From: Albidovulum sediminis | GTDB taxonomy: Bacteria; Pseudomonadota; Alphaproteobacteria; Rhodobacterales; Rhodobacteraceae | NCBI RefSeq assembly: GCF_025380365.1 | Contig: NZ_JAOCQF010000002.1 | Coordinates: 390,846-454,845 of the forward strand | Length of the DNA: 64,000 bases | Reading direction: 5' to 3' | In this document: piece after piece, positions 1 to 64,000 of the stretch | Position numbering within the stretch: position 1 is the first letter of the stretch | How the letters are laid out: the number at the start of each line of letters is the position of its first letter | Translations under genes and position numbers: made by a program | The notes under the pieces: model-generated | Databases searched by the model: none | What the model saw: only the letters and a program-made list of their open reading frames with translations | What the model was told of the DNA's origin: nothing

Positions 1-1
1 A

Positions 2-94
2 ATCCGCACCTCGGATAATGCGCGGCACGAGGCGTTCTGGCTGCGCTACAAGAGTTTCGGGGAAGCGGCGGAAACCTTCTGCGCCCAGGGCTGA
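2..94 (+). CDS. C-terminal end of an unidentified protein (partial)
   Basis: One frame is open from the window edge to a TGA at 92-94, giving 30 residues that end in ETFCAQG. Third positions are G/C-rich, as in the neighbouring genes, so it is probably the true 3' end of a gene beginning outside the window. It converges with the copper chaperone gene. The fragment is too short to identify a family. Confidence 0.5.
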   Translation: MRTSDNARHEAFWLRYKSFGEAAETFCAQG

Positions 95-146
95 GGCGCG
101 GCGGCGGACCGCGGAGCATCGGTGTGCGCCGCGATCCAAGGCAGTT

Positions 147-575
147 TCAGCGCGCGTTGTCGACCGGGATCTCGACGGTCACGTCACCCGCCTGTTCGAA
201 GCTGAGCGTGACGGTGACGGTTTCGCCGACCTCACCCTTCAGCCCCATGAACATGACATGGTCGCCGCCGCGCTCAAGCGCGTGGGTGCCGCCGGCCGGA
301 ACCGGGAACCCCACTTCGACCGGCATCATCTGCATGGAGCCATCGGCGCCTTGCACATGGGTGTGCAGTTCGACCTTCATGGCGACGTCCGAAGCCGCGC
401 CGACAAGCCGGTCGTCGGCGGTTCCGTGGTTCTCGATCACGAAGAAGGCGGCGCCGGCCTTGGACCCGGGCATGAAGCGGGCGTAGGCGTCGGTGATGGT
501 CACCCCGCCGTCGGCAAGGGCGGGGGTGGCAAGGGCGAAAGCGATCGCGGCAAGCGCGGATCTGAAGCTTTTCAT
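147..575 (-). CDS. Periplasmic copper chaperone, PCu(A)C family
   Basis: This 142-aa protein has a cleavable signal peptide (about residues 1-21, ending ATPALA) and one PCu(A)C (DUF461) domain. The family binds Cu(I) in the periplasm and delivers it to the CuA site of cytochrome c oxidase. The family pattern H-M-x10-M-x21-H-x-M is recognisable as HTH, then MQMM, then HVMFM near residue 109. The ATG at 573-575 is preceded by a purine-rich stretch. It lies 36 bp downstream of a small secreted protein gene on the same strand, so the two are probably co-transcribed. The family call is firm; the exact copper acceptor is inferred. Confidence 0.88.
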   Translation of the reverse strand: MKSFRSALAAIAFALATPALADGGVTITDAYARFMPGSKAGAAFFVIENHGTADDRLVGAASDVAMKVELHTHVQGADGSMQMMPVEVGFPVPAGGTHALERGGDHVMFMGLKGEVGETVTVTLSFEQAGDVTVEIPVDNAR

Positions 576-611
576 GGTGTTGTCCTTCGATGGAATGTTT
601 CGGTGCGCGGA

Positions 612-968
612 TCAGGCGACGCCCGGGGGCGCGCGGGCCGAACGCTCGGGTACGGGATGCCCGCAGGGCAGGTGCATCTCGAAGCTTGCGGCCAGGCGAT
701 CGGGCAGGCGGACAGGATGGACCTCTGCCGGAGAGAGCGAAACGGCCGCGATCAGCGAAAAGGCGAGGTCGGGGCACAGGTGGCTTTCGCCGGTGGGGTT
801 GCCCTTGGCGTCCAGCGTCACCTGCAACAGACCGCCGGCCGAGCAGAGCACGATGGTCGTGCCCGCCCCGTCGACCGCGCGGCCGCGCGCGGAGGCCGCG
901 GCGAACCCCGTCAGCACAAGCGCAAGCGCAAGTGCGACGGCAGTGAAGGTGGGTGCCCGTGATCTCAT
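612..968 (-). CDS. Small exported hypothetical protein, DUF2946-like
   Basis: This 118-aa protein starts with a hydrophobic export segment (TAVALALALVLTGFAA) and carries spaced cysteines and histidines (LCSAGG, SHLCPD, HLPCGH), suggesting a metal-binding exported protein. The frame stays open upstream to 1055, but the ATG at 966-968 gives a proper signal peptide and is preferred. Its position just upstream of the copper chaperone suggests a copper-related role. DUF2946 membership is a guess from size, cysteine pattern and neighbour. Confidence 0.6.
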   Translation of the reverse strand: MRSRAPTFTAVALALALVLTGFAAASARGRAVDGAGTTIVLCSAGGLLQVTLDAKGNPTGESHLCPDLAFSLIAAVSLSPAEVHPVRLPDRLAASFEMHLPCGHPVPERSARAPPGVA

Positions 969-1009
969 GCCGGCGAGCGATACAGGCTTTGCGCAGGTCT
1001 GGCGAGGAG

Positions 1010-1046
1010 ACAAAACGAAGCGGCCCCGTCGTTCGGACGGGGCCGC
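1010..1046 (-). terminator. Rho-independent terminator of rpmB
   Basis: A perfect 11-bp stem (1020-1030 with 1036-1046) closes a GTTCG-type loop. On the minus strand it is followed by a T-rich run (TTCGTTTTGT). It sits 27 bp downstream of the rpmB stop, the arrangement expected of an intrinsic terminator. Confidence 0.85.
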
Positions 1047-1072
1047 AGCAATCAATCCGAAAGGGCTCAGGC

Positions 1073-1357
1073 TCAGGCGGCCTGGGTCTTCTCGATGTCT
1101 TTCTTGATTTTCAGCGCCTTCGCCGAAAGCTCGTCATCCTTCGCCTTGGCGAGGAACGCATCGAGCCCGCCGCGGTGGTCGACGGTGCGCAGGGCCGCGG
1201 CCGAGATGCGCAGCTTGAACGACTGGCCGAGCACGTCGGAGATCAGCGTGACGTCGTTGAGGTTGGGAAGGAAGCGGCGACGCGTCTTGTTGTTCGCGTG
1301 GCTCACGTTGTTGCCCGACATGGGGGCTTTACCGGTCAGTTCGCAGACGCGCGACAT
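1073..1357 (-). CDS. rpmB: 50S ribosomal protein L28
   Basis: This 94-aa protein is a full-length L28 of the large ribosomal subunit. It begins [16 protein letters not shown], with the N-terminal signature followed by [13 protein letters not shown], and has the usual lysine-rich C-terminus. It is transcribed alone, with its own promoter-like sequence upstream and a strong terminator downstream. Confidence 0.97.
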
Positions 1358-1411
1358 TGATCTCTTCCTTCAGTTCCGGAGGCTGTCGCCCCTGATTCCC
1401 ATAAAATCCAT

Positions 1412-1433
1412 GGGCGCCGACCGTGCGGCGCCC
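1412..1433 (-). promoter_or_regulatory. GC-rich hairpin in the rpmB leader
   Basis: A perfect 8-bp stem (GGGCGCCG with CGGCGCCC, 6-nt loop) lies about 55 nt upstream of the rpmB start and just downstream of its predicted promoter. On the minus strand it is followed by a short A/T-rich run (ATGGATTTTAT). It could be a leader attenuator for rpmB or the terminator of the upstream LysR gene. Function is inferred. Confidence 0.4.
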
Positions 1434-1449
1434 GAAATTCCGTCCGCGC

Positions 1450-1478
1450 GAAATACGGGGAAGCGCCAGAGTCGTCAA
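1450..1478 (-). promoter_or_regulatory. Candidate sigma-70 promoter of rpmB
   Basis: On the minus strand, TTGACG (1473-1478) and TATTTC (1450-1455) are separated by exactly 17 bp. This fits an alphaproteobacterial housekeeping promoter. It would start an RNA with a leader of about 85 nt. Confidence 0.5.
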
Positions 1479-1480
1479 GA

Positions 1481-2413
1481 TCAAATGCGCGCGTCCCCGG
1501 TGCCGCCGGCCGTGACTGCCGCCATCTCGGCAAGGAACCAGTCGCGGAAGGCGCGGATGGCCGGGGCGTTGCGGCGACGTTCGGGATAGGCGAGGTAGAT
1601 CGCGTCTTCTTCCGTCAACTCTATGTCGAAGGGTTGGATCAGGTCGCCGCGGGCCAGTTCGCCCCGGAAAAGGCCGGGGTTCAGAAGGCTCGCGCCGTGG
1701 CCGGCCATCGCTGCCTGTGCGGTGTACGCCTGGACGCCGAAGAGCGTGCCGCCCTTGGTACAACACGCGGGCGGCGTGACGCCCGCCGCGCGGAACCAGC
1801 CCTCCCAGCCCATGTCGTCGGCGTCGATGAGCGGCAGGTCCAGAAGGTCGGCGGGCACCGAGGGTCGGCCGAAGCGGGCGATGAAGGCGGGCGAGATCAT
1901 CGGGGCGTAGATCCCGGCCATGAGGAAATGTGACGCAATCCCTGGCCATTGGCCGCGCCCGGCCCGGATCGCCACCGTCGCCTCGCCGGCGATCAGGTCG
2001 ACAAGCCGGCTTTCGACCTCCACCCGCGTGGTGATGGCGGGATGGGCGATCTGGAACGCGCCGAGGCGGGGGGCGAGAATCTGCTGGGCGAACGTCGGCA
2101 GGACCGAGATGACAAGCGTCTCGTCGCGGGCGTGGCGTGCCTCCGCGAAGGCCTGACGCAGGGTCTCGAACGCCTCGCCCGCACGTTCGGCAAGGCGGGC
2201 GCCGTCGGCGGTGAGTTCCACCCCCCGCGCCTTGCGGCGGAACAGCGGCAGGCCGACGCGATCTTCCAGCACCTTGATCTGATAACTGACCGCAGCCTGC
2301 GTCAGGCCAAGTTCCGCACCCGCGGAAGTGAAACTGCCATGGCGCGCCGCGGCTTCGAAGGCGCGGATCGCGGCGAGCGGCGGAAGAGAAGGGCGGGCGG
2401 ATGCGGCAGCCAT
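1481..2413 (-). CDS. LysR-family regulator, GcvA-like
   Basis: This 310-aa protein has an N-terminal winged helix (about residues 12-70; FTSAGAELGLTQAAVSYQIKVLE) followed by a substrate-binding-like effector domain. The start PPLAAIRAFEAAARHGSF is typical of the GcvA branch. The target is unknown. It is divergent from the small DUF1127 gene at 2522, and a T-N11-A palindrome lies in the gap, so autoregulation and control of that gene are plausible. Confidence 0.88.
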   Translation of the reverse strand: MAAASARPSLPPLAAIRAFEAAARHGSFTSAGAELGLTQAAVSYQIKVLEDRVGLPLFRRKARGVELTADGARLAERAGEAFETLRQAFAEARHARDETLVISVLPTFAQQILAPRLGAFQIAHPAITTRVEVESRLVDLIAGEATVAIRAGRGQWPGIASHFLMAGIYAPMISPAFIARFGRPSVPADLLDLPLIDADDMGWEGWFRAAGVTPPACCTKGGTLFGVQAYTAQAAMAGHGASLLNPGLFRGELARGDLIQPFDIELTEEDAIYLAYPERRRNAPAIRAFRDWFLAEMAAVTAGGTGDARI

Positions 2414-2419
2414 GTCAAG

Positions 2420-2438
2420 TCATCAAATCAGCTTATGA
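2420..2438. promoter_or_regulatory. T-N11-A LysR-type operator candidate
   Basis: TCAT and ATGA flank exactly 11 bp, the classic LysR box layout. The site begins 7 bp upstream of the start codon of the divergent LysR gene. The arms are short, so this is suggestive only. Confidence 0.4.
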
Positions 2439-2521
2439 ATGATGCCACAGCTTCGATTGGTCGGGAAGGGGGAAACACGCTACATCTACGATCAAAGCCA
2501 ACCGCCAATCAGGACAGAACG

Positions 2522-2716
2522 ATGACCACCCTGACGCTCTCACATCCCCATAAAATAAGAGAAATACTCGCCGATTACCTTGCCCGCAGGGCACGTCGCC
2601 GCAAGGCCGCGCGGGAACGCCGGGAACTGGCGCTGGCGGCGCGCAGGCTGGCCGCGGTATCGCCCCACCTGCTGCGAGATATCGGCCTGACTGATCCCGC
2701 CGCGGCCGATCTCTGA
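2522..2716 (+). CDS. Small basic DUF1127-family protein
   Basis: This 64-aa protein is rich in arginine ([16 protein letters not shown]) and ends with the DUF1127 signature [12 protein letters not shown]1127 proteins are small, often stress- or phosphate-related, and some act as RNA-binding helpers in alphaproteobacteria. The ATG at 2522 was chosen because the longer open frame upstream overlaps the LysR gene. It lies between a divergent LysR gene and the nitrile hydratase genes. Confidence 0.7.
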
Positions 2717-2774
2717 GCCGCGCCCGGCGCCTGGGCATCTGGACAAGGATGCGGCGGCATGCAAGCCTTGGGCC

Positions 2775-3389
2775 ATGCCGCACGATCATCATGACCATCC
2801 GCATTCGCTCCTCCCGTCCGACCCGGCGCTGCGCGTCAAGGCGCTGGAGACGATCCTGACCCGCAAGGGTCTGGTCGATCCCGCCGCGCTGGATGCGATC
2901 CTTGAAACCTACGAAAAGAAGGTGGGTCCGCACCTGGGCGCCCGCGTCGTGGCGCGGGCATGGTCGGACCCGGCGTTCATGGCGGCGCTGAGGCAGGACT
3001 CGACGGCCGCCATCGCCACGCTTGGCATCTCCGGCCGGCAGGGCGAACATGTCGTCGCGGTCGAGAACACGCCCGAGACGCACAACATGGTCGTCTGCAC
3101 GCTCTGCTCCTGCTACCCGTGGCCGCTTCTGGGTATTCCGCCCGCCTGGTACAAGTCCGACGCCTACCGCGCCCGTGCCGTGCGCGAGCCGCGCAAGGTT
3201 CTGGCGGAGTTCGGCGTGACCCTGCCCGAGGGGCAGAAGGTGCGGGTCTGGGATTCGACCGCCGAGGTGCGCTATCTGGTCATCCCGATGCGCCCGGAGG
3301 GCACCGAGGGGCTGGACGAGGCGCAACTGGCCGCGCTCGTCTCCCGCGATTCGATGATCGGCACGGGTCTGGCGGGGGCGCCCGCGTGA
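2775..3389 (+). CDS. nthA: Nitrile hydratase alpha subunit, cobalt type
   Basis: This 204-aa protein is the metal-binding subunit that hydrates nitriles to amides in the cytoplasm. The metal claw is V-C-T-L-C-S-C at residues 108-113. Threonine after the first cysteine marks the non-corrin cobalt type, whereas iron enzymes have serine there. The second and third cysteines are normally oxidised to sulfinic and sulfenic acid. The N-terminus is histidine-rich (HDHHDHPH). The stop overlaps the GTG start of the beta subunit. The ribosome-binding site is weak. Confidence 0.95.
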
Positions 3390-4057
3390 CCCGCGTGCAC
3401 GACATGGGCGGGCGCTACGGCGACGGGGCGGTGGTGCCGGAGCCGCAGGGAACGGTGCCCTTCGCGGCGGACTGGCACCGCGGCGCGCTGGCACTGACGC
3501 TGGCCGCCGGCGGGCTGGGTGGCTGGAGCATCGACACCTCGCGCCACGCCCGCGAAAGCCTTGATCCGAAGGACTACGCGCGGTTTTCCTACTACGAGAA
3601 ATGGATTGCGGCGCTGGCCGACCTGCTGGTCGCGAAAGGCCTGGTGAGCGAGGCCGAACTGGCCGCCGGAACCGCCGAAGCCGCGCCGCCGCATCCAGGG
3701 CTCCTGCGTGCCGCGGCCGTTGCCCCGGCGCTGGCCAAGGGGTCGCCCTATGCGCGGGGCGGGGGGAACCCCGGCTTCGCGGTCGGTGACCGTGTCCGCA
3801 CCCGCCTGCCCGCGCGCAATGTGCTGGTGGCGGGCGGGCATACGCGGCTGCCCGCCTATGCAGCCGGACACGCAGGAACGGTGATCCTGTCGCACGGCGC
3901 GCATGTGTTTCCCGACGCGAACGCCCACGGCCTGGGTGAACGGCCCGAGCCGCTCTACACAGTCGCCTTCGACGCCGCCGACCTCTGGGGCGAGGCGGAG
4001 CGCGCGGGCGACGAGGTGACGCTGGACCTGTGGGAAAGCTATCTGGAACGGGCATGA
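3386..4057 (+). CDS. nthB: Nitrile hydratase beta subunit
   Basis: This 223-aa partner forms the active heterodimer with the alpha subunit and lines the substrate channel. The GTG start at 3386 overlaps the alpha stop (GTGA) and gives the expected N-terminus [11 protein letters not shown]. The C-terminal SH3-like part is seen in [21 protein letters not shown] and the ending LWESYLE. The gene is coupled at both ends, since the accessory gene begins with an ATGA overlap at its stop. Confidence 0.94.
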
Positions 4058-4383
4058 CGACCGAAACCGCCCCCACCGGAACCGCCCCCTTCGACGAACC
4101 CTGGCAGGCGCAGCTTTTCGCCCTGACCGTCGCGCTGAGCGAGGCGGGGCATTTTTCCTGGCCGGCCTGGACCGAAGCCTTCGGCGCCGTGCTGAAGGAC
4201 CACGGCGCCGCGCGGCCGCTGGACGGGCAGGGCGACTACTGGAACGCCTGGCTCGTCACGCTCGAACACCTGCTGGACGGGTCCGGCTGGGCGGCGCGGG
4301 ACGAGGCGGAGCAGGTCCGCGCGCTCTGGGAGGATGCCTATCTGTCCACCCCGCATGGCAAGCCGGTCAGGATCGCCGGCTGA
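4054..4383 (+). CDS. Nitrile hydratase accessory protein (activator/metallochaperone)
   Basis: This 109-aa protein resembles the N-terminal half of the beta subunit (FDEPWQAQLFALTVALSEAGHFSWPAW). In cobalt nitrile hydratases such proteins pair with alpha and help insert cobalt by subunit swapping. It overlaps the beta stop by 4 bp, completing a three-gene alpha-beta-activator operon. No cobalt importer is present nearby. Confidence 0.88.
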   Translation: MTTETAPTGTAPFDEPWQAQLFALTVALSEAGHFSWPAWTEAFGAVLKDHGAARPLDGQGDYWNAWLVTLEHLLDGSGWAARDEAEQVRALWEDAYLSTPHGKPVRIAG

Positions 4384-4392
4384 TCAGCCGCG

Positions 4393-4424
4393 CTGGACCT
4401 AGATTACGGCCGCGTCTGGACCTA
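4393..4424 (+). promoter_or_regulatory. TauR operator: two direct repeats upstream of tpa
   Basis: CTGGACCTA occurs twice, at 4393-4401 and 4416-4424, with starts 23 bp apart and about 80-110 bp upstream of tpa. As I recall, TauR of Rhodobacter capsulatus recognises two direct repeats of CTGGACYTAA at its tpa promoter. The match in sequence, number and location supports taurine-responsive activation by the TauR-like protein encoded just downstream. Confidence 0.8.
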
Positions 4425-4503
4425 TCGCTTCGCCCCGCTTCCGTGCTGATCTGGAAGGCGATGCCGGTACCGCCGGCCCATTCCGCATTGCGAGGGTAGA
4501 CCC

Positions 4504-5895
4504 ATGACCATTCCCGTTCTCGGCAACGACCTGACCGAGGTGATCGAGGCCGATCGTGCCCACCTCTGGCACCACCTGATCCAGCACAAGCCGTTCGAGA
4601 CCATCGACCCGCGGGTGATGGTGGAAGGCAAGGGCATGCGCGTCTGGGACGCCAAGGGGGTTGAGCGGATCGACGCCGTTTCGGGCGGGGTCTGGACCGT
4701 CAACGTGGGCTACGGCCGCGAGACGATCGCCAAGGCGGTCTATGACCAGCTGGTGAAGATGAACTATTTCGCGAACTCGGCCGGGTCGATCCCCGGCTCG
4801 CTCTTCGCCAAGCGCCTGATCGAGAAGATGCCGGGCATGAGCCGGGTCTACTACACCAACTCGGGCTCGGAGGCCAACGAGAAGGCCTTCAAGATGATCC
4901 GCCAGATCGCGCACAAGAAGTACGGCGGCAAGAAATACAAGATCCTCTACCGCGACCGCGACTATCACGGCGGGACGCTCGCCACGATGTCGGCGGGCGG
5001 GCAGGACGAACGCGCGATGCAGTACGGGCCGATGGCGCCCGGCTTCGTGCGGGTGCCGCACTGCATGGAATACCGCCGTCACCAGCAGGACGGCGCGCCG
5101 GTCGAGAACTACGGCGAATGGGCGGCCGACCAGATCGAACAGGTGATCCTGCGCGAGGGGCCCGACACCGTCGGCGGCCTCTGCCTTGAGCCGGTGACCG
5201 CGGGCGGCGGCGTTATCACGCCCCCGCAAGGCTACTGGGAGCGGGTGCAGGAGATCTGCCGGAAGTACGACATCCTTCTGCATATCGACGAGGTCGTCTG
5301 CGGCGTCGGCCGCACCGGCACCTGGTTCGGCTATCAGCACTATGGCATCAAGCCGGACTTCGTGACGATGGCGAAGGGCGTGGCCTCCGGCTATGCCGCG
5401 ATCGCCTGCTGCGTGACGACCGAGGCGGTCTTCGACATGTTCAAGGACAATGCCGACGACCCGATGAACTACTTCCGCGACATCTCCACCTTCGGCGGCT
5501 GCACGGCGGGTCCGGCGGCGGCGCTCGAGAACATGCGCATCATCGAGGACGAGGGGCTTCTGGAAAACACCGTGCGGATGGGCGAGCGGACGGTCGCCAA
5601 CCTGCAGGCGCTGATGGAGAAGCACCGTGTCATCGGCGACGTGCGCGGCAAGGGGCTGTTCTGCGGGGCGGAACTGGTCGCCGACCGTCAGACCAAGGAG
5701 CCGGTGAGCGAGAAGCAAGTGGCCGCGGTGGTGGGCGAATGCTTTGCCCAGGGCGTGATCATCGGCGCGTCGAACCGGTCGGTTCCGGGGCTGAACAACG
5801 TCCTTTGCCTCAGCCCGGCGCTGATCGCGACGGCCGACGACATCGACGCGATCACCGGGGCCATCGACAAGGCGCTGACCAAGGTCTTCGGCTGA
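4504..5895 (+). CDS. tpa: Taurine-pyruvate aminotransferase
   Basis: This 463-aa class III PLP aminotransferase moves the amino group of taurine to pyruvate, giving sulfoacetaldehyde and alanine. It is full length. Visible landmarks are SGGVWTVNVGYGRE, the PLP phosphate site NSGSEANEKAF, the cofactor aspartate in IDEVVCGVGR (Asp262) and the Schiff-base lysine in TMAKGVASG (Lys291). These segments match the Tpa family rather than generic omega-transaminases. TauR-type repeats precede it and tauR follows. The next enzyme of the pathway, sulfoacetaldehyde acetyltransferase (Xsc), is not in the window. Confidence 0.9.
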   Translation: MTIPVLGNDLTEVIEADRAHLWHHLIQHKPFETIDPRVMVEGKGMRVWDAKGVERIDAVSGGVWTVNVGYGRETIAKAVYDQLVKMNYFANSAGSIPGSLFAKRLIEKMPGMSRVYYTNSGSEANEKAFKMIRQIAHKKYGGKKYKILYRDRDYHGGTLATMSAGGQDERAMQYGPMAPGFVRVPHCMEYRRHQQDGAPVENYGEWAADQIEQVILREGPDTVGGLCLEPVTAGGGVITPPQGYWERVQEICRKYDILLHIDEVVCGVGRTGTWFGYQHYGIKPDFVTMAKGVASGYAAIACCVTTEAVFDMFKDNADDPMNYFRDISTFGGCTAGPAAALENMRIIEDEGLLENTVRMGERTVANLQALMEKHRVIGDVRGKGLFCGAELVADRQTKEPVSEKQVAAVVGECFAQGVIIGASNRSVPGLNNVLCLSPALIATADDIDAITGAIDKALTKVFG

Positions 5896-5952
5896 GGCGG
5901 CCCGCGAGGGACAGGATTTCGCCCGCCGGGGCGGGCGATCCGGGCGAGTGTT

Positions 5953-6010
5953 CCGGGCGGGGGGCGCTGCCCCCCTGACCCCCCGGGATATTTGGGAAAA
6001 GAAGAAGGGG
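5953..6010 (+). terminator. Hairpin with Rhodobacterales-type GC-rich intergenic motif after tpa
   Basis: GGGGGG (5959-5964) and CCCCCC (5970-5975) form a stem-loop. It is followed by CCCCCGGGATATTTGGG and a GAAGAAGGGG tail. This G-stem, C-stem, GGGATATTT, GAAGAAG arrangement recurs between genes in Rhodobacterales genomes, to my knowledge. It probably ends the tpa transcript. No second copy is in this window. Confidence 0.5.
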
Positions 6011-6056
6011 AGGGGTGGCGCATGGCAGGGATTGATGGGGCCAGTTCGGTCGTGTC

Positions 6057-6066
6057 ATAAGTCCAG
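6057..6066 (-). promoter_or_regulatory. TauR half-site in front of tauR
   Basis: On the minus strand this reads CTGGACTTAT, matching 9 of 10 positions of CTGGACYTAA. A weaker copy (CTGGCCCCAT) begins 22 bp further along the same strand. The site abuts the tauR start codon, so binding could repress tauR. Function is inferred. Confidence 0.4.
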
Positions 6067-6069
6067 GTG

Positions 6070-7548
6070 ATGCCGATCCCGGTCGAAACCTTCTTTCTCG
6101 CGCCCGGAGCGGGCGGCACCCTGCAGCAGCAGATCCGCGCGATGATCGCCGATGGCATCCTCGCGGGGCGGTTGCGGGCGGGGGACAAGCTGCCGTCGAG
6201 CCGGAGGCTGGCCGATCACCTGGGGGTGAGCCGCATCACCGTAACGCTTGCCTATACCGAACTGGTGGCTGGAGACTATCTGACGGCGCTGGGGCGGTCG
6301 GGGCACTTCGTCTCGCAGACAGCACCCGTCCGGCCCGGCCTGCGCCATCCTTCAAGCCCGCGGGCGAGTGCCGTCGACTGGACGCGCCGCGTGGTGCGGG
6401 ATTTCTCTGGCCACCGCATCATCGGGCGGCCGCAGGACTGGCGCAGCCATCCCTATCCCTTCATCTACGGCCAGGCGGATCCGGCGCTGTTCGATCACCA
6501 GAACTGGCGCCAATGCGCGCTGCAGGCGCTGGGCCGGCGGGATTTCGACGCCTTGACGGAAGATTATTACGAGCGCGACGACCCGATGCTGATCGAATAT
6601 GTGCTGCGCGCGCTCCTGCCGCGCCGCAGCATCGCGGCGGAGCCGTCGGAGGTGCTGCTGACGCTCGGCGCGCAGAACGCGCTGTGGCTTGCCGCGCAGG
6701 TGCTGCTGGGGCCGGGTCGGCGGGCCGTCACCGAAAATCCCTGCTACACCGGGCTGAGGTCGATCCTTGGCCAAACCGGGTCCGACGTCACCGCCGTCGA
6801 GGTGGACGAGGAGGGGCTGCCGCCCGACCGGGTGCCGGACGGGGCCGATGTCGTCTTCGTCACCCCTTCGCACCAGAGCCCGACGAATGCCACCATGCCG
6901 GTGGACCGGCGCCTGGCGCTCCTGGAACGGGCCGCGCGCCAGGATTTCCTCATCGTCGAGGACGACTACGAATTCGAGATGTCGTTCCTCAAGCCCGCGG
7001 CACCCTCGCTCAAGTCGCTCGATGGCGAGGGGCGGGTGATCTATGTCGGTTCGTTTTCCAAGTCGCTCTTTCCCGGCGTGCGGCTGGGCTACATCGTCGC
7101 GCCCGAAGCTTTCGTGCGCGAGGCGCGCGCGCTTCGGGGCGCGGTGTTCCGCCATCCGCCGGGCCATGTGCAGCGCACGGTGGCCTATTTCCTGGCGCTC
7201 GGGCATTACGATGCGCATGTGAACCGGCTCCACCAGGCGTTCCGGCGGCGCCGGGTGGTGATGAACGAGGCGATCCGCGATGCCGGGCTGACGGTCGCGG
7301 GGCGGGGGGCCTTCGGCGGGTCGAGCTTCTGGATGGCCGCGCCCGAGGGCGTGGACACCGAGGATCTGGCGCAGACGCTTCGGGCGCGGGGCGTGCTGAT
7401 CGAGCCCGGCCGGCAGTTCTTCGCCCCCGGCCGCGAGGCGCGGAACTGTTATCGGCTTGCCTATTCCTCGATCGCACCGGGTAAGATACCCGAAGGCATC
7501 GCGCGCATCGCCGAGGCGCTGGCCGAGCGGCGGGCCGGGACGGAATGA
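6070..7548 (+). CDS. tauR: MocR/GntR-type taurine regulator TauR
   Basis: This 492-aa protein joins an N-terminal GntR winged helix (about residues 14-75; DKLPSSRRLADHLGVSRITV) to an aminotransferase-like PLP domain. The cofactor lysine is in YVGSFSKSLFPG. MocR proteins of this type sense PLP-amine adducts; TauR activates taurine genes in Rhodobacter. The N-terminus PIPVETFFLAPG and the adjacent tpa fit TauR. The ATG at 6070 is preferred over the GTG at 6067. It shares the strand of tpa, separated by 174 bp. Confidence 0.83.
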   Translation: MPIPVETFFLAPGAGGTLQQQIRAMIADGILAGRLRAGDKLPSSRRLADHLGVSRITVTLAYTELVAGDYLTALGRSGHFVSQTAPVRPGLRHPSSPRASAVDWTRRVVRDFSGHRIIGRPQDWRSHPYPFIYGQADPALFDHQNWRQCALQALGRRDFDALTEDYYERDDPMLIEYVLRALLPRRSIAAEPSEVLLTLGAQNALWLAAQVLLGPGRRAVTENPCYTGLRSILGQTGSDVTAVEVDEEGLPPDRVPDGADVVFVTPSHQSPTNATMPVDRRLALLERAARQDFLIVEDDYEFEMSFLKPAAPSLKSLDGEGRVIYVGSFSKSLFPGVRLGYIVAPEAFVREARALRGAVFRHPPGHVQRTVAYFLALGHYDAHVNRLHQAFRRRRVVMNEAIRDAGLTVAGRGAFGGSSFWMAAPEGVDTEDLAQTLRARGVLIEPGRQFFAPGREARNCYRLAYSSIAPGKIPEGIARIAEALAERRAGTE

Positions 7549-7584
7549 GGGAACGCCCGCAGCGAGACGGGCAGGAGGGGACGA

Positions 7585-10374
7585 ATGACGCGGCATGAAC
7601 CGAGGCTCGACACCTCGCCCAGGGTCTCCGACGAGGTGCGGCGGACGACCTGCTACATGTGCGCCTGCCGCTGCGGGATCAACGTTCACCTGAAATCGGG
7701 CAAGGTGAGCTACATCGAGGGCAACCGTGACCACCCGGTCAACAAGGGCGTGCTTTGCGCCAAGGGATCGTCGGGGATCATGCAGGTCACCGCCCCCTCG
7801 CGGCTGCGCAAGCCGTTGCGCAGGGTCGGGCCGCGCGGGTCGGGCGCGTTCGAGGAGATCAGCTGGGACGAGGCGCTGGGCATCGCGACGCGCTGGCTGG
7901 CCCCCTTGCGCGCGACGGCGCCCGAGAAGTTCGCCTTCTTCACCGGGCGCGACCAGTCGCAGAGCTTCACGAGTTTCTGGGCGCAGGCGTTCGGGACGCC
8001 GAACTATGCCGCGCACGGCGGCTTCTGTTCGGTCAACATGGCGGCGGCCGGCATCTACACCATGGGCGGCGCTTTCTGGGAGTTCGGCCAGCCCGACTGG
8101 GACCGGACCCGACTTTTCGTGCTGTTCGGCGTGGCGGAGGATCACGACAGCAACCCGATCAAGATGGGCATCGGCAAGATCAAGGCGCGCGGCGGGCGGG
8201 TGATCGGGGTGAACCCGATCCGCACCGGCTACAACGCCGTGGCCGACGACTGGATCGGGATCACGCCAGGGACCGACGGTCTCCTGATCCTCGCGCTCAT
8301 CCACGAGTTGCTGAAGGCGGGCAAGGTCGATGTCGACTACCTGGCGCGCTGGACCAATGCCGCCTGCCTGATCGACGAGACGGAGGGGGAGGAGAAGGGC
8401 CTGCTGCTGCGCGACGATCTGGGCAAGCCCCTGGTCATCGACCGGCGGACGGGCGATGCCGTACCCTATGACACGGCAGGCGTCCGGCCCGATCTGGCGG
8501 CGACGCACCGGGGCTGCCGGACGGTCTTCCAGCACATGGCGGAGCGGTATCTGGGGCCGGACTACGCGCCCGAGGCGGTGGCGGCGCGCTGCGGCGTATC
8601 GGCCACCCGGATCCGCGCGCTTGCGGCCGAGATTGCCGACGTGGCCTTCAACCAGACGATCGCGATCGAGCAGCCCTGGACCGATTTCCGCGGCGAGACG
8701 CATGAGCGCATGCTGGGCCGTCCGGTCAGCTTTCATGCCATGCGCGGCATCTCGGCGCATTCGAACGGGTTCCAGACCGCGCGCGCGCTCCATGTGCTGC
8801 AGATCCTGCTGGGCACGGTCGAGGTGCCGGGGGGCTTCCGTTTCAAGCCGCCCTATCCCAAGCCTGCCCATGCGCACCCGACGCCGCACAGCTACTTCAT
8901 GCCGGGCCGGCCGCTTGACGGTCCGCACCTCGGCTTTCCGCAGGGGCCGGAGCATCTGGCGCTGAAGCTTGACGACCTGAGCCCGGCGCGCATCGACCGG
9001 GGCTTCACCTGGGAAAACCCGTTGTCGGCGCACGGGCTCATGCACATGGTCATCCCGAACGCGGTGGCGGGCGATCCCTACCGGATCGACACGCTGATGC
9101 TCTACATGGCCAACATGTCGTGGAACTCCTCCATGAACACGGGCCAGGTGATGGAGATGCTGACGCGCAAGGACGGCAACGGCGACTACATGATCCCGCG
9201 GATCATCTATTCGGATGCCTACGCGTCGGAAATGGTGGCCTATGCCGATCTGGTGCTGCCCGACACCACCTATCTGGAACGCCACGACTGCATCAGCCTT
9301 CTGGACCGGCCGATCTGCGAGGCCGATCACGCGGCGGACGCGATCCGCTGGCCGGTGGTGGAGCCGGACCGCGACGTGCGCGGGTTCCAGTCGGTGCTGG
9401 TGGATCTGGGCGGGCGGCTCGGTCTTCCGGGCTTCGTGACCGACGACGGGCGGCCGAAGTATCGCGACTACGCCGACTACATCGTCAACCATCAGCGCCG
9501 GCCGGGGGTGGGGCCGCTCTTCGGCTTCCGCGGTCACGGTAAGGAGGTGGGGCGCGGCGCGCCGAACCCCAACCAGATCAACGCCTATATCGCCAACGGC
9601 GGCTTCTATGCCGCCGAGGTGCCGGAGGGGGCGAAGTTCTTCAAGCCCTGGAACCGCGCCTATCAGGACTGGGCGGTGAGCATGGGATTCTACGACACGC
9701 CGCAGCCCTACCTGTTCCAGATCTACTGCGAGCCGATGCGCCGCTTCCAGCTGGCCGCCGAGGGCTTTCACGAACGCCAGCCGCCCGATTTCCTGCGTGA
9801 GCGCATCAAGGCGACGATGGACCCGCTGCCAATCTGGTATGAGCCGTTCGGCGAGGCGGCGGGCGAGGCCTTTCCGCTCCACGCGCTGACGCAGCGGCCG
9901 ATGGCGATGTATCATTCCTGGGGGTCGCAGAACGCTTGGCTGCGGCAGATCCACGGGGTGAACCCGCTTTACGTGCCGACGAAGGTCTGGCAGGCGCAGG
10001 GGTTCCGGGACGGCGACTGGGCGCGGCTTTCGTCGCAGAACGGTGCGATCGTGGTCCCGGTCGCCCACATGGCGGCGCTGAACGAGGATACGGTCTGGAC
10101 CTGGAACGCCATCGGCAAGCGCAAGGGGGCCTGGGCGCTTTCCCCCGATGCGCCGGAGGCGACGAAGGGCTTTCTCCTCAATCACCTGATATCGGAACTC
10201 TTGCCCGAACGCGGCGACGGGCACCGCTGGTCGAACTCCGACCCGGTCACCGGGCAGGCGGCCTGGTTCGATCTGCGCGTCCGGATCGAGAAGGTCCCCC
10301 CGCCAGACGAGGCGCAGCCGGCCTATCCGCCCATCCCCTCCCCCGTTCCGCCCGCGAAAGGAAACCGGCCATGA
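7585..10374 (+). CDS. soeA: Molybdopterin catalytic subunit of a SoeABC-type sulfite dehydrogenase
   Basis: This 929-aa protein belongs to the DMSO-reductase family. Residues about 23-60 bind an N-terminal [4Fe-4S] cluster (CYMCACRCG and VLCAKG), and the likely Mo ligand is the cysteine in GGFCSVN. There is no Tat signal, so it should face the cytoplasm, as SoeA does. With the ferredoxin and membrane subunits that follow, it forms a three-subunit quinone-reducing enzyme. Placement next to tpa-tauR, whose pathway releases sulfite, supports sulfite oxidation to sulfate. Thiosulfate or polysulfide reductase is the alternative. Confidence 0.78.
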   Translation: MTRHEPRLDTSPRVSDEVRRTTCYMCACRCGINVHLKSGKVSYIEGNRDHPVNKGVLCAKGSSGIMQVTAPSRLRKPLRRVGPRGSGAFEEISWDEALGIATRWLAPLRATAPEKFAFFTGRDQSQSFTSFWAQAFGTPNYAAHGGFCSVNMAAAGIYTMGGAFWEFGQPDWDRTRLFVLFGVAEDHDSNPIKMGIGKIKARGGRVIGVNPIRTGYNAVADDWIGITPGTDGLLILALIHELLKAGKVDVDYLARWTNAACLIDETEGEEKGLLLRDDLGKPLVIDRRTGDAVPYDTAGVRPDLAATHRGCRTVFQHMAERYLGPDYAPEAVAARCGVSATRIRALAAEIADVAFNQTIAIEQPWTDFRGETHERMLGRPVSFHAMRGISAHSNGFQTARALHVLQILLGTVEVPGGFRFKPPYPKPAHAHPTPHSYFMPGRPLDGPHLGFPQGPEHLALKLDDLSPARIDRGFTWENPLSAHGLMHMVIPNAVAGDPYRIDTLMLYMANMSWNSSMNTGQVMEMLTRKDGNGDYMIPRIIYSDAYASEMVAYADLVLPDTTYLERHDCISLLDRPICEADHAADAIRWPVVEPDRDVRGFQSVLVDLGGRLGLPGFVTDDGRPKYRDYADYIVNHQRRPGVGPLFGFRGHGKEVGRGAPNPNQINAYIANGGFYAAEVPEGAKFFKPWNRAYQDWAVSMGFYDTPQPYLFQIYCEPMRRFQLAAEGFHERQPPDFLRERIKATMDPLPIWYEPFGEAAGEAFPLHALTQRPMAMYHSWGSQNAWLRQIHGVNPLYVPTKVWQAQGFRDGDWARLSSQNGAIVVPVAHMAALNEDTVWTWNAIGKRKGAWALSPDAPEATKGFLLNHLISELLPERGDGHRWSNSDPVTGQAAWFDLRVRIEKVPPPDEAQPAYPPIPSPVPPAKGNRP

Positions 10375-11108
10375 CCGCGCTTCCGCCGCCCTCTGACAAG
10401 AAGCTTGGCCTGGTTATCGACCTGGATACCTGCGTGGGCTGCCACGCCTGCGTGACCGCCTGTAAGGGCTGGAACGATCAGGGCTACGGCGCGCCGCTGT
10501 CCGATCAGGACGCCTGGGGGGCGGAGCCCTCGGGCACGTTCCTGAACCGCGTGCACAGCTACGAGGTGACGCCCGAGGCGGGCCCTGCGCAGATCGTCCA
10601 TTTCCCGAAGTCCTGCCTGCATTGCGAAAACGCGCCCTGCGTGACGGTCTGCCCGACCGGCGCCAGCTACAAGCGCGCCGAGGACGGGATCGTCCTGGTC
10701 AACGAAAGCGCCTGCATCGGCTGCGGGCTCTGCGCCTGGGCCTGCCCCTACGGCGCGCGTGAACTGGATCAGGCGGCGGGCGTGATGAAGAAATGCACGC
10801 TTTGCGTCGACCGCATCTACAACGAGAACCTGCCAGAGATCGACCGCACCCCCGCCTGCGTGCGCACGTGCCCCGCGGGCGCGCGGCATTTCGGCGATCT
10901 GGGCGATCCCGAAAGCGCGGTGAGCCTGCTGGTGGCCGAGCGGGGCGGGATCGAGTTGATGCCCGAACAGGGGACGAAGCCGGTGAACCGCTACCTGCCG
11001 CCGCGCCGCAAGGACCGGCTGGAGGAAACCGCGCCGCTTGCCCCCCTTCTCGACATTCAGGCCAGCGGTTTCGCCGGCTGGCTTGACCGTTTGCTGGACC
11101 GTATCTGA
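10371..11108 (+). CDS. soeB: Iron-sulfur subunit of SoeABC-type sulfite dehydrogenase
   Basis: This 245-aa DmsB/NrfC-like protein has four cysteine clusters: CVGCHACVTAC, CLHCENAPCVTVC, CIGCGLCAWAC and CTLCVDR with a later CVRTC. These would carry four [4Fe-4S] centres passing electrons from the molybdenum subunit to the membrane subunit. The ATG overlaps the soeA stop (ATGA) and its own stop overlaps the next start (TGATG), so the three genes are translationally coupled. Confidence 0.83.
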   Translation: MTALPPPSDKKLGLVIDLDTCVGCHACVTACKGWNDQGYGAPLSDQDAWGAEPSGTFLNRVHSYEVTPEAGPAQIVHFPKSCLHCENAPCVTVCPTGASYKRAEDGIVLVNESACIGCGLCAWACPYGARELDQAAGVMKKCTLCVDRIYNENLPEIDRTPACVRTCPAGARHFGDLGDPESAVSLLVAERGGIELMPEQGTKPVNRYLPPRRKDRLEETAPLAPLLDIQASGFAGWLDRLLDRI

Positions 11109-11977
11109 TGCATCCCGCCCCTTCCGTCATTCTCTTTACCGTGTTTTCAGGGCTGGGCTTCGGGCTGCTGGCCGTGCTCGGGTCCGGCCTGATGCCGGTC
11201 ACGGGCTGGGCCGCGCTGGTCGCCTATGGCGCGGGCTACGGCCTGGCGGTGGCGGGGCTTCTGGCCTCGACCTTCCACCTCGGCAATCCGCAAAGGGCCC
11301 TGCGCGCCTTCTCCCAGTGGCGGACAAGCTGGCTCTCCCGCGAGGCCTGGGCCTCGGTCGCGGCGCTGGCGCTGATGGCGCCGGTCGCGGCCTCAGCCGC
11401 GTTCCGGGGCGTGCTGATGCCCGCGCTGGGTATCGCCGCCGCGGTCCTGTGCCTGCTGACGGTGCTGACCACCTCGATGATCTACGCCCAGCTTCGGACC
11501 GTGCCGCGCTGGAACCACTGGACGACGCCCGCGCTGTTCTTCGGCCATGCGGTTGCCGGCGGTGCGCTGCTCGCCGGTCTCGGCAACGCGCCGGTGCTGC
11601 TGCTGCTTCTGGGGCTTTTCATGGCGCTTGCCTTCCGCGTCGGCGACGGACGGTTTGCCGAGCGTGGGCACACGCTGGCCACCGCCACGGGCCTCGGCCC
11701 CGGCACCGTGCGCCAGTTCGCGCCGCCGCATACCGGCACCAACTACCTGATGCGGGAAATGATCCATGTCGTCGGCCGCAAGCACGCGCTGAAGCTGCGG
11801 GTCATCGCCGTCCTGTTCGGGGCGATCCTGCCCGCGCTGGTGCTGCTTGCGCTGCCATCGGGACTTGTTGCCACCTTGCTGGCAGCAGCCCTGCACCTGA
11901 CCGGCGCGCTGGCCGGGCGCTGGCTTTTCTTTGCCGAGGCCGAACATGTCGTCGGCCTCTACTACGGCCTGCGCTGA
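11108..11977 (+). CDS. soeC: Membrane anchor subunit of SoeABC-type sulfite dehydrogenase (DmsC family)
   Basis: This 289-aa protein has about eight hydrophobic segments and the DmsC-family features STFHLGNPQRA and WRTSWLSREAW. It would anchor SoeAB to the inner membrane and pass electrons to quinone. The start overlaps the soeB stop. Its own stop abuts the stop of the convergent phosphate transporter gene with no spacer, so no separate terminator fits between them. Confidence 0.82.
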   Translation: MHPAPSVILFTVFSGLGFGLLAVLGSGLMPVTGWAALVAYGAGYGLAVAGLLASTFHLGNPQRALRAFSQWRTSWLSREAWASVAALALMAPVAASAAFRGVLMPALGIAAAVLCLLTVLTTSMIYAQLRTVPRWNHWTTPALFFGHAVAGGALLAGLGNAPVLLLLLGLFMALAFRVGDGRFAERGHTLATATGLGPGTVRQFAPPHTGTNYLMREMIHVVGRKHALKLRVIAVLFGAILPALVLLALPSGLVATLLAAALHLTGALAGRWLFFAEAEHVVGLYYGLR

Positions 11978-13642
11978 TCAGCCGCGATGCGGCTTGGCCA
12001 GCCGGCTGGCCAGAAGGTCGCCCGTCTCCGACAGGATCGGGTAGGCGACCATCGAGAAGGCCGTGTTGACCTGCTTCAGCGCCCGCAGCGTTTCCTGGTG
12101 GATGTTCGACGTGTCGATGCTTTCGACCCGACCCTGTCGCAGCCGGTCGAGGTGGGAACGTTGCAGGTCCTGCTCCAGCACGCGCACATGCTCCTTCTCC
12201 TCGACAAGTGCGCGCGCGGCATCGGGGTTCAGCGTCATCAGCACGTTCAAAGCGGCCTGCGCGTTCGACAGGACGCGGTCGTGGAAATCGCGGACCTCCT
12301 TCCGCCCGGTTTCGGAGAAGGCCGTGCCGCTGTCGTTCAGCCGCCGTGCCAGTCCCAGCATCGAACGGGCGATTGCATCGCCCGCGCTTTCGAGGTTGAC
12401 CGCCATGTTGGCCAGCTCCAGCCCCTTGTGGGTCACCTCCTCCTCGCTGTGCGCGCGGTTGAGTTTGGCCAGGTAGAGCTTGGTCTCGAAATGCATCTTG
12501 TCGATGTCGTCTTCCTTGGCCGTGATCGCCGCGGCGACCTGGTCGTCCCAGCGGTCGTAAAGCCCGATGACCGAACGCAGCATCGCCTCGATCCCCTCAC
12601 CCATCTGAAGGATCTCGCGTGAGGCGCAGGCCAGCGCGCGATCGGGGTTGGCAAGTGCGGCGGGGTCGAGCGCGCTGACGCGCGCCAGCGACGCAGGCGT
12701 GGACGGCGGCCGGACGAAGGAAGAGACGAGCCTGAGGACCGGGCCGATCACGGGCAGCGCCAGGATCGCCAGCACGAGGTTGAAGGCAAGGTGCATGTTG
12801 ATGACCTGCCGCGCCGGCGTGGCCCCGAGGAACGCGGGATCGAAGGCGGCCATCGACAGCGCGGTCAGCGCGATGGCGGCGCCACCACCACGCAGGGCGA
12901 GGTTGGCGATGACGATCCGGCGCGCCTCGATCTCGGCGGTCAGGGTCAGGATGAAGGCGATGAACGCCCCGCCGAGGTTCGCGCCCAGAACCATGGCCAG
13001 CCCCGCGGTCACCGGCAGCACGCCCTGCGCCGCAAGCGTCACGAAGAGGAGGACCGCGGCGACGGAGGAATGGACGGCCCAGGCGAAAAGCGCGCCGATC
13101 GCGAAAGCGGTCACCGGGTCGCCGCCAAGGTAGCGCATCGCCACCACAAGGCCCGGTGCGTCACGCAGCGGTTCGGTCGCTTCGCGGATCATGGAGAGCG
13201 ACACGAAGACGAGCGCCAACCCGATCAGCACCCGGCCGGCCTGCCGGAACTCCTTCCGCTCGGCCTTGAGGAAAAGCCCAACCCCCGCCACCAGCAGGAG
13301 TGGCACGGCCCAGTCGGCGCGCGACAGGAGGATCTGCGCGACAACGGCCGATCCGACGTCGGAGCCGAGCAGGATCGCAAGGCCGGCCGCGGAGGCCAGC
13401 GTGCCGGCAGAGACGAAGTTGGAGGTGAGGATCGCCACCGCGGTGGAGCTTTGCAGAAGGATCGCCGCCCCGGTTCCCGACAGTGCCGCGATCCAGCGAT
13501 TGTCACCCCCGCGCCTCAGCCAGCGGCGCAACTGCACGGACCAGCCGCGCTCCACCCCGGTGCGGACCAGCCGCACGGCCCAGATCAGCAGCGCGGCGGC
13601 GCCGGCGATGTGAAGGATGAAGAGAAGGGGGGAACTTTCCAA
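11978..13642 (-). CDS. Na/Pi cotransporter family protein with PhoU-like tail
   Basis: This 554-aa protein has an N-terminal membrane domain with the paired Na/Pi motifs (LLQSSTAVA near residue 63 and AVHSSVAAV near 190). A cytoplasmic PhoU-like helical domain runs from about residue 340 to the end. Such proteins move phosphate with sodium, import or export being uncertain. A Pho-box-like triple repeat lies 33-60 bp upstream of the start. The gene is monocistronic and divergent from a LysR gene. Confidence 0.85.
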   Translation of the reverse strand: MESSPLLFILHIAGAAALLIWAVRLVRTGVERGWSVQLRRWLRRGGDNRWIAALSGTGAAILLQSSTAVAILTSNFVSAGTLASAAGLAILLGSDVGSAVVAQILLSRADWAVPLLLVAGVGLFLKAERKEFRQAGRVLIGLALVFVSLSMIREATEPLRDAPGLVVAMRYLGGDPVTAFAIGALFAWAVHSSVAAVLLFVTLAAQGVLPVTAGLAMVLGANLGGAFIAFILTLTAEIEARRIVIANLALRGGGAAIALTALSMAAFDPAFLGATPARQVINMHLAFNLVLAILALPVIGPVLRLVSSFVRPPSTPASLARVSALDPAALANPDRALACASREILQMGEGIEAMLRSVIGLYDRWDDQVAAAITAKEDDIDKMHFETKLYLAKLNRAHSEEEVTHKGLELANMAVNLESAGDAIARSMLGLARRLNDSGTAFSETGRKEVRDFHDRVLSNAQAALNVLMTLNPDAARALVEEKEHVRVLEQDLQRSHLDRLRQGRVESIDTSNIHQETLRALKQVNTAFSMVAYPILSETGDLLASRLAKPHRG

Positions 13643-13674
13643 CTTGCCTGACCTCGCTCGACCGCTTCGGGTTC

Positions 13675-13702
13675 CGTTACAGGGTTGTCATGAAAGCGTC
13701 AC
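13675..13702 (+). promoter_or_regulatory. Pho-box-like triple repeat
   Basis: CGTTAC, TGTCAT and CGTCAC start at 13675, 13686 and 13697, exactly 11 bp apart, with AT-leaning spacers. PhoB sites are direct repeats of CTGTCAT with 11-bp spacing. The site lies just upstream of the Na/Pi transporter gene, though the repeats read on the opposite strand to that gene. Confidence 0.5.
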
Positions 13703-13792
13703 AAAAGGCCGCAGAACGCAAGGGCCCCGGCCGACATATCCATTGACCAAGACAGTCAGAAGACGCCTGATTGGGTGCAATGGGGGACAGCC

Positions 13793-14695
13793 TTGGCATT
13801 CACGCTCAGACAATTGCAGTTCTTTGTCGCCGCTGCCGAACGTGGCAGCGTTTCGGGGGCGGCGCGCGCGCTGTCGATCTCGCAATCCTCGGTGACCGAG
13901 GCGATCCAGTCGCTCGAGGACGATCTGGGCGTCGCGTTGTTCGAGCGCCGCGCGCGCGGGCTGGATCTCACGCACAAGGGGTCGCTCTTCCTGCGCCACG
14001 CGACGCAGATCCTCGGCGATGTCTCGAATGCCCGCATGGCCTTCCGGGAAGAGGTGGATGCGACCGGCGGGCGCCTGTCGCTGGGGGTCACGTCGCTGGT
14101 GGCGGGCTACGTGCTCTCCGACATCCTGTCGCGCTTCCGCCGGGCCTGGCCACAGGTGGAACTGTCCGCGATCGAGGACAACGGCGACTATCTGCAGCAC
14201 CTCCTCATCGGCGGCGAACTGGATGTGGCGGTGATGCTGACCTCCTCGATCCGCGACCGCGCCGCGTTGAACGTGGAATCGCTTCTGGTGTCGCCCTACC
14301 GGCTGTGGCTTCCCCTTGGTCACCGCCTGTCGGACGCGGAGGTGATCACGCTTGACGACCTGGCGGGCGAACAGCTGATCGTGCTGATGGTGGACGAGAT
14401 CGAGGAATCGACCCGCAGCCTGATGGGCGCGCTTTCGGTCAAGCCCGACATCGCCTTCCGCACCCGCTCGGTCGAGGCGGTGCGCTCGCTCGTCGCTACC
14501 GGGGCGGGGGTGGCGCTCCTGCCGTCGCTGGTCTACCGGCCCTGGTCGCTGGAAGGTGACAGGATCGAGATCCGCGACGTCTCGGGCGACCTGCCCTCGG
14601 TGCAGGTGGGTCTGGTGTGGCGAAAGGGGGCGCCCCTGTCGACGGTGGCGCGGAACTTCATCCGCTCGGCGCAGGGGGCCGTGCCCGAACGCTGA
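13793..14695 (+). CDS. LysR-family regulator
   Basis: This 300-aa protein has a LysR winged helix (residues about 3-60; LRQLQFFVAAAERGSVSGAARALSISQSSVTEAIQSLE) and an effector domain. I chose the TTG at 13793 because it gives the family-typical start AFTLRQLQFF and has a GGGGGA ribosome-binding site about 6 nt upstream. An in-frame GTG at 13775 is the alternative. It precedes the SnoaL and polyamine-transport genes on the same strand and probably regulates them. Confidence 0.83.
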   Translation: MAFTLRQLQFFVAAAERGSVSGAARALSISQSSVTEAIQSLEDDLGVALFERRARGLDLTHKGSLFLRHATQILGDVSNARMAFREEVDATGGRLSLGVTSLVAGYVLSDILSRFRRAWPQVELSAIEDNGDYLQHLLIGGELDVAVMLTSSIRDRAALNVESLLVSPYRLWLPLGHRLSDAEVITLDDLAGEQLIVLMVDEIEESTRSLMGALSVKPDIAFRTRSVEAVRSLVATGAGVALLPSLVYRPWSLEGDRIEIRDVSGDLPSVQVGLVWRKGAPLSTVARNFIRSAQGAVPER

Positions 14696-14822
14696 TTTCC
14701 ATCGGTTTTGCCGATACCACATTTCTTCCTTTTGATATTGCGAATGATGGCCGGCGGGCGCAGTCTCGCCCTCGGAGGCTGCCCGGGAGAGGGAGCCCCG
14801 TCCTTTGCTCAGGGGGAATATC

Positions 14823-15314
14823 ATGTTCACGTCAGTTACGGCCGCATTCCGTGCCGCCGCCATCCCCGCCGCCATCCTCTGGAGCGCGACTGCCGCGCTC
14901 GCGCAGGACGCGCTGGCGGTGGTCGATGGCTACATGGCAGCCTGGAACGCCCATGACAGCGCCGCCGCCGCGGAATTCCTGGCCGAGGGGGCCGTCTATT
15001 ACGATGCCTCGGTCGGCACCCCGGTCGAGGGTCGCGAGGCCGCGAAGACCCAGGTGATCGACGCCTTCCTGAACGCCGCCCCCGACGCGGCCTGGACGCG
15101 CGACGGCGATGCGGTCGTCTCCGGCAACTCGGTCGCCTTCGAATGGACCTTCGGCGGCACCAACACCGGCGCCTGGGCCGACGGCACCGCCGCGACCGGC
15201 AAGGCGTTCAGCTTCCACGGCATGTCCATGTTCCGGGTCGAGGACGGCAAGATCGTTCACCAGGCCGACTATTACGATGCGCTTGGCTTCTACAAACAAC
15301 TCGGCCTGATGTGA
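14823..15314 (+). CDS. Secreted SnoaL/NTF2-like protein
   Basis: This 163-aa protein has a signal peptide (about residues 1-29, ending ATAALA) and an NTF2-like cone fold of the SnoaL type (VVDGYMAAWNAHD near the start, FHGMSMFRVEDGKIVHQADYYD near the end). Such domains bind or isomerise small molecules; no substrate can be assigned. The ATG at 14823 follows an AGGGGG ribosome-binding site. It ends 28 bp before the polyamine-binding protein gene and is probably in the same operon. Confidence 0.72.
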   Translation: MFTSVTAAFRAAAIPAAILWSATAALAQDALAVVDGYMAAWNAHDSAAAAEFLAEGAVYYDASVGTPVEGREAAKTQVIDAFLNAAPDAAWTRDGDAVVSGNSVAFEWTFGGTNTGAWADGTAATGKAFSFHGMSMFRVEDGKIVHQADYYDALGFYKQLGLM

Positions 15315-15342
15315 CAGGCCCGATCCAAACGGGAGGACCACG

Positions 15343-16497
15343 ATGAAGACACTTCTCATTTCCACCACGGCGCTGGCGATGGCCGCCTCCAGCGTCTCTG
15401 CGGCAGAGATGCTGACGGCGCTGGGCACACCGGAAGGGCAGGTGAACATCGTCGCCTGGCCGGGCTACATCGAGCGCGGCGAAACCGACCCGGCCTTCGA
15501 CTGGGTGACGAAGTTCGAGGAAGCCTCCGGCTGCAAGGTCAACGTCAAGACCGCCAACACCTCGGACGAGATGGTGGCGCTCATGAACGAAGGCGGCTTC
15601 GACCTCGTCACCGCCTCGGGCGACGCCTCGCTCCGGCTTGTCGCGGGCGGGCGCGTGCAACCTGTGAACGTCGACCTGATCCCGTCCTGGGCCTCGGTCG
15701 ATGACCGCCTGAAGGATGCGCCCTGGCACACCGTCGAGGGCGTCCATTACGGCACCCCCTACATGTGGGGCCCGAACGTCCTGATGTACAACACCGAGGT
15801 GTTCAAGGAGGCGCCGACCTCCTGGAACGTGGTGTTCGAGGAAATGACGCTGCCCGACGGGCAGCCGAACAAGGGCCGCGTGCAGGCCTATGACGGGCCG
15901 ATCCATGTCGCCGACGCGGCGCAGTACCTGATGTTCCACAAGCCGGAACTGGGGATCACCTCGCCCTACGAACTTAACGAGGACCAGTACAAGGCCGCAC
16001 TCGACCTGTTGCGGGGGCAGCGCGAACTGGTCAGCCGCTACTGGCATGACGCCTTCATCCAGATGGACGACTTCAAGAACGAAGGCGTCGTCGCCTCCGG
16101 TTCGTGGCCGTTCCAGGTCAATCTGCTGAAGTCCGAGGGCCTGCCCATCGCCAGCGTCATCCCGCAGGAAGGCGCCACCGGCTGGGCCGACACCACGATG
16201 ATGCATGTCGATGCCGCGAACCCGACCTGTTCCTACCTGTGGATGGAACACTCGCTGGCGTCGAACCTGCAGTCCGACCTGTCGGTCTGGTTCGGCGCGG
16301 TGCCGTCGGTGCCGGCTGCCTGCACCGACGGGCGCGGCATGCAGAACCAGGAAGGATGCGACGCCAACGGTCTGGCCGATTTCGAGAAGATCCGCTTCTG
16401 GACCACGCCGGTTTCGAACTGCGGCCAGGGTGAAGGGGCCTGCGTGCCCTACTACCGCTGGGTCAGCGATTACATCGGTGTGATCGGCGGACGCTGA
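15343..16497 (+). CDS. ydcS: Periplasmic binding protein of a polyamine-type ABC transporter, YdcS-like
   Basis: This 384-aa protein has a Sec signal peptide (residues 1-20, ending SVSA) and the PotD/YdcS binding fold ([28 protein letters not shown]). In E. coli the ydcSTUV genes encode a putrescine-type importer followed by patD (ydcW), and the same five-gene order is found here. Four C-terminal cysteines (about residues 326, 346, 366 and 373) could form disulfides. A strong hairpin follows the stop, which fits higher expression of the binding protein than of the membrane parts. Confidence 0.83.
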
Positions 16498-16535
16498 GAC
16501 AACCAGAAACGCCCGGATCAACCGGGGCCACCACT

Positions 16536-16578
16536 CAAACTTCCCCCGGCGTTCCGCCGGGGGCCTTACGGAAGTTTG
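16536..16578 (+). promoter_or_regulatory. Two-tier hairpin covering the ydcT ribosome-binding site
   Basis: An inner 8-bp stem (CCCCCGGC 16543-16550 with GCCGGGGG 16556-16563) is enclosed by an outer 7-bp stem (CAAACTT 16536-16542 with AAGTTTG 16572-16578). The only Shine-Dalgarno-like sequence of ydcT, GGAAG at 16570-16574, lies partly in the outer stem, and ydcT starts at 16583. It may limit ydcT translation or protect the ydcS mRNA end. Confidence 0.6.
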
Positions 16579-16582
16579 CCGC

Positions 16583-17575
16583 ATGAACGCCGCCGTCGAG
16601 TTCCTCTCCGTTTCCCGCCACTTCGGGCAGGTCCGCGCCGTCGACCGGGTCGACATGACCATCGCCGAGGGATCCTTCTTCGCGATGCTCGGTCCCTCCG
16701 GGTCTGGCAAGACCACGTGCCTGCGCCTGATCTCGGGGTTCGAGAAGCCTTCGGGCGGCGCGATCCGCATCTTCGGCGAAGACATGGGCGAGGTGCCCCC
16801 CAACCGGCGCCATGTGAACACGGTATTCCAGGACTACGCGCTGTTTCCGCACATGAATGTGCGGGACAACGTGGCCTACGGGCTGATGGTGAAGGGCGTT
16901 GATCGCCGCGCCCGTCATGGCAAGGCCGAGGAGATGCTGGCGCTGGTGAAGCTGGACGGTTTCGGTGACCGCAAGCCGGCGCAGCTTTCGGGCGGCCAGC
17001 GCCAACGCGTCGCGCTGGCGCGCGCGCTCGTCAACGAGCCGCGGGTCCTTCTTCTCGACGAGCCCCTTGGCGCCCTCGACCTCAAGCTGCGCGAGGCGAT
17101 GCAGGACGAGTTGAAGGCGCTTCAGCAGCGTCTGGGCATAACCTTCGTCTTCGTCACCCACGACCAGGGCGAGGCCCTGTCGATGGCCGACCGGGTCGCG
17201 GTCTTCAACGAGGGGCGGATCGCGCAGATCGGCACCCCGGCCGAGGTCTACGACCGACCCGCGACCCGCTTTGTCGCAGACTTCGTCGGCTCGTCCAACG
17301 TGCTGCCGCCCGCACTGACCCAAGCCTTCGGCGGGCCCGCGCGCTGGGCCAGCCTCAGGCCCGAGGCGATCCGCCTGAGCACCGGGCCGGAGGCGCGTGC
17401 CAAGGGCCGTGTCACCGCGTTGCGCTATCTTGGCGCGGGCACGCGCGTCGCGCTGGAGACCGGCGGGCAGGAGATTGCCGTGCTGGTGCCCGCAGGCGTG
17501 CCGGTGCCCGAGGTCGGCGCGACGTCGGGCCTGACCTGGGACGCCTCCGCGCTCCATGTGATGGAGGAGGCGTGA
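16583..17575 (+). CDS. ydcT: ATP-binding protein of a polyamine-type ABC transporter, YdcT-like
   Basis: This 330-aa ABC ATPase has Walker [10 protein letters not shown] (near residue 33), the Q-loop [13 protein letters not shown], signature [15 protein letters not shown], Walker [13 protein letters not shown] and the switch histidine in [14 protein letters not shown]-type C-terminal domain follows from about residue 240. This is the PotA-like architecture that energises uptake through the two permeases encoded next. Its stop overlaps the start of the first permease gene. Confidence 0.88.
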
Positions 17576-18507
17576 TGGACAGCGCCCATCCCGCCCGCGG
17601 GCCCGGCGACCGCCTGACCGGCCTGTTCTGGAGCCGCCCGAAGCTGCTGACCGCGCTGCTGATCGCGCCGCCGATCCTGTGGCTGGGCGTCGTCTACGTC
17701 GGTTCGCTCGCGGCGCTGCTACTGCAAAGCTTCTATTCCATCGACGAGTTTTCCGGCGTCGTCGTGCCGGAATTCACGCTCAAGACCTATGCCGAACTGC
17801 TGGTCCCGTCGAACTACGACGTGATCCTGAGGACGGTGGCGATGGCCGCCGCGGTCACGCTCGCCTCGGTCGCGCTGGCCTTCCCCGTCGCCTTTTTCGC
17901 GGCGCGCTACGCCAAGGGCCGGTGGAAGGCGGTCTTCTACCTCGGCATCATGCTGCCTCTGTGGTCCTCCTACCTCGTCAAGGTCTACGCCTGGAAGCTG
18001 ATCCTCGCGAAGGAAGGGATCATCACCTGGGCGGCCGAGGGGATCGGCGCGGGCAACCTTCTGAACGCCGTGCTGGCGATTCCGGTGATCGGCGGCAACT
18101 CGCTCTCCACCTCCTACATCGGCACGTTCCTTGTCTTCGTCTACGTCTGGCTGCCCTACATGATCCTGCCCATGCAGGCCTCGCTGGAGCGGGTGCCGAC
18201 CTCGATGCTGGAGGCGTCGGCGGACCTTGGCGCGGGGGGCTGGCGGACCTTCCGCAGCGTGATCCTGCCGCTGGCCCTGCCGGGCGTGGTGGCCGGATCG
18301 ATCTTCACCTTCTCGCTGACGCTGGGCGACTACATCATCCCCCAGATCGTCGGGTCGAGCCGGTTCTTCATCGGCCAGGCCGTCTATTCGCTGCAGGGCA
18401 CCGCGGGCAACATCCCGCTGGCCGCCGCCTTCGCGGTCGTGCCCATCGTCATCATGCTGGTCTACCTGACCGTCGCGCGGAAGATGGGGGCGTTCGATGC
18501 ACTCTGA
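17575..18507 (+). CDS. ydcU: Permease 1 of a polyamine-type ABC transporter, YdcU-like
   Basis: This 310-aa inner-membrane protein has six predicted membrane segments and the EAA coupling loop ([17 protein letters not shown] near residue 215). The ATG at 17575 has a GGAGGAGG ribosome-binding site; a GTG three bases earlier is in frame. It overlaps both neighbours (TGATG at the start, 11 bp with the next gene), so the permeases are made together. Confidence 0.86.
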
Positions 18508-19306
18508 CGCCCGCCCGCCCCTTGGCCTCACGCTCGCGGCGATCGGCGGGCTTCTCTTCCTGCACCTGCCGATCGTGCTGATCTTCCTCTATGCCTTCAC
18601 GACGGAGGACCGGAGCTATCAGTTCCCGCCCCCCGACCTGACGACCAAGTGGTTCGGCGTCGCCTGGAACCGGGCCGATATCTGGCCGCCGCTTTACCTG
18701 TCGCTGCGCGTGGCGGCGATCTCCTCGGGCCTCGCGCTGGTCCTCGGCACGCTTTGCGCGGCGGCGATGGCACGGGCGCGGTTCTTCGGGCGCGATACGG
18801 TGTCGCTTCTGGTGGTGCTGCCGATCGCGCTGCCCGGCATCATCACCGGCATGTCGCTCAGGTCGGCCTTCGCCATCGCCGACATCCCCTTCTCGACCTG
18901 GACCATCGTTCTGGGGCACGCGACCTTCTGCATCGTCATCGTCTACAACAACGCCGTGGCACGGTTCCGGCGGCTGGGGTCGTCGATGCTGGAGGCGTCG
19001 GCGGACCTCGGCGCCAATTCCTTCCAGACCTTCCGCCATGTGATCCTGCCCAACCTCGGCTCGGCGTTGCTGGCCGGCGGCATGCTGGCCTTCGCGCTCT
19101 CGTTCGACGAGGTGATCGTGACGACCTTCACCGCGGGTCAGCAGTCGACCCTGCCGATCTGGATGCTGAACGAGCTGGTGCGGCCCCGGCAGCGACCCGT
19201 CACCAACGTGGTGGCAATCGTCGTATTCATGGCGACGTTCCTGCCCATCCTCGCGGCCTATTACCTGACCCGCGGCGGTGAAGAGACCGCCGGCGGCGGC
19301 AAATGA
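18497..19306 (+). CDS. ydcV: Permease 2 of a polyamine-type ABC transporter, YdcV-like
   Basis: This 269-aa PotC-type permease has six membrane segments and an EAA loop ([17 protein letters not shown] near residue 165) that would dock on the ATPase. It forms the pore with YdcU. The start lies inside the ydcU 3' end. The aldehyde dehydrogenase gene begins 13 bp after the stop. Confidence 0.86.
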
Positions 19307-19319
19307 AAGGAGACATGGG

Positions 19320-20759
19320 ATGACCATGCACATCGACACCTCGCTTCTCATCGGTGACGCGTTCGAGGCGGGACAGGAACGCGCGGAAAAGGTGCTGAAC
19401 CCGAGGACCGGCGCACTGATCCTCGAAGTGCCGGAGGCTTCGACAAGCCAGGTCGACCGCGCCGTCGCCGCGGCGCGGCGCGCCTTCGACGGCTGGTCGC
19501 GCACGACGCCCGCCGAACGGTCCGCCGCCCTTCTGCGCATCGCCGACCGGATCGAGGCCGAGGCGGAGGGGTTCGCCGCGCTCGAGGCGCTGAACTGCGG
19601 CAAGCCGATCAATGCGGCAAGGGGTGACGAACTGCCGGCCGTCGTCGACTGCTTCCGTTTCTTCGCGGGTGCGGTGCGCTGCCTTCAGGGTGCGGTTGCG
19701 GGTGAATACCTGGCCGGCCACACCTCGATGATCCGGCGCGACGCGGTGGGCGTTGTCGCCTCCATCGCGCCCTGGAACTACCCGCTGATGATGATGGCGT
19801 GGAAACTCTGCCCGGCCGTGGCGGGGGGCAATGCCGTGGTCTTCAAGCCCTCCGAGCAGACCCCGCTGACGGCGCTGAAACTGGCGCACATCCTGGCGGA
19901 GGAGCTTCCTTCGGGCGTGGTCAACGTCATTCCCGGCCGCGGCGAGACGGTCGGCAACTACCTGATCAACCACCCCGGCGTCGACATGATCAGCCTGACG
20001 GGCGATGTGGCCACGGGCAAGAAGATGCTCGACGCGGCGGCGAAGTCGGTCAAGCGCACGCATCTGGAACTGGGCGGCAAGGCGCCCGTTGTCGTCTTCG
20101 ACGATGCCGACGTGTCTGCCGTGGTCGAGGGCATCCGCGCCTTCGGCTTCTACAACGCCGGGCAGGACTGCACCGCCGCCTGCCGCATCTACGCGGGCCG
20201 GAAGGTCTATGACACCCTCGTCGCAGACCTCAGCGCGGCGGTGTCGACGATCCGGCTTGGCAATGCCGATGACACCACCAACGAGATCGGGCCGCTGATC
20301 AGCCCGCGTCAGCGGGACCGGGTGGCAAGCTTTGTCGAGCGTGCCCGCGAGCAGAGCCACATCGAGGTGACGGCGGGCGGCGCGCTTCTGGGCAACGAGG
20401 GGTTCTATTACAAGCCCACCGTCATCGCCGGCGCCCGGCAGGAGGACGAGATCGTGCGGCGCGAGGTCTTCGGCCCGGTCGTGTCGGTGACGCCCTTCTC
20501 CGATGTCGATCAGGCGGTGGCCTGGGCCAATGACAGCGACTATGGCCTGGCCTCCTCGGTCTGGACGCGGGACGTGGGCCGGGCCATGTCCACGGCGGCA
20601 CGGCTGCGCTACGGCTGCACCTGGATCAACACGCATTTCATGCTGACGAACGAAATGCCGCATGGCGGCCTGAAGCAGTCGGGTTACGGCAAGGACATGT
20701 CGTCCTACGCGCTTGAGGATTACACGGTTGTGCGGCATGTGATGGTCAAGCACGGCTGA
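19320..20759 (+). CDS. patD: Gamma-aminobutyraldehyde dehydrogenase, PatD/YdcW-like
   Basis: This 479-aa NAD-dependent aldehyde dehydrogenase would oxidise 4-aminobutyraldehyde, formed from putrescine, to GABA. Landmarks are [12 protein letters not shown], the NAD-loop [10 protein letters not shown], the general-base glutamate in LELGGKAP and the catalytic cysteine in GQDCTAACR. The ATG at 19320 follows AAAGGAGA. Location at the end of the ydcSTUV genes matches E. coli ydcW. A putrescine aminotransferase is not present nearby. Confidence 0.82.
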
Positions 20760-20817
20760 CGTGGCGTCGGCCTGCAGCAGAACGCCGACGGGTCGGAGCA
20801 GCCGCGCGCCCTCGGCG

Positions 20818-20850
20818 CGGGGCGCGTTCCGGTGGAGCGGACGCGCCCCG
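20818..20850. terminator. Bidirectional terminator hairpin
   Basis: A perfect 10-bp G/C stem (20818-20827 with 20841-20850) with a 13-nt loop lies between the convergent patD and CbiX-like genes. It could end transcripts from both sides, although no long T-run is visible. Confidence 0.55.
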
Positions 20851-20852
20851 AC

Positions 20853-21545
20853 CTAACCCCGAATCGCCGCCGCAAGGATCGCCGGAACCCCGGGCAGGGT
20901 GCCCAGCGGGGGCAGGCTCGGCCCGCTGAACCCGGCAGCACCCAGTTCCGCCGGCAGGTCGGCGACGACATGGCCCCAGCGCGCGACGAACAGCGGCAGG
21001 CAGATCGCCTTTGCCCCCGCGTCGCGGGCGGCGTCGGCGACCGAAGGCGCCTCCTCGATGAAGCCGAGCCGGATCGCGCGGAAGGGCAGCGCTTCGGCGA
21101 TCGCGTCGCGGATGCGGCCCGCCGCCTCGGAGGGTGCGCGGCTGCGGCCCGATCCATGCGCGGCCAGGACCAGCGTCGTTTCCTCTGTGCGCCAGTCCTG
21201 TTCCCGCACGGCTTCGCCGGCTGTGCGGGCGGCCAGCGCCGCGGCTTCCGGCATCAGTCCGAAGGCAGGAAGGGTGGTGAAGCCCTCAGCCCCCGCCGAG
21301 GCAAGCCGCCGGGGCAGTTCGGTCCGGGTGAACCAGCCATCCGCCATGAAGAACGGCAGGACCCGCGCGGCCGACAGACCGCGCACCGCCTGGTCGAGCG
21401 CGCCCGGCGCGGCCAGCGTCACCGCCCGCACCCGCCAGCCCGGCAGCAGTGCCGCGACCGCCTCGCCAAGGCGGGCCATGTCGGCCTCCGCCGGGGCGGG
21501 GTCGGAGGGCTGGCCATGCGCGACGATCAGGGCATCGTGAGACAT
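20853..21545 (-). CDS. CbiX/SirB-type cobaltochelatase-like protein
   Basis: This 230-aa protein has two repeats of the CbiX fold, each opening with a metal-binding histidine (LIVAHGQPSD near residue 6 and LVLAAHGSGRSR near 127). CbiX proteins insert cobalt or other metals into sirohydrochlorin-type tetrapyrroles. No cobalamin genes are nearby, so the substrate is uncertain. A cobalt link to the nitrile hydratase would be speculative. Confidence 0.72.
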   Translation of the reverse strand: MSHDALIVAHGQPSDPAPAEADMARLGEAVAALLPGWRVRAVTLAAPGALDQAVRGLSAARVLPFFMADGWFTRTELPRRLASAGAEGFTTLPAFGLMPEAAALAARTAGEAVREQDWRTEETTLVLAAHGSGRSRAPSEAAGRIRDAIAEALPFRAIRLGFIEEAPSVADAARDAGAKAICLPLFVARWGHVVADLPAELGAAGFSGPSLPPLGTLPGVPAILAAAIRG

Positions 21546-21605
21546 GCCGCCCGTGCTATCGCAAGGCGGGCCGGGCGTCCAGCGCGGCGGTCAGAACAGG
21601 GGCGA

Positions 21606-23012
21606 TCACAGCGGGGGCGGGCGGCGTGCGGGCCAGTCGGTCGCGCGATGATAGGTTTGGCCAAGGGCCAGTATCGCCGCGTCCGCGCCATGCGGGCCGA
21701 TCAGTTGCATCCCCATCGGCAGGCCGGCCTCCCCGAACCCCGCGGGAACGCAGAGTGCCGGCAGGCCGATCAGGCTGGCGGGGATGACGACCTCCATCCA
21801 GCGATGGTAGGTGTCCATCCTCCGTCCCGCGATATCTTCCGGCCAGCGCCAGTCGGCGGGGAAGGGCCAGACCTGTGCGGCCGGCAGGGCGAGCGCGTCG
21901 AAGCGGGTGAACAGCCGGTGCGCGGCGGCGTACCACTCGGAGCGGGCGACACTTGCGGCATAGGCAGCCTGCGCCGACAGCCCCAGACCCTGTTCGATTT
22001 CCCAGACCGCTTCGGGCTTCAGGACCGCGCGCTTGGCTGCATCGTCGTAGAGCGAGCGCATGGAATTGCCGTTCAGCATCGCGCGGAGCCGCACCCAGGC
22101 ATCCCAGAGCCGTTCGGCGGGGAAGGGCGGTGCGAGCGGCTCGACCACCGCGCCGAGACGCTCCAGCACCTCAAGCGCGCCTTCGCAGGTTTCCAGCACG
22201 CCGGGCTCCATCGCATAGGCGCCGCCCCAGTCCGAAAGCCAGCCGATGCGCAGGCCCTTGACGGGCCGCTCCAGCCGGTCGGCGAAGGTCTGGGCCGGCA
22301 GGCAGAAGGGGGTTTCCGGGTTCGGCCCGGCGATCACCTCCAGCAGGCGGGCAAGATCCTCGACGGTGCGCGCCATCGGCCCCGCGGTCGAGAGCGTGTG
22401 CAGGAAGGTGTCGCCCTGTGCGTCATGCGGGACGCGCCCGTAGCTTGGGCGGAAGCCGTAGACGTTGCAGAAGGCCGCGGGGTTGCGGAGCGAGCCCATC
22501 ATGTCCGACCCGTCCGCCACCGGGACGAGCCGGGCCGCCAGCGCTGCCGCCGCCCCGCCCGAGGACCCGCCTGCCGCGCGCGTCGGGTCGTAGGGGTTCA
22601 CGGTCGCGCCGAAGACCGGGTTGAAGCTGTGCGACCCCAGACCCCATTCCGGCGTGTTGGTCTTGCCGATGAAGATCGCGCCCGACGCGCGCAGCCGCGC
22701 GGCCAGCAGGTCGTCCGCCTCGGGCACATGGTTCGCAAAGATCGGCGAGCCGTGGGTGGTGCGCAGGCCCTTCGTTTCGGTCAGGTCCTTGACCGCGAAG
22801 GGGACGCCATGCAGCCAGCCCCGCCGCGGGGTTGCATCCGCTGCGCGCGCCTCGGCCATGAGGTCGTCGCGCGGGCGCAGCGACACGATGGCGTTGATCT
22901 TCGGGTTCACGGCCTCGATCCGGTCGAGCACGGCGGCCATGACCTCGGCGGCGGAAACCTCTCGGGCGGCGAGGCGCGCGGTCAGTTCGGTGGCGCTCAG
23001 GTCGGTCAGCAT
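21606..23012 (-). CDS. Amidase-signature hydrolase
   Basis: This 468-aa enzyme carries the amidase-signature triad: Lys in FAVKDLTET, cis-Ser in the GSDMMGSLRNPA segment and nucleophile Ser in that same segment, preceded by AAGGSSGGAAAALAA. It would hydrolyse an amide to acid and ammonia. It lies 4 bp downstream of a second amidase gene. With the nitrile hydratase 18 kb away, nitrile-to-acid conversion is possible but not shown. Confidence 0.85.
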   Translation of the reverse strand: MLTDLSATELTARLAAREVSAAEVMAAVLDRIEAVNPKINAIVSLRPRDDLMAEARAADATPRRGWLHGVPFAVKDLTETKGLRTTHGSPIFANHVPEADDLLAARLRASGAIFIGKTNTPEWGLGSHSFNPVFGATVNPYDPTRAAGGSSGGAAAALAARLVPVADGSDMMGSLRNPAAFCNVYGFRPSYGRVPHDAQGDTFLHTLSTAGPMARTVEDLARLLEVIAGPNPETPFCLPAQTFADRLERPVKGLRIGWLSDWGGAYAMEPGVLETCEGALEVLERLGAVVEPLAPPFPAERLWDAWVRLRAMLNGNSMRSLYDDAAKRAVLKPEAVWEIEQGLGLSAQAAYAASVARSEWYAAAHRLFTRFDALALPAAQVWPFPADWRWPEDIAGRRMDTYHRWMEVVIPASLIGLPALCVPAGFGEAGLPMGMQLIGPHGADAAILALGQTYHRATDWPARRPPPL

Positions 23013-23016
23013 GGCG

Positions 23017-24456
23017 TCACGCGAACAGGGGCGGGCGGCGATGGGCCCAGGGGCGGGCGGCTTCCAGTTCTGCGCAGAGCGCCATCAGTTCCTCGTCGGC
23101 GCCGAAGCGGGCCGCCAGATGGGCACCTATGGGCAACCCGCCGTCGCTCCAGTAAAGCGGCAGCGAGGCTGCGGGCTGGCCAGAAGCGTTGAAGGCCGCG
23201 CAGAAGGGCGAATAGTCGAAGACCATGCCCGCGCCGGTGCGGAAATGGACGAAATCGCGGTCGGTGTGGGCGAAGCGGCCAACCAGCGCGGGCGGTTCGG
23301 CCAGCGTCGCGGTCAGAAGGATGTCCCAAGGCTCGAAGAAGGCAGACAACTCGCGGCCGAAGGCGTGGATCTTGCCGACCGCGGCCAGATAGTCCGCCCC
23401 CGACACCGCCACGGCGCGGTCGATGGCGCCAAGGGCCACGTTCTCCACCTCTCCCGGCTCCAGTGGCCGGCCCCGCGCGGCACATTTGGCGCGGATCGAC
23501 AGCGCCGTGCCGCAGGCGACGATGTCGGTCCAGGCACGCATCATGCCCGCGATGTCCACTTTCGGCCGCGCGGGTTCGACATGGTGGCCGAGGTCCGCGA
23601 GGAGCCGCGCGGCATCATGGACCGCCTTCCGGCAATCCTCGTGGATGGGCCGGCCGTCCAGCATGGTATCGCAAAGGGCCACGCGCATCCGCCGGGGCGG
23701 GCGCCGGATCGCGGCCAGGTGGCCCTCGCCCAGCGGGGGCGCCCAGTAGGGCGCGCCAAGGTCGGCACCGGCGCAGGCGTCGTGCAGCGTGGCCGCATCG
23801 CGGACCGACCGGGTCAGGAAACCGTCGATCGCCATGCCCGCCCAGCCTTCGCCGACATAGGGGCCATCGGGAAAGCGTGCCCGCGTCGCCTTGAAGCCGA
23901 AGAGCCCGCAGGACGAGGCCGGGATGCGCACCGATCCGCCGCCGTCCGATCCATGCGCCGCCGGCACGATCCCCGCAGCCACCGCCGCGCCCGCGCCTCC
24001 CGACGACCCGCCCGGCGTGCGCGTCAGATCCCAGGGGTTGCGCGTCGGCCCGCCGTAGACGGCCGATTCCGTCGCCGGCCCCACGCCGCCCTCGGGCGCG
24101 GTCGTGCGGCCGAAGGCCACCACGCCCGTTGCCCGGATACGCTCCCAGATCGCGCTGTCCAGGCCGTAGCGGGTGTCGGCGAAAAGCCGCGATCCGTTGT
24201 GCGAGGGAAAGTCCACCGCCTCGCAACCGAGGTCCTTGAGAAGGAAGGGTACGCCGTGGAACGGCCCGTCCGGAAGCCCGTTGCGGATCGCGGCGCGCGC
24301 GATCTCTTCCTGCACCAGAACCACCGCGTTGAGGGCGGGGTTCAGCCGGTCGACCGCCGCCAGCGCGGCATCCAGCAGTTCTTCGGCGCCCACCTCTCGT
24401 TTCGCGACCAGCGCGGCCAGCGCGGTTGCATCCTGTCCGGCGAAATCGCCAAGCAT
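23017..24456 (-). CDS. Amidase-signature hydrolase (second copy)
   Basis: This 479-aa paralogue has Lys in [10 protein letters not shown], the [14 protein letters not shown] core and a Ser-rich [14 protein letters not shown] segment containing the nucleophile. It is clearly diverged from the next gene, so the pair is an old duplication or two recruited enzymes. Both are on the minus strand, 4 bp apart, probably one transcript. The start is divergent from clpP across 186 bp. Confidence 0.85.
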
Positions 24457-24530
24457 CGCTTCCTCCCCGAGGCTATTGCGCGCACAGTGGCGTCAAACCG
24501 GAGCGAACGCCAGTGCGCTCCGCAACGGAA

Positions 24531-24548
24531 CCTTCGAATCCGCGAAGG
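24531..24548. other. Small inverted repeat in the amidase-clpP gap
   Basis: CCTTCG and CGAAGG flank a 6-nt loop. The 186-bp divergent region between the amidase genes and clpP must carry both promoters, but I see no clear -35/-10 pair. The inverted repeat could be an operator or a leader hairpin. Confidence 0.3.
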
Positions 24549-24642
24549 CCGGCAGCCCTTGCAGCCCCCGGCACGCGCCACTAAGACTCGCTCAAGGAAT
24601 TGAGGACAAGACTTCCCCCGGGAACAGCGAGAGGCAGGACGG

Positions 24643-25278
24643 ATGAAGGACCCCATCGATCTTTACATGAACACGCTCGTGCCGATGGTCGTCGAACAGA
24701 CCTCGCGCGGGGAACGGGCCTATGACATCTACTCGCGCCTCCTGAAGGAGCGGATCATCTTCCTGTCCGGCCCCGTCCACGACGGCATGTCGACGCTGAT
24801 CTGCGCGCAGCTTCTGTTCCTCGAGGCGGAAAACCCGTCGAAGGAAATCGCGATGTACATCAACTCGCCCGGCGGCGTGGTGACATCGGGCCTCTCGATT
24901 TACGACACCATGCAGTATATACGCCCCAAGGTCTCGACCCTGGTGATCGGGCAGGCGGCGTCGATGGGTTCGCTCCTGCTGACGGCGGGGGAAAAGGGCA
25001 TGCGCTTCTCGCTCCCGAACAGCCGGATCATGGTTCACCAGCCCTCGGGCGGCTACCAGGGCCAGGCGACGGACATCATGATCCACGCCCAGGAAACCCA
25101 GAAGCTCAAGACCCGCCTGAATGAGATCTACCACCACCACACCGGCAAACCCGTCAAGGACGTGGAGGCGGCGCTGGAACGGGACAACTTCATGTCGCCG
25201 GAAGACGCGAAGGACTGGGGCCTGATCGACGAGATCCTGTCCAGCCGCGACAAGGCGACGGACGACGCGAAGTCGTGA
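24643..25278 (+). CDS. clpP: ATP-dependent Clp protease proteolytic subunit
   Basis: This 211-aa serine protease forms the ClpP barrel. The catalytic serine is in [10 protein letters not shown], the histidine in IMVHQPSGG and the aspartate in the ERDNFMS segment. It degrades proteins unfolded by ClpX, encoded next on the same strand. The upstream region does not include tig. The gene ends with a short basic/acidic tail (DKATDDAKS). Confidence 0.96.
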
Positions 25279-25283
25279 CATTG

Positions 25284-25306
25284 TTTCCTGCCGCGAGGAC
25301 AGGAAA
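25284..25306 (+). terminator. Hairpin between clpP and clpX
   Basis: TTTCCTG (25284-25290) and CAGGAAA (25300-25306) form a 7-bp stem with a 9-nt loop, six bases after the clpP stop. It may be a partial terminator or an mRNA processing site, allowing different levels of ClpP and ClpX. Confidence 0.45.
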
Positions 25307-25346
25307 GGCGATTTCGCATTGTGATGACGGTGGGCCTGCCCTAATC

Positions 25347-25375
25347 TTGACAGAAAGGGCGGTTCCAAGAATAGC
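25347..25375 (+). promoter_or_regulatory. Possible clpX promoter
   Basis: A perfect TTGACA lies at 25347-25352, and AATAGC is found 17 bp further on. The -10 element is poor, so only the -35 supports an independent clpX promoter in this 130-bp gap. Confidence 0.3.
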
Positions 25376-25408
25376 CGGGCAAGCCCGGAGCGGCCTCAGA
25401 GGATGACG

Positions 25409-26677
25409 ATGGCGAACAATTCAGGCGGCGACAGCAAGAACACCCTCTACTGTTCGTTCTGCGGCAAGTCGCAGCACGAGGTGCGCAAGCTGATCGCCGG
25501 CCCGACCGTGTTCATCTGCGATGAATGCGTCGAGCTTTGCATGGACATCATCCGCGAAGAAACAAAGACGACCGGGCTCAAGTCCACCGACGGGGTGCCG
25601 ACGCCGCGCGACATCTGCAAGGTGCTGGACGACTATGTCATCGGGCAGGTCCATGCCAAGCGCGTGCTGTCCGTCGCCGTCCACAACCACTACAAGCGGC
25701 TTGCCCACGCCTCGAAATCCGCCGACATCGAACTGGCGAAGTCGAACATCCTGCTGATCGGCCCCACCGGCTGCGGCAAGACATTGCTCGCACAGACGCT
25801 GGCTCGCATCCTCGACGTGCCCTTCACAATGGCCGACGCGACCACGCTGACCGAGGCTGGCTATGTCGGCGAGGATGTGGAAAACATCATCCTGAAGCTG
25901 TTGCAGGCGTCCGAATACAACGTCGAGCGCGCGCAGCGCGGCATCGTCTACATCGACGAGGTCGACAAGATCACGCGCAAGTCCGACAACCCCTCGATCA
26001 CCCGCGACGTCAGCGGGGAAGGGGTGCAGCAGGCGCTCCTGAAGATCATGGAGGGTACCGTGGCGAGCGTGCCGCCACAGGGCGGGCGCAAGCATCCGCA
26101 GCAGGAATTCCTGCAGGTGGACACGACCAACATCCTGTTCATCTGCGGCGGCGCCTTCGCGGGGCTTGAAAAGATCATCGCGCAGCGCGGCAAGGGCACC
26201 GCCATCGGCTTTGGCGCCGAGGTGAAGGACCCGGAGGCGCGCGGCGTCGGCGAACTGTTCCAGGAGCTTGAGCCGGAAGATCTGCTCAAGTTCGGCCTTA
26301 TCCCGGAATTCGTCGGCCGCCTGCCGGTCATCGCCACCTTGACCGACCTTGATGAGGCCGCACTTGTCTCGATCCTGACCGAGCCGAAGAACGCGCTCGT
26401 CAAGCAGTATCAGCGCCTGTTCGATATCGAGGGTGTGAAGCTGACCTTCACCGCCGACGCCCTGACCGCCATCGCCAAGCGTGCGATCAAGCGCAAGACC
26501 GGCGCCCGTGGCCTCAGGTCGATCATGGAGGACATCCTGCTGGATACCATGTTCGAACTTCCCGGCATGACCTCGGTCGAAGAGGTCGTGGTGAACGAGG
26601 AGGCGGTGGATTCCGGTGCGAAACCGCTGCTCATCCATGTCGACAAGAAGGGCGAAAAGACCGCCACAGCCGGCTGA
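25409..26677 (+). CDS. clpX: Clp protease ATPase subunit
   Basis: This 422-aa AAA+ unfoldase has an N-terminal zinc-binding domain ([19 protein letters not shown]), Walker A GPTGCGKT, Walker [11 protein letters not shown] and the pore loop GYVGEDVE. It unfolds tagged proteins for ClpP. Of two in-frame ATGs, the one at 25409 was chosen, because AGAGG at 25398-25402 is then 6 nt away and the protein begins [11 protein letters not shown] like its relatives. Confidence 0.96.
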
Positions 26678-26686
26678 CGGCTGTGG
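26664..26686 (+). terminator. Hairpin spanning the clpX stop codon
   Basis: CCACAGCC and GGCTGTGG pair over a 7-nt loop that contains the clpX TGA. It may be a terminator or 3'-end stabiliser; there is no T-run. Confidence 0.45.
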
Positions 26687-26767
26687 TACCCGGCTTGCCG
26701 CGAGGTGGGGTATGGACCTTGCCCGCGCCTTGGCTATAAGGGGGCAGGTCTGCCCGGAGGTTGCCCG

Positions 26768-27142
26768 ATGAAATTCCTGCTGCGTCTCTTGACCTGGTGG
26801 AACAGCCAGACGCTCAACACCCAGATCTACACTTGGCGCAAGGGCGTCAAGGTGGGCGAGGACGCCGAGGGCAATACCTTCTACCAGACCCGGGACGGCA
26901 AGCGCCGCTGGGTCATCTACAATGGCGAATCGGAGGCAAGCCGCGTCTCGCCCGACTGGCACGGATGGCTGCACCACACCTGGGACCAGCCGCCGACCGA
27001 AAAGGCGCTGGCGCACAAGGTCTGGGAAAAGCCGCATCTGGAAAACCTGACCGGCACGGATGCGGCCTACGCCCCTCCGGGGTCGATCCGGCGTGACGCC
27101 CCGGCGGAGCGCCGGGACTACGAGGCCTGGGTGCCAGAGTAA
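26768..27142 (+). CDS. NDUFA12-family complex I accessory subunit (17.2 kDa homologue)
   Basis: This 124-aa protein matches the NDUFA12/B17.2 family, found in mitochondrial and alphaproteobacterial NADH:ubiquinone oxidoreductase. Typical segments are [29 protein letters not shown] and WHGWLHHT. It binds peripherally to complex I. The ATG at 26768 has CGGAGG upstream. It is followed after 1 bp by mlaD, then by a DUF2155 gene, a common alphaproteobacterial neighbourhood. Confidence 0.92.
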
Positions 27143-27143
27143 C

Positions 27144-27611
27144 ATGGCCGAGAATACCGCAGAGGTTCTGACCGGCGCCGCCGTCCTTGCGGCGGCCTTG
27201 GGCTTTCTCGTCTATGCCGGCCAAGGGTCGGGCCTTGCGCCCACCGCCGGCAGCTATCCGCTCAAGGCCAGCTTCCGCTCGGTCGAGGGGATCACCGTCG
27301 GAACCGACGTGCGTCTGGCGGGCGTCAAGGTCGGCACCGTGACCAGCCTGTCGCTGAACCCCCAGACCTTCTTTGCCGACGCAACCATCTCGGTGAAAAG
27401 CGATGTCCTCCTGCCCGACGACAGCGCCATCCTGATCAGCTCCGAGGGCCTTCTGGGCGGCTCGTTCGTCGAGTTGCAGCCCGGCGGCAGCCTCGAGAAT
27501 TTCGCGCCCGGTGCCGAGATCGAGGATACCCAGGGCGCGGTGAGTGTCGTCAACCTCTTGTCCAAGTTCGTGGCCAGCGGCTCCGGTGGAGAAGGGGAGA
27601 CCGCGCCGTGA
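27144..27611 (+). CDS. mlaD: MCE-domain lipid transport protein MlaD
   Basis: This 155-aa protein has an N-terminal membrane anchor (about residues 6-25) and one MCE domain (YPLKASFRSVEGITVGTDVRLAGVKVG, then SEGLLGGSFVEL). MlaD hexamers in the inner membrane take part in phospholipid trafficking to or from the outer membrane. Other mla genes are not adjacent. Its stop overlaps the GTG start of the DUF2155 gene. Confidence 0.88.
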   Translation: MAENTAEVLTGAAVLAAALGFLVYAGQGSGLAPTAGSYPLKASFRSVEGITVGTDVRLAGVKVGTVTSLSLNPQTFFADATISVKSDVLLPDDSAILISSEGLLGGSFVELQPGGSLENFAPGAEIEDTQGAVSVVNLLSKFVASGSGGEGETAP

Positions 27612-27988
27612 GGCGCGCGGCGCTGATCGCCTGTCTCTGCGCCCTGCCGGCGATGGCGCAGGAGGCCCCGGAGGCGACAGGGGCGCCGGGGGCGATCCTG
27701 CGCGCGCTCGACAAGGTGTCGGGCCTGACGCAGGATATCGAAGTCCACAATGGCGAAAGCGCATTTTTCGGCCGGATCGAGATCACGCTGGACGATTGCC
27801 GCTATCCGACCGACGATCCCGCCTCAGACGCCTTCGCCCGTCTGCGGGTCTTCGATACGACCGCGCAGGTCACGGCCTTCGACGGCTGGATGGTGGCCTC
27901 CAGCCCCGCACTCTCTGCGCTCGACCATCCGCGCTACGATGTCTGGGTGATGCGATGCCTCATCCCCGCGACGAGTTCGGACGGCTGA
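27608..27988 (+). CDS. DUF2155-family exported protein
   Basis: This 126-aa protein has a short signal peptide (residues 1-17, ending AMA) and the DUF2155 domain (FFGRIEITLDDCRYP, FDGWMVASSPALSALDHPRYDVWVMRC). Function is unknown, and the gene is conserved beside aat and NDUFA12 in alphaproteobacteria. It begins with a GTG coupled to the mlaD stop and converges with aat, overlapping its 3' end by 55 bp. Confidence 0.85.
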   Translation: MRRAALIACLCALPAMAQEAPEATGAPGAILRALDKVSGLTQDIEVHNGESAFFGRIEITLDDCRYPTDDPASDAFARLRVFDTTAQVTAFDGWMVASSPALSALDHPRYDVWVMRCLIPATSSDG

Positions 27989-28590
27989 GGCGTTTCGGGG
28001 GCCGCAAATTCCGCCTCACCGGCCAGGGCCTCTTCCAGCCGCCGCCGGTACTCCGCGCGCGGGATTTCCACGGCGCCCAGCGTGGCGAGATGGGGGGTCA
28101 GGAACTGCGTGTCGAACAGCGTGAACCCGGCGCGGCGTAGCCGGTTGACAAGATAGGCCAGCGCGATTTTCGACCCGCCGGTGCGCGCCGAAAACATGCT
28201 TTCGCCGAAATAGGCCCGCCCGATCGTGATGCCGAAAACGCCACCGGCCAGCGCACCGTCCTGCCACACCTCTAGGCTGTGCGCGTGCCCGGTCGCGTAG
28301 AGATCGTCGTAAAGGCGTAGCAGCTCATCGTTGATCCAGGTCTCGTCGCGTGCGGCGCAGGCCTCCACGACCGCTCGGAAGGCGGTATCAATGCGGACAG
28401 TGTAGCCGCCCCGCAGGATCTGGCGCCCGAGCGAGCGCGAGATGTGGAATCCGTCCAGGGGAAAGACGCCGCGAAACCGCGGGTCGATCCAGTGCAGCGT
28501 GCCGGAGGCCCGGCTTTCCGCCATCGGAAAGATGCCCCGGCGATAGGCGCGCAGCAAGTCCTCGCCCCGGACCTGTCGCATCTCAGGCAT
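27934..28590 (-). CDS. aat: Leucyl/phenylalanyl-tRNA-protein transferase
   Basis: This 218-aa enzyme adds Leu or Phe to proteins with N-terminal Arg or Lys, marking them for ClpS-ClpAP (N-end rule). Family segments are YRRGIFPMAE, WIDPRFRGVFPLD, SLEVWQDGALAGGVFGI and GESMFSARTGGSKIAL. The 3' end overlaps DUF2155 in the opposite direction; the 5' end overlaps the upstream LysR gene by 8 bp. Confidence 0.93.
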   Translation of the reverse strand: MPEMRQVRGEDLLRAYRRGIFPMAESRASGTLHWIDPRFRGVFPLDGFHISRSLGRQILRGGYTVRIDTAFRAVVEACAARDETWINDELLRLYDDLYATGHAHSLEVWQDGALAGGVFGITIGRAYFGESMFSARTGGSKIALAYLVNRLRRAGFTLFDTQFLTPHLATLGAVEIPRAEYRRRLEEALAGEAEFAAPETPQPSELVAGMRHRITQTS

Positions 28591-29425
28591 GCGCCAGCAG
28601 GCAGGACTTCAGGATATCCGCCGCCTGGCGGGCGGGCCGCGCAGCATCCGGCGCAAGGATCAGATGCACCGCGACATCGGGCAGCGCCGGCAGGTTCGCT
28701 CCGGACGCGATCGGCAAGAGGCCCGGCGGCTCGGCACCCTGCAGGACCGCCGTCACCGCGCGGCCGGAACGGACGGCGGCGAAAATGCCGGCCTGGGAGC
28801 GCGACTGAACGCCCACGCGCCACGGCACGCCTGCCCGGTCGAGCGTCTGGGTCATGGCGCGGCGAAAGACGCAGCCTTCCGGATAGGCGGCCAGGACCGC
28901 TTCACCCGGCGTGCGGTCGGGGTGGACCAGCCAGACAAGCGGCAGATCGACGGAGTGGATCGCCTGCACCGGCCGCGCGGCGGTTGTGACCAGCGCCAGC
29001 TCGATGTCCCGGCGTTCGAGCGCCGCCATGAGGTTGGCCGACAGATCGCACGTTACCTCGACCTCCAGGCGGTGAAGATCGCGACCGAGCGCGCGCATCA
29101 GTGCGGCGAGCCAGCCGGACGCATAGTCATCCGGCATTCCGATCCTGAGCCGGTTGCGCGGCGGCCGGTGACGGGTGACAGACATCATCTCGTCATAGGA
29201 GGACAGGACGCCAAGCGCCTTGGCATAGAACTCCGCCCCGCGCGGCGTCGGCACGAGACCGCCCGGGCGGCGCAGGAACAGCGGTGCGCCGATCTCGGTC
29301 TCCAGCATCTTCAGGCGCATCGACATGGCCGCCTGCGTGCAGGCCATCCGCTCGGCGGCGCGGCTGATCGATCCCGACTCGTGGATCGCCACGAATGAGC
29401 GCAGCAGGCGAAGTTCGATGTCCAT
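28583..29425 (-). CDS. LysR-family regulator
   Basis: This 280-aa protein starts at the ATG giving MDIELRLLRSFVAIHESGS, the usual LysR N-terminus; an open frame continues to 29497 but lacks support. The winged helix is at residues about 4-62 and the effector domain follows. It is divergent from a hydroxyacid dehydrogenase gene, its likely target, with a 6-bp-arm palindrome between them. Confidence 0.85.
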   Translation of the reverse strand: MDIELRLLRSFVAIHESGSISRAAERMACTQAAMSMRLKMLETEIGAPLFLRRPGGLVPTPRGAEFYAKALGVLSSYDEMMSVTRHRPPRNRLRIGMPDDYASGWLAALMRALGRDLHRLEVEVTCDLSANLMAALERRDIELALVTTAARPVQAIHSVDLPLVWLVHPDRTPGEAVLAAYPEGCVFRRAMTQTLDRAGVPWRVGVQSRSQAGIFAAVRSGRAVTAVLQGAEPPGLLPIASGANLPALPDVAVHLILAPDAARPARQAADILKSCLLAHA

Positions 29426-29441
29426 CGCATAATCCCGGCTG

Positions 29442-29460
29442 ATGGCCACATCACGGCCAT
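29442..29460. promoter_or_regulatory. Palindromic operator candidate
   Basis: ATGGCC and GGCCAT flank 7 bp in the 92-bp gap between the divergent LysR and dehydrogenase genes. It is a possible LysR or other regulator site. Confidence 0.35.
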
Positions 29461-29517
29461 TTGTTGGACTGCTAGCACGCGGCGGGGCAGGCTCCAAGTG
29501 ATCGACGGGAGGACTGC

Positions 29518-30441
29518 ATGAAGATTGGATTCATCGGCCTGGGCACAATGGGCAGGAACGCGGCTGCCAACGTTCGCAGGGCAGGCTTCGACATGGTCGT
29601 TCACGACCTTAGGGCGGAGGCGGTCGCACCCCTTCTGGCCATGGGCGCAGAGGCGGGCACCGACCCAGCCGATGTGCTTGCGCGGTCCGATGTGGTCGTC
29701 ACCATGGTCTTTGGCCCGAAGGAGGTTGCCGAGGTCATCCGGGGCTCGCGCGGATTTCTGTCCGGCGATCCAGCTGGCAAGGTCTGGATCGACATGACAA
29801 CATCCTCGCCCTTCCTCATGCGCGACCTTGCGGCCGAGTTCGAGACCCGTGGCGGCCGTGCGGTCGATGCGCCCGTGACCGGCAGCGTGGACGCGGCGAT
29901 CCGGGGTGACATGCCGATGTTCGTGGGCGGCGACGACGCGGTGATCGAGCGCGTGCGGCCGGTGATCGAGGCCATGGGCCAGCTTCGCAAGGTCGGAGCT
30001 TATGGCAATGGCTACGTCGCGAAGCTGGTGAACAACCAGCTGTGGAAGATCCATGCTGCCGCCATCGGCGAGGCGATGGTGACAGCCAAACTGGCCGGGC
30101 TTGATCCGCTGACATGGTGGAACGTGATGAAAGGCGGAGCGGCCGACAGTTTCGTGCTCAGCCACGATGTGCCTTCGATCTTTGCCGGCCACTACGACCC
30201 GTCTTTTCCGATTGCGCTCTGTCTCAAGGACCTTGGCCTGATCAAGGAGTTGATGGACGCTGTCGGCACGACCGCCACCCTGACCGAGGCGACGCACGAC
30301 CGCTTCCGCGAGGCCGGGCGCCGCTACGGCGCGGGCGCGGGCGAGATGACCGTCTGCAAGGTGATCGAGGACGATGCCGGGATCGATCTCAGGGTCGAGG
30401 GGGACTGGTTGAAGCCCTGGGAAGTCACCCGCCCGGCCTGA
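29518..30441 (+). CDS. 3-hydroxyisobutyrate dehydrogenase-family oxidoreductase
   Basis: This 307-aa beta-hydroxyacid dehydrogenase has an N-terminal Rossmann motif GFIGLGTMGRNAAANV, the substrate site DAPVTGSVDAA and the catalytic lysine in GYVAKLVNNQLWK. Relatives reduce tartronate semialdehyde or oxidise 3-hydroxyisobutyrate, threonate or similar acids; the substrate is not clear from sequence. It is probably under control of the divergent LysR protein. Confidence 0.82.
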   Translation: MKIGFIGLGTMGRNAAANVRRAGFDMVVHDLRAEAVAPLLAMGAEAGTDPADVLARSDVVVTMVFGPKEVAEVIRGSRGFLSGDPAGKVWIDMTTSSPFLMRDLAAEFETRGGRAVDAPVTGSVDAAIRGDMPMFVGGDDAVIERVRPVIEAMGQLRKVGAYGNGYVAKLVNNQLWKIHAAAIGEAMVTAKLAGLDPLTWWNVMKGGAADSFVLSHDVPSIFAGHYDPSFPIALCLKDLGLIKELMDAVGTTATLTEATHDRFREAGRRYGAGAGEMTVCKVIEDDAGIDLRVEGDWLKPWEVTRPA

Positions 30442-30506
30442 TCGGACTGCCGGACCGCAAGGGATGCCGGCCGGCGCGGCTGTCGCCTCACCAACCGGCA
30501 ACGTGC

Positions 30507-31859
30507 TCAGCCGTAGGTCCGCGCCAGCCACTTTTCGAGCCAGTGGATCGAATAATCGCCCTTCTGGATGTCGGGTTCGGCCAGAAGCGCGTGGAACAGC
30601 GGAACCGTCGTCTCCACGCCCTGACCGTCCACGATCAGTTCCGACAGCGCCCGCTTCAGTCGTGCCAGCGCCTCGGCCCGGTCGCGCCCATGCACGATCA
30701 GCTTGCCGATCAGGCTGTCGTAGTAGGGCGGGATGACGTAGCCGTCGTAAAGCGCGGAATCCATCCGCACGCCCAGCCCGCCGGGGGCGTGGAATTGCGT
30801 GATGCGGCCCGGACGGGGCGCGAAGTCCGGCACCTTCTCGGCGTTGATCCGGACCTCGATCGCGTGGCCGCGCACGTTCAGGTCGTCCTGCCGGAACTCC
30901 ATCGGCAGGCCCGCCGCGACGCGGATTTGCTCGCGCACGAGGTCAACGTCGAAGATCGCCTCGGTGACGGGGTGCTCCACCTGGAGCCGCGTGTTCATCT
31001 CGATGAAATAGAACTCGCCGTCCTCGTAGAGGAATTCGATGGTGCCCGCGCCGATGTAGCTGATCTGCGCCACCGCATCGGCGCAGATCTGGCCGATCCG
31101 GGCGCGCGTGGCCGCGTCGATCACCGGGCCCGGCGCCTCCTCAAACACCTTCTGGTGGCGGCGCTGCAGCGAACAGTCGCGTTCGCCAAGATGGACGGCA
31201 TGGCCCTTGCCGTCGCCGAAGACCTGGATCTCGATGTGCCGCGGCTTCTGAAGGTATTTCTCGATATAGACCTCGTCGTTGCCGAACGCGGCCTTGGCCT
31301 CGCTCCGGGCGGTGCGGAAGGCGACTTCGATTTCGTCTTCGCTCCGCGCGACCTTCATCCCGCGACCGCCGCCGCCGGCGGTCGCCTTGATGATGACCGG
31401 ATAGCCGATCTCCTCGGCCACGCGCCGCGCCGCCGCGATATCGGGCACGCCGCCATCCGACCCCGGCACCACAGGAATCCCCAGCCGCTTGGCGGTGTCC
31501 TTCGCGGTGATCTTGTCGCCCATGATGCGGATATGCTCGGCCGAGGGGCCGATGAAGGTGATGCCGTGATCTTCGAGAACCTGCACGAAGGCCGCGTTCT
31601 CGCTCAGGAAACCGTAGCCCGGATGGATCGCCTGGGCGCCCGTGATCTCGCAGGCGGAGACGATCGCGGGGATCGACAGATAGCTCTGGGAGGAGGGGTT
31701 GGGCCCGATGCACACGCTTTCGTCGGCCATGCGCACATGCATCGCATCGGCATCGGCGACCGAATGCACGGCGACCGACTTGATCCCCATTTCCTTGCAG
31801 GCACGGATGACGCGAAGCGCGATCTCGCCCCGGTTGGCGATCAGGATTTTCTCGAACAT
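30507..31859 (-). CDS. accC: Acetyl-CoA carboxylase biotin carboxylase subunit
   Basis: This 450-aa ATP-grasp enzyme carboxylates biotin on AccB in the first committed step of fatty acid synthesis. Landmarks are the N-terminus [20 protein letters not shown], the glycine-rich loop [11 protein letters not shown], and [14 protein letters not shown]. It is 7 bp downstream of accB on the same strand. Confidence 0.97.
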
Positions 31860-31866
31860 CGCCGCC

Positions 31867-32367
31867 TCACTCGATGATCAGGAGGGGGGCTCCGAACTCG
31901 ACCGGCGTGCCGTCCTCGACCAGGATGCGCTTCACCGTCCCGGCGCGGGGGGCCGGGATGTGGTTCATCGTCTTCATCGCCTCGATGATGAGGACGGTCT
32001 GACCCTCCTTCACCTGCGCGCCGACGGTCACGAAGGGGTCCGCCCCCGGCTCCGCCGCCAGATAGGCGGTGCCGACCATCGGCGAGGTCACCGCGCCCGG
32101 ATGGCTTGCCGGATCGGCGGCGGCGGTCGCCGCGGGTGCCGCGGCCGGGGCAGAGGCCGGCGCGGCCGCGGGCGCATGCGCCACGGCCGGCGCGGCATGA
32201 TAGGCGGCCACAGGCGCAGGGGCCGCGAACTTCGACACCTTGACGTTCAGACTGTCGTTTTCACCGTACTCGCGCTTGACGCTCAGCTCGGCCAGGTCGT
32301 TCTTGTTCAGAAGCTCCGCCAGGGCCTGGATGAAGGCCACATCGCTTTCGTGCGGGGTTTTGGTCAT
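31867..32367 (-). CDS. accB: Acetyl-CoA carboxylase biotin carboxyl carrier protein
   Basis: This 166-aa protein has a charged N-terminal part, an Ala/Pro-rich linker (about residues 60-90) and a C-terminal biotinyl domain with the modified lysine in EAMKTMN (Lys132). The ATG at 32365-32367 gives the conserved start [12 protein letters not shown]. It forms an operon with accC. Confidence 0.96.
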
Positions 32368-32499
32368 TGCTGTCCTCGATCGGTCCCGTCTGGCCACCCG
32401 TCTTTCCATGCGGGCCCGGCCTTGTCCAGCCGCTTATACGCGCAGGGGCGCCCGCTGCCTAGCCGCGATGGTCCGTCGGCGCCGCGCTCGCAACATTGT

Positions 32500-32532
32500 G
32501 CCAAAAAATTTTACCGCTTGATAAAAAAATGA
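32500..32532. promoter_or_regulatory. AT-rich divergent promoter region of accB and preT
   Basis: The 208-bp gap between accB and preT holds an AT-rich patch (CCAAAAAATTTTACC and TTGATAAAAAAATG) within otherwise GC-rich DNA. It is the obvious place for the two divergent promoters and for a RutR site, but I cannot assign clean boxes. Confidence 0.35.
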
Positions 32533-32575
32533 TTCGATGGCAGCGTTTCATTCAAGGGAAATAGGGGAGGTCACG

Positions 32576-33919
32576 ATGACCAACAGCCAGCTGACGCCGG
32601 GCGTGGCCGCCGGGCGGCTCGGTGCAGAGGATTACGCCCGCAACTTCGCGGACATCGCGCCCAGGTTCGCACCGCACGAGGCGCGCGTCGCCGCCGACCG
32701 CTGCTATTTCTGCCATGATGCACCCTGCATCACTGCCTGCCCGACGTCGATCGACATTCCCCTGTTCATTCGCCAGATCGCGACCGGCACGCCCGAGGCG
32801 GCGGCAAGGACGATCTTTTCCCAGAACATCCTTGGCGGCATGTGCGCCCGCGTCTGCCCGACCGAGACGCTGTGCGAAGGCGCCTGCGTGCGAGAGACGG
32901 CCGAGGGCAAGCCGGTGGAGATCGGGCGCCTTCAGCGCTACGCCACCGACACGCTGATGGAGGCGCCGTCGCATCCCTTCGCCCGCGCGGCCGCGACCGG
33001 CAAGCGTGTGGCGGTGGTGGGCGCGGGGCCGGCGGGACTTGCCGCCGCGCACCGGCTGGCGATGAAGGGCCATGACGTCACCATCTACGACGCGCGCCCC
33101 AAGGCCGGCGGGCTGAACGAATACGGCATCGCCAGCTACAAGGCCGCAGGCGGCTTTGCGCAGGCCGAGGTCGACTGGCTGATGCAGATCGGCGGCATCG
33201 TCGTCGAACATGGCAAGGCGCTGGGCCGGGACTTGACGCTGGAGGGGCTGCGCGCCGGGTTCGACGCGGTCTTCCTGGGCATGGGGCTGGCCGGCGTGAA
33301 CGCCCTGCGGGCCGAGGGCGAGGATAAGGACGGGGTCGCCAACGCGGTCGATTTCATCGCCGAACTGCGCCAGGCGTCCGACCTTTCCAGGTTGCCCATC
33401 GGGCGCGACGTCGTGGTAATCGGCGGCGGCATGACCGCGGTGGACGCCGCGGTGCAGTCCCGGCTTCTGGGGGCGGAGAACGTCACCATCGTCTATCGCC
33501 GGGGCAAGGCAAGGATGGGCGCCTCAGAACATGAACAGGACCACGCCACCCAGTCGGGCGTCCGCATCATCCACAACGCAGCCCCGGTGGCTGTGCACGG
33601 CAACGGCGCGGTGCGCGAGATCGAGTTCGCCTATACGCAGGACACGCCCGAAGGGCTGAAGCTGACTTCCGAAACCTTCCGCCTCCGGGCCGACCAGGTC
33701 TTCAAGGCCATCGGCCAGACGCTGAAGGGCGCGCCTGACGGGCTTGCGATCGAGGGTGGAAAGATTGCCGTGACCGGGCCGGGGCGGACCTCTCTTCCCG
33801 GCGTCTGGGCCGGCGGGGATTGCGCGGCCGGGGGCGAGGACCTGACCGTCACCGCGGTCGCGGAGGGGCGTGACGCGGCCGAAGACATTCACGCAGCCCT
33901 CGTCGGAACCGGCGGATGA
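32576..33919 (+). CDS. preT: NAD-dependent dihydropyrimidine dehydrogenase subunit PreT
   Basis: This 447-aa protein passes electrons from NAD(P)H to PreA for reduction of uracil and thymine. The N-terminal region has Fe-S cysteines (CYFCHDAPCITACPTSID, CARVCPTETLCEGAC); an FAD site follows (VAVVGAGPAGLAAAHRL) and a second nucleotide site (VVVIGGGMTAVDAA). The ATG at 32576 has an AGGGGAGG ribosome-binding site. Its partner preA lies 640 bp downstream, separated by a DUF1036 gene. Confidence 0.9.
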   Translation: MTNSQLTPGVAAGRLGAEDYARNFADIAPRFAPHEARVAADRCYFCHDAPCITACPTSIDIPLFIRQIATGTPEAAARTIFSQNILGGMCARVCPTETLCEGACVRETAEGKPVEIGRLQRYATDTLMEAPSHPFARAAATGKRVAVVGAGPAGLAAAHRLAMKGHDVTIYDARPKAGGLNEYGIASYKAAGGFAQAEVDWLMQIGGIVVEHGKALGRDLTLEGLRAGFDAVFLGMGLAGVNALRAEGEDKDGVANAVDFIAELRQASDLSRLPIGRDVVVIGGGMTAVDAAVQSRLLGAENVTIVYRRGKARMGASEHEQDHATQSGVRIIHNAAPVAVHGNGAVREIEFAYTQDTPEGLKLTSETFRLRADQVFKAIGQTLKGAPDGLAIEGGKIAVTGPGRTSLPGVWAGGDCAAGGEDLTVTAVAEGRDAAEDIHAALVGTGG

Positions 33920-34058
33920 CCAGTTCTGCCGATTCTGCGGCGACGGAGGCGGGAGAACAGCAGATTCCAGTACCGTCCTGCGCGAATCGCGTCATTCTGA
34001 CCCGGCGCGGCTGCCGGCTTTGCGGGGCCGCGTCAACGCGGTTCTCAGGAGCGATAGC

Positions 34059-34460
34059 ATGAAGACGGCATTCGGCGTGATTTCGATACTTGCACTTGCG
34101 GGAACGGCAGGCCCGGCGTTCGCCGGCCTCGAGGTCTGCAACAAGAGCGGACAGACTGCCTACGTGGCGGTCGGCTATCCCGATGGCGACAACTGGGTGG
34201 CCGAAGGGTGGTGGGAAATCGGGGCGGCGGACTGCACCACGATCATCACCGGCGATCTCAGCAGCCGCTACTACTACGTCCGCGGAGAGGGCGAGGACGA
34301 CCTGGTGTGGGAAGGCGATCACTACTTCTGCACCACCAGCACCAAGTTCACCCTGGTTGACGACTCCGAGTGCGAATCCGGGACGGTGACGCGCAAGGCC
34401 TTCTTCCAGGTCGACACCGGCGACAGCCGCGATTGGACCACCAATCTGCTGGATGAGTGA
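34059..34460 (+). CDS. DUF1036-family exported protein
   Basis: This 133-aa protein has a signal peptide (residues 1-22, ending PAFA) and a DUF1036 domain (LEVCNKSGQTAYVAVGYPDGDNWVAEGWW, YFCTTSTKFTL). Four cysteines may form disulfides. Function is unknown. It sits between the two subunits of dihydropyrimidine dehydrogenase. CAGGAG precedes the ATG. Confidence 0.82.
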   Translation: MKTAFGVISILALAGTAGPAFAGLEVCNKSGQTAYVAVGYPDGDNWVAEGWWEIGAADCTTIITGDLSSRYYYVRGEGEDDLVWEGDHYFCTTSTKFTLVDDSECESGTVTRKAFFQVDTGDSRDWTTNLLDE

Positions 34461-34561
34461 TACGGGCGGCAGGCGGGGCTCCGACCGCATGCCGCGTCCC
34501 GACCCTGCGGAGCGATAAGGACGTGCCTGACCGGGGCGCGTCTCGGGAAAAGGAACGAACC

Positions 34562-35863
34562 ATGGCCAATCTCGCATCGACCTTCGTCGGCATAAAGTCA
34601 CCGAACCCGTTCTGGCTTGCCTCGGCCCCGCCCACGGACAAGGAATACAACGTGCGCCGGGCCTTCGAAGCGGGCTGGGGCGGCGTGGTCTGGAAAACGC
34701 TCGGTTCCGAAGGACCGCCCGTCGTCAACGTGAACGGCCCGCGCTACGGGGTCGTCTACGGCGCCGACCGGCGGGTTCTGGGCATCAACAACATCGAACT
34801 GATCACCGACCGCCCGCTCGAGGTGAACCTGCGCGAGATCAAGTCGGTCAAGCGCGACTATCCCGACCGGGCGCTTGTCATCAGCCTGATGGTGCCCTGC
34901 GACGAGGACAGCTGGAAGGACATCCTCAAGCGGATCGAGGATACCGGGGCGGACGGGGTGGAACTGAACTTCGGCTGCCCGCACGGCATGGCTGAACGCG
35001 GCATGGGCTCGGCCGTTGGTCAGGTTCCGGAATACATCGAAATGGTCACGCGCTGGGTGAAGAAATATAGCCGCATGCCCTGCATCGTTAAGCTGACGCC
35101 GAACATCACCGATATCCGCCGCCCGGCCGAGGCGGCCAAGCGCGGCGGTGCGGACGCAGTGTCGTTGATCAACACCATCAACTCGATCACGAGCGTCAAC
35201 CTCGACACTTTCGCTCCCGAGCCGACGATCGACGGCAAGGGCACCCACGGCGGCTACTGCGGCCCCGCGGTCAAGCCCATTGCGCTGAACATGGTCGCCG
35301 AGATCGCGCGTTCGCGCGAAACCGCCGGCATCCCGATCAGCGGCATCGGCGGGGTGACGACCTGGCGCGACGCGGCCGAGTTCATGGCGTTGGGCGCGGG
35401 CAACGTTCAGGTCTGCACGGCGGCGATGACCTACGGCTTCAAGATCGTGCAGGAGATGATCTCGGGCCTGTCGCAGTACATGGACGAGAAGGGCATGACC
35501 TCGACCGCCGAGCTGGTCGGCCGGGCGGTGCCGAACGTCACCGACTGGCAGTACCTGAACCTCAACTACGTCACCAAGGCGGTCATCGACCAGGACGCCT
35601 GCATCAAGTGCGGCCGCTGCTATGCCGCCTGCGAGGACACGAGCCACCAGGCCATCACCATGTCGGCCGACCGCACCTTCTCGGTCAAGGAGGAGGAATG
35701 CGTGGCCTGCAACCTCTGCCTTGACGTCTGCCCTGTCGAGGGTTGCATCACCATGCGCGAACTTGCGGTGGGGGAACTGGACCAGCGGACCGGCCGCAAG
35801 GTCGCTACCTATGCCAACTGGACGACGCATCCGAACAACCCGGCCGCGCAGGCGGCCGAGTGA
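34562..35863 (+). CDS. preA: NAD-dependent dihydropyrimidine dehydrogenase subunit PreA
   Basis: This 433-aa protein reduces uracil or thymine to the dihydropyrimidine on FMN in a TIM barrel (SPNPFWLASAPPTDKEYNV, ELNFGCPHGM, GIPISGIGGV). Its C-terminus has two [4Fe-4S] motifs (CIKCGRCYAAC and CVACNLCLDVC) that take electrons from PreT. The start ATG at 34562 gives MANLASTFVGIKSPN. Confidence 0.93.
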   Translation: MANLASTFVGIKSPNPFWLASAPPTDKEYNVRRAFEAGWGGVVWKTLGSEGPPVVNVNGPRYGVVYGADRRVLGINNIELITDRPLEVNLREIKSVKRDYPDRALVISLMVPCDEDSWKDILKRIEDTGADGVELNFGCPHGMAERGMGSAVGQVPEYIEMVTRWVKKYSRMPCIVKLTPNITDIRRPAEAAKRGGADAVSLINTINSITSVNLDTFAPEPTIDGKGTHGGYCGPAVKPIALNMVAEIARSRETAGIPISGIGGVTTWRDAAEFMALGAGNVQVCTAAMTYGFKIVQEMISGLSQYMDEKGMTSTAELVGRAVPNVTDWQYLNLNYVTKAVIDQDACIKCGRCYAACEDTSHQAITMSADRTFSVKEEECVACNLCLDVCPVEGCITMRELAVGELDQRTGRKVATYANWTTHPNNPAAQAAE

Positions 35864-35875
35864 CGGGGATCTGAT

Positions 35876-35906
35876 GCGCCGGGGCTGTTTTCGGCGGCCC
35901 CGGCGC
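35876..35906 (+). terminator. Strong hairpin after preA
   Basis: A perfect 10-bp stem (GCGCCGGGGC with GCCCCGGCGC) closes an 11-nt loop beginning 13 bp after the preA stop. It is probably a terminator, although no T-run follows. Confidence 0.55.
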
Positions 35907-36021
35907 CTGACCCTTGATGCGCCCTTCGCGCCGCTTTGGCGCCTGCGGCGCGATCACCGACCCGTGCGTTGACAGCCGCCGCCCGCGATGGTCCGCTGAC
36001 GGAAACCTGACCGGAGGCCGC

Positions 36022-36378
36022 ATGCCGCGCACACTCGCCCCGTTCGTCGGACTCCTCGCCCTCGCCCTGCCGGCAGCGGCGATGGAGTGGACGCTGAAAC
36101 CCGGCGACCAGCCCTACGCACCCGCCGACCTTGCCGCACGGCTCGATGGCCAGACGGTCAGCTTCTACGACGGGGGTCGGTCGGAATACGGGCCGGGCGA
36201 TGCCTATGCCTATGTCTATTCCGATGACGACAGGGTGCCGGGCACTTACAGGATCACCGACTCGGGTGAGGTCTGCGTCGAATTCGTCTACGGCGCACGG
36301 CGCTGCGATCTTTACGTCCGCAACAACGGCCGCGACATCCTGATCGACGAGAAGGGCGACCGCTATCCGGTCCGCTGA
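36022..36378 (+). CDS. Small exported hypothetical protein, possibly DUF995-like
   Basis: This 118-aa protein has a signal peptide (residues 1-20, ending PAAA) followed by a compact domain with YGPGDAYAYVYSDDDRVPGTYRI and CVEFVYGARRCDLYV, a pattern seen in DUF995-type periplasmic proteins. A CCGGAGG ribosome-binding site precedes the ATG. The last 16 bp overlap the convergent rutR gene. The family assignment is tentative. Confidence 0.65.
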   Translation: MPRTLAPFVGLLALALPAAAMEWTLKPGDQPYAPADLAARLDGQTVSFYDGGRSEYGPGDAYAYVYSDDDRVPGTYRITDSGEVCVEFVYGARRCDLYVRNNGRDILIDEKGDRYPVR

Positions 36379-37001
36379 GCGGGAGCGATCAGCTTGGTGA
36401 ACAGAAGGTCGAGGAAGTCATGCGCCTCGGCATAGGGATCATGGCCTTCGCCCAGAACCGCGCGCACCTGCACCTCGAAGTCCGCGTAGTGCTGCGTCAG
36501 CGCCCAGATCGCGAAGATCAGGTGATGCGGGGGCAGGTCGGCGATCCGCCCCTCGGCCGCCCACTGCCGGAGCACCGCCGCCTTTTCATCGACCAGCGAT
36601 TTAAGCTCCCCCCCCAGAAGCTCCATCAGCCGCGGCGCGCCCTGAAGCACCTCGTTGGCAAAAAGCCGGCTTTCGCGGGGGTAGTCGCGCGACAGGTCGA
36701 GCTTGCGGCGGACGTAGGCGAGGATTTCGCGCGTCGGATCGCCGGCGGGGTCGAGCGTGCGCAACGGGTCGAGCCAGGTATCGAGGAGCCGCGACAAGAG
36801 GTCGAGATGGATCGCCTCCTTCGAGGGGAAGTAGTAAAGCAGGTTGGGCTTGGAAAGCCCCGCCCGCTCGGCGATCTGGTCGAGCGTCGCGCCCCGGAAC
36901 CCCTGCTGGGAAAAGACGTCCAGCGCCGCCTCGCGGATCAGTTCGCGGTTGCGTTGCTGGATGCGCGTCCGGGCGCGCGGCTTGTGGCGATCCTCGTTCA
37001 A
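36363..37001 (-). CDS. rutR: TetR-family regulator, RutR type
   Basis: This 212-aa protein has an N-terminal TetR helix-turn-helix (FRGATLDQIAERAGLSKPNLLYYFPSKEAIH) and the YcdC/RutR-type C-terminal domain (HLIFAIWALTQHYADFEVQVRAVLG). RutR responds to uracil or thymine in E. coli. Position next to preT and preA fits a pyrimidine-catabolism regulator. Its 3' end overlaps the small exported protein gene. Confidence 0.85.
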   Translation of the reverse strand: MNEDRHKPRARTRIQQRNRELIREAALDVFSQQGFRGATLDQIAERAGLSKPNLLYYFPSKEAIHLDLLSRLLDTWLDPLRTLDPAGDPTREILAYVRRKLDLSRDYPRESRLFANEVLQGAPRLMELLGGELKSLVDEKAAVLRQWAAEGRIADLPPHHLIFAIWALTQHYADFEVQVRAVLGEGHDPYAEAHDFLDLLFTKLIAPAQRTG

Positions 37002-37116
37002 ACCCCCTCCACCCGGTCGCGCGGCCGATCAGGCTCCCATCCCTGCTAGCTTGGCGCCATCCTGAACGCAACCGCGAATGGCGCCGGATGGGGCAGCGGG
37101 CAGGCCGTTCCCGACC

Positions 37117-38049
37117 CTAGGCGTCCTGGACACGCTGACAGCCAATGATCGCCCGCGCCAGAAGATCGGCCGCACGCGTGGGCCGCTTTCTCGGATAGAC
37201 GATCTGGAAGGTGTCGAAAAAGGTAATCCGGTCCCGTGCGAGTGTGCGTAGCCGGCCACTGCGGACCTCGGGGGCTGCATAGTGGTCCGGCAGAAAGCCG
37301 ATGTAGGCGCCGGACAGGACCAGAAGCAGCGTGCTTTCCATGTGGGCCGACACGGCCCGCCAGTTGAAATCGACCCCGCAGATCGGAACCTGCGGCATGT
37401 AGGTGCGTCCGGCGAAGTCCTGGCGGGCAAGAACGGCATCCGTGACGGATGCCTCGGCGGCCGGAAACAGCGGATGCCCCTGCCCGCAATAAAGGTTCTG
37501 CCGTTCCTCGAACAGGTCGACGACATGCATCTGGCCCAGCGGTTGTTGCGCGGGCATCAGAACGACCTGATAGCGCCCGTTGAGGATCCCCTGCGACAGC
37601 GCCTGCGGTGCCGCGATGTCGATGGACAGGCGGACCTGCGGTGCCAGCCCCGCGAATTGCGCCACCGCGCGGTCAAGCCCAAGCGCCCGGTTGGTCAGCA
37701 TCGCGTCGACCGTCCCGAAGCTGAGGTCGCCCGAAAGCTCACCCTGCGCTTCCAGCACCACGTTCTGGAAACGGTCGATGGAGCCGAAGAGATCGAGGAT
37801 CGCGGAATGGACCTGCCGCCCCTCCTCTGTCAGATAGAAGCCGCCGCGCCCCCGTTCGCACAGGCGCACCGCAAGCCGTTCCTCCAGATGCCGCATGTGT
37901 GCCGAAATCGTTGCCTGCGTCATCCCGAGGCTGGCCTGCGCTGCGGAGAAGCCGTTCGCCTGAACGATTTCCGCGAACACGCGCAAGAGCCGCAAGTCGA
38001 TGTCCGTCAGCCCGCGTTTTCGCCCGATGCGCACGTTTTCCGATCCCAT
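37117..38049 (-). CDS. LysR-family regulator of the ureohydrolase/NCS1 operon
   Basis: This 310-aa protein has a LysR winged helix (residues about 15-75; FSAAQASLGMTQATISAHMRHLEE) and an effector domain ending IIGCQRV. It is divergent from the operon starting at 38147, so it is the likely regulator. A TTCAC/GTGAA palindrome lies in the 97-bp gap. Confidence 0.85.
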   Translation of the reverse strand: MGSENVRIGRKRGLTDIDLRLLRVFAEIVQANGFSAAQASLGMTQATISAHMRHLEERLAVRLCERGRGGFYLTEEGRQVHSAILDLFGSIDRFQNVVLEAQGELSGDLSFGTVDAMLTNRALGLDRAVAQFAGLAPQVRLSIDIAAPQALSQGILNGRYQVVLMPAQQPLGQMHVVDLFEERQNLYCGQGHPLFPAAEASVTDAVLARQDFAGRTYMPQVPICGVDFNWRAVSAHMESTLLLVLSGAYIGFLPDHYAAPEVRSGRLRTLARDRITFFDTFQIVYPRKRPTRAADLLARAIIGCQRVQDA

Positions 38050-38060
38050 ACATTGAATAT

Positions 38061-38072
38061 TTCACAAGTGAA
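38061..38072. promoter_or_regulatory. Palindrome in the LysR-ureohydrolase gap
   Basis: TTCAC-AA-GTGAA is a perfect short palindrome in an AT-rich patch between divergent genes. It may be an operator for the LysR protein, whose start codon lies 12 bp away. Confidence 0.35.
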
Positions 38073-38146
38073 CGTAGAAACATAGATATTTTACGGTGAT
38101 ACAGGCCGTGTTTTCCTGACCCGTGGGCTACAGCGGGAGGGAAACG

Positions 38147-39118
38147 ATGTCAGGCAACGCATACGACCGGGGAAGGCTCGATCTGCCGTTCGTCGGCATC
38201 TGCACCTTTGGCAAGCGTCCCTACGTCGCCGACTGGGACGCGATCGAGGCCGATGTCGCCATTCTGGGCGCGCCCTTCGACTTCGGCACCCAGTTCCGCG
38301 CCGGCGCACGCTTTGGCCCGCGCGGCATCCGCGAGGCGTCCACGCTTTTCGCCTTCGGCCACGGCGGCGCCTACGACCATGAGGACGATGTTACCTATCT
38401 GCCCGCCGACCGGGTGCGGATCGTCGACCTCGGCGATGCCGATATCGTCCACACAGACACGGGCCAGAGCCACGCCAACATCGCCCATGGCGTGCGCACG
38501 ATTCTGGCCGCGGGGGCGCTGCCGGTCGTCCTGGGGGGCGATCATTCGATCAACATCCCCTGCATCGACGCCTTCGAGGACGACTGCGCCAGGAACGGCC
38601 CCATCCATATCGTCCAGATCGATGCGCATCTCGATTTCGTCGATGTCCGCCACGGGGTCCGGTTCGGCCACGGCAACCCGATGCGACGCGCCTCGGAAAA
38701 GGGCTGGGTCGCGGGACTGACGCAGCTTGGCATCCGCAACGTCTCCTCGACCTCGCGCGAGGGGTATGAGGCCGCCCGCGCGGCAGGGTCCGACATCCTC
38801 TCGGTGCGCCAGATGCGCGCGCTTGGGACCGAGGCGGTGCTGGGGCGGATCCCGGACGGCGCGCGGGTTTACCTGACGATCGACATCGACGCCTTCGACC
38901 CGTCGATCGCGCCCGGCACCGGCACGCCGAGCCACGGCGGCTTCCAGTATTACGAGGTGCTGGAACTGCTCGCCGGGCTTTGCCGCCGGAACCGCATCGT
39001 CGGTGTCGACCTGGTCGAGGTTGCCCCGGACTACGACCACTCGGGCTGCACCTCGATCCTTGCCGCACAACTGCTTCTCAATCTGATCGGCCGCATCATG
39101 CATGCGCGCGAGGCCTGA
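38147..39118 (+). CDS. Agmatinase-family ureohydrolase
   Basis: This 323-aa enzyme keeps all the binuclear Mn ligands: His in VVLGGDHSINIP, the Asp/His/Asp of QIDAHLDF and the Asp pair of TIDIDAFDPS. Members hydrolyse guanidino compounds (agmatine, guanidinobutyrate, guanidinopropionate, others) to urea plus an amine. It is the first gene of a tight operon with oxidoreductases and an NCS1 permease, which is unusual for simple agmatinase. The ATG at 38147 follows GGGAGGG. Confidence 0.85.
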   Translation: MSGNAYDRGRLDLPFVGICTFGKRPYVADWDAIEADVAILGAPFDFGTQFRAGARFGPRGIREASTLFAFGHGGAYDHEDDVTYLPADRVRIVDLGDADIVHTDTGQSHANIAHGVRTILAAGALPVVLGGDHSINIPCIDAFEDDCARNGPIHIVQIDAHLDFVDVRHGVRFGHGNPMRRASEKGWVAGLTQLGIRNVSSTSREGYEAARAAGSDILSVRQMRALGTEAVLGRIPDGARVYLTIDIDAFDPSIAPGTGTPSHGGFQYYEVLELLAGLCRRNRIVGVDLVEVAPDYDHSGCTSILAAQLLLNLIGRIMHAREA

Positions 39119-39121
39119 GCC

Positions 39122-39904
39122 ATGGGGCGCGTGGCCTACGACTTCTCCGGCGAGGCGGTGCTGGTCACCGGGGCAAGCCGCGGCATCGGCCGGGCAGTGG
39201 CGCGGGCCTTCGCGCTGGCCGGGGCCGAGGTCGCCGTCCTTTCCTCGGGCGAGGGGATCGTCACCGCCGCGCGCGAGATCGCGGAGGAGACGGGGCGCCC
39301 GGTGCGCGCGCTCGTCTGCGACATCACCGACAGCGCCGCGGTTCGGGACGCGTTTGCCACGCTCGGGCGGATCGACGTTCTGGTGAACAACGCGGGGCTC
39401 GAGGAGATCACGCCCCTGCTTGAGGACGGCGACGAGGTCGAGGCGCGCTTTCGCCGCATCACCGACATCAACACCCATGGCACCTTCCTGGTCACGCGCC
39501 ACGCCGTGCCCAGGATGCGCGCGGGTGGGCGGATCATCCTGACCGCCTCGATCTGGAGCCGCGTCGCGGTGGCGGAGTTTGCGGCCTATGTCGGGTCCAA
39601 GCACGCCAATCTGGGTTTCACACGGGTGGCGGCGAAGGAACTCGGCCCCCGCGGCATCCGGGTGAACGCGGTCTGCCCGGGCTGGGTCCGGACCGAGGCG
39701 GCGATGCGCTCGCTCGCCGAAATGTCGCGCCGCACCGGCCGCAGCGAAGGCGACCTTCTGGCCGAGATCACTGCCGCGCAAGTCCTGCCGGGGCTTCTGG
39801 AGCCGGACGATCTTGCCGCGCCCTATCTCTTCCTCGCCTCCGAAGGGGCGCGCGACATGACCGGGCAGGCGCTGATGCTCGACCGCGGCGAGGTCATGGC
39901 ATGA
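39122..39904 (+). CDS. Short-chain dehydrogenase/reductase 1
   Basis: This 260-aa classical SDR has the cofactor motif TGASRGIGRA, the structural motif NNAGLE, Ser in ILTASIWS and the active-site YVGSK. It would oxidise an alcohol or reduce a carbonyl with NAD(P). It starts 3 bp after the ureohydrolase stop and its own stop overlaps the next SDR start (ATGA). Confidence 0.85.
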   Translation: MGRVAYDFSGEAVLVTGASRGIGRAVARAFALAGAEVAVLSSGEGIVTAAREIAEETGRPVRALVCDITDSAAVRDAFATLGRIDVLVNNAGLEEITPLLEDGDEVEARFRRITDINTHGTFLVTRHAVPRMRAGGRIILTASIWSRVAVAEFAAYVGSKHANLGFTRVAAKELGPRGIRVNAVCPGWVRTEAAMRSLAEMSRRTGRSEGDLLAEITAAQVLPGLLEPDDLAAPYLFLASEGARDMTGQALMLDRGEVMA

Positions 39905-40605
39905 GCGCGCGGGTCCTGGTCACCGGCGCGGCGCGGGGCATCGGTGCGGCCTGCGCGCACGCCTTTGCCGAGGGTGGCGCGCTGGTCGCCGTAGCCGATC
40001 TGGCCGCGCCTTCCTGGGACGGCCCGGCATTCGCCTGCGACGTCGCGGAGGAAGCTGCGGTCGCTGCGATGGCCGGCAGGCTGAAGGCGGAATGGGGCGG
40101 GCTGGACGTGCTTGTCCACTGCGCGGGCATCATCCACGAGGCGCCGCTGCTCGACACCCCGACCGAGGATTTCGACCGCGTGATCGCCGTCAACCTGCGC
40201 GGCAGCTTCCTGGTCGGCCGCGCCGCAATCGGGTTGATGACGCCCGACCCGGAAAACCCGCCGCGCGTCCTGATGATCGCCTCGGACATGGCGCATTGCG
40301 GCCGTGAGACGTTTTCGCCCTATGTCGCCTCGAAGCACGGCGTCCTGGGCCTCGTGCGCAGCTGGGCGAAGGAATTCGCGCCGGGCATCCTGGTCAACGC
40401 GATCTGCCCCGGCCCCATCGACACCGAGATGCTGGGCGCCACGAACATGAGCGCGGAGTGGCGGGCGCGGGAACTTGCGATCCCGCTCGCCCGCTTCGGC
40501 CAGCCGGAGGAGGTCGCCGCCCTCGCCCTTTTCCTCGCCGGAGAAGGCGGCCGCTTCTTCACCGGCCAGGGCATCGGCCCCAATGGCGGGAGCGTGATGT
40601 CATGA
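39901..40605 (+). CDS. Short-chain dehydrogenase/reductase 2
   Basis: This 234-aa SDR has TGAARGIGAA, HCAGII, Ser in MIASDMAHC and active-site YVASK. It differs enough from its neighbour to act on another substrate or step. It is coupled by 4-bp overlaps to the genes on both sides. Confidence 0.85.
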   Translation: MSARVLVTGAARGIGAACAHAFAEGGALVAVADLAAPSWDGPAFACDVAEEAAVAAMAGRLKAEWGGLDVLVHCAGIIHEAPLLDTPTEDFDRVIAVNLRGSFLVGRAAIGLMTPDPENPPRVLMIASDMAHCGRETFSPYVASKHGVLGLVRSWAKEFAPGILVNAICPGPIDTEMLGATNMSAEWRARELAIPLARFGQPEEVAALALFLAGEGGRFFTGQGIGPNGGSVMS

Positions 40606-41492
40606 TCGCCAATCCGATCCCCTGGCCCGATGGCGCGAAGTGCGCGGCCTGTGTCAGCTTCGACATGGACGCCGACAGCCTGATCCACATTGCGCATCCC
40701 CAGGACGGGCACAGCCGGGTCGCGGCCATCTCGATGCTGCGCTACGGCCCCGAGGTCGCGATCCCGCGCATCGTCGAAAGCTACCGCCAGCTTGGTATTC
40801 GCCAGACCTTCTTCATCCCCGCCTGGTGCATCGAACAGTATCCGCAGGCGGTGGAGACGATCCTGCAGGGCGGGCACGAGATCGCGCACCACGGCTTCCT
40901 GCACGAACATCCGCGCGAACTGACCGACGACGAGGAGGCGCACTGGCTCGACCGCGGCATCGAGGTGATCGTCAGGGCCACCGGCCGGCGCCCGCGCGGC
41001 TGGCGCGCGCCGCTTTACAATTTCTCCCACCGCTCGGCCGATCTGCTGGCCTCACGCGGATTCGCCTACGATGCCTCGCTGATGGGTGACGACCAGCCGT
41101 ATCTGATCGACTGCGCCGCCGGGCGGCTGGTCGAGTTGCCGTCGCACTGGGGCCTCGATGACTGGCCGCAATACGTGCAGTCGATGGATCTCGACTACAT
41201 GATGCCGATCCGTGCGCCGGGCGACGGCTTCCGCGCCTTCGCGGAGGAGTTCGAGGCGGCCTATGCCCACGGCGGGCTGTGGGTGCCTGTGGTGCATCCC
41301 TTCGCGACCGGGCGGTTGGCGCGTTGGCAGGTCGTTCATCGCTTTCTCGCCGCCGTGATGGAGCGCGGCGACGTCTGGTTCGCGCCGATGGAGGAGATCG
41401 CGGCGCATGTGCAGTCGGTGGTGGCGTCGGGCGCGTGGGTCCCGCGCATCGACCGGCTGCCCTACTACGCCGGCCCGGTCCGGGTCGGATGA
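40602..41492 (+). CDS. CE4/PuuE-like polysaccharide-deacetylase-family hydrolase
   Basis: This 296-aa protein has the NodB-fold metal site: Asp-Met-Asp in SFDMDADS and the two histidines in HEIAHHGFLHEH; RAPLYNFS and the late VVHPFATGR complete the pocket. Cytosolic members such as PuuE open cyclic ureides (allantoin), while others deacetylate glycans. No signal peptide and a catabolic operon favour a small C-N substrate. The start is coupled to the preceding SDR stop. Confidence 0.8.
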   Translation: MIANPIPWPDGAKCAACVSFDMDADSLIHIAHPQDGHSRVAAISMLRYGPEVAIPRIVESYRQLGIRQTFFIPAWCIEQYPQAVETILQGGHEIAHHGFLHEHPRELTDDEEAHWLDRGIEVIVRATGRRPRGWRAPLYNFSHRSADLLASRGFAYDASLMGDDQPYLIDCAAGRLVELPSHWGLDDWPQYVQSMDLDYMMPIRAPGDGFRAFAEEFEAAYAHGGLWVPVVHPFATGRLARWQVVHRFLAAVMERGDVWFAPMEEIAAHVQSVVASGAWVPRIDRLPYYAGPVRVG

Positions 41493-41495
41493 CAT

Positions 41496-41516
41496 CGCCG
41501 CCATGGCGTGGCGGCG
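41496..41516 (+). other. Hairpin after the CE4 hydrolase gene
   Basis: CGCCGCCA and TGGCGGCG form a perfect 8-bp stem over a 5-nt loop, 3 bp after the stop. It may adjust expression between the enzyme genes and the transport genes. Confidence 0.45.
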
Positions 41517-41556
41517 GCAACGGGCCGCAAGCGGCCGCAAACGGGAGGGCAAGGCA

Positions 41557-41721
41557 ATGGATGGCAACGAGGCCCGGTGGCTGGCCGAAATCGAACGCCG
41601 CGCGGCGATCTACGACGCCGAGGGGGATACGCGCGAGGGGCGGCTGGTTGCCGCCGACTACCTCGGGATGGCGGCGCTGATGCTGGCGCTGACTGTCGGC
41701 TTCTGGATGTGGGCGGTGTGA
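41557..41721 (+). CDS. 54-aa single-pass membrane peptide
   Basis: The ATG at 41557 follows GGGAGGG, and the product has a charged N-terminus (EARWLAEIERRAAIYDAEGD) and a C-terminal membrane helix (LGMAALMLALTVGFWMWAV). It ends 1 bp before the NCS1 permease. This suggests a small transporter partner, much as small subunits pair with other carriers. No family is recognised. Confidence 0.7.
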   Translation: MDGNEARWLAEIERRAAIYDAEGDTREGRLVAADYLGMAALMLALTVGFWMWAV

Positions 41722-41722
41722 C

Positions 41723-43192
41723 ATGACGACGAAATCCGCATCGGAAACGTTGGAGCGGCGGTCGGGTCCGGCCGCGGGATCGCAAGGCTGGAGTGCCGCG
41801 GCCGAACGCGGCGACGCGCCGCTTCTGCCCTCCGAAAGGCTCTGGGGCTTCAAGGAGTTCACCTTTGCGAACTCCGCGCTCGCCATCGCCACCTGGGCCT
41901 TCCTGATCGGCGGCGCCGTCGGCCTGTTCGTCGGCCCGAAGGAAGGCATCGCCGCCATCGTCATCGGCAACATCTTCGGCGTCGTCCTGACGGCGCTCGC
42001 GACCACGGTGATGGCCGGGCGCTACGGGGTCGAGCAGTTCGTAGCACTCCGCAGCCAGTTCGGCTACAACGGCAGCCGGCTGGTCTACCTGCTCGCCGTC
42101 ATCGTCCTGACGATGGGCTGGCTTGCCGTCCTTGCGATGATGTTCGGCCGCTCCATCGACGGGCTGACCGCGCTGGCCAGCGGGGGGGAGGCATCGCCCC
42201 TCGGGATCAAGGTCGCCATCGCCTCGGTCGGTGCGATCCTGCTGACCTGGTTCATCGTCGCGCGCGGCCCGACCTCGATCAAGGTCTTCAACATGATCGT
42301 CGCGCCGGCCCTCGTGCTTCTGATGGTCGCGATGCTCTGGCTCATCCTCAGCCGGCACAGCTTCGGCGATCTGATGGCGATGGAGGCGCTCGACCCGCCG
42401 TTCGAGGACAGGCACCTGAACTTCATCATCGCGATCGAGATCAACATGGCGGCGGGCTTTTCCTGGTGGCCCTACATCGGCAACCTCGCCCGCCTGACCC
42501 GGAACGAGCGGACGGCCTTCTGGCCGAACATCCTCGGCATCTTCGGGGCCGCCGTGCTGGGCGAGATCGTGGGACTGCTGGCGGCGGTCGCGCTGGGCGA
42601 CAGCGATCCGACGATCTGGATGACGCAGATCGCCGGCGTTGCTGTGGGGGTCGTTGCGCTGGGTTTCATCGCCTTCGCCAACATCACCTCGATGGCGAAC
42701 ATCCTCTACACCTCGATCGTCGGGCTGCGTCAGGTCGGCACCGAGGGGCTTCGCCGGCTTGGCTGGGGAACGATCCTGTTCGGGTTCTGTATCATTCCCC
42801 TGATCCTGGTTCTGGCCTACCCGCAGATGTACGACGGCTTCTTCATCTTCCTCGTCTGGACCTCGGCGCTCAATTCCGCGCTCGCCGGGATCGGGATCGC
42901 CGACTACTTCTTCCTGCGCCGCCAGCGGCTTGACCTCCGGGCGCTGCACGGGCCGCAGGAACACGGAAGCTACCGGTTCATCGGAGGCTTCAACCCGATC
43001 GGGCTTGTGGCGCTTGCCATCGGGTTCCTGACCTATGTCTGGCTCTTCAACCCCCAGACGCTCGATAACGTCGCGGCCTTCCGCTACCTGACCGCGTCGC
43101 TGCCGTCCTGCGTCATCGCGGGGCTTGTCCACTACGTCCTGACGCGGCTCTTCGCACACGGCCGGCATTGGGGCGATTACCCGCGCGGCTGA
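41723..43192 (+). CDS. NCS1-family permease (nucleobase/hydantoin/allantoin type)
   Basis: This 489-aa membrane protein has about 12 segments and NCS1 traits: the entry region [42 protein letters not shown] and [23 protein letters not shown]1 carriers import nucleobases, hydantoins, allantoin or related ring compounds, usually with Na+ or H+. It is the probable importer of this operon's substrate. Confidence 0.86.
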
Positions 43193-43200
43193 CACCCCAA

Positions 43201-43227
43201 CGGCAGGCGCCTCGTGTGCGCCTGCCG
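43201..43227 (+). other. 10-bp-stem hairpin between permease and GMC genes
   Basis: CGGCAGGCGC and GCGCCTGCCG form a perfect stem with a 7-nt loop in the 83-bp gap. It could be a terminator for the permease or a spacer that lowers expression of the GMC gene. Confidence 0.5.
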
Positions 43228-43275
43228 ATCATCCCGAAACCATCATCACATCCCGAACGACAGGGAGGGAACGCC

Positions 43276-44970
43276 ATGAGCAAGTCCTTCGACTACATCA
43301 TCATCGGTGCCGGTTCGGCCGGATGCGTCCTTGCGAACCGGCTGAGCGAAGACCCGGCGACGCGCGTTCTGGTCCTGGAGTACGGCGGTTCGGACAAGTC
43401 GATCTTCATCCAGATGCCGACGGCGCTGTCGATTCCGATGAACGGCACCAAGTACAACTGGAAATACATGACCCTGCCGGAACCCGGCCTCGACGGGCGG
43501 CAGGTGCATTGCCCGCGCGGCAAGGTGCTGGGGGGGTCATCCTCGATCAACGGGCTGGTCTACATGCGCGGCCATGCCCGCGACTTCGACGAATGGGAAT
43601 TGCTCGGTGCAAGGGGCTGGGGCTATGCGCATTGCCTGCCCTACTTCCAGCGTGCCGAGGCCTGGAAGGGCGGCGGCGACGAATGGCGGGGGGGCGGCGG
43701 CCCCCTGGCCACGAACGCCGGCAACGAGATGCGCAACCCGCTCTACCGCGCGTTTGTCGAGGCCGGGCGCGAGGCGGGATACGTCACCACCGACGATCCC
43801 AACGGCCATCTGCAGGAAGGCTTCGGCCCGATGCACATGACGGTGAAGGACGGCCGCCGCTGGTCGACCGCCAATGCCTATCTGAAACCCGCGATGAGCC
43901 GGCCGAACCTGACCGTCCTGACCCATGCCATGACGCGGCGGGTGATCCTCGAGGGCAAGCGCGCCGTCGGGGTGGAGTACGATCACGACGGCCAGCGCCA
44001 TGTCGCGCGGGCCGCGCGCGAGGTGCTGATCGCCTCCGGCCCCATCGGCGCGCCGCATCTTCTTCAGCGGTCCGGCATCGGCCCCGCCGAGGTGCTGCGC
44101 AAGGCTGGGGTCGAGGTCCTGCACGACCTTCCGGGCGTGGGCGAGAACCTTCAGGACCATTCTGAGGTCTACATCCAGTATGCCTGCAAGGAGCCGATCA
44201 CCCTGAATGGCAAGATGGGGCTTTTCAGCCGCTTTCTCATCGGCGCCGAATGGGTGCTGTTCAAGCGCGGGCTTTCGGTGACGAACCATTTCGAAAGCGG
44301 CGGCTTCATCCGCTCGGACGCGTCGCTGGAATGGCCGGACATCCAGTTCCACTTCCTGCCCGCAGCGATGCGCTACGACGGCAAGAAGCCGCTGAAGGGC
44401 CACGGCTTCATGGTCCTGACCGGGCCGAACAAGCCGAAGAGCCGGGGCCATGTGCGCCTGCGCTCGGCCGACCCCTACGAACAGCCCGACATCCTGTTCA
44501 ACTACCTCTCGCGCGAGGAGGACCGGGAAGGGTTCCGCCGCTGTCTGCGCCTGACGCGCGAGATTGTCGCCCAGCCCGCCTTCGACCGCTTCCGCGGCGA
44601 AGAAATCGCCCCCGGACAAGAGGTGCAGAGCGATGACGAGATCGACGCCTGGGTGCGTGAGACGATGGAAAGCACCTATCACCCCTGCGGCACCTGCCGG
44701 ATGGGCGAGGACGCGATGGCGGTGGTGGACAGCACGCTGAACGTGCGCGGGATCAAGCGGTTGCGGGTGATCGACAGTTCGGTTTTCCCGACCGAGCCGA
44801 ACGCCAACCTGAACGCCCCGACGATCATGCTGGCGGAAAGGGCGGCCGACATCGTGCGCGGGCGCCCGCTTCTGGCGCCGTCGAACGCGCCGGTGGGGCT
44901 GGCCCCGGGCGCGGGGAAGACCCAGCGCAGCGGTGCCCCCGTCCGGGCAGGACAGGTGCCGCGCCGCTGA
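43276..44970 (+). CDS. GMC oxidoreductase, choline-dehydrogenase type
   Basis: This 564-aa flavoprotein has the N-terminal FAD site [16 protein letters not shown], the GMC signature [18 protein letters not shown] and the BetA-like active-site [12 protein letters not shown]. Choline dehydrogenase is the closest family, but the operon has no betB or betI, so another primary alcohol is possible. The C-terminal 35 residues are low-complexity. A GGGAGGG ribosome-binding site precedes the ATG. Confidence 0.82.
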
Positions 44971-45000
44971 GCTGCCTCCAGGCCGGAAGGCCGGAAACGG

Positions 45001-45074
45001 AATGGGCGCTGACCGCGAAGGCGAAGGCTGCGAACAGCCCGCCCACCAGCGGCCTGTCGCGATCAGCGCCCATC
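45001..45074. other. Long imperfect palindrome, possible structured RNA
   Basis: ATGGGCGCTGA (45002-45012) is the exact reverse complement of TCAGCGCCCAT (45063-45073). The stem continues inward for five more pairs after one mismatch. Inside sits a second stem, GGCTG-CGAA-CAGCC (45026-45039). It could be a terminator domain, a small RNA or a recombination site. It lies in the 241-bp gap between convergent genes, which shows nothing else clear. Confidence 0.45.
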
Positions 45075-45211
45075 CCCCGAGGGGGCGTCGGCGCATCGCT
45101 GCGTGCCTCGGTCGCCCCGGGGAAGGGTGAAAGCCCGCGGATGCGGGCCAGGAAAGGATCGGGCGCCCTTGGCCTTGCGGATCCTCCGTTCCGTCATGGT
45201 CAGGGAAGCCG

Positions 45212-45655
45212 TCATGAGGCTTCAGCCGTTTCGAGCGTGCACCCGCCCGCCCCCAAGCGCAGCGCGACATCGGCCAGCGTGGACCGGTCGAGATCGGCGA
45301 GGAAGGCGGCCTCGGCCGACCGCAGTCGCGCCTTGAGGCGGCAGCGCCCGTCGATCGAACAATCGCCGCCGCCGGTGGCAAAGCATTCCACCAGCGGCTG
45401 CCCGTTCTCCAGAAGGCCGATCAGCGTGCCAAGCCTGATCTCGCTTGCGGGCCGCGCCAGCGTCGCCCCGCCGCCGCCGCCGCGCCGCGTGGCGACGTAG
45501 CCGGCCTGGGCAAGCCGCTGCATGATCTTCGTCAGATGATGGCGCGACAGGCCGAATTCCTCAGCCAGTTCGGCGGTGGAGAACCCGCGCTCGGGCGCGC
45601 CCGCCATGCGCATCATCATCCGCAGTCCGTAGTCGGTGAAGGAAGTCAGGCGCAT
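45212..45655 (-). CDS. Rrf2-family iron-sulfur regulator, NsrR-like
   Basis: This 147-aa protein has a winged helix (residues 1-60; FSTAELAEEFGLSRHHLTKIMQRLAQAGYV) and three cysteines at 91, 99 and 105. NsrR of E. coli has cysteines at 91, 96 and 102 that hold an NO-sensitive Fe-S cluster. It is divergent from a nitronate monooxygenase gene, with a palindrome between them, and probably represses it. Confidence 0.83.
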   Translation of the reverse strand: MRLTSFTDYGLRMMMRMAGAPERGFSTAELAEEFGLSRHHLTKIMQRLAQAGYVATRRGGGGGATLARPASEIRLGTLIGLLENGQPLVECFATGGGDCSIDGRCRLKARLRSAEAAFLADLDRSTLADVALRLGAGGCTLETAEAS

Positions 45656-45679
45656 GGTGCGGCGTCCCGGGTTGAATAA

Positions 45680-45692
45680 GTATTTACAATAC
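45680..45692. promoter_or_regulatory. Palindromic NsrR-type site
   Basis: GTATT-TAC-AATAC is a perfect inverted repeat in an AT-rich patch 25-37 bp upstream of the regulator start. NsrR and related Rrf2 sites are AT-rich inverted repeats containing TATTT/AAATA. This supports autoregulation and control of the divergent gene. Confidence 0.5.
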
Positions 45693-45814
45693 CAATTAGC
45701 AGGATTAGACAGGATTGCAAGCGGAACCGGACCGTCGGCGGGCCTGCCCGCCCGAAGGCGCGGCCCGGCGGGCGAGGAATCCGATCAAGGCACGCGATGG
45801 GGGAGGGCAGGGGA

Positions 45815-46846
45815 ATGACCGAAGGCATCGCAGGTTTGCGTACGCCGCTATGCGATCTTCTCGGCTGCGACGTGCCGATCCTTCTCGCCGGAATGGGGGG
45901 CGTGGCGCGGTCCGAACTGGCGGCGGCGGTGGCCAATGCGGGCGGCTTCGAAATGCTGGGCATGGTGCGGGAAAGCCCGGCGCTGATCGCCGAGGAGGTC
46001 CGCGCCCTGCGTGCCCTGACCGACCGGCCCTTCGCGGTCAACGTGATCCCCTCGGCCACGGACCCGGCACTGCTCGAGGCGCAGATCGGGCGCTGCCTCG
46101 ACCTCGGGGTGCGCGCGTTCACCTTCTTCTGGGACGTCATGCCGGAGGTGGTCGCCCGGATGAAGCGCGAGGGCTGCCTGGTGCTGCATCAGGTCGGCAC
46201 GGCCAAGGCCGCGCGGCAGGCCGAAGACGCCGGGGCCGACGTGATCATCGCGCAGGGGATCGAGGCGGGGGGCCATGTCCATGGCCGCACCGGCACCTTC
46301 GCGCTGGCCGAGGCGGTGATGGACGCCGTCCGGGCTCCGGTCGTCGTCTCGGGCGGGATCACCACGGGCCGGGGGCTGGCCGCCGCGCTGGCGATGGGGG
46401 CGCAGGGGGTGCAGTGCGGCACCGCCTTTCTCGCTACAAGCGAATCCTTTGCCCACGACTACCACAAGTCCCGCGTGGTCGACGCCACGGGCGAGGATAC
46501 CGTCCTGACCGATGTCTTCGTGCTGAACTGGCCCAAGGGCGCCGCAGTGCGCGTGATCGCGAACAGCATCACCGAAGGGCTGGAGGGGCGCCTTCTCGGC
46601 CATGACCCCGCGACCCTTCCGCGCGTGCCGATCGCACGCGACGGCGACACCCCGCGCCTGCGCTTCAGCACCGATTCCCCGATGCGAACGACGACCGGCG
46701 CGCTGGAGGAGATGGCCCTTTACGCCGGTCAGGGCGCGGGGGCGATCCGCGATGTCGTGCCCGCCGCCGAACGCATCCGCCGCATGGTGCGGGACGCGGA
46801 GGACTGCCTTGCCCGCCTGGTCTCGCCCGTCGGAGGCCGCCCGTGA
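45815..46846 (+). CDS. Nitronate monooxygenase
   Basis: This 343-aa FMN TIM-barrel protein is of the 2-nitropropane dioxygenase family. Segments include PILLAGMGGVARSELAAAV, HQVGTAKAARQAEDAGADVIIAQGIEAGGH and VVSGGITTGRGLAAALAMGAQGVQCGTAF. It oxidises toxic nitronates such as propionate 3-nitronate. The ATG at 45815 has an AGGGGA ribosome-binding site. Confidence 0.88.
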   Translation: MTEGIAGLRTPLCDLLGCDVPILLAGMGGVARSELAAAVANAGGFEMLGMVRESPALIAEEVRALRALTDRPFAVNVIPSATDPALLEAQIGRCLDLGVRAFTFFWDVMPEVVARMKREGCLVLHQVGTAKAARQAEDAGADVIIAQGIEAGGHVHGRTGTFALAEAVMDAVRAPVVVSGGITTGRGLAAALAMGAQGVQCGTAFLATSESFAHDYHKSRVVDATGEDTVLTDVFVLNWPKGAAVRVIANSITEGLEGRLLGHDPATLPRVPIARDGDTPRLRFSTDSPMRTTTGALEEMALYAGQGAGAIRDVVPAAERIRRMVRDAEDCLARLVSPVGGRP

Positions 46847-47544
46847 CCCGCGATCCCGATGCCTCCGCGGGGCGCTATGCTTCTCCTCCCTGCATGGCGG
46901 CAGAGGTCGATCCGGCCTATTTCGACCCGCTGGCGGTCGATCCCGAACAGGCGCGCGATGTCGCACGCTGGCGCAAGGCCGAACGCGCCCGTCTGCGGGG
47001 CGAACGCGACCGGCTGTCGGTCGCCGACCGCCAGGCGGCCGGGGCGGCGCTGTGCCGGCATCTGGCGGCGCTGATCGGCAAGAGGTTCGGCGGCGCGCGC
47101 GGACGGGTGTTTTCCGCCTACTGGCCGATCAAGGGAGAGCCCGACCTGCGCCCCCTGATGGCGGAACTGCATCATGCCGGCGTCCTGATCGCCCTGCCGC
47201 TGGTCGAGGTGAAGGCGGCGCCGCTGGTCTTTCGCCGCTGGACGCCCGATACCCGGATGGTGCGCGGCGACTGGAACATCCCGGTTCCCCCGCCCGAGGC
47301 CGAGGCTGTCACGCCCGAGATCGCGCTTGCCCCGCTAGTGGGCTGGACCCACGACGGCTACCGCCTTGGCTATGGCGGCGGCTACTTCGACCGCACCCTT
47401 GCGGCACTGTCGCCGCGCCCCTTCACGATCGGCGTCGGGTTCCAGACGGCGCGGCTGGAAACGATCTATCCGCAACCGCACGATATCCGGCTGGACCTGA
47501 TCGTGACGGACGCGGGGCCCCGGGACGGCGGTGGCGGAGCATGA
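46843..47544 (+). CDS. 5-formyltetrahydrofolate cyclo-ligase
   Basis: This 233-aa enzyme converts 5-formyl-THF to 5,10-methenyl-THF with ATP. The C-terminal signature is GYRLGYGGGYFDRTLA and the nucleotide/substrate region is FSAYWPIKGEPDLRPLM. The GTG start overlaps the preceding stop. An extra N-terminal region (about 45 aa, with RYASPPCMAAEVDPAYFDP) precedes the usual KAERARLR start. Confidence 0.88.
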   Translation: MTRDPDASAGRYASPPCMAAEVDPAYFDPLAVDPEQARDVARWRKAERARLRGERDRLSVADRQAAGAALCRHLAALIGKRFGGARGRVFSAYWPIKGEPDLRPLMAELHHAGVLIALPLVEVKAAPLVFRRWTPDTRMVRGDWNIPVPPPEAEAVTPEIALAPLVGWTHDGYRLGYGGGYFDRTLAALSPRPFTIGVGFQTARLETIYPQPHDIRLDLIVTDAGPRDGGGGA

Positions 47545-47573
47545 GGCCCCAAGCGGTCGCGGGCGCGTCCGGT

Positions 47574-48485
47574 TTAGCTCACGTCTTGCGGATGCAGCGA
47601 GCGCAAGACCTCCCAGACGGCAACCTCGGCCCGCCCCGCCGCGCCGGCCAGCCGTACCGCGGTCACCTGAAGATCGCAGGACGGCAGCCGGGATGACAGG
47701 TCGACAAGACCGCCGCGCTGCACATGCGGCGCGGACAGCGACGCCGGCACCCAGGCCACGCCTATTCCCACGGCCGCCATCTCCAGCGCGGCAAGCGTCA
47801 GCGCGGTCTCGACCTTCGGCACCACGCCCGCGGCCAGGCCCAGACGTGGCATGATCTCCCTCTCGAACACCTGGCCGAAGAAGACTTCGGCCGGATAGGC
47901 GATGACGGGAAGCCCCTCCGGCAGGCGCGCAGTCTCGATAATGCCGACGGCGGCGCGGCTGCAAACGGGGATCAGCCGGTCCATGCCGACCGGGAGCGTT
48001 TCGATATAGTCGGCTTCGATCGGATGCTCGTTGCCGTGAATGCGGTAGACCAGCGCGATATCGGCCTGTCGTGCCAGCAGCATCGCAAAGCATTCATCGA
48101 GGTTGGCGGAGCGCAGGCGGACGAAAACATCCTCGTGCCGGGCCTGGACCGACTGGAGGATGGCCGGGGTCAGGGCGGTCGTCAGGGCATGCTGGCTTGC
48201 GATGACAAGGCGGTTCGCGCGGCGGCGGTCGCCGCGACGCAAGTCCGCCAGAAGCTGACGCAGAAGCGAGGCCGCAAAGACGATACGCTCGCGCTGGTCC
48301 TCGGTCGTCGGGCGCAGTTGCACCGGCTTGCGCGCCCGGTCGAACAGTTCGGCCCCGACGTAGTCCTCGATGATGCGGATCCTGCGCGAGAAGGCGGACT
48401 GCGTCAGATGGCGCCGCTCCGCCGCTTCGGAGAATGATCCCGTCTCCGCAACCGCAAGGATGTCTTCCAGCCATTCCAGCCGCAT
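47574..48485 (-). CDS. LysR-family regulator next to cuyA (CuyR-like)
   Basis: This 303-aa protein begins [36 protein letters not shown], a typical LysR helix, followed by an effector domain. The ATG at 48483-48485 was chosen over an upstream in-frame start. It is divergent from the cysteate sulfo-lyase gene, the arrangement described for cuyR/cuyA in Ruegeria pomeroyi, so a sulfonate is its likely inducer. Confidence 0.8.
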
Positions 48486-48497
48486 CTCGCCCCCTCT

Positions 48498-48583
48498 AAC
48501 TTGCACAACTTGCAACATAGATCAAAAATTTCGAATTTGCATTGCACAATACGGGGTGCGAACCTTGAAACACGCAAGTTGCA
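48498..48583. promoter_or_regulatory. Repeated TTGCA elements in the LysR-cuyA gap
   Basis: TTGCA occurs five times (48501, 48510, 48537, 48542, 48579). AACTTGCA is repeated directly at 48498 and 48507, TTGCACAA at 48501 and 48542, and CAACTTGC (48506-48513) has its reverse complement at 48574-48581. This looks like an array of regulator sites serving both divergent promoters. Confidence 0.6.
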
Positions 48584-48596
48584 GAAGGACAGCACC

Positions 48597-49616
48597 ATGC
48601 ACCTCGCCCGGTTTCCGCGTATCTTTCTCGCCCACCTGCCGACGCCGCTCGAACGTCTCGACCGCCTGTCGAAGGAACTTGGCGGGCCCGAAATCTGGAT
48701 CAAGCGCGACGATTGCACCGGCCTGTCGACGGGCGGAAACAAGACCCGGAAGCTTGAGTTCCTGATGGCCGAAGCCGAGGCGATGGGCGCTGACGTGGTG
48801 ATGACGCAGGGCGCGACCCAGTCGAACCACGCCCGCCAGACCGCCGCCTTCGCGTCGAAGCTGGGGATCAAGTGCCACATCCTGCTCGAGGACCGGACGG
48901 GGTCCAAGGATCCGAACTACACTGGCAACGGCAACGTCCTGCTCGATCACCTGCACGGCGCCACCACGGAGACCCGGGCGGGCGGCCTTGACATGAACGC
49001 CGAGATGGAAGCCGTGGCCGACCGGCTGCGGCGCGACGGCAAGAAGGTTTACACCATCGTCGGCGGCGGATCGAACCCGACAGGGGCGCTGGGCTATGTC
49101 AACTGCGCCTTCGAGCTTGTCGGCCAGGCCAACGACCGCGGGCTTGCCATCGACCACATCGTCACCGCGACGGGCAGTGCGGGAACCCAGGCCGGGCTTG
49201 TGGTCGGCCTCAAGGCGATCAACGCGGGGATCCCGCTGACCGGCTTCGGCGTTCGCGCGCCGAAGGCCCGGCAGGAGGAGAACGTCTTCAACCTCGCCCT
49301 GACGACGGCAGAGAAGCTCGGCTGTCCCGGTGTCGTTTCGCGTTCGGACGTGGTGGCCGATTGCGACTATGTCGGCGCCGGCTATGGCATCCCGCGGGAG
49401 GATACGATCGAGGCGATCCGCATGTTCGCGGAGCTTGAGGGCATCCTGCTCGACCCGGTCTATTCCGGCAAGGGGGCGGCAGGGCTGATCGACTATTGCC
49501 GGAAAGGGCGGTTCCGCAAGGGCGAGCGTGTCGTGTTCCTGCACACCGGCGGGGCGGCGGCGCTGTTCGGTTACGATTCCGTCTTTTCCCAAAGCCGGCG
49601 GATCGCGGCGGAGTAG
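48597..49616 (+). CDS. cuyA: L-cysteate sulfo-lyase (D-cysteine desulfhydrase family)
   Basis: This 339-aa fold-type II PLP enzyme has the family start [21 protein letters not shown], the PLP lysine in [12 protein letters not shown] and the [14 protein letters not shown] phosphate loop. CuyA of Ruegeria pomeroyi cleaves L-cysteate to pyruvate, ammonia and sulfite. The N-terminal half resembles CuyA more than ACC deaminase or DcyD as I remember them, and the sulfonate genes downstream support it. Desulfhydration of D-cysteine is the alternative. Confidence 0.82.
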
Positions 49617-49618
49617 CC

Positions 49619-50824
49619 ATGGCGCCCCCCAGGTTCACTGGCAGCTTCACACAGCAGGAACCGATCCCGGAGGCGGGGATCGAGGCCGCGGTTGCGGTGA
49701 TGCGTTCGGGGCGGCTGCATCGTTACAACGTGGCCCCGGGCGAGGCTTCGGAAGCCTCGGCGCTGGAGCGGGAGTTCGCGCTCTGGCAGGGCGCGCGCTA
49801 TTGCCTGGCGGTCGCCTCGGGCGGTCAGGCCATGCAGATCGCCCTGCGCGCCGCGGGCGTCCGGCCGGGCGATCCGGTGCTGACCAACGCCTTCACCCTG
49901 GCGCCGGTGCCAGGGGCCGTCGCGGCCGCGGGGGCGCAGCCCGTGCTGGTCGAGATCACCGAGGATCTGGTGATCGACCTGCAAGATCTGGGCGCCAAGG
50001 CGCGGTCGTCGGGCGCGCGGCATCTGCTCCTGTCGAACATGCGCGGGCATCTGTGCGACATGGAGGCGCTGATGGCCATCGCCGCCGCCGAAGGTGTGAC
50101 GGTGATCGAGGATTGCGCCCACACGATGGGCGCGACCTGGAAGCGGCGCAAATCGGGCGGTTTCGGCCTGGCCGGGTGTTTCTCGACGCAGACCTACAAG
50201 CACATCAACTCGGGCGAAGGGGGGCTGCTGACGTCGGACGACGCCGAGTTCATCGCGCGCGCCACGATTCTGTCGGGCAGCTACATGCTTTACGAACGTC
50301 ATGGCGCGGGGCCCGCTCCGGAAACCTATCAGGACATCCGCCTGGATACGCCGAACATGTCGGCGCGAATGGACAACCTTCGCGCCGCGGTTCTGCGTGC
50401 CCAGTTGCCCCTGATCGACGACAGGATCGACCGCTGGAACCAGCGCCACGATCGCATCGCGCGGCATCTGTCCGGCCACAACGCGATCCGCCTTCCGCAC
50501 CGCCCGGCCGCCGAAGGCTACGTCGGCTCCTCGATCCAGTTCACGGTCCCGGGCATCCGCCCGGAAGCAGCCCGCGCCTTCCTTGCGGAGACGGCCGCCA
50601 GGGGTGTCGAGGTCAAGTGGTTTGGCGCGGCCGACCCGGTCGCCTTCACCTCGGCGCACAGCAGCTGGCGGTACGTTCCGCGCCAGTCGCTTCCGGCGAC
50701 CGACCGGATCCTGTCGGGCCTGTTCGACATGCGCCTGCCGCTGACCTTCAGCCTTGAGGATTGCGACCAGATCGCCGGCCACATTCTGGAGGCCGCCTCC
50801 GTCGTCCTGGAAGACACGGCATGA
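49619..50824 (+). CDS. DegT/DnrJ/EryC1-family PLP aminotransferase
   Basis: This 401-aa fold-type I enzyme has the DegT pattern: acceptor region VASGGQAMQIAL, aspartate in IEDCAHTMGATW and the Schiff-base lysine in STQTYKHINSGEGG. Family members usually aminate keto-sugars, often with glutamate. Here it starts 2 bp after cuyA and overlaps the racemase start, inside a C3-sulfonate operon, so a sulfonated keto or aldehyde substrate is plausible. That substrate is inferred from position only. Confidence 0.8.
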   Translation: MAPPRFTGSFTQQEPIPEAGIEAAVAVMRSGRLHRYNVAPGEASEASALEREFALWQGARYCLAVASGGQAMQIALRAAGVRPGDPVLTNAFTLAPVPGAVAAAGAQPVLVEITEDLVIDLQDLGAKARSSGARHLLLSNMRGHLCDMEALMAIAAAEGVTVIEDCAHTMGATWKRRKSGGFGLAGCFSTQTYKHINSGEGGLLTSDDAEFIARATILSGSYMLYERHGAGPAPETYQDIRLDTPNMSARMDNLRAAVLRAQLPLIDDRIDRWNQRHDRIARHLSGHNAIRLPHRPAAEGYVGSSIQFTVPGIRPEAARAFLAETAARGVEVKWFGAADPVAFTSAHSSWRYVPRQSLPATDRILSGLFDMRLPLTFSLEDCDQIAGHILEAASVVLEDTA

Positions 50825-51537
50825 GGCGCGTCGGCATCCTCGGCGGAATGGGACCAGAGGCGACGGTGCTTCTCATGCAGAAGTTGCTGGCGGCGGTACC
50901 CGCGGCCGACGACGCCGATCACGTGCCCCTGATCGTGGACCAGAACCCCCAGGTCCCCTCGCGCATCCGCTTCCTGCTCGAAAGGGGCGGCGAGGATCCG
51001 GGCCCGGTGCTGGCCGGGATGGCGCGGCGGCTGGAACAGGCCGGGGCCGAGGCGCTTGCCATGCCCTGCAACACCGCGCACCACTTCGCCCCCGCCATTC
51101 GGGCTGCGACGCGCCTGCCGTTCCTTGACATGGTCGCGCTTTCGGTTGACCGTGCGGCCCGGTTGGCGGGGAAAGGGGGTCGGGTCGGCATCCTCGCGTC
51201 CCCCGCGGTGCAGAAGGTCGCGCTTTTCGAGGGTCCGTTCGCGGCGGCGGGCCTGACACCGGAATACCCGGAAGATCAGGCGGCCCTGCTGGCGGCGATC
51301 CGGCGGATCAAGGCCGAGGGCCCCGCCGAGGACGCGCGGAACACCCTGCGCGCCGCATCCCGGGACTTGCTTGCCAGGGGCGCGCAGGTCCAGATGATCG
51401 CCTGCACCGAGTTTTCGCTGATCGCGGACTCGGTGGCAGAGGGGGCACAGGTCTTCGACACGCTCGATGTTCTGGTCGAAGCCATCAGGGAATTCGCGAT
51501 CGGCAACAGCGCGAAGAAACGGCAGGCGGCGGGATGA
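50821..51537 (+). CDS. Aspartate/glutamate racemase-family protein
   Basis: This 238-aa protein keeps both catalytic cysteines of PLP-independent racemases (AMPCNTAHHF and MIACTEFSLI) and begins MRRVGILGGMGPEATVLLMQ, as in YgeA/RacX-type amino acid racemases. It could interconvert D- and L-cysteate or act on a sulfonated analogue of aspartate. The ATGA overlap with the aminotransferase couples the two genes. Confidence 0.83.
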   Translation: MRRVGILGGMGPEATVLLMQKLLAAVPAADDADHVPLIVDQNPQVPSRIRFLLERGGEDPGPVLAGMARRLEQAGAEALAMPCNTAHHFAPAIRAATRLPFLDMVALSVDRAARLAGKGGRVGILASPAVQKVALFEGPFAAAGLTPEYPEDQAALLAAIRRIKAEGPAEDARNTLRAASRDLLARGAQVQMIACTEFSLIADSVAEGAQVFDTLDVLVEAIREFAIGNSAKKRQAAG

Positions 51538-51579
51538 CCGCCTGACGGCGAGACAACACTGACAAGGAGGGAAACAACC

Positions 51580-52566
51580 ATGTTGAAGACACTCAAGTAT
51601 CTTGCGATCGGCGTTTCGGCTTCCGCGCTCATGGCGGGGTCTGCCCTGGCCGAGAAGATCATCATCGGGCATTTCGGCAACCCGACGCCGATGCAGCTGC
51701 TCGCGTCCTCGGACGCCCTGCAGCAGGAAACCGGCTGGGAGATCGAGTGGCGCAAGTTCGCCGCCGGAACCGACGTCATCGCGGCGATGGCATCGGGCGA
51801 TGTCGTGCTGTCAGAACTCGGCTCCTCGCCGCTCGCCATCGCGGCGAGCCAGGGGGTCGATCTGCAACTCATCGCGTTTTCGGACGTCATCGGCAAGGCA
51901 GAGTCGCTGATCGCGCACGAGGGCTCGGGCATCGCAAGCACCGCCGACCTGAAGGGCAAGCGCATCGCGGTGCCGGTCGGATCGACCGCCCACTTCTCGC
52001 TCATGGGGGCGCTTCAGCACGAAGGCATCGCCGAGGCCGATGTCACGATCATGAACATGCCACCCGACCAGATCGCCGCCGCGTGGGAACAGGGCGTGAT
52101 CGACGCGGCCTGGATCTGGCAGCCGGTCCAGTCCGAGATCCTGAAGACGGGCACGTTTGTCCTTGGCGCCGACCAGACGGCGGAATGGGGCTTTCCGACG
52201 TTTGACGGCTGGGTGGTGGATCGCGAGTTCGGCCAGGCCAACAAGGACAAGATCGTGGCCTTCCTGAAGGCGATCGACCAGGCCAACGCCTCATACCTGA
52301 AGGATCCCGCGGCCTGGACGGTCGACAGCGCCGAAGTGGAGACGCTGGCCACCGCGACGGGTGCCGACCCCGCGCAGGTGCCGGAAATCCTCGAAGGTTT
52401 CACCTTCCTGCCGATGGCGACGCAGGTCAGCGATACCTGGCTTGGCGGCGCCGGCGCGACCATCAAGGGAACGGCCGACTTCCTCAAGTCTGCGGGCCGC
52501 ATCGACGCGGTTGTCGACGACTATTCCGGCTTCGTAAATGCCGAGTATGCTGAGGCTGCGAAGTAG
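51580..52566 (+). CDS. Periplasmic binding protein of a sulfonate ABC transporter, TauA-like
   Basis: This 328-aa protein has a signal peptide (residues 1-24, ending SALA) and TauA-like segments: WRKFAAGTDVIAAMASGDV, LGSSPLAIAASQGV, LKGKRIAVPVGSTAHFSL and AAWEQGVIDAAWIW. E. coli TauA binds taurine. The location between cuyA and hpsN-type genes suggests cysteate, DHPS or a related sulfonate. An AAGGAGG ribosome-binding site precedes the ATG. Confidence 0.86.
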   Translation: MLKTLKYLAIGVSASALMAGSALAEKIIIGHFGNPTPMQLLASSDALQQETGWEIEWRKFAAGTDVIAAMASGDVVLSELGSSPLAIAASQGVDLQLIAFSDVIGKAESLIAHEGSGIASTADLKGKRIAVPVGSTAHFSLMGALQHEGIAEADVTIMNMPPDQIAAAWEQGVIDAAWIWQPVQSEILKTGTFVLGADQTAEWGFPTFDGWVVDREFGQANKDKIVAFLKAIDQANASYLKDPAAWTVDSAEVETLATATGADPAQVPEILEGFTFLPMATQVSDTWLGGAGATIKGTADFLKSAGRIDAVVDDYSGFVNAEYAEAAK

Positions 52567-52577
52567 GATCGCAGGTG

Positions 52578-52603
52578 CCCGGGCCCCGCTGTCGGGGCCC
52601 GGG
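52578..52603 (+). promoter_or_regulatory. Intercistronic hairpin after the TauA-like gene
   Basis: CCCGGGCCCCG and CGGGGCCCGGG form a perfect 11-bp stem over a CTGT loop in the 60-bp gap. It should protect the binding-protein mRNA and reduce read-through into the ATPase and permease genes. Confidence 0.65.
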
Positions 52604-52626
52604 ACCGCCGAGGAAAGGACACGCGC

Positions 52627-53415
52627 ATGGGGCTGACCATCAACCAGGCCTCGGTCGTCTATCCCGCCGCGGATGGCCGCCCCCCGGTCGAGGCGCTGAG
52701 CCGGATCGACCTTGCCATCGACAACGACGATTTTGTCGTCGCACTCGGCGCTTCGGGATGCGGCAAGTCGACACTTCTGAACCTGATCGCAGGCTTCCTG
52801 TCGCCGACTTCCGGCGAAATCCTGCTGGACGGGCACAGGGTGCAGGGGCCGGGCGCCGACCGGGCGGTGGTCTTCCAGAAGCACGCGCTCCTGCCCTGGC
52901 TGAACGTCATCGACAACGTCGCCTTCGGCCTGAAGCTGCAGGGGGGCGCCGAAAAGGCGCGTTACGAGATGGCGGGAAGGTTCATCGCCCTGCTCGGGCT
53001 CGACGGTTTCCAGAACTCGCCGGTCTACAAGCTCTCGGGCGGGATGCAGCAGCGCGTCGGCATCGCGCGGGCGCTCACCTGCGACCCGAAGGTGCTGCTG
53101 ATGGACGAACCGCTGGGCGCGCTCGACGCGCTGACGCGCGAGAAGGCGCAGGAACTGATCCTGCGGATCTGGAGCGAGACGCACAAGTCGGTGTTCTTCA
53201 TCACGCACTCGGTCGAGGAGGCGCTGTTCATGGGGACCAAGCTTATCGTGATGTCGCCGCGTCCGGGGCGCATCGCGCACCGCTTCGACCTTTCGTTTTC
53301 CCGTCAGTTCCTGGCCGGGCAGAGTGCCAGGCAGGTGAAGGCCTCGCCCGAGTTCATCCGCCTGCGCGAACAGGTCCTGGAGATCATCTTCGCCGATGAG
53401 GAGGACGCCGCATGA
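52627..53415 (+). CDS. ATP-binding protein of a sulfonate ABC transporter, TauB-like
   Basis: This 262-aa ATPase has Walker A GASGCGKST, Q-loop VFQKHALLPWLNV, signature LSGGMQQRVGIARAL, Walker [13 protein letters not shown] and the switch histidine in FITHSVEEA. The LLPWLNV segment is typical of nitrate/taurine/sulfonate importers. Its stop overlaps the permease start. Confidence 0.88.
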   Translation: MGLTINQASVVYPAADGRPPVEALSRIDLAIDNDDFVVALGASGCGKSTLLNLIAGFLSPTSGEILLDGHRVQGPGADRAVVFQKHALLPWLNVIDNVAFGLKLQGGAEKARYEMAGRFIALLGLDGFQNSPVYKLSGGMQQRVGIARALTCDPKVLLMDEPLGALDALTREKAQELILRIWSETHKSVFFITHSVEEALFMGTKLIVMSPRPGRIAHRFDLSFSRQFLAGQSARQVKASPEFIRLREQVLEIIFADEEDAA

Positions 53416-54320
53416 GCGAGCGCGCCAGCAAGGAGACCGTACCCGGAGCCGGTGCGCCCTCAGCACCGCCCCCCGCCAACGCGCGCGCCGGGGCATTCTC
53501 CCGGCTGACCCGGTCACGCCCCACCCGCCCCGGCGAGGTCTACGGCGTTCCGGGCCAGGGCGACGCCTTCTGGCTTTCGCTGGGTTCCATCGCCTTCATC
53601 ATCTTCCTGTGGTGGCTCGTGACCTTCCTGGGCTGGGTAAAACCCCTCTTCGTGCCTTCGCCGGGTGCTATCATCGCCAAGTTCGTGGACGTCTGGCAGA
53701 ACGGCTTCACCAACACCTCGTTCGTCGAACACGTCTGGATCTCGACCGCGCGCGTCTTCGGGGCGTTCCTGCTGGCCTGCGTCGTCGGCATTCCGCTGGG
53801 CATTGCGATGGGGATGAGCCCCACGGTGCGCGGGATATTCGACCCTCCGATCGAGTTCTACCGGCCGATCCCCCCGCTGGCCTATCTGCCGCTGATGATC
53901 ATCTGGTTCGGCATCGGGGAAACATCCAAGGTGCTGCTGATCTTCCTCAGCGTCTTCGCGCCCGTGGCCCTTGGCTCGCGCTCCGGCGTGCGGTCGGCCG
54001 CGATCGAGCAGATTCACGCGGCCTACTCCTTCGGCGCCACGCGCTGGCAGGTCATGCGGCACGTCATCCTGCCCTCGGCCCTGCCGGAAATCCTGACCGC
54101 GATGCGCATCGGGATCGGGTTCGGCTGGACCACGCTGGTCGCGGCGGAAATGGTCGCCGCGACCAAGGGGCTTGGCTACATGGTCCTCTCGGCCAGCCAG
54201 TTTCTCCAGACCTCGACTGTCATCATGGGCATCGTCGTGATCGCCGCGATCGCCTATGCCTTCGACCTCCTCATGCGCTTCGTGGAGCGCAAGGTTGTGC
54301 CCTGGAAGGGCCGCATGTGA
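53412..54320 (+). CDS. Permease of a sulfonate ABC transporter, TauC-like
   Basis: This 302-aa permease has about six membrane segments, a long Pro-rich cytoplasmic N-terminus and the coupling loop AAYSFGATRWQVMRHVILPSALP. EFYRPIPPLAYLPLMIIWFGIGE is typical of TauC/SsuC. It would form a homodimeric pore with the TauB-like ATPase. Confidence 0.88.
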   Translation: MSERASKETVPGAGAPSAPPPANARAGAFSRLTRSRPTRPGEVYGVPGQGDAFWLSLGSIAFIIFLWWLVTFLGWVKPLFVPSPGAIIAKFVDVWQNGFTNTSFVEHVWISTARVFGAFLLACVVGIPLGIAMGMSPTVRGIFDPPIEFYRPIPPLAYLPLMIIWFGIGETSKVLLIFLSVFAPVALGSRSGVRSAAIEQIHAAYSFGATRWQVMRHVILPSALPEILTAMRIGIGFGWTTLVAAEMVAATKGLGYMVLSASQFLQTSTVIMGIVVIAAIAYAFDLLMRFVERKVVPWKGRM

Positions 54321-54329
54321 GCTACGACC

Positions 54330-55646
54330 ATGACCGTGACCTATCTGAAGAAGGCGGGGCGCACCGCTGAAACCGACCAGCCGGACGTGCGCGCCGCGGT
54401 AGAGCGGATGCTGGCGGAGATCGCCAGCGGCGGCGATGACGTGGCCCTGCGGCTGGCGCGGGACCTGGACAAGTGGGACGGGGAGATCGTCGTCACGCAG
54501 GACGACATCCGCGCCGCCAGAGATCGCGTGCCCGAAAAGCTCAAGGCAGACATCCGTTTTGCCCACGACAACATCCGGCGGTTCGCCGAGGCGCAGCGCG
54601 CCACGATCCACGACTGCAGCGTCGAGATCCTGCCGGGGCTGACCGCTGGCCAGCGCCAGATCCCGGTGCAGGCCGCGGGATGCTACGTGCCGGGCGGGCG
54701 CTACAGCCATATCGCAAGCGCGATCATGACGATCACCACCGCCAAGGTCGCCGGTGTTGCGCATGTGTCGGCCTGCTCCCCCCCGCGACCCGGCGCGGGC
54801 ATCCCGCCCGCGATCCTCTACGCCATGGACCTCTGCGGCGCCGACACCGTCCTGAACCTCGGCGGCGTGCAGGCGGTTGCGGCGATGGCCAACGGTCTTT
54901 TCGGTCTCCCGAAGGCCGACATCCTGGTCGGCCCCGGCAACCAGTATGTCGCCGAGGCGAAACGCATCCTTTACGGCCAGGTCGGGATCGACATGTTCGC
55001 CGGCCCGACCGACTCCATGATCGTCGCCGATCGGGGCGCCGATCCCGTCCTTGTCGCCTGGGATCTCGTCGGTCAGGCGGAACACGGCTACAACTCGCCC
55101 GTCTGGCTGGTGACGACGGACCGCGCGCTGGCGGAGCGGGTGATGGCCTTGGTTCCCGGCCTGATCGCGGAACTGCCCGAGGTGAACGCCCGCAACGCCC
55201 GCGCCGCCTGGGAAAGCTACGCCGAGGTGATCCTGTGCGACGCCGACGAGGAAATGGCAGGGGTCGCCGACGCCCATGCGCCCGAACATCTTCACGTTCA
55301 GGCCGCCGACCTCGACTGGTGGCAGGGCCGCCTGATGGCCTACGGCTCGCTCTTCCTCGGCGAGGAAACGACCGTGGCCTACGGCGACAAATGCGCAGGG
55401 CCGAACCACGTCCTGCCCACCTCGGGGGCCGCGCGCTATACCGGCGGGCTGTCGGTCCACAAGTTCATGAAGACCGTCACCTGGCAGCGGGCAACGCGCG
55501 AGGCGTCCCGCGCGCTCGGCATCGCCACCGCACGAATTTCCCGGCTGGAAGGGATGGAGGGGCACGCCCGCACGGCCGACGTGCGCCTGGCCAAGTTCTT
55601 CCCGGGCGAGACCTTCGATCTCGGCCCCTCCGACGACCCGACCTGA
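54330..55646 (+). CDS. hpsN: Sulfopropanediol 3-dehydrogenase, HpsN-like (HisD homologue)
   Basis: This 438-aa protein is a histidinol-dehydrogenase homologue. It keeps the HisD zinc and catalytic pattern (GPTDSMIVAD, VGQAEHGYNSPV, DAHAPEHLHV, GPNHVLPTSGAA, MEGHARTADVRL). HpsN of Ruegeria and Cupriavidus oxidises (R)-2,3-dihydroxypropane-1-sulfonate to (R)-sulfolactate. The MTVTYLKKAG start and YGSLFLGEETTVAYGDK agree with HpsN rather than biosynthetic HisD, and no his genes are near. It starts 9 bp after the permease gene. Confidence 0.83.
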   Translation: MTVTYLKKAGRTAETDQPDVRAAVERMLAEIASGGDDVALRLARDLDKWDGEIVVTQDDIRAARDRVPEKLKADIRFAHDNIRRFAEAQRATIHDCSVEILPGLTAGQRQIPVQAAGCYVPGGRYSHIASAIMTITTAKVAGVAHVSACSPPRPGAGIPPAILYAMDLCGADTVLNLGGVQAVAAMANGLFGLPKADILVGPGNQYVAEAKRILYGQVGIDMFAGPTDSMIVADRGADPVLVAWDLVGQAEHGYNSPVWLVTTDRALAERVMALVPGLIAELPEVNARNARAAWESYAEVILCDADEEMAGVADAHAPEHLHVQAADLDWWQGRLMAYGSLFLGEETTVAYGDKCAGPNHVLPTSGAARYTGGLSVHKFMKTVTWQRATREASRALGIATARISRLEGMEGHARTADVRLAKFFPGETFDLGPSDDPT

Positions 55647-56233
55647 CGGGCGCGACCCGCACCTGACGCCGCGCCTGGCCCGGGACGGGGGATTCCACCC
55701 GGCTGCGGCCGAGGTTCGCTTGCCTTGGTCTCTTGCGGGCTGCATTGGCGACCTGCCATCCTCTGATCGCTCAGATGCACGGTGGATGTTTTAAAACTGG
55801 AAGACCGTGCTTGATTGGCTCGAGGCAAGGACGGGGCGCACTCCAGATGACCCGTTCCGCATGTTGGCCGACATCAATCACTCGCAACCATCCGCGATCA
55901 GGCGACAGATTCGGGCTTGGATGCAGGAGCGTCCCACGAAGGTTGCAGTTGGCGAGGATTTGATTTCAGCCATCCAAGCCTTATTTGAAGCAGCTTGGAG
56001 ATGTTCCTCATCATCCATTACGCTATCAAGGTCGTTCATCTCGGGAGAGGAAGGCATCGAGTGACCGGACGGTCAGCGCCCGCCCAGGCTGCCGCATGCC
56101 ATTGCCCTTAGTGGACGTCAACGCTCATCTGAGCAATTCCTAGACCGTACGTTCCGCGAAACATAGAGAAGCGCTCGGTCTCGGCAGCGTCGTGGTAAGG
56201 CTGGGCTGTGCGAGAAGCCGACACTTGGGCAGA
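55647..56233. other. 587-bp stretch without a convincing gene
   Basis: Base composition drops compared with both sides. A GTG-started frame at 55807-56064 (85 codons, LEARTGRTPDDPFRMLADINHS) is open but has poor G/C third-position bias and no recognisable family, so it may be a small foreign gene or decayed sequence. I see no tRNA-like duplicate here. It adjoins the integrase and IS remnants. Confidence 0.4.
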
Positions 56234-56247
56234 TTGATTGAAATCAA
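56234..56247. promoter_or_regulatory. FNR/FnrL box upstream of the cytochrome c gene
   Basis: TTGAT-TGAA-ATCAA is a perfect FNR-type palindrome, 76 bp before the ATG of the cytochrome gene. It predicts oxygen-dependent control by FnrL. Confidence 0.7.
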
Positions 56248-56322
56248 GGGCAATCGGTTGCCGTGGTCGCATCCTTCGGGGACCTGTTCAGATTCGGGCA
56301 GCGTTGGAGGGGAGAGTTCGCA

Positions 56323-56745
56323 ATGGGTAGACTGGGTTTCGCAGCGATGGTCGCTCTGGCAAGTCTCGGCGCGTCGGCCAGTGCGCAGGATGCGATGAGC
56401 ATCGGTCAGTTCGAATTCGCAAACAGTTGCGTTCAGTGTCACGGTCCCGCGGGCAAGGGTGACGGTCCGCTTGTGTCCTTCATGACGGGTTCGATGCCGG
56501 ACATCACCCAGCTGCAAAAGAACAATGGCGGGATCTTCCCGGTCGCCCGGGTGTTCAACTCCATCGACGGCAGCGCCAAGGTCGGGGCGCATGGCACCTC
56601 GGAGATGCCCGCCTGGGGGCAGCGCTACCGGGCCGATGCTGCCGAATGGCTGAGCTACCAGGGCGCCCCCGGAGAAGCAGAGGCTTTGGCTCAGTTGCGG
56701 GTCCTGGCGCTTGTCGAATATGTCTCGAGCCTGCAGGAGCAATAG
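56323..56745 (+). CDS. Exported monohaem c-type cytochrome
   Basis: This 140-aa protein has a signal peptide (residues 1-21, ending ASASA) and one haem-binding motif CVQCH, followed by GPAGKGDG. The methionine in SEMPAWGQRY is the likely axial ligand. It would act as a small periplasmic electron carrier or oxidase-linked cytochrome. GGAGAG precedes the ATG and a perfect FNR box lies upstream. It is flanked by degraded mobile DNA. Confidence 0.82.
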   Translation: MGRLGFAAMVALASLGASASAQDAMSIGQFEFANSCVQCHGPAGKGDGPLVSFMTGSMPDITQLQKNNGGIFPVARVFNSIDGSAKVGAHGTSEMPAWGQRYRADAAEWLSYQGAPGEAEALAQLRVLALVEYVSSLQEQ

Positions 56746-56770
56746 GCCACCTTCGGGCAGAAGTGGCCGG

Positions 56771-56904
56771 GGTTCTGTCAAAGCAAATTCCTTGAGGTGG
56801 GCCTGTTGGTCGCCTAGCTTTCCCAAATGACGCAGCGCAGCCGCTTCCGCCACCTCAATACAAGCCCTGAGATCATACGTCTGGCAGTGATGATGTATGT
56901 CTGG
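56771..56904 (+). mobile_element. Left end and transposase stub of an IS6-family element
   Basis: A frame from the ATG at 56827 reads MTQRSRFRHLNTSPEIIRLA then VMMYV, the conserved N-terminus of IS6-type transposases, and then loses similarity. GGTTCTGTCAAAGCAAATT at 56771-56789 fits an IS6 terminal repeat, 56 bp before the ATG. The rest of the element, including the DDE domain, is gone. Confidence 0.65.
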
Positions 56905-57259
56905 TTACCATCCGTCGCTCCGCCGACAAGGTTAAGCACGTTACGTGCGAGGCGCTGAGCAGATGATGCAGGTAAGTGGCCTTGAAGGTGGAAATCTGCT
57001 CAGGTGTCAGTTCCGATAGCACGGGACGCTGCTGGCGAGTCAGTCTGAGCCGATGCTCATCGAGCTTTCTATCCACTTCGACGGCAGCAACCCTGACCCG
57101 GCGAAGAGCTTCGGCGTGGTCACGGGTCTTCAGCGAGAAGGTTTCCTCTCGCTTTCCGTAGGTGGCGACGATGTCTTGTGGGACGGCTGCGCGGTGGTAG
57201 TAGACTGCTCCGCGACGGTAGAGTCGGGTGTGTCCGGGCATCTTCGTCAGGCGCTCCAC
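56873..57259 (-). pseudogene. Truncated tyrosine-recombinase (integrase), N-terminal part only
   Basis: This 128-codon frame begins MERLTKMPGHTRLYRRGAVYYHRAAVP and contains SLKTRDHAEALRRVRVAAVE, the N-terminal domain of phage-type integrases with a DUF6538-like start. It ends before any catalytic Arg-His-Arg-Tyr residues and runs into the IS6 remnant. It lies just 3' of tRNA-Ala in the same orientation, a classic island integration site. Confidence 0.7.
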
Positions 57260-57341
57260 TGTAACACCTCAGCGTAACACCCTTGGAAAATAGCTCTTCA
57301 TTTTCAGCAAGTTATTGTTCTTGTTGATCTATGAGGAGATT

Positions 57342-57417
<76 letters not shown>

Positions 57418-57573
57418 ACCGGAGGTCCGGGCGCCAGGCGCCCGCGTGAGGGGCGATATAGGCAAGGGCGCCGGGTACTGCAAGCGGAAAATCGCGACCG
57501 CCCGGGCAAAAAGCGAAGGGGTGCGAACCGCAATCCGCACCCCTGCCCATCCTGTCCTGCCGGGATCGCGCGG

Positions 57574-57900
57574 TCAGACGTCCTCGTCGCCGCCGGCCAC
57601 GTCGGCGATGTCGTCGAGCGAGACGTTGTCGTCGTCGTCGTCCTCGAGCAGGTCGTCGTCGAGATCGACATCGCTCGAATCGTCGTCGAGATCATCGGCG
57701 TCGAGCACGTCGAGATCGGCCTCGGTGTCCTTGTGGCTCGTCTTCTCGGCGATCAAGGTCCGTCCGCGGCCGGCGACCAAGCTTTCGGCGGTGAAGCTGT
57801 GGCCGCATTCCGGGCAAGTCATCGGGTCGCGCTTCAGGTCGTAGAAGCGGCTTGCGCAATGCGGGCAAAGGCGCTTGGCGCCCCATTCGTCCTTCGGCAT
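57574..57900 (-). CDS. FYDLN-acid family protein (TIGR02300)
   Basis: This 108-aa protein has a zinc-ribbon-like N-terminus (KRLCPHCASRFYDLKRDPMTCPECGHSF) and a very acidic tail of Asp/Glu repeats (LDADDLDDDSSDVDLDDD). The family is confined to alphaproteobacteria and has no known function. The ATG at 57898-57900 gives the conserved start MPKDEWGAKR. Confidence 0.92.
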   Translation of the reverse strand: MPKDEWGAKRLCPHCASRFYDLKRDPMTCPECGHSFTAESLVAGRGRTLIAEKTSHKDTEADLDVLDADDLDDDSSDVDLDDDLLEDDDDDNVSLDDIADVAGGDEDV

Positions 57901-58058
57901 GGAAAACTCCGTCCAGTGCACTGATCTTCGCGAGTCGCAGCCAACTGCCACAGTTGTGCGGGGCTGTCAAAGGCTTTCGCCCGGCCTGGCGGCCGGGGTC
58001 GTTTCCGGCTTTCTCCCCGGGCGGCGCGCTGTATTGTCCGGCTCGGAGGACCGCCTGC

Positions 58059-58757
58059 ATGACCCGCCGAATCCTGCCCGGAACACCGCCTGTCGAAATC
58101 ACCCTGCGCCGTTCGGCGCGGGCGCGGCGCTATTCGCTCCGGGTGTCGCGGGTCGACGGCGCGGTGACGCTGTCCTTGCCCCTGCGCGCACCCGAGGCTG
58201 AGGCGCTGGCCTTCGCGCGGGAAAAGGCCGACTGGATCCGCGCGGCGCTTTCTGCCGCCCCGCTGCGCGAGGCGGTCGGGGCGGGGACCAGCCTGCCGGT
58301 CGAGGGCCGCCTGCTGCGCGTGTCCCCGGCCCCGGTCAGGATGCCGCAGATCGTTGCGGACGAACTGCTGGTGCCCGAGCGTGCGGGCCGTGTGGCGCGT
58401 CAGGTCGAAAGCTTCCTCAAGGTTCGCGCGCGTGACCGGCTCGCCGCGGCCTGCGATGGCCATGCGCTGCGTTTGGGGCGCGCCTATCACAGCCTGAGCC
58501 TCAGGGACACGCGGTCGCGCTGGGGCTCCTGCTCGGCTTCGGGGCGGCTCATGTTCTCCTGGCGCCTGATCCTCGGCCCGCCCGAGGTGCTGGACTATGT
58601 CGCCGCGCACGAGGTCGCCCACCTTGCCGAGATGAACCATTCGGAGGCGTTCTGGCGGGTTGTCGCGCGCCTTTGCCCCGACTACGGGCAGCGCCGGTCC
58701 TGGCTGCGCCGCCACGGCCAGTCGCTGCACGCCTACGATTTCGCATCCCGGGATTGA
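58059..58757 (+). CDS. YgjP-like M48-type metallopeptidase domain protein
   Basis: This 232-aa protein has the zinc motif HEVAH in AAHEVAHLAEMNHSEAFW and the preceding DTRSRWGSCSASGRLMFSWRLI typical of the YgjP/WLM family. These cytosolic proteins may process damaged or stress-related proteins. The ATG at 58059 follows CGGAGGA. It is divergent from the FYDLN gene. Confidence 0.87.
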   Translation: MTRRILPGTPPVEITLRRSARARRYSLRVSRVDGAVTLSLPLRAPEAEALAFAREKADWIRAALSAAPLREAVGAGTSLPVEGRLLRVSPAPVRMPQIVADELLVPERAGRVARQVESFLKVRARDRLAAACDGHALRLGRAYHSLSLRDTRSRWGSCSASGRLMFSWRLILGPPEVLDYVAAHEVAHLAEMNHSEAFWRVVARLCPDYGQRRSWLRRHGQSLHAYDFASRD

Positions 58758-58789
58758 CGGCGCGCGGGAAGGCGTGATCACATAATCCG

Positions 58790-59440
58790 ATGCTTCTCCA
58801 GAACCGCCCGTCCGACCCCGGAACCGCCGCGCATGACCGGATCTATCGGCTGCTGCGGCAGCAGATCATGCATGGCGAACTGGCGCCGGGCGTGGCGCTG
58901 ACGGTGCGGGGCCTGGCCAAGGCGCATGGCGTCTCGATGACCCCCGCGCGCGAGGCGCTGAGACGGCTTGCGGCGGAAGGGGCGCTGACGCTGTCGTCGT
59001 CGGGCCGCGTCACCACCCCCGACCTGACCAACGAGCGGTTGGAGGAACTGGCGACGCTTCGCGCGCTGATCGAGACGGAACTGGCCAGCCGTGCCCTGCC
59101 GCGGGCGCATTTCGCCCTGATCGAGCGGTTGCAGACCATCAACATGGCCAATGCGGAAGCCGCGGTGAAACGCGATGCCGTCGCCTATATCCGCACCAAC
59201 CTGGAGTTTCACCGCACGCTCTACCTGCGCGCCCAGGCGCCGGCGATGCTGGCGATCGCGGAGACGGTCTGGCTGCAGCTTGGCCCGACGATGCGCATGG
59301 TCTATTCGCGGATCGTGCGTTCGGAACCGCCCCAGCACCACCGCATGATCATCGCCGCGCTGAAGGCGGGCGATGAGCCCGCGCTCAGGCTTGCGGTCAG
59401 GGCCGACGTGACGCAGGGCCTGCGCCACCTTACCGGCTAG
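58790..59440 (+). CDS. GntR-family regulator with FCD domain
   Basis: This 216-aa protein has an N-terminal winged helix (LRQQIMHGELAPGVALTVRGLAKAHGVSMTPAREAL) and a FadR C-terminal (FCD) helical domain. Members usually respond to carboxylic acids. It starts 32 bp after the metallopeptidase gene. The regulated pathway is unknown. Confidence 0.85.
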   Translation: MLLQNRPSDPGTAAHDRIYRLLRQQIMHGELAPGVALTVRGLAKAHGVSMTPAREALRRLAAEGALTLSSSGRVTTPDLTNERLEELATLRALIETELASRALPRAHFALIERLQTINMANAEAAVKRDAVAYIRTNLEFHRTLYLRAQAPAMLAIAETVWLQLGPTMRMVYSRIVRSEPPQHHRMIIAALKAGDEPALRLAVRADVTQGLRHLTG

Positions 59441-59473
59441 CGCGTCGGCCCCCGCCGCGATCAGGTGCCGCGC

Positions 59474-60862
59474 TCAGGAGTGGATCGGCCCGTCGCCGCA
59501 GGCAAGGGCCGCCTCGCGCACGGCCTCGGAGAAGGTCGGATGCGCGTGGCAGGTCAGCGCGATGTCCTGGGCCGAGGCGCCGAATTCCATCGCCACGCAG
59601 ATCTCGTGGATCAGCTCCCCCGCGGCGGGGCCGATCAGATGCGCGCCAAGGACGCGGTCGGTGTCCTTGTCGGCCAGGATCTTCACGAACCCGTCGCCCT
59701 GGAACACCGCCTTGGCCCGGCCATTGCCCATGAAGGCGAACTTGCCGACCTTGTAGGCGCGGCCTTCCGCCTTCAGCTGTTCCTCGGTCTTGCCGACGCT
59801 GGCCACTTCGGGCGCGGTGTAGATGACGCCGGGGATGACGTCATAGTTCACATGTCCGTGCTTGCCGGCCATGACCTCGGCCACCGCCATGCCCTCGTCC
59901 TCGGCCTTGTGGGCAAGCATCGGTCCGATGATCGCGTCGCCGATGGCATAGAGGCCGGGGACGCTGGTGCGCCAGTGGCTGTCGACCCGGACCTGTCCGC
60001 GCGGCTCCATCTCGACCCCCAGCGCGTCAAGCCCGAGGCCGGCGGTGTAGGGCTTGCGCCCCGTCGCGACGAGCACGCAATCGGCCTCCAGCGTATGTTC
60101 GCTGTCATCCTTGCGCAGCTTCCAGGTGACAGTCGCCTTGCCCTTCTTCACCTCCGCCTTCTGGACGGCAGCGCCCATGACGAAGTCGAGCCCCTGCCGT
60201 TTCAGCAGCCTCTGGAAGGTCTTCTGCACCTCGCCGTCCATGCCCGGCGTGATTGCGTCCAGGTATTCGACCACCGTCACCTTGGCGCCAAGCCGCGCGT
60301 AGACCGAGCCAAGCTCAAGCCCGATGACGCCCGCGCCGATCACCACCATGTCCTTCGGAACCTTGGGCAGCGTCAGCGCGCCGGTCGAGGTGACGATCAC
60401 CTTTTCGTCGACCTCGACACCCGGCAGGGACGCGGCCTCAGACCCCGTGGCGATGACAATATGCTTTGCCGAGTGCACTTCGTCCCCGACCTTCACCTGA
60501 CCGACGGCGGGGATGGAGCCCCAGCCCTTCAGCCAGGTGATCTTGTTCTTCTTGAAGAGGAACTCGATGCCCTTGGTATTCTGGCCGATGACCTCGTCCT
60601 TGTAGGCCAGCATCTTCGCCCAGTCGACCTTTGGCGCCGTGCCGATCAGGCCCATCTTCTCGAAATTGTGCTCCGCCTCGTGCAGAGAGTGGCTTGCGTG
60701 CAGGAGCGCCTTCGAGGGGATGCAGCCGACGTTCAGGCAGGTGCCGCCCAGCGTCTCGCGGCCCTCCACGACGGCCGTCTTCAGGCCCAGCTGGGCGCAG
60801 CGAATGGCGCAGACATAGCCGCCGGGGCCGGCGCCGATGACGATGACGTCGAACTCAGCCAT
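59474..60862 (-). CDS. lpdA: Dihydrolipoyl dehydrogenase
   Basis: This 462-aa flavoprotein (E3) reoxidises lipoyl groups of 2-oxoacid dehydrogenases. It has the FAD motif [16 protein letters not shown], the redox disulfide [13 protein letters not shown], the NAD motif [13 protein letters not shown] and the C-terminal His/Glu pair in CHAHPTFSE. The ATG at 60860-60862 gives [10 protein letters not shown]. It is in the same run of minus-strand genes as odhB. Confidence 0.96.
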
Positions 60863-60973
60863 GAGTTCCTCCTTGGGGTTCGGTGTGTCGTGCAAGCGTC
60901 GGCACTTCGTCTGCCCAGCGTAGGGCAAACAGTCCGACGGGTGAAGCATGTGGCAGCGCTGGGGCGGGGGGCG

Positions 60974-61972
60974 TCATGCCTGCGCCTCCGCCGTGCGTGT
61001 CCAGAGGGCGCGTGTCTCAGGCGTCAGGATCGCGGTGCGACGTTCGGCGAACCAATCCAGGCAGTGCCTTTCGAGCTGGGCGGTTTCCGGATCGTCGCGC
61101 AGGTCGACCAGGCGCGCCGACGTCTCGGGCCAATGGCGCAGGATCGCGCGATCCTCCACCTCGTTGCGGTTGGCAAGCAGGTGCCAGTTGCCGCCCAGCA
61201 CATACTTGACGCCGGCGGGCTTGCCCTGGCCCGATCCGCGGTCGTTCCTGAGCAGGAAGCGATCCTCGGACTTGACTGCGTAGTGGTTGATGCGTGCGGT
61301 GCGCACGTTGCAGGCGCGTTCGTCGGGGCGGAACCGCGACGAGCGCGCATTGTACAGCGTCCGGTTCATCAGCGGCTTGCCGTCGGGCGTGACCACGCGC
61401 GGGTCAGAGACGAGTGGCTCAAGCGGGTTGTGGTCGGTCGCGCGTGCAAAGCTGGCAAGCCGGAACAGGCACTTGAAGCGTGTCACACCGGGGATGGGTC
61501 CGAACTCTGCGCGCGTGTTTTCCTCAAGCACGTTGGCGCCGATGCGCCAGTCGGTCAGTCCGGCATCGCCGAACATGCGCCAGGGCAGGGCGACCACGTC
61601 GGCCCCCGCGACCCGTGCCATCAGGTCCGCGATCCGACCGTCCCCGGCCTCGATCAGCAGGAATTCGTCGCTGTCGATGTGAAGCACCCACACCACGCCC
61701 TCGCGCCGGAGCCGCGCCATGGCCAGCGACATGCCATGGTCCTGCGGCGGCGTTCCGGCTGGAACCGTCTGGCGGATGTGGGTCACGATGCCCCGTTCCT
61801 GAAGACGGTCGAGAAGCGCATCCGATCCATCGGTGCAATCGTTGGTGACGACCACGATCCGGTCGAACCCGAGTCCCATGTGATAGGCCAGCCATTCCAG
61901 CAGGAACATCCCCTCGTTGCGCATGCACGCGACAAGGGCGGCCGGTTCGGACTGATGGGCGGGGAGGGTCAT
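60974..61972 (-). CDS. Glycosyltransferase family 2-type protein
   Basis: This 332-aa protein has the nucleotide-sugar region ACMRNEGMFLLEWLAYHMGLGFDRIVVVTN and a DxD motif in HIDSDEFLL. It resembles GT2/GT92-like enzymes encoded between lpdA and odhB in Rhodobacterales, to my knowledge. The acceptor is unknown. It starts 7 bp after the MAPEG gene stop. Confidence 0.78.
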   Translation of the reverse strand: MTLPAHQSEPAALVACMRNEGMFLLEWLAYHMGLGFDRIVVVTNDCTDGSDALLDRLQERGIVTHIRQTVPAGTPPQDHGMSLAMARLRREGVVWVLHIDSDEFLLIEAGDGRIADLMARVAGADVVALPWRMFGDAGLTDWRIGANVLEENTRAEFGPIPGVTRFKCLFRLASFARATDHNPLEPLVSDPRVVTPDGKPLMNRTLYNARSSRFRPDERACNVRTARINHYAVKSEDRFLLRNDRGSGQGKPAGVKYVLGGNWHLLANRNEVEDRAILRHWPETSARLVDLRDDPETAQLERHCLDWFAERRTAILTPETRALWTRTAEAQA

Positions 61973-61979
61973 GGGTGGG

Positions 61980-62381
61980 TCAGGCGGCCATCAGCGCGAT
62001 GAGGTACAGGACGATGGTTGCGGCGAACCCGGCCAGCCAGATCGCGGTGCGCACGCCAGTCAGGCCCAGCGCATAGGCCGGGACGTAGAGGACACGGGCG
62101 ATCAGGAAGACCTGGGCGGCTGTCAGCGTGCCGGGGCCGAAGGCGTTCAACTGGCCCAGGACCAGAACCGCCGGCGCGAACAGGATCATTGCGGTCGAGG
62201 AGTTGGTCAGCGCCCGGTCGAGCCGAGCGGTGATACCCTTCAGTTCCCGCTTCTCGTCGCGCGCCGACATCAGGTAGCCGATGCCCAGCTGTCCCATCGC
62301 CCCCGTGGCTTTCAGAAACACGAGGAGGCACAGGAAGAGACCGTAAAGGGCGAGAATCGTCAGTTCGCCGGACATGTTCAA
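61980..62381 (-). CDS. MAPEG-family membrane protein
   Basis: This 133-aa protein has four predicted membrane helices and the MAPEG pattern (GYLMSARDEKRELKGITARLDRALTNS). MAPEG proteins are small integral membrane proteins, some being glutathione-dependent. The gene is cotranscribed with the glycosyltransferase gene and separated from odhB by a hairpin. Confidence 0.85.
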   Translation of the reverse strand: MNMSGELTILALYGLFLCLLVFLKATGAMGQLGIGYLMSARDEKRELKGITARLDRALTNSSTAMILFAPAVLVLGQLNAFGPGTLTAAQVFLIARVLYVPAYALGLTGVRTAIWLAGFAATIVLYLIALMAA

Positions 62382-62398
62382 GCCTCCTGCCAGGGATG

Positions 62399-62415
62399 CC
62401 CGCCCGAAGGGCGGG
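62399..62415 (-). terminator. Hairpin after odhB
   Basis: CCCGCCC and GGGCGGG form a 7-bp stem over a 3-nt loop between odhB and the MAPEG gene. It may end part of the odhB transcript; no T-run is visible. Confidence 0.45.
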
Positions 62416-62464
62416 ACTGACCCATGCTACACCCTTTGCGCCGGAAGGGAAAAACCCGCGCCGG

Positions 62465-64000
62465 TCAGAGATCCATCAAGAGCCGCCGCGGGTCTTCCAG
62501 CGCTTCCTTGACCCGCACGAGGAACGTCACCGCGCCCTTGCCGTCGACGATCCGGTGGTCGTAGCTGAGCGCGAGATACATCATCGGGCGGATGACGATC
62601 TGGCCGTTCACCACCACCGGGCGGTCCTGGATCTTGTGCATGCCGAGGATGCCGGACTGCGGGGGGTTGAGGATCGGCGAGGACATCAGCGAGCCGTAGA
62701 CGCCGCCGTTCGAGATGGTGAAGGACCCGCCCTGCATTTCTGCCATCGACAGTTTCCCGTCGCGGGCGCGGACGCCAAGTTCGGCGATCTTCTTCTCGAT
62801 CGCGGCAAAGCCCATCTGGTCGGCGTCGCGCACCACCGGCACGACGAGGCCCGAAGGGGTGCCGACGGCGACGCCCATGTGGACGTAGTTCTTGTAGACG
62901 ACATCGCCGCCGTCGATCTCGGCGTTGACCTCGGGCACTTCCTTCAGCGCGTGGCAGCAGGCCTTCACGAAGAAGGACATGAATCCCATCTTCACGCCGT
63001 GCTTCTTCTCGAAGGCGTCCTTGTAGGCGTTGCGCAGGTCCATGATGCCGGACATGTCCACCTCGTTGTAGGTGGTCAGCATCGCGGCGGTGTTCTGCGC
63101 GTCCTTGAGGCGCCGGGCGATGGTGGCGCGCAGGCGGGTCATCTTCACCCGTTCCTCGCGCGCGGCATCCTCGGCCGGGACGGGCGCGCGCGGTGGCGCG
63201 GCGGGGGCGGGCACGGCAGAGGCGACAGCGGGCGCGGCCTCGGCCTTGCCGGCAACGGCGCGGGCGACGTCCTCCTTCATGATGCGGCCGTCGCGGCCGG
63301 TGCCGGTCACCTCGGCGGCGGTGAGGCCGGCCTCGGCCATCGCCTTCTTGGCGGCGGGCGCATCTTCCACATCCGCGCGGGCGGCCGGGGTGGCGGCCGG
63401 GGCAGGGGCGGCGGCTGTGGCCGCCGGGGCGGCGGGCGCCGGGGCGGCAGCGGCGGCGCCTTCGGCCACGACCGCGAGGCGCGCCTTCGCGTCGACCGTG
63501 GAGCCTTCCGGCGCAAGGATTTCCGTCAGGACGCCGGCGACGGGCGAGGGCACCTCGACCGAGACCTTGTCGGTTTCAAGCTCGCACAGCATTTCGTCCA
63601 CCGCGACCGCATCGCCCACCTTCTTGAACCAGGTGGATACGGTCGCCTCGGTCACGCTTTCACCCAGCGTCGGCACCATCACGTCGGTCATCTTGCCCTC
63701 TTCGGCTTTCGGCGCGGCCTTGGGCGCCGGTTGTTGGGTGGGTTGCGCCGTGGCGGCCTCGGCGCCCGCGGCAATCTGTGCAAGAAGGGCATTGACGCCC
63801 ACGGTCGCGCCTTCGGGCGCGACAATCTCGGCAAGCCGGCCCGCTGCGGGGGCGGGAACCTCGACCGTCACCTTGTCGGTTTCAAGCTCGCAGAGCATCT
63901 CGTCCTGCGCGACGATGTCGCCTGGCTTCTTGAACCAGGTCGCCACTGTCGCCTCGGACACGCTTTCGCCCAGCGTCGGGACACGTACTTCGATCGTCAT
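62465..64000 (-). CDS. odhB: Dihydrolipoyllysine succinyltransferase, E2 of 2-oxoglutarate dehydrogenase
   Basis: This 511-aa protein has two N-terminal lipoyl domains (each with ELETDKV, lysines near 43 and 147), Ala/Pro linkers, a peripheral-subunit binding domain ([15 protein letters not shown]) and a catalytic domain ending in [14 protein letters not shown]. It is the core of the 2-oxoglutarate dehydrogenase complex. The ATG is at 63998-64000, the last base of the window; it matches the usual start [14 protein letters not shown], so the gene seems complete. Confidence 0.95.

Follow-up and report, generated by a model that had tools for sequence, protein, structure and literature searches.

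We judge the chances to be about even that the window, a 64,000-nucleotide stretch of Albidovulum sediminis DNA, carries a catabolic operon for an imported three-carbon amino-sulfonate, most likely cysteinolate (2-amino-3-hydroxypropane-1-sulfonate). In this reading, drawn from gene content and homology, we infer the substrate, the reaction of a DegT-family aminotransferase and the order in which it and an HpsN-like dehydrogenase act. The original prediction had raised the possibility that a sulfonate is turned into cysteate by a new route, and this is now the best reading: HpsN accompanies CuyA and DegT in many genomes, and genomes with hpsN in the cluster mostly lack detectable HpsP and all lack detectable SlcD. 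Set against known sulfonate pathways, the unusual part of the cluster is narrower than first proposed: HpsN is combined with a DegT-family aminotransferase while HpsP, SlcD and, in the window's genome, SuyB are missing.

Gene calls and profile matches placed all eight genes of the cluster at their positions and in their named families. Eight genes had been predicted to lie head-to-tail; families, positions and tight junctions held up, but the LysR-family regulator gene (47574–48485, minus strand) is divergent from the other seven, so only seven, all on the plus strand, are head-to-tail. cuyA (48597–49616) is followed by the DegT gene (49613–50824), which starts either at GTG 49613 (4 bp overlap) or at ATG 49619; the end of DegT overlaps the start of cuyB (50821–51537) by 4 bp. 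Then come a 42 bp gap to the gene for a TauA-like periplasmic substrate-binding protein (51580–52566), a 60 bp gap to that for a TauB-like ABC ATPase (52627–53415), a 4 bp overlap with that for a TauC-like ABC permease (53412–54320) and a 9 bp gap to hpsN (54330–55646). Promoter and terminator scans gave matches at chance level.

The end of the pathway was defined by two curated models. CuyA, a predicted PLP-dependent D-cysteate sulfo-lyase, scored 543 bits against NCBIfam NF052482 (cut-off 450) and is 79% identical to R. pomeroyi CuyA; CuyB, a cysteate racemase, scored 293 bits against NF052483 (cut-off 190). Because both pass curated cut-offs, the pathway should end in cysteate. Together with the PDB matches of the HpsN-like protein (see below) and the joint occurrence of the same genes elsewhere, these scores bear out the prediction of a sulfonate gene cluster.

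The HpsN-like protein is a Zn/NAD alcohol dehydrogenase of histidinol dehydrogenase fold. In the PDB it matched '(R)-DHPS dehydrogenase' (8wwe) best, with 623 bits, followed by sulfopropanediol 3-dehydrogenase (8v35) with 560 bits; no histidinol dehydrogenase scored above 234 bits. In the available text of Burchill et al. (2024; PMC11382572), HpsN is defined by a GRY(A/S)H motif with a sulfonate-binding His; the window's protein has this motif as GRYSH, with that His, and conserves the catalytic Glu, His and Asp, keeping the equivalents of H126, E318, H319, D352, K353 and H359. S226 is Thr both here and in DHPS-operon relatives. A true histidinol dehydrogenase was rejected on the sulfonate motif, and another family member in the genome (contig C11, 549 bits) was taken as HisD. 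In a tree that left out L047 and L063, whose HpsN is in pieces or partial, the window's HpsN grouped with other cuy-linked HpsN. The sulfonate-binding His was present in all 21 cuy-linked rows and also in L040, which falls outside the cuy group. No difference between cuy-linked and DHPS-operon HpsN was found at the known catalytic and sulfonate-binding residues checked, so DHPS may itself be the substrate. Thirteen columns do separate cuy-linked from hpsOP-linked HpsN, one of which (column 49) is near NAD-binding residues.

The aminotransferase belongs to the DegT/DnrJ/EryC1/StrS family (Pfam PF01041, 185 bits, over cut-off), whose members usually act on keto-sugars, not keto-acids. An NCBIfam search returned no model at its cut-off. 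Over 104 orthologues, 98 positions were at least 97% invariant, including K196, which from the family motif we take to be the PLP lysine. A search with its AlphaFold2 model (pLDDT 89.6) gave general family matches only, the closest folds being keto-sugar and related aminotransferases, in agreement with the keto-sugar rather than the keto-acid type. The idea that cuy clusters have a DegT subgroup of their own was rejected, as no column separated 40 cuy rows from 64 others. In many Rhodobacteraceae a DegT orthologue stands alone beside glmS/glmU.

The binding protein of the importer just passes the taurine model (TIGR01729, 312 bits, cut-off 304) and matches the taurine-binding protein 6ssy in the PDB (E 1.8e-61), as a TauABC taurine importer would, whereas the ATPase (NF008421, 329 bits, cut-off 357) and the permease (NF007545, 315 bits, cut-off 342) fall under the taurine equivalog cut-offs. 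A TauABC-like importer was found in 17 of 31 cuyA-bearing DegT loci and was replaced in 8 by a ProXVW-like importer, which, being of betaine type, suits a zwitterionic substrate. TRAP importers, which suit anions too, occur in one alphaproteobacterial (L040) and one gammaproteobacterial (L247) cluster.

The original prediction had proposed a neighbourhood search for the gene set, and this search found the same genes together in other genera and classes. Among 100 DegT-anchored loci, 31 contained cuyA, 22 of which also contained hpsN; cuyA, DegT, cuyB and hpsN lie together, in shuffled order, on alpha-, beta- and gammaproteobacterial plasmids, and the cluster looks like a mobile bacterial operon for three-carbon amino-sulfonate import. 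Its carriers include the laboratory isolates Ancylobacter polymorphus DSM 2457 (L071) and Thioclava pacifica DSM 10166 (L054). Genomes of the class were then compared at identity thresholds of 52% (DegT), 56% (HpsN) and 59% (CuyA), set after the match lists had been seen. Rows dropped before counting were a DegT at 40% (G138), DegT paralogues at 37–39%, CuyA-like rows below 59%, and HpsN rows at 43–52%, which were taken as HisD or other proteins and not individually checked. HpsN was detected in 18 of 21 class genomes with DegT versus 11 of 364 without (385 in all); among 19 with CuyA, HpsN was in 8/8 with DegT and 0/11 without (p = 1.3e-5), absences here being less sure than those reported below for HpsP, HpsN elsewhere, SlcD and ComC, because the first 4 or 5 candidates per genome were scored. 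The cuyA stretches of these 11 genomes contained neither DegT nor hpsN. These counts suggest a paired occurrence of HpsN and DegT. The pairing has exceptions: DegT occurred without HpsN in 3 of the 21 class genomes and in 4 of the 5 glm-linked named genomes examined, and hpsN is in pieces in L047.

Where the cuy cluster includes hpsN, HpsP was detected in 2 of 21 genomes; where it does not, in 8 of 10 (p = 2e-4), and these 8 encode HpsN elsewhere, beside HpsP. The remaining two, L064 (whose partial CuyA is under the length filter and outside the 31 loci) and L067, had no HpsN in the genome at E 1e-130. No HpsP was found in the window's genome at E 1e-60 with 31 of 31 candidates scored, and no HpsO match was found within the 31 cuyA-bearing DegT loci. 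The cluster would thus appear to need HpsN and not HpsP, and its HpsN seems to act apart from the classical DHPS route. The sulfolactate dehydrogenase SlcD, searched at E 1e-90 with a query from L175 labelled by eye, was detected in none of the 21 genomes whose cluster includes hpsN, the window's included. Of these 21, 5 had a ComC-like protein with at least 47% identity and 4 had one at 36–40% (in the window's genome a 39% paralogue), and 12 gave no match at E 1e-40. The window's genome gave no match to PF04295, the family of SuyB from the SuyAB sulfolactate lyase pathway. Judged by these gene contents, routes from sulfolactate to cysteate appear mostly missing from genomes with hpsN in the cluster.

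We propose the following pathway. The importer would take up cysteinolate. In a four-electron oxidation like that of histidinol by histidinol dehydrogenase, the HpsN-like enzyme would turn the CH2OH end into a carboxylate, giving cysteate or its keto acid, while DegT would act at C2, interconverting cysteinolate and 3-hydroxy-2-oxopropanesulfonate (HOPS); together the two would yield L-cysteate. Either order may apply: the amino alcohol might be oxidised as it is, or it might first be deaminated to HOPS, which would be oxidised to sulfopyruvate before the amino group is put back. CuyB would convert L- to D-cysteate, and CuyA would cleave the latter to pyruvate, sulfite and ammonia. HisD, a relative of HpsN, oxidises an amino alcohol. 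This counts for the cysteinolate reading, as do the crystal structure of CpHpsN with L-cysteate bound like sulfolactate, described in the accessible part of PMC11382572, and the abundance of cysteinolic acid in microalgae, where, according to the portion available of PMC8703288, it can rank with the osmolytes of highest concentration. Several points count against it. CpHpsN is only weakly inhibited by L-cysteate (IC50 2.4 mM, in the same part of PMC11382572). Also fitting poorly are the class and glm-linked genomes that have DegT without HpsN, as well as L064, L067, the broken hpsN of L047 and the TRAP importers of L040 and L247. Natural cysteinolate is the D form, at odds with the R preference of HpsN. 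If HpsN oxidised cysteinolate directly, DegT would have no obvious job.

Fairly unlikely, in our judgement, is a DHPS route in which R-DHPS is oxidised by HpsN to R-sulfolactate and then by a dehydrogenase encoded elsewhere to sulfopyruvate, from which DegT, as sulfopyruvate aminotransferase, forms L-cysteate for CuyB and CuyA. This would condense the 'CuyA pathway' of DHPS degradation (HpsNOP, SlcD, an aminotransferase and CuyA), in which, as far as the available text goes, the R. pomeroyi aminotransferase and racemase genes are unassigned (PMC11382572). The unchanged HpsN active-site residues and the ComC-like proteins of nine genomes fit it, but HpsP is undetected in 19 and SlcD in all 21 of the genomes with hpsN in the cluster, ComC in 12; the keto-sugar affinity of the DegT family also speaks against it, as do 10 class genomes in which DegT occurs with HpsN and CuyA is missing at the 59% threshold (3 of them have CuyA-like proteins at 55–56%). 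The published pathway also bears on two claims of the original prediction. The claim that CuyA and HpsN are normally separate finds no support, HpsN there feeding a cysteate lyase through SlcD and an aminotransferase, and the racemase is no odd partner, CuyB being a described cysteate racemase in the text available (PMC11382572). The window's operon likewise joins HpsN to CuyA; it differs in having DegT and a racemase gene within the operon, in a genome with no SlcD or HpsP detected. The survey in that paper, in the portion available, was restricted to HpsN genes that have hpsO and hpsP in their neighbourhood (PMC11382572), and so left the present cluster type out. Compared with the hpsKLM-hpsNOP DHPS operon of R. 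pomeroyi, C. pinatubonensis and L175, HpsN is similar (69% identical in L175, catalytic residues kept), whereas HpsO was unmatched in the cuyA-bearing loci, HpsP in the window's genome, and the importer is another one, accompanied by cuyAB.

Less probable still is broad scavenging of amino-sulfonates, with cysteate (CuyB/CuyA) and R-DHPS or cysteinolate (HpsN, DegT) imported into parallel, co-regulated rather than serial routes: CuyB plus CuyA are a complete cysteate route alone in the available text of PMC11382572, and both the LysR and the intergenic region are similar to their counterparts at the R. pomeroyi cuyA locus, but this would explain neither the DegT–HpsN pairing in CuyA genomes (8/8 versus 0/11) nor why HpsN is encoded either in the cluster or beside HpsP elsewhere. 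A non-sulfonate role, in use of D-cysteine or a related amino acid with histidinol-like amino alcohol oxidation, is very improbable: although in RefSeq most homologues on the plasmids carry the names D-cysteine desulfhydrase and histidinol dehydrogenase, CuyA passes its equivalog model while the D-cysteine desulfhydrase models stay under theirs, which disfavours the role named as a refuting case in the original prediction, the sulfonate-binding His is kept throughout the cuy-linked rows (and in L040), and a YeiH-family gene of CuyZ type occurs in 11 of the 31 clusters.

Returning to cysteinolate, the literature searched yielded no genes for cysteinolic acid breakdown. We tentatively suggest, at less than even chances, that the cluster is the first genetic pathway for cysteinolate catabolism and DegT a general C2 aminotransferase linking cysteinolate, DHPS and cysteate pools. 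In a bolder form HpsN would oxidise the ketone HOPS to sulfopyruvate, so that the operon's enzymes would use D-cysteinolate without HpsO, HpsP or a sulfolactate dehydrogenase. If the cysteinolate reading is right, the cluster would supply marker genes for cysteinolate flux and a candidate for an aminotransferase that links three sulfonate pools, and not all HpsN-like genes in metagenomes could be counted as DHPS degradation; if wrong, DegT would still be a candidate for the aminotransferase unassigned in the available text of Burchill et al. (PMC11382572). Cysteinolic acid also serves as head group in a roseobacter aminolipid (PMC11631085, available part), the biosynthesis of such lipids being described as not established in the text available of PMC8319176; the DegT orthologue beside glmS/glmU might also make this head group.

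The regulator (Pfam HTH_1 and LysR_substrate) is CuyR-like, sharing 44% identity over 296 aa with the LysR beside cuyA on the R. pomeroyi megaplasmid, named cuyR in the available text of PMC4334477. The cuyRAZ locus of Ruegeria pomeroyi DSS-3 (SPOA0157-0159) shares the divergent LysR, the CuyA and a similar intergenic region, but is without DegT, CuyB, HpsN and the ABC importer and has a TRAP transporter upstream. The R. pomeroyi LysR/cuyA intergenic region is one of 8 of 34 without TGCR-N3-7-YGCA, a pattern picked after the sequences had been looked at. A putative LysR operator, TGCACAACTTGCA, lies in the window's divergent intergenic region (48502–48514, no strand assigned). The pattern was present in 26 of the 34 regions (mononucleotide shuffles: mean 1.05, maximum 5), and in 24 of these 26 it lies at -91 to -97 from the cuyA ATG.

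At 47574–55646 of the window, a LysR gene lies divergent from a run of seven genes on the + strand: cuyA, a gene for a DegT-family aminotransferase (DegT), cuyB, the three genes of an ABC importer, and an hpsN-like gene. The head-to-tail arrangement of eight genes in the original prediction thus applies to the seven + strand genes but not to LysR, while the predicted tight spacing (overlaps of 4 bp or gaps below 61 bp) was borne out, the seven genes being joined by 4 bp overlaps or gaps of 9, 42 and 60 bp. CuyA passed the NCBIfam model 'D-cysteate sulfo-lyase' (543 bits, cut-off 450) and CuyB the model 'cysteate racemase' (293 bits, cut-off 190); the NCBIfam D-cysteine desulfhydrase equivalog models stayed below their own cut-offs for the cluster CuyA. 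The importer's binding protein narrowly passed the NCBIfam taurine model, and its ATPase and permease did not pass theirs. A putative operator, TGCR-N3-7-YGCA, was matched as a pattern upstream of cuyA (48502–48514), and such operator-like matches lie 5' of cuyA in 26 of 34 LysR/cuyA regions. The LysR adjoining Ruegeria pomeroyi cuyA is 44% identical to the cluster LysR, but its region, unlike the window's, has no exact match.

The search of other genomes proposed with the original prediction was anchored on the DegT protein and covered 100 loci (20 class-genome stretches plus 80 of 118 matched named loci), some of whose stretches, L055 included, stop at a contig end. cuyA was present in 31, cuyB in 30 of these (exception, L072), and hpsN within the same stretch in 22; in 57 loci none of the other queried genes was detected. 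The importer of the 31 cuyA-bearing loci was TauABC-like in 17, ProXVW-like in 8 and of TRAP type in one (L040, by eye), with none recognised at the thresholds in five; 11 carried a CuyZ-type YeiH gene. cuyA-DegT-cuyB-hpsN also occurs on plasmids of Ensifer, Leisingera and two Paracoccus, in Pseudomonas sp. MPC6 (LysR-CuyA-YeiH-HpsN-DegT-TRAP-CuyB) and in Polaromonas (TauABC-HpsN-DegT-CuyA-YeiH-CuyB). Because gene order is shuffled and importers are swapped among clusters, we argue for cuyA, DegT, cuyB and hpsN as a functional set. R. pomeroyi and Phaeobacter inhibens have plain cuyA loci in which, unlike in the window cluster, none of DegT, CuyB and HpsN was seen. On the Polaromonas plasmid, HpsN is split over two ORFs (L248, 7596–9000) and is missing from the listed annotation, a table that declares itself incomplete. 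An alpha/beta hydrolase gene lies between hpsN and a YeiH-type exporter in Ensifer (L246, 15022–15858) and P. alcaliphilus (L251, 15060–15836); its product might hydrolyse an ester or amide to set the substrate free.

Across 385 class genomes, DegT (at least 52% identity) was found in 21, HpsN (at least 56%) in 29, CuyA (at least 59%) in 19 and CuyB (above model cut-off) in 22. HpsN was present in 18 of the 21 DegT genomes (Fisher p = 1.2e-20, kinship of genomes ignored), three having DegT without HpsN and eleven genomes HpsN without DegT; both occurred together in 11 of 13 DegT-holding families. Among CuyA genomes, HpsN accompanied all eight with DegT versus none of the eleven without. The genes are scattered in three of these eight (G154, G252, G335), and HpsN is separate from the others in G176. 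DegT tracks HpsN rather than CuyA, because ten class genomes hold DegT and HpsN without CuyA at 59%.

The nearest solved structures of the HpsN-like protein were two DHPS dehydrogenases, far above histidinol dehydrogenases. It keeps the GRYSH motif and equivalents of H126, E318, H319, D352, K353 and H359, residues described for CpHpsN in PMC11382572, which also describes a CpHpsN structure with cysteate bound like sulfolactate. CpHpsN S226 is replaced by Thr, as in DHPS-operon relatives, and the known active-site residues do not tell DHPS from cysteinolate. The Pfam family of the HpsN-like protein has two genes in the window's genome, the cluster hpsN and one taken as the real HisD. In the HpsN tree, a 20-row cuy group was weakly supported (81/56) and its 16-row core well supported (100/97), with the L040 HpsN placed outside the group.

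HpsP, HpsN, SlcD and ComC-like proteins were searched for in 54 genomes (L055, L057 and L065 not among them) with queries from L175 and L168 named by eye and context. In 21 genomes, that of the window among them, hpsN lies inside the cuy cluster. HpsP was found in two of these (L047, L050) and SlcD in none; a ComC-like protein was present at 47% identity or more in five and at 36–40% in four (39% in the window's genome), and was not found at E 1e-40 in 12. HpsP was present in eight of the ten genomes whose cluster is without hpsN, of which two (L056, L064) have no full cuyA beside DegT (2/21 versus 8/10, p = 2e-4). Those eight carry HpsN elsewhere, adjoining HpsP; in the other two (L064, L067) neither was found. 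SuyB, searched for in the window's genome only, was absent there. The cluster thus seems to require HpsN but not the remaining DHPS route, and the HpsN product must get to CuyB/CuyA without SlcD. Oxidation of cysteinolate to cysteate fits best; the cysteate so formed would feed CuyB/CuyA. Natural cysteinolate is the D stereoisomer, which makes direct oxidation by an R-selective HpsN awkward. Partly for this reason we keep open a variant with deamination to 3-hydroxy-2-oxopropanesulfonate, oxidation to sulfopyruvate and re-amination. No catabolic genes for cysteinolate and no report of this cluster were recognised among the open-access papers searched.

The predicted DegT fold (pLDDT 89.6) matches keto-sugar and related aminotransferases. 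Among 104 orthologues, 98 positions are at least 97% shared and no alignment column distinguishes cuy from other contexts; therefore, judged from the alignment, the enzyme probably catalyses the same reaction in every context. DegT and a TauABC-like importer adjoin an HpsN-HpsO-HpsP-ComE-TRAP cluster without cuyAB in Paracoccus sp. UBA889 (L083); DegT, hpsN and importer occur together without cuyAB in L044 and L045, and DegT with ProXVW alone in L043. A cysteinolate/3-hydroxy-2-oxopropanesulfonate aminotransferase would fit all four. A sulfopyruvate aminotransferase would also suit L083, but L044 and L045 less easily. By eye, glmS and glmU-like genes lie upstream in about 29 of the 100 DegT loci, and in many Rhodobacteraceae a DegT orthologue is near such genes (downstream in L082, for example). 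HpsN was missing from four of five glm-linked named genomes examined (L082, L087, L097, L105), and L100 had a match at 65%. The glm-linked DegT could provide roseobacter aminolipids with their cysteinolic acid head group; according to PMC8319176 and PMC11631085, the biosynthesis is still open.

Upstream of the window, on the same contig (G000:C13:363670-365400), the genome also encodes Xsc, a sulfoacetaldehyde acetyltransferase (936 bits against a cut-off of 676); catabolism of a C2 sulfonate, for instance taurine, is therefore probable as well. Near the operon, a – strand tRNA-Ala gene (57342–57417) adjoins a – strand 128-aa ORF (56873–57259) that looks by eye like an N-terminal fragment of a phage-type integrase. 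Both lie within a 2-kb stretch where GC is lower (0.61) and which may be the remnant of an element that integrated there. At 41723–44970, a gene that matches NCS1 symporters weakly, with a score below cut-off, precedes one for a GMC oxidoreductase, which passed the choline dehydrogenase model (770 versus 732 bits).
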